Source of the DNA: a virus
Length of the DNA stretch: 28,752 nucleotides
Strand: one strand, 5' to 3'
Virus record (IMG/VR): IMGVR_UViG_3300010370_000174
Coordinates: 1-28,752 of that record
Numbering within the stretch: position 1 is the first letter of the stretch; each line of letters begins with the position of its first letter. The notes below the pieces were generated by a model. That model was not told the origin of the DNA and made no database searches. It saw only the letters and a list, made by a program, of their open reading frames with translations. Both the position numbers and the translations under genes were made by a program. Below, one piece after another: positions 1 through 28,752 of this stretch.

Positions 1-906
1 AGAAACCAAGCGTTTGCCGCCTGTTTCCAAGCTTTCCTGACCCGCTTGCGCCATACGCTCACCGCGAGTGGTTGCGCGTCCTTCAACAAACTCGCGCAAT
101 TCTTTTTTGCCGCGTCCCGGCAATGTGGCAAGCAAATCAGCAATTTGACGAGCATTTTCGCCCGTATCCAACAACGCCCCTTCTGGGCCAAGCGCCCGCA
201 GCCGAGCCATTACGGCTGGTGCAAATTCTTCGCCCTCTGGGGTGTCGCGCATCAATGCTTGAATAAGGCGCTTTTGCGCTTCACTCAATGCAATTTTTTC
301 TGAAGCGCGTTCACCAATGTTACGGCTTGCGGCACCAAGGATGCCTGTTGCTGCGCTACCCGCACCGCCACCGCCAGCGCCCAAGCTCGCGTTTAACAGT
401 ATGTCCTTCATCAGCTCTGTGTTGGTCATCGCATCTGATGAGCCAGCCCCAGACAAACCGCCTTCTACGCCGCCAGCCATTGCAGCGCCGCCAATCCTTC
501 TTGCGGCGCTCATATCAACAACGCCGGGAAGCGTTCGCCCTCCCATCGTTGCTATACGAGGGCCAGCGGTTAAACCAATCGCACCCGGCATCATTGACCC
601 GGTTAAATCCATGCCAAATGCGGTTTTTGGGTAATCTTCTTGAAACTGCGTCGTAGCGCCACGCACCATTTCGCCGGTTTTTGAGCCGGTCAGTTTAGGG
701 ATAAGCCCAAAACTTAACGCTTGTGCGCCTTTTAACGTAGTTTGCGCCCAGCGTGGCATGGTTCTGCCAGCTCTAAATTCTTCAGATTCAGTTGAAGCGC
801 CATAGTCGCCGCCAAAGTGCGTCATTGCCTTGCTTTGCTGCTCGTAGGCGGTGCGCTCCATCATCAGTTGCTTATAACGCGCTTCTTCTTCCTTTGTGAG
901 TGGCAT
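1..906 (-). CDS. Large Gly/Ala-rich phage protein, partial at the window edge
   Basis: An open frame of 302 codons runs from an ATG whose first base overlaps the TAA of the preceding gene (TAATG junction) to the window edge without a stop, so the C-terminus is missing. The N-terminus (MPLTKEEEARYKQLMMERTA) is charged and helical. Residues about 85-190 contain long Gly/Ala/Met-rich stretches that resemble membrane-active or ejection-protein segments; the visible end is again charged and helical. It is the last visible gene of the late array, after adaptor, nozzle and repeat protein. That position and the composition suggest an internal virion or DNA-ejection protein. No family was recognised; the role is inference from context. 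Confidence 0.75.
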   Translation of the reverse strand, partial: MPLTKEEEARYKQLMMERTAYEQQSKAMTHFGGDYGASTESEEFRAGRTMPRWAQTTLKGAQALSFGLIPKLTGSKTGEMVRGATTQFQEDYPKTAFGMDLTGSMMPGAIGLTAGPRIATMGGRTLPGVVDMSAARRIGGAAMAGGVEGGLSGAGSSDAMTNTELMKDILLNASLGAGGGGAGSAATGILGAASRNIGERASEKIALSEAQKRLIQALMRDTPEGEEFAPAVMARLRALGPEGALLDTGENARQIADLLATLPGRGKKELREFVEGRATTRGERMAQAGQESLETGGKRLVS

Positions 907-2279
907 TATTTGCCCTCCGCTTTTCTACGAAGCCTATCTAATTCTTCTTGCTTTTCCTTACTCCACACAATGCGGCGCTCAAGAACTTTTGACTTAAACG
1001 GATTGACTACGTTTTCTACGTCAAGACCGCTTCGGCTTGCAATATTGCCGTACTCGCCAATTAACGAATTAACTTCGTTTTGACGCGCTGTGTATAACTC
1101 ATAAGCCGTATCAATTAGCTGCTGCCGACGTTCTGGCAACATTCTGCCTGTTGCAGCTTCTTCGTATAACGATTTTATGCGACCACCGAGGCTGCCATCT
1201 TTGGCTCGCAAATCAAAATCTTCCTTACGAACCGCGCCAGTTGGGTCGTCTGCTTTTGCCACGGCGTACACAATGGCAACGTCACCAACCGCATTTTCTG
1301 GTGCGGTAAAGATGCGTTGATAGGCGCTTTTAACGCCATCCCAATCCATGTCTTTCAATCTGCCCTGTAACTGATCCCGCAATCCGCCTTCGTCCTTCTG
1401 TTTATCTCGGGGCGTAATAATTTGCGTTTGCGGCACTCGCGGAATAGGCACAAGGTCGGTGTAATTGCCTGACTTTGCGAATTTGGCAATGCTGGCCGTT
1501 GTGTAGTCAGCCGGTGAAGGTTTGCCAACCAATGAATCGCGGTTTTCTACCGGCACAAGCAAGCTGTAATCACCCGAATTTACGGCTGCGCGGATGCTTT
1601 GCGGCGTAAATTTATCAGGCGCAATGTCGCCAACCTTTAACTCGGTGCGCTTGGGCGATGTTGCCTCAAACTGCGTCATGGCGTACTGCTGCACCATCGG
1701 ATTTGCGCTTTCAAACCCTTCCAACGCTCGCGCTCGCTTTTGCGCGGTCGTAAGCGGGCCGCCAACCTGCATCTGCATCGGCTGGCTGAAGTCAGGCTCG
1801 CCCGTCGCCGTCATGGCGGGCATGAGGCGCTGGTTTGGCGCGGCAATGGCGCTAGGCTGTGCGTATTCCGTTGCGCGGAAGCCCGGCTGACCCGCTTGCA
1901 CGGGGGCAGGGCCGCCCGGCGTGGTGTTAATCATCGGCATCGGCGCTTCCATCGCGGCGATTTCGCCCATGCCAACGGTGCGCTGTTCCGGCTCAAACGA
2001 GCGGATGTAATCGGTAAATTCTTGACGACCAGCCTTTTCTGCTTCGGCTGCGGATTCTTTTGCCAAGCGCCCTTCGCGGGCAGTCAGGTAGCCCTGCAAT
2101 GCCTTAACAAGCGGCGCAGCCTTCGGGATCGGCGCAGCCGTCCCTTCCATCGGCTTATATTCCTGTTGTGCGAGGGCTTCAGCGAGGGCAGCGCGTTTGC
2201 GTGCCTCCTCTAACTGGCGCTCGTACTCGGTCGGAGCGCGGAATGTGCTGACGTATCGGGTGCGATCACTCTTGGCCAT
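906..2279 (-). CDS. Hypothetical late phage protein, possible internal virion protein
   Basis: About 457 aa, starting MAKSDRTRYVSTFRAPTEYE. I chose the ATG at 2279 because GAGGGG lies nine bases upstream. A GTG eight codons earlier would have its Shine-Dalgarno too close. The N-terminal 110 residues are charged, helical and Ala/Glu/Lys-rich; residues about 110-200 are Pro/Met/Gly/Gln-rich and probably disordered; the C-terminal half has mixed helices. There is no signal peptide or membrane segment. It overlaps the end of the preceding gene by 14 bases and abuts the next through TAATG, so it belongs to the late array. Its place after the tail genes suggests a virion component. No family recognised. 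Confidence 0.75.
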   Translation of the reverse strand: MAKSDRTRYVSTFRAPTEYERQLEEARKRAALAEALAQQEYKPMEGTAAPIPKAAPLVKALQGYLTAREGRLAKESAAEAEKAGRQEFTDYIRSFEPEQRTVGMGEIAAMEAPMPMINTTPGGPAPVQAGQPGFRATEYAQPSAIAAPNQRLMPAMTATGEPDFSQPMQMQVGGPLTTAQKRARALEGFESANPMVQQYAMTQFEATSPKRTELKVGDIAPDKFTPQSIRAAVNSGDYSLLVPVENRDSLVGKPSPADYTTASIAKFAKSGNYTDLVPIPRVPQTQIITPRDKQKDEGGLRDQLQGRLKDMDWDGVKSAYQRIFTAPENAVGDVAIVYAVAKADDPTGAVRKEDFDLRAKDGSLGGRIKSLYEEAATGRMLPERRQQLIDTAYELYTARQNEVNSLIGEYGNIASRSGLDVENVVNPFKSKVLERRIVWSKEKQEELDRLRRKAEGK

Positions 2280-2670
2280 AGTCAAAATCCCCTCTGTAGC
2301 CACCTCCCTGCGGGGTCGTTAAACCCGGAGAGCGTGGATAACCCTGTGCGCCGGGGCCGCGTGGGCGCTGCATCTGACCGCCAATCTGCGGCGACATTCT
2401 GCTACCCATCGGGCGACCCATACCACCCATAATGCCGCGTGAGCCAGTCAGTCCCGGCTGCGGGGTCGTCATTGGGCCGCTAAAGTTCATCGCCTGCGGC
2501 GGTACACCCGGTGCGGCGTTTGGCGTGGCTTGTGAGTAGCCCATACCCGGCACCTGACGCATTGCCATGTCGCGCTGCCCCGGAGGCGCTCCGAGCGAGG
2601 TGTTGCGTTCTTGGGCAGCCAGCATCTGGGCTAACTGCTGCGGTCTACGATCTGGTGAAAATCCGTTCAT
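2266..2670 (-). CDS. Small Pro/Gly/Met-rich hypothetical protein
   Basis: 134 aa beginning MNGFSPDRRPQQLAQMLAAQ. After a short helical N-terminus, most of the protein is low-complexity Pro, Gly, Met, Gln and Arg (for example GGMGRPMGSRMSPQIGGQMQ), so it is likely disordered. It lies 10 bases after the giant repeat protein and overlaps the following gene by 14 bases, in the same late operon. The frame is open throughout, has an ATG, and fits tightly between neighbours, which supports it being real. I do not recognise a function; small disordered proteins at this place are usually virion accessory proteins. Confidence 0.65.
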   Translation of the reverse strand: MNGFSPDRRPQQLAQMLAAQERNTSLGAPPGQRDMAMRQVPGMGYSQATPNAAPGVPPQAMNFSGPMTTPQPGLTGSRGIMGGMGRPMGSRMSPQIGGQMQRPRGPGAQGYPRSPGLTTPQGGGYRGDFDYGQE

Positions 2671-2680
2671 GCGTTAGCCC

Positions 2681-5548
2681 TCACAACATTCCGTAATTGA
2701 CCATCTTGTAACCAGATGGGTGAATGGCGACTGCTTCTGGCAGCACAGCTTCTAACTCGTCAGCCATGACGCCGCGCTGACGCTCGCCAAATATGTCGTA
2801 CTCGTAGATACCAATGCCGAGCGGGTGCGTACCGACGCGCACAATGTTGGACTTCAAGCGGCGATCTGACATTCCAAACAATCCGGGAATGCTGCCTGCG
2901 CCGCCGATTGCGGTTCCCGCCGCACCAGCAAGTTGCCCAAGCATTCCCATGCCCGCGTTATACGCGCCAACTTGGTTCTGATAGTTACGCTGTGCGAAAT
3001 CGCCCGCTGCCTGACCGGCTTGGAATACCGGCGGTGGCGCGATGTTGACGCCGCTGTAGCCTTGGAATTGCGGGATGCTGACCTGACCGCCTGACAACAA
3101 CGCGCTGATTTCGTTAACCGGCAGGGAGCGAATAGCCGCCTGCTGTGCCAACGCCTGCTGTGCCGCCGTGTTGCGGAACTGCGCCTGTGCAAACGCTTGG
3201 TTGTACTGCTGCTGTTGTGCGGCGTTCTGCGCTTGTACACGCGCCATATCCTGCTGGAATCGCTGCGAGAGAGCCGCATTGCGGGCTTCTTGCTGCTGCA
3301 CAATCTGCTGGAATTGCTGGCCTTGCGTGGCGTTCTGCGCCTGCTGACGAGCCAATTCCTGCTGCATGGCCTGCGCTTGCGCTTGGTTGTAGAACGCAGA
3401 AGCGCCTTGCGCCTGACCAGCCTGTTGAGCCTGTCGTGCGAGGTTGGCCTGCTGCGCGGCAAGCTGCTGCTGGAAATTCTGCCCTGCGGCAGCGTTGGCA
3501 AGTTCGGCTTGCGTGACCTGCTGACCAAAGACTTGCTGCAACGCCTGATTTTGCGCGGCTTGTAGCGCAAGGTCGCGGTTGTAGTTTTGCGCGATGGCTT
3601 CGTTGGTCAACTGTTGCGCCTGCTGACCCATGCCAAACTGCTGTAGCAGCGCCTCGCGGTTAAACTGGCCTGCGCCAAGCGCCTGTTGGTAGTTCTGCGC
3701 GATAGCAGCGTTTTGTGCTTGTTGAGCGGCCAGAGCTTGCTCAAAGTTCTGCCCAACAGCTTGATTGCCCATCTGCTGCGCGGCCTGCGCTTGTGCAAAG
3801 TTTTGCGCGATGGCCTGATTGATCGCCTGCTGCGCTTGCTGCCCAGTCTGGAACGATGCCAACTGCGCCTCTTGGCCAAATTCGCCTGCGGCGAGACGCT
3901 GTGCAAACTGCTGCGCCTGCGCTTCGTTGGCAAACTGACCGCTTGCCAAGGCTTGCTGCGTGTTCTGTGCGATAGCGCGGTTCCGAGCTTCTTCGCTCTG
4001 CATACCTGCGCCAAAACGAGCCAGTTCGCCCTCTCGGCCAAACTCGGCACCGGCAAGGCGCTGCTGGAACGCCTGCTGCTGTGCTTGGTTCTGCGCTTGC
4101 TGCGCTGCCAAAGACTGCTGGAAGTTCTGACCAAGGCCGACGTTATACAGCCCCGCCTGCTCCATGCCTGCGCCAAAACCCGACAGCGCGGCTTGGTTAG
4201 CAAACATAGCGCGTGACTGCTGCTCGGCAAACTGCTGCTGACGAGCGGCTTGGTCAAGGCTGATGCCCTGCGCGGCGGCTTGCAGCAGAAGGTCGTTTTC
4301 TTTCTGCATTTGCGCCGACATGGCAGCGTTGTACGCCTCGCCACCCGGTCGCAAGCCTTGGTTAATCAGCTGCGTCTGAAGCTGCTGACGTTCGCCCTGC
4401 AACTGCGGCGACAAACGCGACAGGATCGCTTGCTGCGCCGTTGAGCCTGCGTTGATCGGGCCTTGTGCAATGTTAGAAACATCAATCTGACCCTGTAATT
4501 GCGGGCCTTGGACAAACTGCTGCGCGTAACCAAACTGCCCAGCTTGCGGGCCACCCATCGGGCCGCCAAGCCCTGACAAATCCAAGCCTTGCAACTGCGG
4601 GCCTGCAACCGTGCCGCCCTGTGCCTGACCAAACTGGCCGACGTTGCCTTGAACGCCTTGGACACCGCTGGTATCCAAGCCACCAAGCTGCACACCGGCA
4701 GGGCCGCCGCCAGCAAGGCCAAACAAACCGCCAGATGGGCCGCCAAACGCTGCGCCGAAATCAAACCCACCGGGGGCTATCTGCGAATAAAACCGTGATT
4801 CGTCTAATTGGCCAAGATTGGTTGGAACAGGGCGGCCGCCTTGGGCAACGCCGTAATACTGCGAATCACGCGGCTGATTTGCGCCCGCAATGCCAGCCAA
4901 TCCTTGCGCTTGCTGGCCTGCGGTAACTTGCCCCGGCAACGCCTCTACGTTGTAGCCCGCCATCGGGGTATATGCGCCAGTTGGCGCACCCATCAGCCCT
5001 GCGTTGGCATAGCTGATGTCGGTATATCCCGGCGTCTCTTGATACCCCATGTAGTTGCTCGGGGTAACAATGTTGTCGTACGGGCCAATGGCTCCGTACA
5101 CAAGGTCGGGAACGCCGCTTGGCCGAAACGCCGAGGCAATACCAAGGTTGCCAAGGCCGCTTGCTGCGCCTGATGCAGCCTGCGACATATACAGCTGTGC
5201 CAATTCCTGCTGCCGCAACGCTGCTTCGGCGTTCGGGTTGATGGTTTGGCGAACAGTCGGCTGCTCAATGTAAGTCGTGAACTGCTCTTGCGTTGGCGCT
5301 TCGCCAGCGTTGCCGTAAGGATCGTTAAACGCCCGTGCCTGCCATGCCTCCATCGCCTTGTTGTAGGCGTCGGTGTCTATGGTGGGCGTTTTCGTCCACT
5401 CAACGGTCTGCGTACCAGACGGCGTATAAATGTTGGGATTGGACATATACGCCGACTGCTTGGCGGCGGCCAAGTTAGCCTCACCCTGCTTGATAGCAAG
5501 AGTGGTGTAGTCAGGCGCTGGTGGCGGTGCTGGTGATTTTTTGCCCAT
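2681..5548 (-). CDS. Giant Gln/Ala repeat virion protein with C-terminal S74-type chaperone motif
   Basis: 955 aa. Residues 1-300 are mixed and Gly/Pro/Tyr-rich. Around 300-360 are Gly/Gln repeats. Then comes a motif of the type QGLRPGGEAYN, seen in many podophage virion proteins. Residues 422-817 are 22 consecutive 18-residue units, mostly starting with an aromatic or Leu and often ending QN. A Gly-rich linker leads to SDRRLK at 894-899 and GVMADELEAVLPEAV, the signature of the peptidase S74 / intramolecular chaperone domain of tail spikes and fibres, here in a short 62-residue form. Known members trimerise fibres, and longer ones self-cleave just before the Ser. It starts inside the end of the GNAT gene (38-base overlap). 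It is probably a tail fibre or long virion rod; whether it self-cleaves is open. Confidence 0.85.
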   Translation of the reverse strand: MGKKSPAPPPAPDYTTLAIKQGEANLAAAKQSAYMSNPNIYTPSGTQTVEWTKTPTIDTDAYNKAMEAWQARAFNDPYGNAGEAPTQEQFTTYIEQPTVRQTINPNAEAALRQQELAQLYMSQAASGAASGLGNLGIASAFRPSGVPDLVYGAIGPYDNIVTPSNYMGYQETPGYTDISYANAGLMGAPTGAYTPMAGYNVEALPGQVTAGQQAQGLAGIAGANQPRDSQYYGVAQGGRPVPTNLGQLDESRFYSQIAPGGFDFGAAFGGPSGGLFGLAGGGPAGVQLGGLDTSGVQGVQGNVGQFGQAQGGTVAGPQLQGLDLSGLGGPMGGPQAGQFGYAQQFVQGPQLQGQIDVSNIAQGPINAGSTAQQAILSRLSPQLQGERQQLQTQLINQGLRPGGEAYNAAMSAQMQKENDLLLQAAAQGISLDQAARQQQFAEQQSRAMFANQAALSGFGAGMEQAGLYNVGLGQNFQQSLAAQQAQNQAQQQAFQQRLAGAEFGREGELARFGAGMQSEEARNRAIAQNTQQALASGQFANEAQAQQFAQRLAAGEFGQEAQLASFQTGQQAQQAINQAIAQNFAQAQAAQQMGNQAVGQNFEQALAAQQAQNAAIAQNYQQALGAGQFNREALLQQFGMGQQAQQLTNEAIAQNYNRDLALQAAQNQALQQVFGQQVTQAELANAAAGQNFQQQLAAQQANLARQAQQAGQAQGASAFYNQAQAQAMQQELARQQAQNATQGQQFQQIVQQQEARNAALSQRFQQDMARVQAQNAAQQQQYNQAFAQAQFRNTAAQQALAQQAAIRSLPVNEISALLSGGQVSIPQFQGYSGVNIAPPPVFQAGQAAGDFAQRNYQNQVGAYNAGMGMLGQLAGAAGTAIGGAGSIPGLFGMSDRRLKSNIVRVGTHPLGIGIYEYDIFGERQRGVMADELEAVLPEAVAIHPSGYKMVNYGML
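3098..4285 (-). repeat. 22 tandem 18-residue (54-bp) repeats inside the giant virion protein gene
   Basis: Read in the gene's frame, residues 422-817 divide into 22 units of exactly 18 residues with no insertions or deletions. Unit 1 begins at codon 4285 and the last, degenerate one ends at codon 3098. Rough pattern: F/Y at position 1, Q at 2-3, L or A at 5, A/G at 6-7, Q or F at 9-10, N at 12, A at 14, Q at 17, N/Q at 18. At DNA level the units are diverged (imperfect 54-bp repeats). Eighteen residues equal five turns of a 3.6-residue helix, so a straight helical rod or bundle is likely. Confidence 0.9.
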
Positions 5549-5954
5549 ACCTCGGCTCCAAGAAACGACACTTGTCAGGTGTCTGTGTCATCAAAACAAT
5601 ATCCCCAGAATCGTGCGCGGCATCTTTAATTCGCGCTTCTTCCGAGAATCCCATCTTGCTGACCAATGCGAGCGCCCGGGTATGGTTGCTGCTGATTGGC
5701 CCTATTATCTTATCAACTCCTGCGACGTTGTACGCATAGTCGTACACAGCCGCCATATATGTCGGGGTGACCCGCTCCCACGCGATGTGGCAAACAACGG
5801 ATCGCCCGTTCCAATTCTCGTAAACCGTCCCGGCAACTAGCTTGCCGTCACGCTCAAGCCCTATGGCGACCGACCGATTAGGGTCAAACGCTCCTTCGGT
5901 CTGCGCCGTAACCCATGCCCCAACGTGGGGGCCGCTTACGATGCGCCAGCCCAT
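5511..5954 (-). CDS. GNAT-fold acetyltransferase-like phage protein
   Basis: 147 aa from the ATG giving MGWRIVSGPHVGAWV; an upstream ATG (5987) would add 11 residues and lengthen the overlap with the previous gene from 19 to 52 bases. The middle region alternates strand and helix as in GCN5-related N-acetyltransferases. The segment VDKIIGPISSNHTRALALVSKMGF looks like the acyl-CoA-binding helix followed by the family's terminal 'NxxAxxLxxKxGF' element. Such small GNAT proteins are common inside podophage tail gene clusters; their substrate is unknown. The end overlaps the start of the giant repeat protein by 38 bases. Possible roles are acetylation of a host or virion protein, or a structural GNAT fold without catalysis. 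Confidence 0.75.
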   Translation of the reverse strand: MGWRIVSGPHVGAWVTAQTEGAFDPNRSVAIGLERDGKLVAGTVYENWNGRSVVCHIAWERVTPTYMAAVYDYAYNVAGVDKIIGPISSNHTRALALVSKMGFSEEARIKDAAHDSGDIVLMTQTPDKCRFLEPRYGQKITSTATSA

Positions 5955-7513
5955 CCGAGTTGATACACCACATCGGTTGATGCCCATTCCATAGAGACGT
6001 TGCGGCTTGCGCTGTTAAAAACCAGACCGCCGCAATAGCCGATCCCTTGGATGCCCACAAAGTTGTTGGTGATGATCAAGTCAGCACCCCAAACCGCCTG
6101 ATTCCACAGGCCAACGTCCCACAAACCGTACTGCGTGGCGATGAACGACAGCGCACCAAGGTCGGCGTTGGTTTGGAAGTCCACGTTCATGCCGATATTG
6201 ATGGTCGGCTGACCGTTGCTATAAATGGTTGGACGGGCGCGGGTGAAATACTTGATGACGCCTCGCGTCTCAAAGTAATTGAACGCTTGCAGCGCACGGG
6301 TGTTGATGTCTAACCCGTTGTCGTTGTAGCCCGCCACACCTGATCCGCTTGTCCAACACTCGGCAACGTACCCGTCACCACCGAAATACGGCTTGTCATT
6401 CAGCAGAGCAAAACAGTTGGCGTTCCAGCCGGTGAACCGGCACCACGCTTTCGTGATGTTGTTCATCACAAACTGCTCTTGTGCGCCTACCGACACCGGC
6501 ACGTTGACCATCAGAGCGTTGTTGAGCGGGTTGTAGAGCAATCCCCAACCAAACGTGTTCTTGTATTGACGCGCTGCCGCCGCAAAAGCGCCCTGTATCT
6601 TGTCCGATAGGGCTACTTGCGGGTCAAGGCGTGACGATTGCAGCGCCGAGGCAAACGGGATCAGCCCGTCTAGCGTCAAAATCAGCAAATCACCGCCGTA
6701 TTTCTGCACACAACGGCGAGAAATGGGCGAACCAATAATCCAGACGCCAATAAGCGCCCATGTGGAGGCGCTAGATGGGTCAGTACCGCGATAAACGATG
6801 ACCTCGCCCTGATCGGTGACGAAAACAAGGTTGTCATCAACGCCGTAGCCTGCGTCAATCGTCCACGACGCCATCGCCACGATGGTGCCGCCCAAATGCG
6901 CGACCGAGGACAAGTCTAGGACGTTGGCCGCGCCTCCAACAGAGGCGGTCGGCAGATACCACGCTTTGAGCGAGTCCTTTTGCACAAACCACATCCTGTT
7001 TTTGAACAGGGTGGGCGCAAAAAGAGTGGTTGTGGTAACGCCAGTAATGGCGGGAGTAGAAGCACCGTCAATCGGCGTCCATGTCGTGCCATCAAACAAC
7101 AGCGGTTTGTCCACGCCGTTTGCGGCGTACATATAACCGCCGCCAGCGGTCGTGATGTTGGTGGCTTCCCATTGGCTATTGCCAAGCCCTGTGACCTTGG
7201 CCGCCCCGACTGCACCTGCGGTCGTCACCTCAAAAATGTTGCCGCCGACAACGGCAAACATCTTGTCGTTGGTGCCTGCGTTGTAGACGAGCAGGCTTTG
7301 CACCTGCCCTGTCATGCCGGTGGCGTGCCTTACATAGCCACCACGGATAGATACGCTAGAAACGCCGGGGAACAGGTTATCTAACGTAACCGCATCGGTC
7401 GGGGCCATGTTGGCAAGCGAGTCGCGGGCGTTCCACCCACCAACAGGGGCAGGCAGGGAGGCGACGTTGTTCGTCGTCCTTTGGATTAGCCTTCTGCGAG
7501 TAGGCGATGCCAT
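5936..7513 (-). CDS. Beta-rich tail nozzle / stabilisation protein (P22 gp10- or T7 gp12-like role)
   Basis: 525 aa, starting MASPTRRRLIQRTTNNVASLPAPVGGWNAR. The opening 'P.GGWN.RDSL..M...DAV.LDN.FP...S..IR.GY..HATGM' is the typical start of podophage tail proteins that plug the portal channel. The rest is a run of short beta-strands with Gly/Asp turns (VVGGNIFEVT, YMYAANGVDKPLLFDG, NLVFVTDQGEVIVYRG), as expected for a beta-propeller. It follows the adaptor gene with a one-base TAATG overlap, matching the adaptor-then-nozzle order of short-tailed phages. Length is in the range of P22 gp10 (about 470 aa). The virion role is well supported; the exact homolog is inference. Confidence 0.8.
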   Translation of the reverse strand: MASPTRRRLIQRTTNNVASLPAPVGGWNARDSLANMAPTDAVTLDNLFPGVSSVSIRGGYVRHATGMTGQVQSLLVYNAGTNDKMFAVVGGNIFEVTTAGAVGAAKVTGLGNSQWEATNITTAGGGYMYAANGVDKPLLFDGTTWTPIDGASTPAITGVTTTTLFAPTLFKNRMWFVQKDSLKAWYLPTASVGGAANVLDLSSVAHLGGTIVAMASWTIDAGYGVDDNLVFVTDQGEVIVYRGTDPSSASTWALIGVWIIGSPISRRCVQKYGGDLLILTLDGLIPFASALQSSRLDPQVALSDKIQGAFAAAARQYKNTFGWGLLYNPLNNALMVNVPVSVGAQEQFVMNNITKAWCRFTGWNANCFALLNDKPYFGGDGYVAECWTSGSGVAGYNDNGLDINTRALQAFNYFETRGVIKYFTRARPTIYSNGQPTINIGMNVDFQTNADLGALSFIATQYGLWDVGLWNQAVWGADLIITNNFVGIQGIGYCGGLVFNSASRNVSMEWASTDVVYQLGWAGAS

Positions 7514-8424
7514 TATTGGCCGTCCGTGCCGTAACCGCTGTCAGGGATGTTGTCGTAGCCGATCAACACCGTACCCGGTCGCGGGGCAAACGAGAGGTTG
7601 GCCGCTGCCACATCCTGCGCCACCGCCGTCTCAAACTCTAGGAGGTAATCGCGGTACAGCGCGGTCGTGTCAAAACCCTTCGCCTCAAAGTATTTGAGCT
7701 TGGTGCCAAGCACCATAAGACGGTCTGGGTATACGCAAGTGTCGTCGTCAGCGGTAAAGCTGTTTTTGGGCGTACCGTCTGCCGCTTCTGCCCAGCCCTT
7801 GCTGCGGTACTCAAAGCCGAGCAACTCGCCCGCGTTCATACCCGGCCAAATCTGGAAGTATTTGCCAAGCAGACGCCAGCGAATACGCGGGCCGGTGCTG
7901 ATGTAACCCGAGAGCAGCCATTCCCATTGCTGCGGTGACTCGGGGCCGAGCATTTCCCAACGCTTGCTTTTGTCCCAATGGGTGCGGTTGACCGTGCTGT
8001 AGTAATCAGCCGGTAACCCGTACTTCACCTTCTGGAAAATGACCTGTGCATCAACCTGCGTAGAGGTAACTTCGTAGTTAAGCGTGACGCTGGTCGGGCC
8101 GACGCTGGTGATGTACGTGGCGTTCGGGATGCCATCGCCCTGCACCTGATACGTCGTATCCAGCCCCGTCGTTGATGCAAGGCCGGTGATCGCCGCCACA
8201 CCGTTGACCCACGAACCTGTAGCGGTCGTGGCCTCGGTGTAGAACGTGTATTGGCGTGTCAGCTCTCGCCAGTCAGCACGACGGAGCAACTCATAGCCGC
8301 AAGCGTTCATCAACGCGAGCAGCTGCACAACGTCTTGGCTGTTATTGCCAGCGACAGTTGAGGGGGTCGGAATGCCTAACTCGTTGGTGCATTCCTGTAT
8401 GAGTTCCACCATCGTGCTGCCCAT
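7513..8424 (-). CDS. Head-to-tail adaptor protein (P22 gp4 / T7 gp11-like role)
   Basis: 303 aa. The N-terminus (MVELIQECTNELGIPTPSTV...LLALMNACGYELLRRADWREL) is the helical start of podophage adaptors, with a characteristic 'RRADWR.L' motif. Residues about 65-130 form a beta-rich insert, followed by a helical return (LPADYYSTVNRTHWDK) and a C-terminal part with strands such as IWPGMNAGELLGFEYRSKGW. These proteins bind the portal ring and connect it to the tail. It stands between a small hypothetical gene and the nozzle-like gene and shares one base with the latter. Confident as adaptor from N-terminal motif plus order. Confidence 0.8.
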   Translation of the reverse strand: MGSTMVELIQECTNELGIPTPSTVAGNNSQDVVQLLALMNACGYELLRRADWRELTRQYTFYTEATTATGSWVNGVAAITGLASTTGLDTTYQVQGDGIPNATYITSVGPTSVTLNYEVTSTQVDAQVIFQKVKYGLPADYYSTVNRTHWDKSKRWEMLGPESPQQWEWLLSGYISTGPRIRWRLLGKYFQIWPGMNAGELLGFEYRSKGWAEAADGTPKNSFTADDDTCVYPDRLMVLGTKLKYFEAKGFDTTALYRDYLLEFETAVAQDVAAANLSFAPRPGTVLIGYDNIPDSGYGTDGQ

Positions 8425-8425
8425 G

Positions 8426-8971
8426 CTATGCCTCCGCTAATTTAGGCGGTCTGCCACGACGCTTTGGCTCGTCGTTAAGCAATGACGCCATTTGCGCTTG
8501 CAGTTCCGCAAGCTGCTTCTTGGTGTCCTCAAGCTCCGCATTTGTTTCGTTGCGGTTCTTGCGGTTAAGGTACAAACGTGCGCGGTCGCGCAAGCCAATG
8601 CCACCCATGCCGACGCGCTGTAGTTGGGCGTCCGAGGCAAGGGCAAGCTGCTCCACCGTGACAAATTTGAGGATGTTTAACTCTGCGATCTGGTCGCGGT
8701 TAATCTCATCAGGAGCGTCTTTGTTCCATTGAGACAGCGGGGTGCCGATCTGGGAGGCTGCGCCCTCGTTCTGCTGCATCTGGAAATACAGCCATTGACG
8801 GGGGAAACGCTCTTTGTGATCGTCGCGCAACGGCTGATCCAAAATGTTCGTCTTGTCACCCGGTGCCATGATGCGAACGTAGGTTTTGCCTGCGTTTGCG
8901 CCTTCGTCACGGGTGTAAAACTCAACGTGCAGTTGTGCGTCAGCGTTATTAATGTCGCTATCTAATGGCAT
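8426..8971 (-). CDS. Hypothetical late protein with coiled coil and AT-hook-like tail
   Basis: 181 aa from MPLDSDINNADAQLHVEFYT. I prefer this ATG (8971) because AGGAG lies about eight bases upstream; a start at 9046 would read back into the previous gene. The N-terminal 90 residues include MAPGDKTNILDQPLRDDHKE and QWLYFQMQQ. Residues about 100-135 form helices. Then a coiled coil (NAELEDTKKQLAELQAQMAS) leads to a basic end, KRRGRPPKLAEA, which matches the AT-hook core RGRP. AT-hooks bind the minor groove of AT-rich DNA. No family name can be given. It sits between the fibre-like gene and the adaptor gene, so a virion or DNA-associated role is possible. Confidence 0.7.
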   Translation of the reverse strand: MPLDSDINNADAQLHVEFYTRDEGANAGKTYVRIMAPGDKTNILDQPLRDDHKERFPRQWLYFQMQQNEGAASQIGTPLSQWNKDAPDEINRDQIAELNILKFVTVEQLALASDAQLQRVGMGGIGLRDRARLYLNRKNRNETNAELEDTKKQLAELQAQMASLLNDEPKRRGRPPKLAEA

Positions 8972-8991
8972 TGTCCTTGCTCCTGTGGGGA

Positions 8992-9819
8992 TTACAGGTT
9001 GTTGACCTGTGTTACGGTACAAATGACCGAGGGAATTGCAGGCCATACGCTTGTGGCGCTGGCTGCAAGAATTCTAACGCTTGTGTCATCAACTGCCCAC
9101 ATCAACTCAACGTAGTTGGTGGGTTCAAGTTGGATGATGAAATTCCATGCTGCAACGGTACGCGCAGCGGTGCCTTGGATGGCAACCGTACTTGCTGTAT
9201 TTGGCACATTGGTGCCGTTTTTACGCAGCCAAATGTAGACGTTGCCTGCGCCGCCCGAGGTTTTATCTAACTGCGCCGAAAACTGGACGTTATAAACGCC
9301 CTGATAATCCACAACAAGTCGGGAAGTGGGCGATCCAATAGACACGCCATTGCTGCTATCGGTGGTATTAAACGTCATGCCGTAAGCGGTGTTAATAGAT
9401 GCTGCCGCTTGCAAAGACGTATCTGAAAAAGAACCGTAATGCAGAATAGGGACTGCTCGCCCAAACCCCTGCAATTCTTCCCAAACCGTGTTGCTGACGG
9501 CAAAAAACAAAGCCGAGCAACCCGTGTTGATTAGTCCAGAACCTACGCTGTTGATGCTGCTGTTGGCGTCATAAGGGTACACCAGCAACGGGTTTGCACC
9601 GCCATTACGCACAATAATGGTTTCGCCCATTTCGGTTTGCGGGAGTTTGACCCCTGCGCCCGATCCCACCGTCGTAACATTGTTGTATACAAACGTCAGT
9701 TGTGTGGCGTTACCAGCTGACGTACCGGCTGCCGTCACCGAGGCATTACCGTCGCCGCAGATGCAAAGGGTTGATAGCGAGTTGACGCCTGACCCCAACA
9801 CGCGGGAGGGGATTGCCAC
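8992..9819 (-). CDS. Jelly-roll (C1q/TNF-like) head or tail fibre protein
   Basis: 275 aa, nearly all predicted beta. Residues about 1-120 form a Gly/Asn/Thr/Ser-rich domain (GETIIVRNGGANPLLVYPYD) of the type found in phage capsid-fibre and decoration proteins. Residues about 125-270 read like a C1q/TNF jelly roll: Y.M.FNTTDSS... V...GVYNVQFSAQL...AGNVYIWLRKNG...V, then AWNFIIQLEPTNYVELMWAVDD. Such domains trimerise and bind surface ligands. The gene lies after the DUF115-like gene and before the adaptor, within the head/tail module. It is likely a virion surface protein; attachment to head or tail cannot be told from sequence. Confidence 0.7.
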   Translation of the reverse strand: MAIPSRVLGSGVNSLSTLCICGDGNASVTAAGTSAGNATQLTFVYNNVTTVGSGAGVKLPQTEMGETIIVRNGGANPLLVYPYDANSSINSVGSGLINTGCSALFFAVSNTVWEELQGFGRAVPILHYGSFSDTSLQAAASINTAYGMTFNTTDSSNGVSIGSPTSRLVVDYQGVYNVQFSAQLDKTSGGAGNVYIWLRKNGTNVPNTASTVAIQGTAARTVAAWNFIIQLEPTNYVELMWAVDDTSVRILAASATSVWPAIPSVICTVTQVNNL

Positions 9820-10595
9820 TAGGCTGCCTCGTCCTTTCGGTTCCTCATTCGCATGATTTCTGCGATAAGGCCGGGGCCACGGGCGTCCACGTTGATGTCG
9901 CCCATCACCTCAAAGAGCTTCTGGAATTCGTTGGCCTGTTGAGCCATTGCCATGTTGCAGTTGAACTTTTTGCCGGTCGGGCCGCCTACGAAAACGTCAA
10001 TAGATGGCCCGGTGTATTCCCCGGTAAACCGCTTCAACCCATCGGCGCGGTTGCAGCTGTCGTACCCATACAGCACGAAATTGCGGAACCCGAGCAGATA
10101 GCCAATGTTGATGGCTCGCAGTCCCGAGGTTGTCCCGCCACCCACGGCGAGCTTGTTTGGGCCAATCGCCTGCATTTCGGGGCCGTCTGCCCATGAGTGC
10201 CACAGCCATACGTTTTTGCCTTGCAGATAATCAAACGTGACCGGAGGGCAGCGTGAGGCAACGAGGTACACGGTACGGTCGTTAGCCTTCTGGATGCCGC
10301 TGGTGCGGTCACGCGGGTCAAGGTTGACCCACATATCCGGTTGCACACCGTTCTCACAGAGGAAGTCGTGCGCGGCCTTGATTGCCACAATCGGGCGGCC
10401 TGCGCGGCGGTGCGCTTTGATTTCGTCAATGTGGTCAGGCATAGACCACCCACTCGCCACGCACACAAATGTTCCATCGTGCTTAATGGGAGTGGGGGTC
10501 AGTTCTGGAAGATTACGGGCAAGAGCAGAGCGGATGTTGGAGCAAAGCTCCTCTGCCGTCCCTGCCGCCTGCACCGTAATCTCCAGAGGTTGCAT
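9819..10595 (-). CDS. DUF115 / MptE-like (Maf-type) protein, possible glycosyltransferase
   Basis: 258 aa from the ATG at 10595; a TTG six codons earlier is possible but overlaps the previous gene. Residues 43-96 match the DUF115 (6-hydroxymethylpterin pyrophosphokinase MptE-like) pattern: VCVASGWSM, a helix, RPIVAIKAA, then NGVQPDMWVNLDPRD. In archaea MptE makes a pterin diphosphate; in bacteria related Maf proteins are linked to glycosylation of flagellin with nonulosonic acids. A second block (GGGTTSGLRAINIGYLLGFRNFVLYGYDSC) is also typical. It sits between decoration-like and fibre-like genes, so modification of a virion protein or a surface glycan is plausible. That role is inference. 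Confidence 0.75.
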   Translation of the reverse strand: MQPLEITVQAAGTAEELCSNIRSALARNLPELTPTPIKHDGTFVCVASGWSMPDHIDEIKAHRRAGRPIVAIKAAHDFLCENGVQPDMWVNLDPRDRTSGIQKANDRTVYLVASRCPPVTFDYLQGKNVWLWHSWADGPEMQAIGPNKLAVGGGTTSGLRAINIGYLLGFRNFVLYGYDSCNRADGLKRFTGEYTGPSIDVFVGGPTGKKFNCNMAMAQQANEFQKLFEVMGDINVDARGPGLIAEIMRMRNRKDEAA

Positions 10596-10599
10596 GGCT

Positions 10600-11076
10600 T
10601 TAGAACCCGACAACGCCCGTGGCGATGTGCGGGTAGCCAGCGATGCAAGTCACCGCAGAGGCAGAAGCCGCCGAGGTGGTTGCAACAAGGCCAGCAACCA
10701 AACCGCCGGTCACGGTGGCGTCGTCAAGCGAGCCAGCCGTGGCGGTGGTAAAGAGCGGGACGTTGGGCTGACAGCCAACCAACACGCTCACGCGGGGTTT
10801 GCCGCCCAACTGCACCCAGCCGTAATAGGCCGAGGCAATGGACGCCTGCGCGAACCCAACGGCCTTGGAAGCCGCCGAGTTGGTCGTGGTCAACGGAACC
10901 ACGGTGTTATCAACCAACACGGACACAGCCGCGTAAGTTGCCACCGTAGATGCCGCACGAACGTACACAGCCTGACCGCCATCACTCAAGTTGACGGTCG
11001 TGCCAAGTGCGAACGAGGGCGACGAGTCGGTGTACTCAAGCGAGACGCCGATCATATTGGATACAGAAATAGACAT
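10600..11076 (-). CDS. Head decoration-like protein
   Basis: 158 aa, rich in Ala, Val, Ser, Thr and Gly and predicted almost all beta (ALGTTVNLSDGGQAVYVRAAS, YYGWVQLGGKPRVSVLV, then Gly/Ala/Thr loops). It is directly downstream of the coat gene, 13 bases after its stop, where small capsid decoration or cement proteins of tailed phages are usually encoded. The upstream GGAGGG is a good ribosome-binding site. No named family recognised from sequence; the call rests on position, size and composition. Confidence 0.65.
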   Translation of the reverse strand: MSISVSNMIGVSLEYTDSSPSFALGTTVNLSDGGQAVYVRAASTVATYAAVSVLVDNTVVPLTTTNSAASKAVGFAQASIASAYYGWVQLGGKPRVSVLVGCQPNVPLFTTATAGSLDDATVTGGLVAGLVATTSAASASAVTCIAGYPHIATGVVGF

Positions 11077-11089
11077 TTTTGCGCCCTCC

Positions 11090-12115
11090 TTAAGCGATCA
11101 ACACGCCTTGGAACTGGCTGCCCGAGCAGGTAAGGTTACCGGCCCAGCCAATCAGCTTCACAATGGCGTCTTGGTTGACGGCCTGACGCTCACCACCAAT
11201 CGGAACGAAATTACGATCCTTGTGGGGGCGGAACATCAGGTACTTGGTGTTGAGGAACCACATATGGTTCGCGTTGCCCGAGCCGCTGTTGTACGTGCTG
11301 GAACCGATACCACCGTCCAACACAACGTCAGACGCCATACCGGCACCGTAGTACTTCAACGACGCGAAACCCGCGCCAGCCATGCCAGAACCACTCTCGG
11401 TAATACGCTGAATCGCTTGGAGCGACTGCAGGTAGAAACGGTAGTAGTTGTTATCGGCAACGATCAGGTCAGGCTTGTCGGTTCCACGAACCAACTGCAC
11501 CGCGAGGGCATCCATGTAGCCCTGAATGGTCGTGCTGGAGACAGCGCCCGCACCACCGCCATCAGCGGAAGCGGAGAACTTCTTGCTCTGCCAGAACGTC
11601 CACACAGCGCGATTGATGCCGCCGTAGGTGCCAACAGTCGGGTCATCCGGCACAGCAGCAGCAAGACCCGTGAGGTTCTTACCCGCGTTGCCGGTGCCGT
11701 CGCCATACAGGTCACCGCTGATGCGGTTAGCCAGCTGGGCCTCGGCCACTTCCATGCGACCGTCAAGAAGGTCAATGATGGCCTCCTTACCCGAGTTCTG
11801 GATCATCTCCAGACCCGAGATGGTCACCGCAGAAGCGTACTGCGTGATGGAGAACTGCGCCGAGCTAATCGGGCTGTTCTGACCTACGTTCAGCACTTCG
11901 TAACCGGAGTAGCTGTTCGTGTTGTTCGTGGTCGGATCGGTGTACATGATTTCCTGCAAAATCACGTTACCGCCCGAGAACGTCTTGACGTTCCCACGCT
12001 CTTTAAGACGACGAAGCAACGCGTTGTTGTTCGTCACGTTGTCAGCAAGCTCACCGCTACGGCTCTGAATGGTGGTAGCAATGATGTCGCTGATACTTGA
12101 GTTGGCAAATGCCAT
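11090..12115 (-). CDS. Major capsid protein (HK97 fold)
   Basis: 341 aa, starting MAFANSSISDIIATTIQSRS with a strong AAAGGAG site upstream. Features typical of coat proteins are visible: an N-terminal helix leading to LADNVTNNNALLRRLKERG, a long 'spine' helix region (EAIIDLLDGRMEVAEAQLAN), a TPDLIVADN-like P-domain (RGTDKPDLIVADNNYYRFYL), and a C-terminal part ending in receptor strands (HMWFLNTKYLMFRPHKDRNF). It follows the scaffold gene and precedes a decoration-like gene, the standard head order. It assembles the icosahedral shell. No separate protease gene is seen and there is no obvious pro-domain. Confidence 0.9.
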   Translation of the reverse strand: MAFANSSISDIIATTIQSRSGELADNVTNNNALLRRLKERGNVKTFSGGNVILQEIMYTDPTTNNTNSYSGYEVLNVGQNSPISSAQFSITQYASAVTISGLEMIQNSGKEAIIDLLDGRMEVAEAQLANRISGDLYGDGTGNAGKNLTGLAAAVPDDPTVGTYGGINRAVWTFWQSKKFSASADGGGAGAVSSTTIQGYMDALAVQLVRGTDKPDLIVADNNYYRFYLQSLQAIQRITESGSGMAGAGFASLKYYGAGMASDVVLDGGIGSSTYNSGSGNANHMWFLNTKYLMFRPHKDRNFVPIGGERQAVNQDAIVKLIGWAGNLTCSGSQFQGVLIA

Positions 12116-12138
12116 TTGATGACTCCTTTATCAGTTAA

Positions 12139-13137
12139 TTACAAACGCGGCTCTGTTTCGGAGAAAGCCTCCTCCAAGAGGGCGCGACGGTTTGCTGCCT
12201 TGGGAGCCGTGTTTGGGCCGGGTGTGGCACTTCTGACGCTCACCGCTGCTGCGCGGGCAGTTTTCGCTACCCGATTGGCCTCCTTCGCCTGTTTTGCAGC
12301 CACTTCAGCCTGTTGGGCTTTTAGCGTCTGTTCAAACAAGGTCGGGTCAAGCCGAATGGCCTTATCATAGGCTTCATCCAACGTCTGCGCGACTCCGCTC
12401 TGTAGAAGCTGAATCATCGTTGGTCGGACTTCTTCAAAATGATCGGCCTTCAAACTAAATTGGTTGATCTCGTTTAGCAGGGTCTGGTTTTCCACCATTT
12501 CCTGCTGCTGTTTCCAGCCCATGACCTCGCCACGGACTTTGTTCAGTTCGTTTTGCAGTTGGTAGACCATCGGATCAACTGCTGCACCCTGCACAGGCGC
12601 TGCACCCGGCGCTTGAGGCTGCATCGCACCCAAGTTGATGCCGTAGCTCTGCGCTAACTGCATGAAATACTGCATTTTGGTCTGCGGGTCGCTGTTGCGG
12701 AGCTTATGGTCAGCCTCCATCAACGCGCCAACCGCCTTATCAGGCGTTAAACCCAGCCCTTGAATCGTGTTGATGTACGGGCTGATGGCTTCCTGCATCG
12801 CATCGGCAAACTGCGCCTTGGAGAGCAGCGGTTCCACGCCCGCTCGCATCTGCTCCTCGCGCTGCCATGCGTATTCCTGCATCTTTGGGTCGGCTTTCTG
12901 CCAAACCTCATGGAAATCCTTTTTCCACGACGCAGGAGGACGACGCCATACCGGCGGTTCTTCTTCCTCTACCTCGGGTTCTGCCTCCACTTTGGAGGGT
13001 TTAGCGAAACGCCCGCCCTCATCGCGTGATCTGGCCTCAATCGGCTCACCACGCTCGGCAGCCTCAAGCTGTTCCTCCAGCATTGCCCTGCGGTCAATCG
13101 TTTCAGCCTGTGGGGCTTCCTGATTCTCAACGTCCAT
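12139..13137 (-). CDS. Scaffolding protein
   Basis: 332 aa and highly charged: an acidic N-terminus (residues 1-70, including EVEEEEPPVWRRPP), a helical middle (SWKKDFHEVWQKADPKMQEYAW and QYFMQLAQSYGI), a Pro/Ala linker at about 160-180, a second coiled region, then a basic Ala-rich tail (AKQAKEANRVAKTARAAAVS). Scaffolds bind coat subunits through such a basic C-terminal helix and leave during packaging. It lies immediately before the coat gene, 23 bases away, and shares one base (TAATG) with the upstream gene. Composition and place are both typical. Confidence 0.85.
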   Translation of the reverse strand: MDVENQEAPQAETIDRRAMLEEQLEAAERGEPIEARSRDEGGRFAKPSKVEAEPEVEEEEPPVWRRPPASWKKDFHEVWQKADPKMQEYAWQREEQMRAGVEPLLSKAQFADAMQEAISPYINTIQGLGLTPDKAVGALMEADHKLRNSDPQTKMQYFMQLAQSYGINLGAMQPQAPGAAPVQGAAVDPMVYQLQNELNKVRGEVMGWKQQQEMVENQTLLNEINQFSLKADHFEEVRPTMIQLLQSGVAQTLDEAYDKAIRLDPTLFEQTLKAQQAEVAAKQAKEANRVAKTARAAAVSVRSATPGPNTAPKAANRRALLEEAFSETEPRL

Positions 13138-13484
13138 TAGCCTCTCCTGTGGGGATTGGTGAAATTCAACTCTTGGCGTAACTGTCTGATGATGCGGTCA
13201 GCTTGTTCGTTGGTCATGCGCTTGTTCACCTCATACTTGAGGCGCTCCATGCGCTCGTTTGACTGCTTTTCCCGCCGTATGTGTTTGGCGGGATCGTCGT
13301 TGCCTACCTCCTCACAACCGTGCGCCTTCAAATGGCGGCGGTGCTGCGAGCGTGAGGTGATCATGCTGCCGTCAACCATGCTTTTGTACGGCTGAATGTC
13401 GGGCTGCACGTAGTGATACTGGCCCTTTTCGTCCTTGCGACGCTCTACAAACTCGCCATCAATAAAAACGTAAGTGCGTTTCAT
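13137..13484 (-). CDS. Conserved small phage head-module protein
   Basis: 115 aa. The N-terminus MKRTYVFIDGEFVERRKDEK is followed by YHYVQPDIQPYKSMVDGSMITSRSQHRRHLKAHGCEEVGND, a pattern I know from many podophages and related metagenomic phages between portal and scaffold genes. The C-terminal half is a highly charged helix ending NPHRRG. There is one cysteine and no complete zinc motif. ATGA overlap with the portal gene and TAATG overlap with the scaffold gene mark it as translationally coupled. No biochemical function is established to my knowledge; a head-assembly accessory role is inference. Confidence 0.75.
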   Translation of the reverse strand: MKRTYVFIDGEFVERRKDEKGQYHYVQPDIQPYKSMVDGSMITSRSQHRRHLKAHGCEEVGNDDPAKHIRREKQSNERMERLKYEVNKRMTNEQADRIIRQLRQELNFTNPHRRG

Positions 13485-15502
13485 TGATTAAAGGTGGTCG
13501 GAGGTAAAGTTTTGTTCATCTGCGCGATGATTAGGCGCGTTTGGGCGTCCATGTCAGCCTTGTACTTGGCGGCTTCCTGCTGACTTTGCAGCTTCATCGC
13601 CTCCAACTGCGCCTCAAACTGCTGCTTCTGCTGCTCCATCGCCATCTTGGTCTGGTTCTTGAGCTGCTCCATCTGCATCTGCTGTTGCAGCTTGGCCTGC
13701 TGTAGCGCCGCCTCCATCTGCATACGGCCCTGCTCCATTTGACCCTTCTGCTGCAACTCGGCTTGCTTGCCCTGCTGCTCGCCATCAGGCTGCTGCTGTT
13801 GGGCGGCTTGTGCCAACTGTTGCAAGGTTGCGTCAATCTGCCCCTCAATCGGGCGGGCAGCCTTGAACGCCTGCATACCAAAGCGCAGCAACTCCATCAT
13901 CATCGGCACCATTTCGGGTGACGCCTGACCGACCGGGAGTGCTTGGGCTAGGAACCCACCAAACGCCTGTAGGAATTGCAGCCGATCCTGCTTGTTCTGG
14001 TTCTCGTCCAGCATCACAAGCGAGTCAGAGGCAATGTCTACGCGGAAACTACGCAACGGCTTGTCGCGGATCAGTTCCAGCGCCTGCGGGATCAACTGTT
14101 GATCCGCTGGCGTCATCTGGCTGGCAGCGGCATACGCCAGAATTGTCTCTGGCTGGTAGTGCATACACATGACCTGCGCTTTCAGCCGGATGAGTTCGGC
14201 GGCAAACATTGCCACCTCCTCCTGCATGGAGCGCAGTCTTAATCCCGCGTACTGTCCTTTGATTTGTTGCGCCGTTGCGGTTTCCGACGCTGCCGAGACG
14301 CCGCGAATGATATCCGCGATGCCCGTGATTTCGTAGATTTGGCTCTTGATGTCCTCTCTGGCTCGGTAGCATTGGAGGAGGGCGTTGGCGAGCGTGTCCA
14401 GCGGGAGAAGGTCAATGCTGCCTTTAAGGCCGCCCTTCTCGCTGAAAGCCATCCACTTATCAACTGGAATAAGCGCATTGTTGTCGCCCTCCGTCATCAA
14501 GCGTTGCAGGGCAGGCTGGCTGGCGTCATATACGCCACGCACACGCAGCGATTTCACCAAGCCGTCAATGCGGTCGGAAAGGATGTCCAACTCCATCGCC
14601 TGATCTTGATACAGCACAAAGTCAGGAACGGGTACAAGCGTGTCGCTGGTCGTCGTGGCGTACAGCGGGCGCGGGCAGGGGAAGAACCCTTCAAGGCCGA
14701 GCGGGTCGTCACGCACATCAATGATCTGCGGCATACCTTTGGAGAACCAGTAAACCTTCTGGCTTTCCTTGTCCCAAAGTTCACAAATCTTTGCGCGATT
14801 ATAAAGGCGCTTGTTTTCGTTGTAGGCGTTCAGCGGCTCCGGGCCTTGGTCTAGCGGTATCTTGGCCGCCATTTCCTCGCCAAACCGCTCTACGAGCGCC
14901 TCGCGGGTCATGTAAACCCAGCGCCATACCTGCCCGACTTCTTCCCATGTGCGGGCGGTGCTATGGCCGAAATCACGCCAATGGACGTAATCCACCGGGG
15001 CGCATTCGTACTCAATTTGCTCTAACGACGGCGGCGCGCCTTCGCCCTGCTCAATGCTAGAGGTAACCGATACGCCGTCATCCTCAATGCCGATAGGGGC
15101 GGTGTGCGGTTCGTAACGTACCCATGCCGTGCCGCGTCCACCCAAGAAACGGTCGTCCACGCAGTAGGACATGGTTGAGCGGTAATCGGGGTAATGCTCA
15201 ATCTCAAAATCAATGGCGCGTTCTAACAGCTGCCCTGCAACACGCCCCACGGGGTCGTTGTCACCAAAGCGGCGGCTGATGTCGGCTTTTGGGAGCTTGG
15301 CGTAGACGGCAGGGCGTAGCGTCTGGACGTTTGACCAGAGGATGTTGAACTTCGCGGATTCGGTCAGCGTCTGCCCACGGGTGTCGTCGCGGTAACGCTT
15401 GATGATCTTTTTGGTACGCGCCTGCCATTTGGCAAACTCGTTCTCGTACTGCCCAATGATACGCAGATACTTGTTCAGTTCCGGCTGTACCAATACGTCC
15501 AT
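13481..15502 (-). CDS. Portal protein
   Basis: 673 aa. The N-terminus (YENEFAKWQARTKKIIKRYRD... KFNILWSNVQTLRPAVYAKLPKADISRRF) and VAGQLLERAIDFEIEHYPDY are hallmarks of P22/podophage-type portals. Further blocks include FLGGRGTAWVRYEP, CAPVDYVHWRDFGHS and ITGIADIIRGVSAASETATA. The last 120 residues are a Gln/Glu/Lys-rich coiled coil (QQGKQAELQQKGQMEQGRMQ), which would extend as a barrel into the head. Portals form the dodecameric DNA gate and bind terminase and adaptor. ATGA junctions join it to both neighbours. Confidence 0.93.
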   Translation of the reverse strand: MDVLVQPELNKYLRIIGQYENEFAKWQARTKKIIKRYRDDTRGQTLTESAKFNILWSNVQTLRPAVYAKLPKADISRRFGDNDPVGRVAGQLLERAIDFEIEHYPDYRSTMSYCVDDRFLGGRGTAWVRYEPHTAPIGIEDDGVSVTSSIEQGEGAPPSLEQIEYECAPVDYVHWRDFGHSTARTWEEVGQVWRWVYMTREALVERFGEEMAAKIPLDQGPEPLNAYNENKRLYNRAKICELWDKESQKVYWFSKGMPQIIDVRDDPLGLEGFFPCPRPLYATTTSDTLVPVPDFVLYQDQAMELDILSDRIDGLVKSLRVRGVYDASQPALQRLMTEGDNNALIPVDKWMAFSEKGGLKGSIDLLPLDTLANALLQCYRAREDIKSQIYEITGIADIIRGVSAASETATAQQIKGQYAGLRLRSMQEEVAMFAAELIRLKAQVMCMHYQPETILAYAAASQMTPADQQLIPQALELIRDKPLRSFRVDIASDSLVMLDENQNKQDRLQFLQAFGGFLAQALPVGQASPEMVPMMMELLRFGMQAFKAARPIEGQIDATLQQLAQAAQQQQPDGEQQGKQAELQQKGQMEQGRMQMEAALQQAKLQQQMQMEQLKNQTKMAMEQQKQQFEAQLEAMKLQSQQEAAKYKADMDAQTRLIIAQMNKTLPPTTFNQ

Positions 15503-15798
15503 CAGGCTTTCCTCTCGTTACGACTGCTGATTGCCTTGGCTTTCGCCTTGGCCTCTGCCTTGCTGCCTGCGCCCCATGCCTTGAGGGCAAGAGCCAAGCG
15601 CGTAGGCTCGCCGTTCTTTTCCATCGGCCCCGGCATATTGCCCATGCGGGCGAGGAACGAGGCGCGGCGGGGGTTGTCGCCAGCTTTTACCGGGGGCTTC
15701 AACGTGCCACCCGTCTCGGCTTTGTAAGAGGCACGACCAGCGGCATTTAGACCACCTTTCGGGTTTTTGCCTGCCTTACGCTGCCACGCTGCGCTCAC
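15502..15798 (-). CDS. DUF6321-like small basic phage protein
   Basis: 98 aa, starting at a GTG that overlaps the TGA of the preceding small gene (GTGA). The sequence AWQRKAGKNPKGGLNAAGRASYKAETGGTLKPPVK followed by RRASFLARMGNMPGPMEKNG matches the DUF6321 pattern known from phages. It is basic, has no cysteines, and ends in an Ala/Lys helix (SKAEAKAKAKAISSRNERKA). It overlaps the portal start by ATGA. No function is established. A packaging, DNA-binding or head role is suggested only by position between terminase and portal. Confidence 0.75.
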   Translation of the reverse strand: MSAAWQRKAGKNPKGGLNAAGRASYKAETGGTLKPPVKAGDNPRRASFLARMGNMPGPMEKNGEPTRLALALKAWGAGSKAEAKAKAKAISSRNERKA

Positions 15799-15953
15799 TT
15801 GTTTTCCTTCTTGACCGTCTTGGCTGACTCGCGGAACGCCTTGGCAGTCGGCGCACCGGGGGAACCGGGCTTACGCATACGCTCACCAGAGCCAGCCTTG
15901 ATGCGCTCCTGCTTGGCGAGAATGTTGGCGTACAGGCCGGGCTTGCGGTTCAT
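15795..15953 (-). CDS. 52-aa basic protein of the packaging module
   Basis: Translates to 52 aa, starting MNRKPGLYANILAKQERIKA, continuing with GSGERMRKPGSPGAPTAKAF and ending in a Lys-rich tail. Similar tiny basic proteins of the form 'GLYANI.AK..RI..GSGE.MRKPG..G.PT' occur beside terminase and portal genes in many phages. The ATG overlaps the TGA of the upstream gene (ATGA) and the TGA overlaps the GTG of the next, which strongly supports it despite its size. Function unknown. Confidence 0.75.
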   Translation of the reverse strand: MNRKPGLYANILAKQERIKAGSGERMRKPGSPGAPTAKAFRESAKTVKKENK

Positions 15954-16243
15954 ACGTAATCGCTGAACAAGCCGACGACGCGGCAGTTGCTGTTGCCCGA
16001 GCAGGTCGCGGTAATGCGGCCCTTGGTGCCAACTTCCAACGGGATCACGTACACGCCAGCGGCCTGCGTGGCCGGGATGCTGACGAGGGTGACGCCGTTA
16101 TCGCTAACAATGCAGGTGGCTTCTGTATTGGTCTGCACGTTGACGACGACGCTGTGCAGGTACGCGCCAACGGTGCCAAACGTGCTGCTGCTCGTCGCGG
16201 CGATGGCAACGTAATTGTTCCGAGTCGGACTAATCGCGGTCAT
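15950..16243 (-). CDS. Small beta-rich hypothetical protein
   Basis: 97 aa from MTAISPTRNNYVAIAATSSS. The ATG overlaps the TGA of the large terminase and is preceded by GGAGGGCAAGGAT; the longer frame starting 14 codons earlier would read into terminase. The product is predicted as a beta-sandwich (VGAYLHSVVVNVQTN, TCIVSDNGVTLVSIPA, VYVIPLEVGTKGRITATCSG) with two or three cysteines. This looks like the small beta proteins often encoded between terminase and portal, some of which decorate virions. I cannot assign a family. Confidence 0.7.
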   Translation of the reverse strand: MTAISPTRNNYVAIAATSSSTFGTVGAYLHSVVVNVQTNTEATCIVSDNGVTLVSIPATQAAGVYVIPLEVGTKGRITATCSGNSNCRVVGLFSDYV

Positions 16244-17580
16244 ATCCTTGCCCTCCGAGAGCCTTGGCGGTCGTGAACCGCCCACATATCGTTAAGAGTT
16301 ACGGTGTTCTCTGGCCCGACGATCAGCGGTTTAGGCTCAAGGGTCGGGGTCTTGTCAGCCTGTTCTGCGTATGATACCGCAAGCATTCGGAAAGCGTCAC
16401 TAGGGTGCGATGTCCAATCGTGGCGCGGTGACTGACGATAGGCTTTCTTATCTTCGTCGTACTCGCGCTGATACTGACGCAATGCCTCAATGCCCTCGCG
16501 GCACTTCTCTGCGTCAAACCACACACGCGGCAGAATCATACGCACAGCCTGTATGCCGCTCTGTACGCCAATGTCGGGAACGACAGCGAGTTTGGCGACA
16601 TCAAGGTGCGTCGCCAGCTGCTCAATAATGCTCTTGCCCGTCTGCAAGCTCTTGGCTCTGGCGTCATGCGGCAAGTAGTGACGAGCGTAGCGGTAAGGCT
16701 TCTGCGTCACCGTTTCGGCAATGTCGTAGATGTCAGCGCCCGAGACGGCATGGAAGTCTATGACGCGTATTTCCCCGCGCCCGATCTGATAGAACCAAAT
16801 GGCGGTGTCGTCGCGGTAACCCAAGTCCCACGCGGTGTACACAGGGTAATTCGGGTCGTATGGCACTTGGCAGATGCGGCCTTGCTGCTCTGCCTCTCGC
16901 ATTTCCTTGCCGAAAAAAGCACCGAGGATCGCAGCCTCAAAGCTGCACTCGTACTCCTGTAGGTACTGATCCTCGGCCAACTGCGCTCTGGCGGCGGCTA
17001 GCTCGGTCGCCGGGAGAATCCCGCTGGATGTGGCGGGCAGGCGCAACAGGAACCACTCGCTAGGGATACGAGTGGCGGTTTCGTAAATCTCCCAAAACTG
17101 GTTTTTGCCTTTCGGTGTACCGCCAAACACCGCCCACCCCTGCTTGTCTGACAGGGCAGGGCGTATGACGTTCCCGAATACGCTCGGCTTAAAGTCACCG
17201 TATTCGTCCATGTAAATGCCATCAAAACCAAGCCCGCGCATCGCGTCAGCATTGTCAGCGCCAAACAGCCTGATCTTCGCGCCGTTCACTAATTCCACCG
17301 TTAATTCGGATTCGTTTACGTCACGGGTGACGGGGGCGGCGTAAAACTTAAAGTAGTCCCATGCGACCGACTTGGCTTGCGAGCGGTACGGGGCGCAGTA
17401 GCCGTACAACGGGTTTGAGCTTCGGGCAAACATAGCCGACCGGATAATGTCGTTTACTGCTGCAACAGTTTTCCCAGCTCGTCGGTGAGCAATAAGACAC
17501 GCCCACCGTTGGGTGCGCTCATGGAACGGCATGAACATCCTACGTGGCGCGTAGGGTATGACTACTGGGGCGGCAGCCAT
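16240..17580 (-). CDS. terL: Terminase large subunit (packaging ATPase/nuclease)
   Basis: 446 aa. The ATPase domain shows Walker A AHRRAGKT at residues 31-38, Walker B GIYMDEY near 121-127 with the catalytic Glu, and a coupling-type motif GGTPKGKN at 153-160. The RNase H-like nuclease domain shows TAWDLGYRDDTAI near 249-261 and the late Asp in HPSDAFRM near 416. The protein pumps DNA into the prohead and cuts the concatemer. The start overlaps the end of the small subunit gene by 19 bases, and its TGA overlaps the next gene. Length is typical of compact podophage terminases. Confidence 0.93.
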   Translation of the reverse strand: MAAAPVVIPYAPRRMFMPFHERTQRWACLIAHRRAGKTVAAVNDIIRSAMFARSSNPLYGYCAPYRSQAKSVAWDYFKFYAAPVTRDVNESELTVELVNGAKIRLFGADNADAMRGLGFDGIYMDEYGDFKPSVFGNVIRPALSDKQGWAVFGGTPKGKNQFWEIYETATRIPSEWFLLRLPATSSGILPATELAAARAQLAEDQYLQEYECSFEAAILGAFFGKEMREAEQQGRICQVPYDPNYPVYTAWDLGYRDDTAIWFYQIGRGEIRVIDFHAVSGADIYDIAETVTQKPYRYARHYLPHDARAKSLQTGKSIIEQLATHLDVAKLAVVPDIGVQSGIQAVRMILPRVWFDAEKCREGIEALRQYQREYDEDKKAYRQSPRHDWTSHPSDAFRMLAVSYAEQADKTPTLEPKPLIVGPENTVTLNDMWAVHDRQGSRRARI

Positions 17581-17951
17581 GTGATGACCAAATCCTTGCC
17601 ATCAGCGCCCGTCAGCTCGTTCTTTTCCCGTTGCCCGAGGTACTGCTTACCAAGCCACACTAGCATCGTGGTGTTGCCTTCCTCTAACGCCCGCCATTGG
17701 TGGCGGCGCAGCGACATTTTGCCGCCTTCCATGCCGCTTTTATAAATCTCCATAAACTTCTCGTTGGTTAGCAGCGTATTGACGTGACAACCAAGCCAAG
17801 CGGCGATTTCGGTCTGCGTACATTGGATGCTTGCCAGCTTCTTAACAGCTTCATAATCAATCTCAAACGGGGGGCGACCGCCGCCTTCTCCTTGGTGGCC
17901 TTGCTTGGGTTGGCCGGTGCGTTCGCTAATGCGCGTCTCCTTGCGTTTCAT
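17562..17951 (-). CDS. terS: Terminase small subunit (DNA recognition)
   Basis: 129 aa. Residues about 33-62 (VKKLASIQCTQTEIAAWLGC followed by HVNTLL) form a helix-turn-helix of the kind used by small terminases to bind the packaging site. A helical oligomerisation region follows (LRRHQWRALEEGNTTMLVWLGKQYLGQREK). The ending KDLVITWLPPQ is a beta-strand tail typical of these proteins. It directly precedes terL and its ATG overlaps the TGA of the methyltransferase gene. It would form a ring that selects phage DNA and stimulates TerL. Confidence 0.88.
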   Translation of the reverse strand: MKRKETRISERTGQPKQGHQGEGGGRPPFEIDYEAVKKLASIQCTQTEIAAWLGCHVNTLLTNEKFMEIYKSGMEGGKMSLRRHQWRALEEGNTTMLVWLGKQYLGQREKNELTGADGKDLVITWLPPQ

Positions 17952-19156
17952 GCCGCGGCCTTAAACGGTTCGCCGGTAGATTCCAGCACGGCTTTCTGGC
18001 CGGTGAAGTCCTCCCAGCGTTTAACGATAACGTCCACGTACTTCGGGTCTAGTTCCATAATGCGGGCGATGCGTCCGTTCTTTTCCGCAGCAATTAACGT
18101 TGTACCGCTGCCCCCAAAGCAATCAATGACGGCATCCCCTGCTTTAGTGCTGTTAGCCAATGCTTTTTCTACAAGAGCAGCAGGCTTTTGCGTTGGGTGA
18201 ACATAACCTGTTGTTTTATCACGGTTTATTTGCCAAACGTCAGATTGGCTGCGGTCGCCATACCACGCGCCACCTTTGCTATAAAAAATAAACTCATGTT
18301 GTGGGCGGTATTCTTGATGCCCTAATCCAACTGATTTTTTATCCCAGACAATGCAACTAGTTACTAGCAGCCCTGCGCCTGTCATTGCTTGCTCAAATTG
18401 TGCATACGTTCGCCACGGGAAGCACACATAACTAGCGGCTCCCGCCTTACTTGCCGATTTTGCCGTTGTAAGCGCATCACGCACTAATTGGATTAAATCA
18501 TCGCCTTGGGCATCGTCATTTTTAATCATGCCAAACTGCTTTTTGCCCCGCCCACCCTCATACGCCATGCCGTAAGGCGGATCAGTAAACAACAGATCGG
18601 CTTGCAGACCAGCCATCAGCGTTGCCATTGCAGTTTCGCTGGTGCTATCGCCACACATTACCCGGTGTTGGCCGCATACCCATACGTCGCCAAGGCGCGT
18701 GACAGGCTCTACGGGCGGCTCGGGCGTATCGTCGGGGTCAGTTAGCCCCTCCGTTCCCTTTTCGGCCAATAGGGCGTCTATTTCGTCCGTGTTGAAGCCG
18801 GTAAGGTTTAGGTCAAAGTCCAGCGCCTTGAGGTCAGCCAACTCCAGTTTGAGCATGGCCTCATCCCACCCAGCGTTAAGGGCAAGTTTGTTGTCGGCAA
18901 TAACATAAGCCCGCTTTTGGGCGTCTGACAGGTGGGCAAGGCGTATGCACGGCACCTCGGTCAGTTTTAGCTTACGAGCAGCCATAACGCGCCCGTGACC
19001 GGCAATAATGCCGTTGGCCTCGTCTATCAATACGGGGTTGGTGAAGCCAAACTCGCGGATGCTGGCCGCGATCTGGGCTACCTGTGCGTCGCTATGTGTG
19101 CGGCTATTTTTCGCAAACGGGATCAGGGTGGCGATCCCGATTTGTTCAATTTGCAC
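17948..19156 (-). CDS. ParB-like domain fused to beta-class DNA methyltransferase
   Basis: 402 aa, GTG start directly after the TAG of the upstream gene. Residues 1-110 are a ParB/Srx-type domain with the GHGR motif at 53-56 and VPCIRLAHLSDAQKRAY. Residues 155-390 form an N6-adenine/N4-cytosine methyltransferase: motif IV DPPYG at 192-196, HPTQKP at 320-325, then motif I DCFGGSGT at 345-352. Catalytic motif before SAM motif makes it beta class, like CcrM. It methylates DNA; there is no partner restriction endonuclease nearby, so it is an orphan, probably protecting phage DNA or marking it. ParB-MTase fusions beside terminases are known in phages. ATGA overlap with terS. Confidence 0.9.
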   Translation of the reverse strand: MQIEQIGIATLIPFAKNSRTHSDAQVAQIAASIREFGFTNPVLIDEANGIIAGHGRVMAARKLKLTEVPCIRLAHLSDAQKRAYVIADNKLALNAGWDEAMLKLELADLKALDFDLNLTGFNTDEIDALLAEKGTEGLTDPDDTPEPPVEPVTRLGDVWVCGQHRVMCGDSTSETAMATLMAGLQADLLFTDPPYGMAYEGGRGKKQFGMIKNDDAQGDDLIQLVRDALTTAKSASKAGAASYVCFPWRTYAQFEQAMTGAGLLVTSCIVWDKKSVGLGHQEYRPQHEFIFYSKGGAWYGDRSQSDVWQINRDKTTGYVHPTQKPAALVEKALANSTKAGDAVIDCFGGSGTTLIAAEKNGRIARIMELDPKYVDVIVKRWEDFTGQKAVLESTGEPFKAAA

Positions 19157-19524
19157 TATTTGAAACGCTCCAGCTTGTACGACAGGGCGGCAATCTCACC
19201 CACGATCTCATCCACGATGTTCTGCAAGTCGGTGTCTTTCGGCAAATCGGTGCGAATGCCCTTTACGAACGTCAGCAGGCTGTCGGCGTAGGCAGCGGCG
19301 TCTTTCTGTACCTTAAACCCGTCCGGGTAGTCATCTAGCGGGATAATTCCGAAATGACCTTGGTAACTTTCGGCGTATTTGTCGGCCAACGCGATAATAT
19401 TTTCATAGTAATGGCCAAGCGCCTTATGAGCGGCGTAGCTCGCGGTGTTGAGGTGCAAATAGTGCGCTGCCGTGCTGCTATGGAGCAGTACACCTACGAA
19501 CTCGGCGGCATCTTTATGGCTCAT
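19156..19524 (-). CDS. DUF5856 ferritin/Dps-like phage protein
   Basis: 122 aa from MSHKDAAEFVGVLLHSSTAA, where the ATG overlaps the TGA of the preceding gene (ATGA); a longer frame reading back 44 codons is not needed. The sequence HYLHLNTASYAAHKALGHYYENIIALADKYAESYQG matches DUF5856, a four-helix family of phage proteins resembling ferritin/Dps helices, with histidines and glutamates at the spacing of a metal site (H21, H24, H33, H38, E41). The last 50 residues are helical. The role of the family is unproven; DNA protection or a structural helical bundle are options. It sits just ahead of the DNA methyltransferase. Confidence 0.75.
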   Translation of the reverse strand: MSHKDAAEFVGVLLHSSTAAHYLHLNTASYAAHKALGHYYENIIALADKYAESYQGHFGIIPLDDYPDGFKVQKDAAAYADSLLTFVKGIRTDLPKDTDLQNIVDEIVGEIAALSYKLERFK

Positions 19525-20132
19525 TGCGGCGTTAGCCTCAAGTTGGGCAGGATGATTGCAGTCGTAGCATCTCCCATCGCAAAACGCTCTGTCAACTGTC
19601 GTTCTGGCGGGTATACGAGGATGCGATTTGACAGGTTTATCTGCATGGCGTTCCACACGCCTTTTTCTATGCCTTCAAAGTCGTCTAGCGTGATGATGGT
19701 ATCGGGGTGGAACAGCCGTTCTAGGTGCGCCCGATCATCTGGCTGTAGCCGCCCGTCTACGTGTATGTGGTCAATTTGCCCGTCAAGTTTAGCGAGCATT
19801 TCTGTGCTGCTGCTGTGGTATTGCGTGACGTTCGCGTAAATCGGCAGCTTGAAGTTGTGTGTCATATCGCACGTATGCACCTCGGTATCGCCCCGAGCCA
19901 GCACAAACGTGGACTTGCCGATATAAGTGCCAATTTCCACCACGCGCTTCGGCTTGAAGTAGCGTTTAACCGCCCAAAGGGCAATTAGGCTGGCGTTGTT
20001 GGTGGAACCCGTCTGCTTTGCCGGGTCTAACGCCTCAAGGTCATCAAGGCGTTGCCACGGTAAATCTTCCAATCCGTCAAAAAGCGTATCCCAGATAGCC
20101 CTAGACAGTCGTTTTCTGTTTAAGTTCAGCAT
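19521..20132 (-). CDS. Class I SAM-dependent methyltransferase-like protein
   Basis: 203 aa. Motif I VVEIGTYIGKST at residues 64-75 and the following acidic strand (TEVHTCDMT) identify a Rossmann SAM fold of the O-methyltransferase/Methyltransf_24 type. DHIHVDGRL and TIITLDDFEG correspond to later core strands. The first 60 residues are a helical cap. The ATG has AGAGGA six bases upstream. It is the first gene of the long minus-strand array and starts 11 bases from a divergent glycosyltransferase gene. Substrate unknown; methylation of a sugar or small molecule is possible given the nearby glycosyltransferase. Confidence 0.75.
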   Translation of the reverse strand: MLNLNRKRLSRAIWDTLFDGLEDLPWQRLDDLEALDPAKQTGSTNNASLIALWAVKRYFKPKRVVEIGTYIGKSTFVLARGDTEVHTCDMTHNFKLPIYANVTQYHSSSTEMLAKLDGQIDHIHVDGRLQPDDRAHLERLFHPDTIITLDDFEGIEKGVWNAMQINLSNRILVYPPERQLTERFAMGDATTAIILPNLRLTPQ

Positions 20133-20143
20133 ATATTCCTCTC

Positions 20144-20797
20144 ATGCGCTTCGTATTTTTTCACGTAGGCGACGACATCGCCCTGCCGACCAAAATGGTT
20201 GCGTCCATCCACGCTCATAACCCGGGCGCGGAGGTGATCCAAGTCACAGATGGGATGACGCCTACCGTCCCCGGTGTCACTTGGTCACATATCACCGAAA
20301 TTGACCGCCAGTACCTCATGCTTGGTCGCACAGGGGCGTGGGCAGATTTGGGGTTAGATAGCCCTGCCCTATACCTTGACACCGACATGATCGTAAACGC
20401 CCCCATAGACGTTGTGGGAGCGTTAGGCGAGGGGTCTGTGGCGATGTGTCGGCGGTCATACAACCGGGATGCCATCTTTAACATCAAACAGCGTGGCTTG
20501 GACTTTTCGGAGTACGCAGGCAAGACGCTGGATGAGCTGTACCCATGGGTCGGGTGCTGCACGATCACCCGTGACGCATCGGTTTGGGCTGACCTGACCG
20601 AAATGTACTACGCCCTGCCTGATAAATTCTGGCGCTGGTACGGCGATCAGGAAGTGCTGCGCGAATACGCCAAACGTCATCCGGTCGTGGAGCTTCCCGA
20701 GGCGATCTGGGCGGGGCTGCCCGAATTTGGTGGTCGTCCCCTGATTACCCACTACAAAGGTCAACGCAAACACCTCATCTTGAATGCTCCGGCTTAA
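20144..20797 (+). CDS. GT-A-type glycosyltransferase
   Basis: 217 aa. The N-terminus MRFVFFHVGDDIALPTKMVA begins a nucleotide-diphospho-sugar transferase fold, and ALYLDTDMIVNAPID carries the metal-binding DxD at residues 79-81. WVGCCTITRD and FWRWYGDQEVLREYAKR fit the acceptor half. It transfers a sugar from an activated donor; acceptor unknown. It is the only plus-strand gene in this part: its 5' end is 11 bases from the divergent methyltransferase and its 3' end overlaps the convergent nuclease gene by 23 bases. No Shine-Dalgarno is visible, but TATATT ends six bases before the ATG, which would suit a leaderless message. Confidence 0.8.
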   Translation: MRFVFFHVGDDIALPTKMVASIHAHNPGAEVIQVTDGMTPTVPGVTWSHITEIDRQYLMLGRTGAWADLGLDSPALYLDTDMIVNAPIDVVGALGEGSVAMCRRSYNRDAIFNIKQRGLDFSEYAGKTLDELYPWVGCCTITRDASVWADLTEMYYALPDKFWRWYGDQEVLREYAKRHPVVELPEAIWAGLPEFGGRPLITHYKGQRKHLILNAPA

Positions 20798-21098
20798 TAG
20801 CCTCGGTATAACGCTCGTATAGGTCTTTTACGGCTTGTTCGGGGTCACGGGCAACGTAATACTCGCCCCGAGCCTCAAACGTCTGTCGGAACGCCTCCTG
20901 CGCTTCCCGCAGCTTTCCCTTGGGCATCTTGATTTCCACCCAGCACACCCACGGCGTCCCGTCAGGGAGTGGGCGGGTAACGAGCTTGTCGGGGATGCCC
21001 TGCCCTGCCTTGCCAAAGTCGGTGACCGTAAACCCGGCCTTGCGTAGCGCCTCGGTGATAATGGCGTCATTCCCGTCACGGCGGGCGGCGTGTCTCAT
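20775..21098 (-). CDS. VRR-NUC / PD-(D/E)XK-type nuclease
   Basis: 107 aa from MRHAARRDGNDAIITEALRK; this ATG overlaps the TGA of the upstream gene (ATGA), so longer starts are unlikely. The catalytic pattern is clear: GIPDKLV at 35-41, WVEIKMPKGK at 53-62, and LREAQEAF at 63-70, giving D37, E55, K57 and Q67. Small phage VRR-NUC proteins of this size cut branched DNA or act in recombination and repair. It ends convergently against the glycosyltransferase gene. Likely a Holliday-junction or flap nuclease; the exact activity is inference. Confidence 0.8.
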   Translation of the reverse strand: MRHAARRDGNDAIITEALRKAGFTVTDFGKAGQGIPDKLVTRPLPDGTPWVCWVEIKMPKGKLREAQEAFRQTFEARGEYYVARDPEQAVKDLYERYTEAIKPEHSR

Positions 21099-21811
21099 CG
21101 GACTTTCAGCACCAACATCTGTGGGTAGTAATTCATTTCGCAAAAAATCCCATTTTTGCTGTCAATCACCCGCGTGATTTCGTCAAACAAGCCCGTTATC
21201 AGCCTACGGTCGTTTGGCAGGGTGCTGTTGAAGTTCCTTCGGAACCGAGCCGCGTAACCCTCGTCATAAGTGCAGGCCAAGTCTTCAATGACGTAGTAAC
21301 CGCCCGAGCGCACCCAGTTCTGGCAATGCACCAGCGTGTCCACAATGTCCTCGGCAATGTGGCTACCGTCGTCTACAAACAAATCGTAATTACGCCGATC
21401 TAACGTGCGAGCGTCAGCAATCGTAATCGTGACGTTTGGCAGGTCTTTACACAGGTTGGCGCAATCAGGTCGTATGTCAAAACCTTCAATTTGGCTTTGC
21501 GGTAGGTAATTCGCCCACATACGCAACGAGGCACCACACGCCACACCAATCTCGCCCACCCGCAACCGAGCGGTCTTGCGGTTTGGCGTCAGGTCGGCAA
21601 TCAGCTTTTCGTAAACCGGCGTATATAGGTGCTTAATGTTGCCTTTGTCGCTGCCGTACAAGTCGGCAAGGCCGGTAAGCGATAACTCTGTAAGGTCAAC
21701 TTCACCCGTTTGCGGCGTGTATTCCTCCGGCGTGACGGTATCAAGGTAACGACGAACGCCGCCTCGTTCCTTGCTTCGTTGATCGCTCTGCCCAACCATA
21801 TTTGCCACCAT
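21095..21811 (-). CDS. CmcI/MycE-like SAM-dependent methyltransferase
   Basis: 238 aa. LADLYGSDKGNIKHLYTPVYEKL at residues 48-70 and RVGEIGVACGASLRMW at 84-99 are the hallmark of the sugar O-methyltransferase family that includes MycE-type enzymes and cephalosporin hydroxylase-like proteins. DLFVDDGSHIAED at 143-155 holds the metal-binding Asp pair and the His. Relatives methylate sugars of macrolides or lipopolysaccharide. A second ATG at 21799 is also possible. It is coupled by ATGA to the nuclease gene. With two glycosyltransferases and a DUF115 protein in the same genome, sugar methylation is a reasonable inference. Confidence 0.8.
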   Translation of the reverse strand: MVANMVGQSDQRSKERGGVRRYLDTVTPEEYTPQTGEVDLTELSLTGLADLYGSDKGNIKHLYTPVYEKLIADLTPNRKTARLRVGEIGVACGASLRMWANYLPQSQIEGFDIRPDCANLCKDLPNVTITIADARTLDRRNYDLFVDDGSHIAEDIVDTLVHCQNWVRSGGYYVIEDLACTYDEGYAARFRRNFNSTLPNDRRLITGLFDEITRVIDSKNGIFCEMNYYPQMLVLKVR

Positions 21812-21817
21812 ATTTGG

Positions 21818-22183
21818 TTACCCTTGCACTTGTTTAACGGGGGAATTCGCACGTTCTCTCAACCTCAATACGCCTTTTTCGCCAAACAACTCCCTGACTA
21901 ACCCAACAACGCCGGGATCGGTCAGTACGTCAGACGCTCCGATTTCGCGGATCAATTCGCCAACGCGAATCTTAATTCTCTCCCGCTCGCCCGCGTCCCC
22001 AGAAAACGCGGTGCGAGCCAGCAACGCATCGTAATACCGCAGACGGTTCAGCGGGCTGTTACGCACGGCTTCATCCCAACCGGAGGCACTACGCTCTACC
22101 GCTCGCGCCACTCGCTCGTCCGGCAGTCCCTTCGGGCCGGACTTCGCGGCGCTCGGGGGATAACTGTACTCGTCACCCATCAC
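21818..22183 (-). CDS. Hypothetical protein of the DUF1376 replication cassette
   Basis: 121 aa, starting MMGDEYSYPPSAAKSGPKGL. The first 30 residues look disordered; the rest is Arg/Glu-rich helix (ERERIKIRVGELIREIGASD and VGLVRELFGEKGVLRLRERA). It has no visible enzymatic motif, no cysteines and no membrane segment. Its start overlaps the end of the DUF1376 gene by four bases (ATGA), so the two are translated together. A helper of replication initiation (loader or adaptor) is a guess from context only. Confidence 0.65.
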   Translation of the reverse strand: MMGDEYSYPPSAAKSGPKGLPDERVARAVERSASGWDEAVRNSPLNRLRYYDALLARTAFSGDAGERERIKIRVGELIREIGASDVLTDPGVVGLVRELFGEKGVLRLRERANSPVKQVQG

Positions 22184-22626
22184 TCACCCCTCCGCGCTAC
22201 CACGCTCAACACAGCGGCGGTGCTAACCCTAGCGATGCCGTTTGGCTTCTGGTTATTGGTTATTGGATTATGGTTATTGGATAGCATTGCATCTGCATTG
22301 CGTTCGCTATGCGTTCGCATCCAACGCTGCTGGGCGCTCTGTTTCGCTTTTGCCTGTTTTTCCTGCACTTTTTCCATTTCCTTCATCGCCCGAGCGTTCA
22401 CATAGCCGGACGCAGTAAGAATGAAAAAGTCGTTTAGGATGCGACGGATTCTGTCACGTTCCCGTCCGTTGGTAGGGCGGCATAACTGCATCGCTTCCCG
22501 CTCACCAAACGGTTTTTCGGTGGCGTAAAAGCGATCTAGAAGGAGGGTGTAGACCCCATGCTCGTACGTCGTGAGATGGCCGGTATCTCGGGCGTAGTCA
22601 CCGAGATGGCGTGTATAGAAAAGCAT
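22180..22626 (-). CDS. DUF1376 (YdaU-type) replication-associated protein
   Basis: 148 aa. MLFYTRHLGDYARDTGHLTTYEHGVYTLLLDRFYATEKPF is the DUF1376 signature, a winged-helix domain found at the N-terminus of phage replication initiators. It is followed by a charged helix (KEMEKVQEKQAKAKQSAQQR) and an Asn/Pro-rich stretch (NNHNPITNNQKPN) encoded by a 7-bp tandem repeat. GGAGG stands four bases before the ATG. A lambda-O-like function, binding an origin inside or near its own gene, is inference. No helicase or polymerase gene is present in the window. Confidence 0.8.
   Translation of the reverse strand: MLFYTRHLGDYARDTGHLTTYEHGVYTLLLDRFYATEKPFGEREAMQLCRPTNGRERDRIRRILNDFFILTASGYVNARAMKEMEKVQEKQAKAKQSAQQRWMRTHSERNADAMLSNNHNPITNNQKPNGIARVSTAAVLSVVARRGE
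22253..22280. repeat. Four tandem 7-bp AT-rich units within the DUF1376 gene
   Basis: On the plus strand the units are TTATTGG, TTATTGG, ATTATGG and TTATTGG without gaps. On the coding (minus) strand they specify the Asn/Pro/Gln-rich segment near the C-terminus. In a GC-rich genome this is a local AT-rich patch. Lambda-type phages carry origin iterons inside their initiator gene, so an origin role is possible but unproven. Confidence 0.6.
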
Positions 22627-22654
22627 AATGCCTCCGCATAGTTAGAAAAACCAT

Positions 22655-22703
22655 GCGTAGCGGTTGACAGGTCAAGGACTCCCCCCTTAACCTTCCGCTA
22701 CGC
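22655..22703 (-). other. Long two-part hairpin in the leader of the DUF1376 gene
   Basis: The outer arms GCGTAGCGG (22655-22663) and CCGCTACGC (22695-22703) are perfectly complementary over 9 bp. The inner arms AGGTCAAGG (22669-22677) and CCTTAACCT (22685-22693) pair over 9 positions; the single mismatch becomes a G-U wobble in minus-strand RNA. The loop is 7 nt (22678-22684), with one-sided bulges of 5 and 1 nt between the stems. In the minus-strand transcript the structure is followed after four bases by five U residues (22645-22650 region), and it ends about 28 bases before the DUF1376 start. It could be an attenuator/terminator or a protein-binding RNA. Also within it is TTGAC-AG-GTCAA (22664-22675), a possible operator. 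Confidence 0.6.
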
Positions 22704-22779
22704 TCTGCAACACTTAAAGCGTATGGCAGCCCCCCTGCCGCGTCAACCCCCGTAACTGGGGGTTTGTCGTTTCTGGGGT

Positions 22780-23094
22780 TCATCGTTTGCGGTTCAGCCA
22801 TACTTCCATTTCCGTTGAAATGGTTACGTCAAGGAACGGGTAGGTGTACACATCCCCGTCCTGCCACACCACAAACATATCGTCTCCAACAAACCGCCAA
22901 CATCCAGTAAGAGCCACCTTGCCACCGTCACCTTGAGCGTAGGCAAGCCAGTCACCCTTGTTGCACTTGCCCTGATAACTAGTGAACGTGATCTTGCTGT
23001 TATCACGGTTAGGCAACGTACCGACAATTAGCGGCATTTCTTGTGCGACCGCTAACACCGGAACCAATAAAAGCCCTGCTATTGCCTTTTTCAT
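22780..23094 (-). CDS. Exported small protein with signal peptide
   Basis: 104 aa. MKKAIAGLLLVPVLAVAQEM is a classic Sec signal peptide: two Lys, a hydrophobic core of about 12 residues, and a likely cleavage after AVA. The mature part of about 85 residues has two cysteines (possible periplasmic disulfide) and many Trp/Tyr and beta-type segments (DDMFVVWQDGDVYTYPFLDV). It starts within the end of the Cro-like gene (TGA/ATG overlap), so it is expressed with the regulator. Secreted proteins encoded next to a repressor often act in superinfection exclusion, but no family is recognised and this is inference. Confidence 0.75.
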   Translation of the reverse strand: MKKAIAGLLLVPVLAVAQEMPLIVGTLPNRDNSKITFTSYQGKCNKGDWLAYAQGDGGKVALTGCWRFVGDDMFVVWQDGDVYTYPFLDVTISTEMEVWLNRKR

Positions 23095-23261
23095 CGCTTT
23101 TTCTCCGCTGGTTTAACGTGTCCCGCTTTGAACTGCCATGCCCGAGCAGCCGGGATTGCCCCAGCCTTCACCCATTGGCTTACAGCCCCTTTCGTGACGC
23201 CAAAGGCTTCCGCTAACGCCTGCTGGCTACCGTATCGTTTTATGAGCTTGTGGATGTCCAT
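23091..23261 (-). CDS. Cro/YdaS-like helix-turn-helix regulator
   Basis: 56 aa: starts MDIHKLIKRYGSQQALAEAF, continues GVTKGAVSQWVKAGAIPAAR and ends in a basic tail. The segment QQALAEAFGVTKGAVSQWV is a textbook Cro-family helix-turn-helix; 'A.A.GV.KGAVSQW...G.IP..RAWQ' is typical of YdaS/Cro-like phage repressors. It faces a divergent early operon whose promoters carry a 16-bp palindrome; a degenerate copy overlaps its own predicted -10, implying autoregulation. No Shine-Dalgarno is present, and the -10 ends six bases before the ATG, suggesting a leaderless mRNA. It is coupled to the exported-protein gene. Confidence 0.85.
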   Translation of the reverse strand: MDIHKLIKRYGSQQALAEAFGVTKGAVSQWVKAGAIPAARAWQFKAGHVKPAEKKR

Positions 23262-23267
23262 GCTGAC

Positions 23268-23297
23268 AGTTTAGCCCGTTTAACTTTTTTCGCACAA
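23268..23297 (-). promoter_or_regulatory. Predicted promoter of the Cro-like gene (leaderless)
   Basis: Reading the minus strand: -35 TTGTGC (23297-23292), 18 bp, -10 TAAACT (23273-23268), then GTCAGC and the ATG at 23261. The start of transcription should fall at or within a base or two of the ATG, as in lambda cI from PRM. The -10 lies inside the degenerate operator, which fits self-repression. The -35 is weak (4 of 6). Confidence 0.5.
23269..23284. promoter_or_regulatory. Degenerate operator copy (O1)
   Basis: GTTTAG-CCCG-TTTAAC: the left half is identical to the two strong operators and the right half matches CTAAAC at four of six positions. It lies over the predicted -10 of the Cro-like gene. 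Likely a weaker binding site for the same regulator; inference from pattern. Confidence 0.5.
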
Positions 23298-23301
23298 CCC
23301 C

Positions 23302-23329
23302 TTGACACCATTGTTTAGGCAACTAAACT
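23302..23329 (+). promoter_or_regulatory. Early promoter P1
   Basis: TTGACA at 23302-23307, 16-bp spacer, TAAACT at 23324-23329; a perfect -35 and a four-of-six -10. Transcription would begin near 23336 and give a leader of about 33 nt before the ATG at 23369. Operator O2 covers the spacer end and the -10, so bound regulator should block RNA polymerase. Confidence 0.7.
23313..23328. promoter_or_regulatory. Operator O2: palindrome GTTTAG-GCAA-CTAAAC
   Basis: A perfect 6-bp inverted repeat with a 4-bp centre overlapping the P1 -10. The same half-sites, with the same 4-bp spacing, recur at 23728-23743. Size and symmetry fit a dimeric Cro-like helix-turn-helix protein such as the one encoded divergently at 23091-23261. 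Confidence 0.75.
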
Positions 23330-23333
23330 ACAG

Positions 23334-23366
23334 GGGTTGATAGACACAACCCACAGATAGGAGCAA
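23334..23366 (+). promoter_or_regulatory. Leader hairpin and ribosome-binding site of P1
   Basis: GGGTTG (23334-23339) pairs with CAACCC (23347-23352) around the 7-nt loop ATAGACA, followed by AGGAGCAA (23359-23366) six bases before the ATG. The same arrangement recurs after P2 (GTTG, loop ACAAACA, CAAC, AGGAGCAA). The repeated RNA shape and loop pattern AYARACA suggest a conserved element, function unknown. Confidence 0.55.
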
Positions 23367-23368
23367 AC

Positions 23369-23566
23369 ATGAAACCGCAACCTGCAAAGCTGCTGGCCGC
23401 CAAAAACGCCATGCACCTGCATTACGTCCACAAATGGCAGTTGTGGGGGCTTTACCACCTCCAAAACCTTGACCGTCCTGCCGAGTACATCAGCCCACGC
23501 CAACTGCGCGAGTTTTCGGAATCGGAATTGCTGCGGCTGATGAAGCTGGTACGGGGTGGCGTATGA
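23369..23566 (+). CDS. Early hypothetical protein, first gene after P1
   Basis: 65 aa, starting MKPQPAKLLAAKNAMHLHYV. Basic and aromatic-rich N-terminal half (HKWQLWGLYHLQNL) and a charged helical end (SPRQLREFSESELLRLMKLV). AGGAG lies six bases upstream of the ATG. Its TGA overlaps the ATG of the next gene. No family recognised; small leading genes of phage early operons often take over host functions, but nothing in the sequence shows which. Confidence 0.7.
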   Translation: MKPQPAKLLAAKNAMHLHYVHKWQLWGLYHLQNLDRPAEYISPRQLREFSESELLRLMKLVRGGV

Positions 23567-23733
23567 ACATGGAAGCTGACTTTGCCTACGCCGTAGAGCG
23601 CCTGATCCAGATAATTCTGCGAATGAACCCAAATTGCTCGCAGGCTGAATTGCTGGCTGCTGGCCGATTGCTGATGCAGTACGAGCAACGCCGCCGCGAT
23701 CAGACGCAAAAAGTCGTTGACATGGCCGTTTAG
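23563..23733 (+). CDS. 56-aa early hypothetical protein
   Basis: Begins MNMEADFAYAVERLIQIILR, continues MNPNCSQAELLAAGRLLMQY, and ends in a basic segment (EQRRRDQTQKVV). It is entirely helical by composition with one cysteine. The ATG overlaps the preceding TGA (ATGA). The stop codon TAG is part of operator O3, so the end of this gene and the P2 control site share bases. No function recognised. Confidence 0.65.
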   Translation: MNMEADFAYAVERLIQIILRMNPNCSQAELLAAGRLLMQYEQRRRDQTQKVVDMAV

Positions 23734-23744
23734 ACGACTAAACT
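23717..23744 (+). promoter_or_regulatory. Early promoter P2
   Basis: TTGACA at 23717-23722, 16-bp spacer, TAAACT at 23739-23744: identical boxes and spacing to P1. The -35 lies inside the last codons of the 56-aa gene. Transcription would start near 23751 and read the rest of the early operon. It overlaps operator O3. Confidence 0.7.
23728..23743. promoter_or_regulatory. Operator O3: palindrome GTTTAG-ACGA-CTAAAC
   Basis: Second perfect copy of the O2 palindrome, with a different 4-bp centre, again placed over the -10 of a promoter. Identical half-sites with diverged surroundings argue for selection on binding by the same regulator. Confidence 0.75.
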
Positions 23745-23751
23745 ATTAACC

Positions 23752-23776
23752 GTTGACAAACACAACACAGGAGCAA
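23752..23776 (+). promoter_or_regulatory. Leader hairpin and ribosome-binding site of P2
   Basis: GTTG (23752-23755) pairs with CAAC (23763-23766) around loop ACAAACA; AGGAGCAA follows at 23769-23776, five bases before the ATG at 23782. It mirrors the P1 leader, with a shorter stem. Confidence 0.5.
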
Positions 23777-23781
23777 CAGAG

Positions 23782-24048
23782 ATGTTCAAGGATAAATACA
23801 GCGCCCTCGGCACTTTCTACGCCCTCGGCAATAAGTTTGAAGTTGACGTTGAGTATTCGCAGGACATGGACAACAGCGTTTTTGTAGAAAGCGCCACCCT
23901 GATCGGCATTTACTTGGACAACGACAAACACGCCTCCTCGCTCAACCACAACATCAAGCTAGACCTAACCGATCTGTCAACCGACGACGAGTTTGAGTTG
24001 ACCGAGATTGCCACCCTTGATGCGCTCCGCAACGGGGGTCTGGAATGA
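23782..24048 (+). CDS. Acidic early hypothetical protein
   Basis: 88 aa, starting MFKDKYSALGTFYALGNKFE. Strongly acidic (many Asp/Glu, few Arg), with alternating strands and a helical end (EFELTEIATLDALRNGGLE). Such small acidic phage early proteins sometimes mimic DNA, as anti-restriction proteins do, but no match is recognised. It is first after P2 with a good AGGAG site, and its TGA overlaps the ATG of the next gene. Confidence 0.7.
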   Translation: MFKDKYSALGTFYALGNKFEVDVEYSQDMDNSVFVESATLIGIYLDNDKHASSLNHNIKLDLTDLSTDDEFELTEIATLDALRNGGLE

Positions 24049-24167
24049 AATCCCCGTACCCGCAATTCATTGCCATTGCCATCCTGTTTCTGATCGCTGC
24101 CGCCTGTGACCCCTGCGGGGACGGCGGTTGCACCGCAGCCGAGGAGCGAGCCAGCCATGCACGATGA
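24045..24167 (+). CDS. Tiny putative lipoprotein
   Basis: 40 aa: MKSPYPQFIAIAILFLIAAA then C21 and a short Cys/Gly-rich end with three cysteines in total. A hydrophobic segment (residues 8-20) followed by AAAC resembles a lipoprotein signal with lipobox, or a small membrane anchor. The ATG overlaps the preceding TGA (ATGA). The mature part would be only 20 residues. It resembles Rz1-type outer-membrane lipoproteins in size, but is in the early operon rather than the lysis cassette. Confidence 0.55.
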   Translation: MKSPYPQFIAIAILFLIAAACDPCGDGGCTAAEERASHAR

Positions 24168-24285
24168 CGATATGACTTGGTGGCATCACCAAGACGAATT
24201 GATGCAGCAACTTGAAGAACAAGAACGCATTGAAGCCTGTAACCGGGCATTGGATGAACTGAAAGGAGAAGAAGATGCAGAGTGA
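24157..24285 (+). CDS. 42-aa acidic helical protein upstream of ERF
   Basis: MHDDDMTWWHHQDELMQQLE, then a charged helix ending KGEEDAE. It overlaps the putative lipoprotein by 11 bases and the ERF gene start by 11. The GAGGAG about 15 bases upstream is the only ribosome-binding candidate. Real by tight packing and open frame, but small; function unknown. An alternative view is that this stretch merely carries the ERF ribosome-binding site AAAGGAG (24260s). Confidence 0.5.
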   Translation: MHDDDMTWWHHQDELMQQLEEQERIEACNRALDELKGEEDAE

Positions 24286-24919
24286 AACCATCGGCGCATT
24301 GGCCGCCGCGTTAAGCAAAGCCCAAGCCGACATTACCGGGGCGCTGAAAGACAGCAGCAACCCGTTTTTCAAGTCCAAGTACGCCGATCTAGCGTCTTGT
24401 TGGGACGCTTGCCGTAAGCAGTTAGCGGCTAACGGTTTGTCGGTAATACAGACCACGCAGATGACAGAGCAGGGCTTGATGCTCGTCACCACGCTCGCTC
24501 ACAGCAGCGGTGAGTGGATTGCAGGACAGATGCCCGTGCTGACCAAGGACAACAGCCCGCAGGGGCAAGGTTCTGGCATTACCTACGCTCGCCGCTATGC
24601 CCTCGCAGCGATTGTGGGATTGGCGCAGATTGACGATGACGCGGAGGCTGCCCAAGGCCGAGCGTTTACGAACGACCCGCGTGGCGATCTGGGTAAGAAG
24701 GTTGACCAGACCAAGCGTGACCAGTTCGTGCAGCAGTTCCGTGGCGCGTTTGATTTAGACGCCGAGGAGAAAGACATAGCCCTTGCCGTGATGGCGGTAC
24801 ATGAGGCGCTCAACCCTGACCACGACCTGTATATCGCCGTGGCAGACGTACTGACGGCAAAGGAACGGTCAGCGATCAAGAAGTACATTCAAATGGCAAA
24901 GGAGCAGAACCGTGGATAA
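24275..24919 (+). CDS. erf: ERF-family single-strand annealing protein
   Basis: 214 aa. Residues 1-130 match the ERF superfamily: LAAALSKAQADITGALKDSSNPFFKSKYADLA, HSSGEWIAGQMPV and the diagnostic block QGQGSGITYARRYALAAIVG followed by DDDAEA at about 97-126. ERF proteins form rings that anneal homologous single strands, circularising or recombining phage DNA independently of RecA. The C-terminal 90 residues are helical and charged. AAAGGAG precedes the ATG. It neighbours an SSB-like protein, a nuclease, NinB and DUF1364, so this is the recombination module. Confidence 0.92.
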   Translation: MQSETIGALAAALSKAQADITGALKDSSNPFFKSKYADLASCWDACRKQLAANGLSVIQTTQMTEQGLMLVTTLAHSSGEWIAGQMPVLTKDNSPQGQGSGITYARRYALAAIVGLAQIDDDAEAAQGRAFTNDPRGDLGKKVDQTKRDQFVQQFRGAFDLDAEEKDIALAVMAVHEALNPDHDLYIAVADVLTAKERSAIKKYIQMAKEQNRG

Positions 24920-25196
24920 GTTTGACCCGAATATGCGTGGCGTCCTGTTCAAGAACGACAAGGGCGAGAACGCCAAACGTCCTGACTTTCGTGGGTCGTG
25001 CGTAATCAACAACGTGGATTTCAACGTGTCGGGCTGGAAGAAAACGAGCCAGAAAACGGGTGATACCTACTTGTCGCTGAAGTTTGAGGCGAAGGGCGAG
25101 GGCAAGCTGTCGCGTAGTGGTGAACCGCAGCGCCAGCCGACCAAGCAGCCGCAGATAACCGAAAAGAATTGGGACGACCTTGATACACCCTTCTGA
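24912..25196 (+). CDS. SSB-like ssDNA-binding protein
   Basis: 94 aa, GTG start with AAAGGAG eight bases upstream, overlapping the ERF end. Residues 5-62 (MRGVLFKNDKGENAKRPDFR ... GWKKTSQKTGDTYLSLKFEA) resemble the short OB-type phage proteins that bind single strands. A Gln/Pro/Lys linker then leads to the end NWDDLDTPF. The acidic, Phe-terminated tip is like the DDDIPF tip by which bacterial SSB recruits partner enzymes. In an ERF cassette this is a natural partner. Known SSBs are usually longer; the family call is inference from motif and context. Confidence 0.7.
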   Translation: MDKFDPNMRGVLFKNDKGENAKRPDFRGSCVINNVDFNVSGWKKTSQKTGDTYLSLKFEAKGEGKLSRSGEPQRQPTKQPQITEKNWDDLDTPF

Positions 25197-25650
25197 CTTT
25201 GAGGCACGGTTTAGGGCTAGTCGCCCGGCAGAGATTGTCGTGGCGACTTACCTACTGAACCTCGGGCATACGGTGACGTTGCCCAAGCGTCGTATGGCGA
25301 AAGACTTTGCTGACCGCAAAGAGTTTGCCGATAAGGGCGACGTATATGCCTCGGGTAAACGAATAGAGGTAAAACACATCAAGCATGATTTCCAGTACGA
25401 GGCGTGGCCGTTTGAGACAGCCGCTATCTGTGCCAAGAAGTCGTTTGATGCTGCCGATCCTCGCCCCGATTACTACTACATCGTCAACGCAAGCCTGACC
25501 GTGGCGGCGCTGGTGGATGTGCGAACCACGTTCCCTGACTGGCTGGTGCGGAAAATCACCGATAAGGAGCGTGGATACGAATACGACGTTTACGCCGTTG
25601 CGCCCGAATATCTCGGATGGCGATATATAGACTTTGAGGAACGCTTATGA
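25180..25650 (+). CDS. PD-(D/E)XK-type nuclease
   Basis: 156 aa, probably from the TTG giving MIHPSDFEARFRASRPAEIV, overlapping the SSB-like gene by 17 bases; no closer ATG would keep the fold. The core is visible: a helix (AEIVVATYLLNLGH), then GDVYASGKRIEVKH at 53-66 with D54, E63 and K65, the classic D-(n)-ExK arrangement, then YYYIVNASLTVAALVDV. This looks like a Holliday-junction or restriction-type endonuclease fold. It ends in an ATGA overlap with the glycosyltransferase gene. The substrate is unknown; recombination intermediates are plausible. Confidence 0.7.
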   Translation: MIHPSDFEARFRASRPAEIVVATYLLNLGHTVTLPKRRMAKDFADRKEFADKGDVYASGKRIEVKHIKHDFQYEAWPFETAAICAKKSFDAADPRPDYYYIVNASLTVAALVDVRTTFPDWLVRKITDKERGYEYDVYAVAPEYLGWRYIDFEERL

Positions 25651-26315
25651 CGGAACTCCCCATCTTCATCGGCTACGACAGCCGTGAGGACATCGCGTAT
25701 CGGGTAGCGCGGCGCAGCATTGAGCGCCATGCCCGTAACCCCATCTACATCCAGCCGATTGACCAAGCGTATATGCGCTCGGTAGGACTGTACTGGCGTC
25801 CTGACGATCCGCTTTCGTCAACGCAGTTTAGTTTTACGCGCTTTCTCGTCCCCTACCTTTGTGAGTACAAGGGTTGGGCGGTGTTTCTGGATTGTGACTT
25901 CTTGGTACGGCATGACCTGACGCAGATATGGCGCTATGTTGATAAAACGAAAGCGGTCTTTTGCGTACACCACGACTACAAGCCTACCGAGGCGGTCAAA
26001 ATGGATGGCAAGGCGCAGCATCCCTACGCTCGCAAAAACTGGTCATCATTTATGTTCATCAACTGCGAGCATGAGGCAACGCAACGCCTCACGCCAGAGC
26101 TGGTGAACAGCGAGACGGGAATGTACTTGCATCAGTTCAAGTGGTGCGCTGACGATCAGATTGGCGAGTTGCCCATGACCTTCAACTACCTTGAGGGCTG
26201 GCACACCAAGGCTGACGAACCCGACCCGGTGTGCGTACACATGACCCGTGGCGGCCCGTGGTTCCCCGGCTACCAAGACGTTGAGTACGCCGAGGAGTGG
26301 AAGGCGTATACATGA
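25647..26315 (+). CDS. Glycosyltransferase (GT8-like, GT-A fold)
   Basis: 222 aa. IFIGYDSREDIAYRVARRSI near the start is characteristic of GT8-related phage and bacterial transferases, and AVFLDCDFLVRHD carries the DxD metal site at residues 82-84. FSFTRFLVPYLCEYKG, SSFMFINCEH and FNYLEGW are further family blocks. It should add a sugar from a nucleotide-sugar donor; acceptor unknown. It sits in the early operon among recombination genes, coupled by ATGA on both sides. Second glycosyltransferase of the window and not closely similar to the one at 20144-20797 apart from the DxD. Confidence 0.82.
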   Translation: MTELPIFIGYDSREDIAYRVARRSIERHARNPIYIQPIDQAYMRSVGLYWRPDDPLSSTQFSFTRFLVPYLCEYKGWAVFLDCDFLVRHDLTQIWRYVDKTKAVFCVHHDYKPTEAVKMDGKAQHPYARKNWSSFMFINCEHEATQRLTPELVNSETGMYLHQFKWCADDQIGELPMTFNYLEGWHTKADEPDPVCVHMTRGGPWFPGYQDVEYAEEWKAYT

Positions 26316-26722
26316 AACGCATTTTCCCCAAAGGCACTACACCCGAGCAGATGGCGGCTGCCGTTATCCGCATGACGCAAGGGCTAGACCCGAGCAAGGT
26401 GTGGGCGGTAGAGGTGGCCGAGTGGAAGAAGCCCAAAACCTCACAGCAGCTGGCCTACCTCTGGGGCGTGGTTTACCCAATGATCATGGAGGCGGGTGGA
26501 GAGGCGTTATAGGGTTGGACACGCGATGACCTACATGAGTATTTCCTTGGCGAGATATTCGGCTGGGAAACGCTCACAGGGCTTGGCAAGAAGCGTCTGC
26601 GACCACTTAAGCGAACATCACGCATGACCAAGCAAGAATTCACCGAATACTTACACGGCATTGAGAACAGGCTGATAGAACTTGGCATCGGGCCGTTACC
26701 GGAGCCGATTTATGCTGCGTAA
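26312..26722 (+). pseudogene. ninB: NinB-like recombination protein interrupted by an in-frame TAG
   Basis: From ATG at 26312 (ATGA with the upstream gene) the frame reads MKRIFPKGTTPEQMAAAVIR ... KTSQQLAYLWGVVYPMIMEA ... GGEAL, then TAG at 26510-26512 (codon 67). It continues without any other stop for 69 codons (GWTRDDLHEYFLGEIFGWET ... MTKQEFTEYLHGIENRLIEL) to TAA at 26720-26722. The combined 135 residues match the length and layout of NinB (lambda NinB/Orf, about 142-146 aa), an ssDNA-binding recombination mediator. Both halves look intact. So this is a recent nonsense mutation, an amber readthrough case, or a sequence error. CAG to TAG is the simplest change. Confidence 0.8.
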
Positions 26723-26996
26723 AGAAGCCCGAGGGCGTGGATGCACGGTGCGTATACCGGGCGTCTGTAACTTCAACAGCGAGACGGTCGTGCTGGCACA
26801 TCTGCGCGTAGCAGGGGTTAGCGGCATGGGGCTGAAGTCACCCGATCTGCTGGGTGCGTGGTGCTGTTCTAGCTGCCACGACGAGGTAGACGGCAGGACG
26901 CACAAAAGCGGGCTGTCACGCGATGAGCTGCGCCTAGCGCACTACGACGGCATGGCTCGCACGATCATGCAATTACACAAAGAGGGATTGGTATGA
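26712..26996 (+). CDS. DUF1364 putative zinc/HNH-type nuclease
   Basis: 94 aa from MLRKEARGRGCTVRIPGVCN; this ATG overlaps the end of the ninB frame by 11 bases. The pattern 'R.EARGR.C.VRIPG.CN...ETVVLAHLR..G..GMG.KSPDLLGAWCCSSCHDEVDGRT' is the DUF1364 signature. Two N-terminal and three central cysteines plus histidines suit a zinc-bound HNH-like fold. In lambdoid phages this family lies in the nin region beside NinB, as here. Likely a structure-specific nuclease in recombination; activity is inference. Coupled by ATGA to the next gene. Confidence 0.82.
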   Translation: MLRKEARGRGCTVRIPGVCNFNSETVVLAHLRVAGVSGMGLKSPDLLGAWCCSSCHDEVDGRTHKSGLSRDELRLAHYDGMARTIMQLHKEGLV

Positions 26997-27544
26997 ACTT
27001 CTGGTGCGACACGCAGTACATCACGGCATACGTGCGTAACGAGTTTCTGCACGACCATGAGAAAGGCAAAGGTGAATTTACCCTCTGCACCGTGTTTGGT
27101 TTTCGTGCTGAACCCATGCGCGTACCCTACTTCCAAATCATGTTGGAGTCAGGCGCACAATGGGCGCGTATCCCGATTCACGCGCTTTGTAGCAAGCCCT
27201 GTCCCGAGATGGCGTTACAGTTGACTGTGTGGTGGGATAGCTTTAGCCGCAACTGTCAGGTCAAAGAGGTGCAGTTCCTGCGTAACCACCGCGTCAAGGC
27301 TATAGGGCGCGATGGGGTGCAGCGACCGGGGACGTACCTGATGACCGTATTCTGGTGTGACGGTGGATGGAGTGAGGTGCCGGATCAGTCCAAAGACCAC
27401 CACATCATCGCTTTAGACTCGGGGCAATGGATTGCCTACCCTAACAACAGGTTGTTATGGGCTGACCCGAGCTGGATCGGAGGGGAAGTGCCGAGGGATT
27501 GGCGCTCCCCCTCTGATAACTACAGCGTGGAGGCACTACCGTGA
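26993..27544 (+). CDS. Conserved phage hypothetical protein
   Basis: 183 aa: MNFWCDTQYITAYVRNEFLH, rich in Trp (over ten) and with several Cys. Blocks such as VFGFRAEPMRVPYFQIMLESGAQWARIPIHALCSK and YLMTVFWCDGGWSEVPDQSKDHHIIALDSGQWIAYPNNRLLW suggest a compact beta-rich domain. I have the impression of similar proteins in other phage early regions but no functional name. ATGA with DUF1364 upstream and GTGA with the next small gene downstream. No signal or membrane segment. Confidence 0.75.
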   Translation: MNFWCDTQYITAYVRNEFLHDHEKGKGEFTLCTVFGFRAEPMRVPYFQIMLESGAQWARIPIHALCSKPCPEMALQLTVWWDSFSRNCQVKEVQFLRNHRVKAIGRDGVQRPGTYLMTVFWCDGGWSEVPDQSKDHHIIALDSGQWIAYPNNRLLWADPSWIGGEVPRDWRSPSDNYSVEALP

Positions 27545-27666
27545 AACGGCTTATAAAGGCTTTATGGCGGTTCTGGCGCGAACGTAGCGCCGAGGCTAAC
27601 CGAGAGTGGTCAAGCGTCCCTAATCCCGAGTGGAGGGCGTCTAGGGGCGGGAGGGATTACTGGTGA
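27541..27666 (+). CDS. 41-aa basic Trp/Arg-rich protein
   Basis: GTG start overlapping the preceding TGA (GTGA): MKRLIKALWRFWRERSAEAN, then REWSSVPNPEWRASRGGRDY and a final W. Strongly basic with an amphipathic N-terminal helix. Its TGA overlaps the GTG of the next gene. Supported only by open frame and coupling; function unknown. Confidence 0.5.
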   Translation: MKRLIKALWRFWRERSAEANREWSSVPNPEWRASRGGRDYW

Positions 27667-27833
27667 ACTACGAGGATGACGCGCTAGAGCAAGAATTAAA
27701 GGCTGCGCCGTGGGGATACGGGCAGCGCCGACCGCCGACGTTTCTGGAAATCCTAGACCGTATGCGGCGCGTAGGGTTGGGCGAGGAGGCTGATTGGCTG
27801 CTGCGCGAATGGACGATTTTAAGTCAGAAATAA
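27663..27833 (+). CDS. 56-aa hypothetical protein, last gene of the early operon
   Basis: GTG start with GGGAGGG about nine bases upstream, overlapping the previous TGA. Starts MNYEDDALEQELKAAPWGYG and continues QRRPPTFLEILDRMRRVGLG, then a helical end. Phage early regions often hold such short helical 'PPTFLEILDRM' proteins. Its 3' end overlaps the convergent lysozyme gene by 15 bases; no separate terminator is seen between them. Confidence 0.6.
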   Translation: MNYEDDALEQELKAAPWGYGQRRPPTFLEILDRMRRVGLGEEADWLLREWTILSQK

Positions 27834-28298
27834 CGCCCGTTCGTCGTTACGCCGCTTAACTAGTCCCGGCAGCACCTTGCCTGCCGCCTTTGTCCACATC
27901 AGAAAGGCGTCAGCAGCGCCTTCTATGTCCCCTCGGTTGTAGCGCATCCGTATGCTGCTGCGCTGTAGGTTCCCAAGCCCGACGTTAAAGGCAAAGCTTA
28001 CCAAAGCATCAAATTGCCCTTGATGATTAACAGCAGCAGGGCAATATCGGGCCACGCCGCGCTCAAACCGCGCAAGGTCTTGAGCAAGGATAGCGTCCAC
28101 CTCTCCCATCGTGAGGCTGCGATCCCAGCCATCGGGTATCGGTAGGTTCTTCCGATCCTCATACTTCACCGCCGCGTGTGAGGGGTCAATGACATGGCCT
28201 ACCGCAGTTGTCCACAGCAATGCAGGACACCTGTAAGGACGTAGCCTTACGCCCTCATGGTGTTTGATCATGCGGATAGCCGCGTCAGATACCTTCAT
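27819..28298 (-). CDS. Endolysin: GH24 (T4-type) lysozyme
   Basis: 159 aa. The catalytic arrangement E15-x8-C24-x5-T30 (HHEGVRLRPYRCPALLWTTAVGH) matches E-x8-(D/C)-x5-T of T4-type muramidases, with Cys in the middle position as in some phages such as P1. FDALVSFAFNVGLGNL and the C-terminal LPGLVKRRNDERALFL are also family signatures. No signal or SAR segment is present, so it needs the holin to reach the wall. Insert between residues 35 and 60 (PSHAAVKYEDRKNLPIPDGW) is longer than in T4. ATGA overlap with the holin gene; convergent with the early operon. Confidence 0.92.
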   Translation of the reverse strand: MKVSDAAIRMIKHHEGVRLRPYRCPALLWTTAVGHVIDPSHAAVKYEDRKNLPIPDGWDRSLTMGEVDAILAQDLARFERGVARYCPAAVNHQGQFDALVSFAFNVGLGNLQRSSIRMRYNRGDIEGAADAFLMWTKAAGKVLPGLVKRRNDERALFLT

Positions 28299-28752
28299 TT
28301 CTGGCTAAAAGCGCGACCACCGAAATGAAAGGCAATAATGCTGGCAAGGATTGCCATTTCATCCTCGGAAAACACGTTTTCCAGCGCAATCGCAAACGGT
28401 ACGCTCTGGTTCCATGCGTACCACATTCCAGCGATGTTGATGATGACTAGCTCTAGCACAAAGATGTAGGTGACGACCGGGCGCACCGAGGCGCGTAGGT
28501 TAATCATCCATTGGGATGCGCCTTTACCAATCTCTACGTCGTGGCTGTACAGGGCTTGGCGTTCCTCGGCAGCGGTCTGCGTCTGGATTTGCTCCAGTTT
28601 GATTTCCTCAACCCGTGCCTGCGCGATAAACCCACGTTCAGCGAGGGCAAGTTCACGCTCCTTCTGTGCGGCAACTAACGCAAGCTCATGCTTCTTGTCC
28701 TGCCGATCTTGGAAGATTTGCAGAATCTTGGGCAGGCCGCCCGCTAGAAACG
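28295..28752 (-). CDS. Holin (3TM type), partial at the window edge
   Basis: An open frame runs in from the right edge: FLAGGLPKILQIFQDRQDKK, a charged coiled-coil (HELALVAAQKERELALAERG ... VEEIKLEQIQTQTAAEERQA), then two membrane segments: TYIFVLELVIINIAGMWYAW and AILASIIAFHFGGRAF, ending SQK. A shorter version would start at an internal ATG (28507), but the coding frame clearly extends beyond. The pattern, an N-terminal Gly-rich segment, charged helix and two C-terminal TM helices, matches the 'holin of 3TMs' family used for lysis and gene-transfer-agent release. It is directly upstream of and coupled to the lysozyme gene. The N-terminus is outside the window. Confidence 0.75.
   Translation of the reverse strand, partial: FLAGGLPKILQIFQDRQDKKHELALVAAQKERELALAERGFIAQARVEEIKLEQIQTQTAAEERQALYSHDVEIGKGASQWMINLRASVRPVVTYIFVLELVIINIAGMWYAWNQSVPFAIALENVFSEDEMAILASIIAFHFGGRAFSQK

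Follow-up and report, generated by a model that had tools for sequence, protein, structure and literature searches.

A candidate Cro-only early switch with exchangeable operators in an apparently lytic group of uncultured phages

Comparative analysis of an uncultured viral contig suggests that an apparently lytic group of phages times its early transcription with a negative-feedback switch assembled from known parts, in which Cro would act alone; we put the probability of this reading at about 80%. Throughout, the window means the entire 28,752-bp stretch of DNA that was analyzed. The arrangement is probably unusual in combining the lack of a repressor partner, a leaderless divergent cro gene, a duplicate promoter-operator borne by cargo genes, and a swappable cassette.

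The proposed switch would work as follows. On entry, two strong sigma70-type promoters, P1 and P2, would drive a rightward operon (p65, p56, p88, Erf, an SSB-like protein, and others), and meanwhile a weaker divergent promoter would make a leaderless cro mRNA. Cro dimers would then occupy a 16-bp operator over each -10 element. The perfect operators O2 and O3 would be closed first and the degenerate operator O1 later, so that Cro would set its own ceiling. The early genes would as a result be shut off in a timed manner, without a branch to lysogeny. Cro and its operators would travel as one specificity cassette, and accessory pairs like p65-p56 would carry their own promoter-operator, which would place the cargo under Cro and let the core operon keep its promoter. 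The features concerned are these:

22627-22779: noncoding stretch with GC-rich hairpins (conserved hairpin region 22731..22779), conserved where the flanking DNA is not
22780..23094, minus strand: 104-aa gene with a signal-peptide-like N-terminus and a 4-bp overlap with the cro stop
23091..23261, minus strand: cro, predicted 56-aa P22/N15-type Cro (MDIHKLIKRYGSQQALAEAFGVTKGAVSQWVKAGAIP...), Pfam P22_Cro
23268..23273, minus strand: predicted cro -10 (TAAACT), at a distance of 6 nt from the ATG
23269..23284: O1, degenerate candidate operator GTTTAGCCCGTTTAAC with two mismatches, over the cro -10, its position conserved in relatives
23302..23329, plus strand: P1, predicted early promoter TTGACA-16-TAAACT (-35 at 23302-23307, -10 at 23324-23329, 16-bp spacer)
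23313..23328: O2, perfect candidate operator GTTTAGGCAACTAAAC over the P1 -10
23336..23350, plus strand: leader element GTTGATAGACACAAC, close to where P1 transcription is expected to start, with a hairpin fold at P1
23369..23566, plus strand: p65, accessory early gene without a family match, present in all 14 two-promoter loci
23563..23733, plus strand: p56, accessory early gene ending in VDMAV-stop, a C-terminus for which the P2 -35 and the half-site GTTTAG code
23717..23744, plus strand: P2, predicted early promoter TTGACA-16-TAAACT (-35 at 23717-23722, -10 at 23739-23744, 16-bp spacer)
23728..23743: O3, perfect candidate operator GTTTAGACGACTAAAC over the P2 -10
23752..23766, plus strand: second copy of the leader element GTTGACAAACACAAC, behind P2, near the point (23737-23753) where homology to phages of other Cro types begins again
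23782..24048, plus strand: p88, first core early gene, of no family, directly behind the sole promoter in several relatives
24275..24919, plus strand: Erf-type single-strand annealing protein, a member of the early operon

Cro, its promoters, and the candidate operators

The initial annotation called the 56-aa product Cro-like, and family, sequence, and structure comparisons all agree. The protein matches Pfam P22_Cro with 44.6 bits (cut-off 30.2), and its best PDB sequence match is N15 Cro. An AlphaFold model made from relatives is all-helical, with four helices and no strands (pLDDT 82.5, pTM 0.59); 6on0 and 2hin are among its best structure matches, and it superimposes on N15 Cro with its consensus operator (6on0) at a TM score of 0.78, with a modest Foldseek E of 6e-3. 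In the recognition region, GVTPGAVYQW of N15 Cro corresponds to GVTKGAVSQW here; the C-terminus is short. The product of 23091-23261 is therefore predicted to be a P22/N15-type Cro: the family match and the N15-like helical fold are accompanied by a 16-bp palindromic candidate operator over the early promoters. Presumably cro forms a two-gene operon with the 104-aa gene, which is a variable passenger of that operon and is unaligned in relatives with an aligned cro (e.g., L125).

The coordinates and pattern counts bear out the description of two modules that consist of TTGACA, 16 bp, and TAAACT, with GTTTAG-N4-CTAAAC over the -10. The two copies of this palindrome, at 23313-23328 and 23728-23743, are the only perfect ones in the window, for which an order-1 Markov model predicts 0.00085, and this rules out a chance origin. 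When up to two mismatches were allowed, the 16-spaced promoter pattern matched five times (1.3 expected), and the exact matches were P1 and P2, which were also the only sigma70-consensus-like sites in 19000-28752 (shuffled sequences averaged 5.6). Two details of the description needed correction. The promoters had been said to face cro, whereas P1 and P2 are directed away from it, and the sole site on cro's own promoter is the third one. Their flanking bases had been said to differ, whereas both are followed by a common leader element and the ribosome-binding site AGGAGCAA.

The third site had been described as a degenerate copy over the -10 of the divergent regulator gene. It is present there, but its significance comes from the relatives and not from the window alone, in which seven sites with up to three mismatches were found against 7.8 expected. 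The relatives were collected in three viral-contig scans that yielded 108 distinct cro-promoter regions, and their Cro proteins were grouped by recognition helix; the Cro of the window is of type A. A degenerate operator lies over the cro -10 in nearly all type-A loci. Among these relatives, the promoter-side arm of O1 varies (TAAACT, TAGACT, TATAGT, TATATT, TACACT, TAAAAT) and appears to be a compromise between a -10 element and an operator. Because this arm varies and resembles a -10, a weaker and later autoregulation of cro through O1 is supported, without being proven.

The same region suggests how cro may be translated. The cro -10 ends 6-8 nt before the ATG in all 59 type-A loci, and a Shine-Dalgarno-like string precedes cro in two of them and is absent from the other 57. 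The mRNA from which cro is translated is thus probably leaderless. It should be mentioned that the -35 of the cro promoter is poor, which makes the activity of this promoter uncertain.

Operator types and cassette swapping among relatives

Cro and its candidate operator are linked by type. At P1, the type-A operator GT[T/A]TAGN4CTAAAC accompanies type-A Cro in all loci whose flanking DNA is long enough (58/58) and is absent from all 46 loci with other Cros; its distance from the cro ATG is always +52 to +57. Among these relatives, the two arms hardly change, and the four central bases vary. The motif TGTCAAGN4CTATCC accompanies type B (18/18), and TTAACN4GTTAA, with at most one mismatch, accompanies types C and D (17/17). 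In types C and D, R replaces Q before the conserved W of Cro, and GTTAAC-type palindromes overlie the cro -10 (+7 to +10); several loci have one near +52 as well, as in type A. In the loci examined, the candidate operator type thus tracks the Cro type without exception. An earlier rendering of the type-B operator as TTGACAN5TGTCAA was discarded, since its spacer varies between 5 and 6; TGTCAAG-N4-CTATCC with a varying N4 fits all 18 better. As a separate observation, L193, L154, L117, and other type-B loci have a near-symmetric divergent promoter, GGATAG-N5-TTGACA-N5/6-TGTCAA-N5-CTATCC, in which the -35 regions overlap.

Whole records agree with this picture. A type-A site occurs in 10 of 10 type-A records and in none of nine others, always beside cro or at P2, and each type-A record has one or two exact sites, all at early promoters. 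Searching the genome and its relatives thus revealed no scatter of the palindrome, and in the window, too, both exact copies lie only at early promoters. Stoperator-like sites elsewhere were sought in the window and in whole relative records, and none was found. Because cro adjoins O1, O2, and P1, part of the linkage could reflect hitch-hiking or common descent; the better evidence is the distance of P2 and the variation of the operator centre, which speak against hitch-hiking as the whole explanation.

The palindromes might instead be bound by another regulator, of host or phage, with the adjacent Cro binding elsewhere, and since operator motifs were resolved for types A to D, types E and F leave some room for this. 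We consider it very improbable, since the linkage between the Cro helix and the operator is type-specific even for the distant P2, the sites occur only in records with a type-A cro, and the operator matches N15 OR3. The N15 operators are annotated in U45242 as OR3 TTATAGCTGGCTATAA, OR2 TTATACCTAGCTTTAA, and OR1 TTATTGATTATAATAA; OR3 and the window operator are both 16 bp long and have a TAG-N4-CTA core in common. The operators of phiKO2, a close relative of N15, are very similar or identical to those of N15, and among the OR sites, phiKO2 Cro binds only fragments with OR3 (PMC4997575). The Cro of PY54 is also reported to be selective for a single site (PMC4488713).

On genomes that are otherwise alike, Cro is exchanged together with its operators. 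Cro types A, B, and C are all found beside identical Erf N-termini, and at least 24 changes of Cro type are needed on an Erf tree (130 columns, weak support, with Erf itself mosaic). The DNA alignment of the window with one type-B locus (L123) and two type-C loci (L124 and L129) breaks off sharply near 22772-22779 and resumes at the leader element (23737-23751); in each of these three loci, the block that follows is about 87% identical to the window. With the type-A locus L125, homology is continuous through cro and both promoters. The edges of the cassette would thus be the conserved hairpin region on the left, which belongs to a noncoding stretch that is possibly a terminator or an origin, and the leader element on the right.

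The second promoter, its cargo, and the early operon

The initial annotation proposed that one short protein could shut off the early operon at two points. The two promoter-operators of the window stand, but the layout is not general: many relatives have a single promoter, and P2, which occurs only with the p65-p56 cargo, does not belong to the core. Two operators were found in 14 distinct loci, all of type A, in which O2 and the second operator are 415-712 bp apart. All 14 have p65 and p56, with P2 at the end of p56, and P2, although it lies behind unrelated genes, always has the same operator type (14/14). In several relatives without p65-p56, p88 directly follows the single promoter. The simplest history would be that the cargo pair was inserted with its own Cro-controlled promoter, or was lost by recombination between P1 and P2.

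It could be objected that recombination produced P2 as a passive by-product, a promoter-operator duplicate left by cargo insertion and without a regulatory role. Its confinement to loci with p65-p56, the position of p88 directly behind the sole promoter in several relatives, and the leader sequence common to P1 and P2 would all fit such an origin. On the other side, the -35, -10, and operator of P2 are perfect or near-perfect in all 14 loci, in spite of the fact that they encode the C-terminus of p56. In the window, the P2 -35 and the first half-site read GTT GAC ATG GCC GTT TAG (V D M A V stop), and the C-termini in other loci are VDLAV, VDTAV, VDITV, and VDIAV. The retention of these elements under a coding constraint suggests selection, and we regard a purely passive P2 as rather unlikely, while giving it more weight than the other alternatives considered here.

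The leader GTTGAYARACACAAC, common to 23336-23350 and 23752-23766, is shared by the majority of type-A and type-E relatives and by some of type B. It lies close to the expected +1 and may be a hairpin at the 5' terminus or an initially transcribed sequence. It had no match in Rfam. A leader hairpin with covariation was considered, given a stem that reads GTTG/CAAC in most type-A leaders and GGTC/GACC in one, along with two type-D cases; it was dropped because the P2 copy folds no better than shuffled sequences and the 3' arm is often missing from types B, C, and F.

Family searches assigned no family to p65, p56, or p88 of the rightward operon, which continues with Erf and an SSB-like protein. 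Further along, the early gene at 26993-27544 (plus strand) encodes a 183-aa protein that matches the phage ferredoxin family phrog_3704 and is possibly an auxiliary metabolic gene. Elsewhere in the window, 17948-19156 (minus strand), near the terminase gene, encodes a ParB-like domain fused to a DNA methyltransferase (phrog_498/phrog_620).

Lifestyle, known systems, and meaning

The lack of a cI partner in the window, noted at the outset, now extends to 18 longer relatives. No S24 protein or cI-like gene was found in any of them, and a prophage repressor sharing the operators, as in a bistable CI/Cro switch, was likewise not found in the window and these relatives. Searches of the 18 relatives (29-37 kb) for PF00589, PF00239, PF00717, and PF13614 (tyrosine integrase, resolvase, S24, and ParA) returned nothing, with controls that gave matches, and no integrase family of PHROGs appeared among the main open reading frames of the window. 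In nearly all 18, the Cro was the sole protein matched by HTH_3; in G013 there is a second HTH_3-like match. These observations favour a lytic lifestyle for the group.

The contigs are uncultured and classed as linear, with fragmentary ends; a repressor gene could be located beyond those ends or have diverged too far for detection. The locus might accordingly be half of a temperate CI/Cro switch whose repressor uses the same operators. Cro families usually occur in temperate phages, the contig is 28.8 kb long against 35-37 kb for its longest relatives, and its structural genes, on the strand opposite to the early operon, resemble those of Mx8/Mx9 and BUCT555, as the portal and capsid do; the BUCT555 record annotates an integrase. 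Against this stand the absence of S24, integrase, resolvase, and ParA from 18 relatives of up to 37 kb, the Cro as sole HTH_3 match in most of them, and the restriction of the operators to cro and the early promoters. In addition, when 84,980 genomes of bacteria and archaea were scanned, two weak matches and no close Cro turned up. We therefore judge a hidden temperate partner to be improbable, and prefer the Cro-only switch. Searches by DNA and by Cro found no relative among isolated phages, and we found no clear precedent in the open-access literature for a lytic phage with Cro and without CI, an absence that such a search does not prove.

The Cro proteins of N15, phiKO2, PY54, and P22 share the fold and sequence of this one, and N15 OR3 shares its 16-bp palindrome with an N4 centre. 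N15, phiKO2, and PY54, however, are temperate telomere phages in which Cro and a prophage repressor (CB/CI) share one OR region, whereas no repressor was found here; their cro is the first gene of the early operon, whereas here it is divergent and probably leaderless.

The lambda CI/Cro system has similar divergent promoters, operators over promoter elements, Cro as an early shut-off, and sites of unequal strength, which could allow repression in a set order. It differs in that here no CI and no tripartite operators were found, each -10 has a single operator, and the cro promoter is the weaker one. In lambda, the leaderless transcript belongs to cI. A Cro-only autorepressed early operon is found in lambda dv plasmids and cI-minus lambda, which are laboratory derivatives; there, as proposed here, Cro alone limits early or replication transcription with no lysogenic repressor. 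Here, in contrast, the Cro-only state appears to be natural and widespread, and cro lies outside the repressed operon.

The temperate cluster A mycobacteriophages have a CI-like repressor and up to about 30 asymmetric stoperators, most of them outside promoters, and repressor and site specificities diverge together to give heterotypic groups (PMC6550527). The likeness is that one regulator has several genomic sites and that specificities diverge together. The difference is that here there are two or three palindromic sites, all in promoters; many sites outside promoters were not seen in the type-A records examined.

What might drive the swapping of specificities? Immunity-type diversity is normally attributed to prophage repressors, and if these phages have none, the swapping of Cro-operator pairs needs another cause. 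We tentatively raise the possibility, which we think has more against it than for it, of heteroimmunity without lysogeny in an obligately lytic group, in which type-A Cro in an infected cell would shut the early promoters of any incoming type-A phage. If this were true, such a brake on superinfection would select unit swaps between types that do not recognize each other (at least A, B, C/D, and E) on one backbone. If there is no repressor, exclusion between co-infecting lytic phages through Cro becomes a testable cause. The approximately 100 Cro-operator pairs, which differ in a few helix residues and half-site bases, also provide natural material for a Cro recognition code, and P2 illustrates how accessory genes may come with a promoter under the control of the resident regulator.

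Follow-up and report, generated by a model that had tools for sequence, protein, structure and literature searches.

Why should a phage recombination gene carry a stop codon in its middle while the rest of its reading frame remains intact? The question is raised by the 28,752-nucleotide stretch of DNA analysed here (the window; IMG/VR record IMGVR_UViG_3300010370_000174, positions 1 to 28,752), which comes from a freshwater-type bacterial virus and contains a ninB gene with TAG at codon 67. In phage lambda this gene encodes Orf, whose ring-shaped dimer binds SSB and single-stranded DNA, assists in loading RecA or Red-beta and can substitute for RecFOR (PMC4118853), and the lambda nin genes, ninB included, are dispensable for plaque formation (PMC10695390). 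A first-pass annotation of the window had left several explanations standing, namely a single recent mutation, programmed readthrough, a suppressor host and a sequencing or assembly error, and we weigh them here against relatives of the gene, its predicted fold and the use of TAG elsewhere in the phage.

An amber codon divides an otherwise complete ninB

Translation of 26312-26722 confirmed that codon 67 of ninB is TAG and that the second half of the gene is intact (Table 1). Translated through the TAG, the gene gives a 136-aa product whose residues 20-126 match PHROG 72 (homologous recombination mediators of the NinB/Orf type, E = 2.3e-11), a profile that also matches 15 of 15 representative aligned members of the family (best E = 2.2e-16). 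The Pfam NinB model (PF05772) matches seven of the same 15 members (best E = 1.6e-5), and the window protein itself gives no match to it at E ≤ 0.1. A structure model of the NinB family (mean pLDDT 81) submitted to Foldseek returned chains A and B of lambda NinB (1PC6) at PDB ranks 1 and 2 with probability 1.00, a fold match of moderate strength (E = 1.5e-3 and 4.7e-3, TM about 0.45); the family profile run against PDB sequences yielded chance hits only. Because PHROG 72, the Pfam matches in relatives and the top-ranked fold agree, the NinB name is sound as judged by profile and predicted structure. Like lambda Orf/NinB, the window gene is of similar length and has further phage recombination genes beside it, one of them for a YbcO-type nuclease; unlike it, the window protein lies outside the Pfam model, has about 21% identity to 1PC6 and is interrupted by TAG.

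Table 1 Features of the ninB locus and a related tRNA gene
Feature	Position	Strand	Description	Basis
Upstream gene	25647..26315	+	222 aa, phrog_28018, unknown function	TGA overlaps ninB ATG
ninB	26312-26722	+	66 codons, TAG, 69 more codons, TAA	Translation
ninB first part	26312..26509	+	Codons 1-66, translated; predicted helices 11-21 and 45-66	Translation; structure model
In-frame TAG	26510..26512	+	Codon 67	Translation; sense codon in 78 of 78 distinct intact relatives
ninB second part	26513..26719	+	Codons 68-136, untranslated, without further stop	Translation; own PHROG 72 match
ninB terminator	26720..26722	+	Ordinary TAA	Translation
YbcO/HNH nuclease gene	26712..26996	+	ATG inside last 11 bases of ninB	Family matches
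tRNA-Gln (anticodon TTG)	L084:12068-12141		In a related phage	tRNA scan

Taken singly, the second half gives a PHROG 72 match at E = 1.5e-4 and the first one at no better than E = 0.047. In the model, TAG falls directly after the helix at 45-66 and ahead of the next one, and what lies beyond it is a helix (71-83), two strands (85-90 and 93-98) and a final helix (107-124). Internal restart was rejected, as the sole in-frame ATG past the stop is codon 105 and leaves 32 residues, and the contig holds no second ninB copy. Coupling to neighbours at both ends was correctly described in the first-pass annotation: ninB shares ATGA (26312-26315) with the upstream gene, and the YbcO gene starts within the end of ninB. 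The YbcO frame is open from 26682 and aligns in relatives. Given the GGAG 7 bases before its ATG, any polar effect of the ninB stop on YbcO is probably modest; YbcO is probably served by a ribosome site of its own and would depend on ninB translation only to a limited extent.

Relatives point to a recent C-to-T transition

A search of viral contigs found 68 loci carrying ninB, and a second one, whose query was the 156-aa gene lying two genes before it (25180-25650), brought additional ones; pooled, the two gave 78 distinct intact ninB DNA copies from public viral contigs. Since there are relatives that code for this 136-aa protein with no stop in it, the amber-split ninB is more than a chance arrangement of reading frames. 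At codon 67 all 78 copies have a sense codon; the residue is alanine in 39 copies, arginine in 21, glutamine in 11, lysine in four, glycine in two and valine in one, encoded by GCN, AGA or CGN, CAG or CAA, AAA, GGC and GTA, respectively, so that position 67 appears tolerant of substitution in NinB. The 11 closest distinct copies all have glutamine (CAG in ten, CAA in one), in line with the first-pass expectation of CAG if the stop were recent, and three of the relatives (L003, L004 and L005) encode a protein identical over 136 aa save for codon 67. Because the closest relatives carry CAG or CAA, one C-to-T transition suffices, and a single such change on the window lineage would be the simplest account. 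A degenerate-pattern search found the TAG version in no other viral contig, in collections that may omit records very close to the window, and one search of cellular genomes found no relative.

The few changes private to the window speak to the age of the stop. Set against 13 close relatives, ninB has three private sites: the TAG, plus 26533 and 26710, where the change is silent. When the comparison set is 15 distinct relatives at ≥80%, TAG and the silent change at 26533 are the only ones left. Across six genes from 24912 to 27544 there are six private changes, one nonsense and four silent. With so few private changes in ninB besides the stop, and those silent, the alignments indicate that the nonsense mutation is recent, which supports the first of the explanations put forward earlier. 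The second half differs from L004 by silent changes only. Were it neutral over the whole branch, about 7% of cases would still show no amino-acid change in this half, an estimate that takes the N/S opportunity as about 2.8 for the two silent changes; because the private silent changes are only two, this absence of decay is weak support for continued use. On the sequence comparison, an intact second half would be seen with a very recent null allele and with a suppressed codon alike. Separately, a 206-base tract (26304-26509) is identical to L004 and ends exactly at TAG, with flanks about 4-9% diverged; it is probably a small recombination patch of the kind seen in ordinary phage mosaicism.

A loss-of-function allele is the best explanation

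We favour a real, recent nonsense mutation in ninB with loss of function (probability about 0.7). By this account, a C-to-T transition turned the glutamine codon CAG into amber at codon 67, and translation would now stop after the second predicted helix and yield only a 66-residue fragment. Half of the modelled fold would be missing (one helix, a beta hairpin and the final helix), and the fragment is most likely inactive. The phage would then be without its own Orf-type mediator for loading recombinases onto SSB-coated single-stranded DNA, and by analogy with lambda it would probably survive through its Erf-like annealing protein, its own SSB and host RecFOR. Because intact genes for the Erf-like annealing protein and SSB are kept next door, the phage should be able to do without ninB, at least temporarily. 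The case resembles spontaneous phage amber alleles in that one CAG-to-TAG transition has occurred and the rest of the gene is untouched, and differs from them in being known from an uncultured phage contig alone.

Lineage-wide decay of ninB was rejected: the gene is present at every locus that carries the 156-aa upstream gene and extends far enough downstream. Its neighbours are less constant. The 222-aa upstream gene is missing in many relatives (including L013, L015-L021, L046 and L101), and YbcO is missing in L015-L021. That ninB is always kept while these two neighbouring genes come and go suggests that it is useful in nature, though lambda can spare it in the laboratory. As no relative long enough to show a loss of ninB has lost it, selection probably acts against the amber allele in the long run, and we expect the allele to be short-lived. 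This retention leaves three readings of the stop, a short-lived variant, an error or a suppressed codon.

Base-call error and incidental suppression

An error in base calling or assembly, with the real phage having CAG and an intact ninB, is unlikely. It would fit a lone C/T difference in one metagenome-derived contig, for which no second record has TAG and every sufficiently long relative has an intact gene. The remaining contig, however, looks accurate. In a comparison of gene ends with relatives that disregarded the YbcO entry, each of the 37 comparable window genes besides ninB stops no more than a few residues from the end of its counterpart in one relative or more, and none is truncated. 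The sparse private changes in the six genes around ninB, most of them silent, also argue against a generally erroneous sequence. Consensus errors are rare at a covered base.

Incidental suppression is improbable too. Here an amber-suppressor tRNA of the host or of a coinfecting phage, or leaky termination, would supply some full-length NinB and make the mutation nearly neutral. Both the intact second half, with its purely silent differences from L004, and the free variation at residue 67 are compatible with this, since almost any residue inserted there should be acceptable; recency, however, accounts equally well for the intact second half, and TAG terminates four other genes of this phage. 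Nor did the tRNA content lend support. The window, which is shorter than the longest related contigs (33-37 kb) and may lack a part of the genome, contains no tRNA gene and hence no phage-encoded suppressor; a scan of nine stretches of relatives found one tRNA only, a normal tRNA-Gln that reads CAA (Table 1). As for the host, relatives of the terminase hint loosely at phages such as Rhodoferax phage P26218. A natural host that suppresses amber, so that NinB would be conditional, its dose set by the host suppressor and its function preserved by the tolerance of position 67, is a very unlikely special case.

TAG still terminates genes in this phage

Terminators of the 39 listed window genes are TGA in 22, TAA in 13 and TAG in four. 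For the four TAG-ended genes, most homologous copies stop at that position, give or take one residue (for the gene at 19156-19656, some distinct homologues terminate much earlier), and in two of the four, relatives use TAA or TGA instead. The survey of other in-frame TAG codons proposed in the first-pass annotation turned up none within conserved genes besides that of ninB. Among 567 distinct copies of nine neighbouring genes in relatives we found no internal stop and no frame split, so the amber stop is unusual and no habit of the group; in these comparisons premature stops are rare and the ninB stop stands alone.

Programmed readthrough and recoding are extremely unlikely even when taken together. 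Programmed readthrough through codon context or downstream RNA structure, which the first-pass annotation had offered, did not withstand comparison with relatives. The 120 bases past TAG do form a somewhat better fold than their shuffled versions (z = -2.35), but the same region folds similarly in relatives with CAG or CAA (z = -2.32 in L008, which has CAG, and -0.4 to -1.8 in the others), so that folding here does not depend on the stop. Moreover, programmed sites are expected to be conserved together with their stimulating context, whereas none of the 78 relatives has the stop. We regard this mechanism as exceedingly improbable.

A phage using code 15, with TAG as glutamine, has a negligible chance of being the explanation: the closest relatives do have glutamine at position 67, as in code-15 phages such as crAss-like phages (PMC9523058), but unlike in those phages there is a single such codon, TAG still ends genes at places where homologues stop too, and a suppressor tRNA was not found. 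Genome-wide recoding was rejected on the terminal TAG codons and on the lack of further in-frame stops.

Rather than a novel system of decoding, the amber codon is thus probably an ordinary allele that abolishes ninB function, or a miscalled base. An ordinary amber allele of a phage recombination gene is of small import by itself, and it carries a caution: where a lone in-frame stop appears in one metagenomic contig, relatives should be checked before recoding or readthrough is proposed.

Other features of the window

Two further genes, both on the minus strand, deserve mention. A 955-aa protein (2681-5548) is very rich in glutamine and alanine, matches virion structural and DNA ejection families in its C-terminal part, and varies in length among relatives from 791 to 1220 aa, measured from stop to stop. 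Adjoining the terminase genes, 17948-19156 encodes a ParB-like nuclease fused to a DNA methyltransferase.
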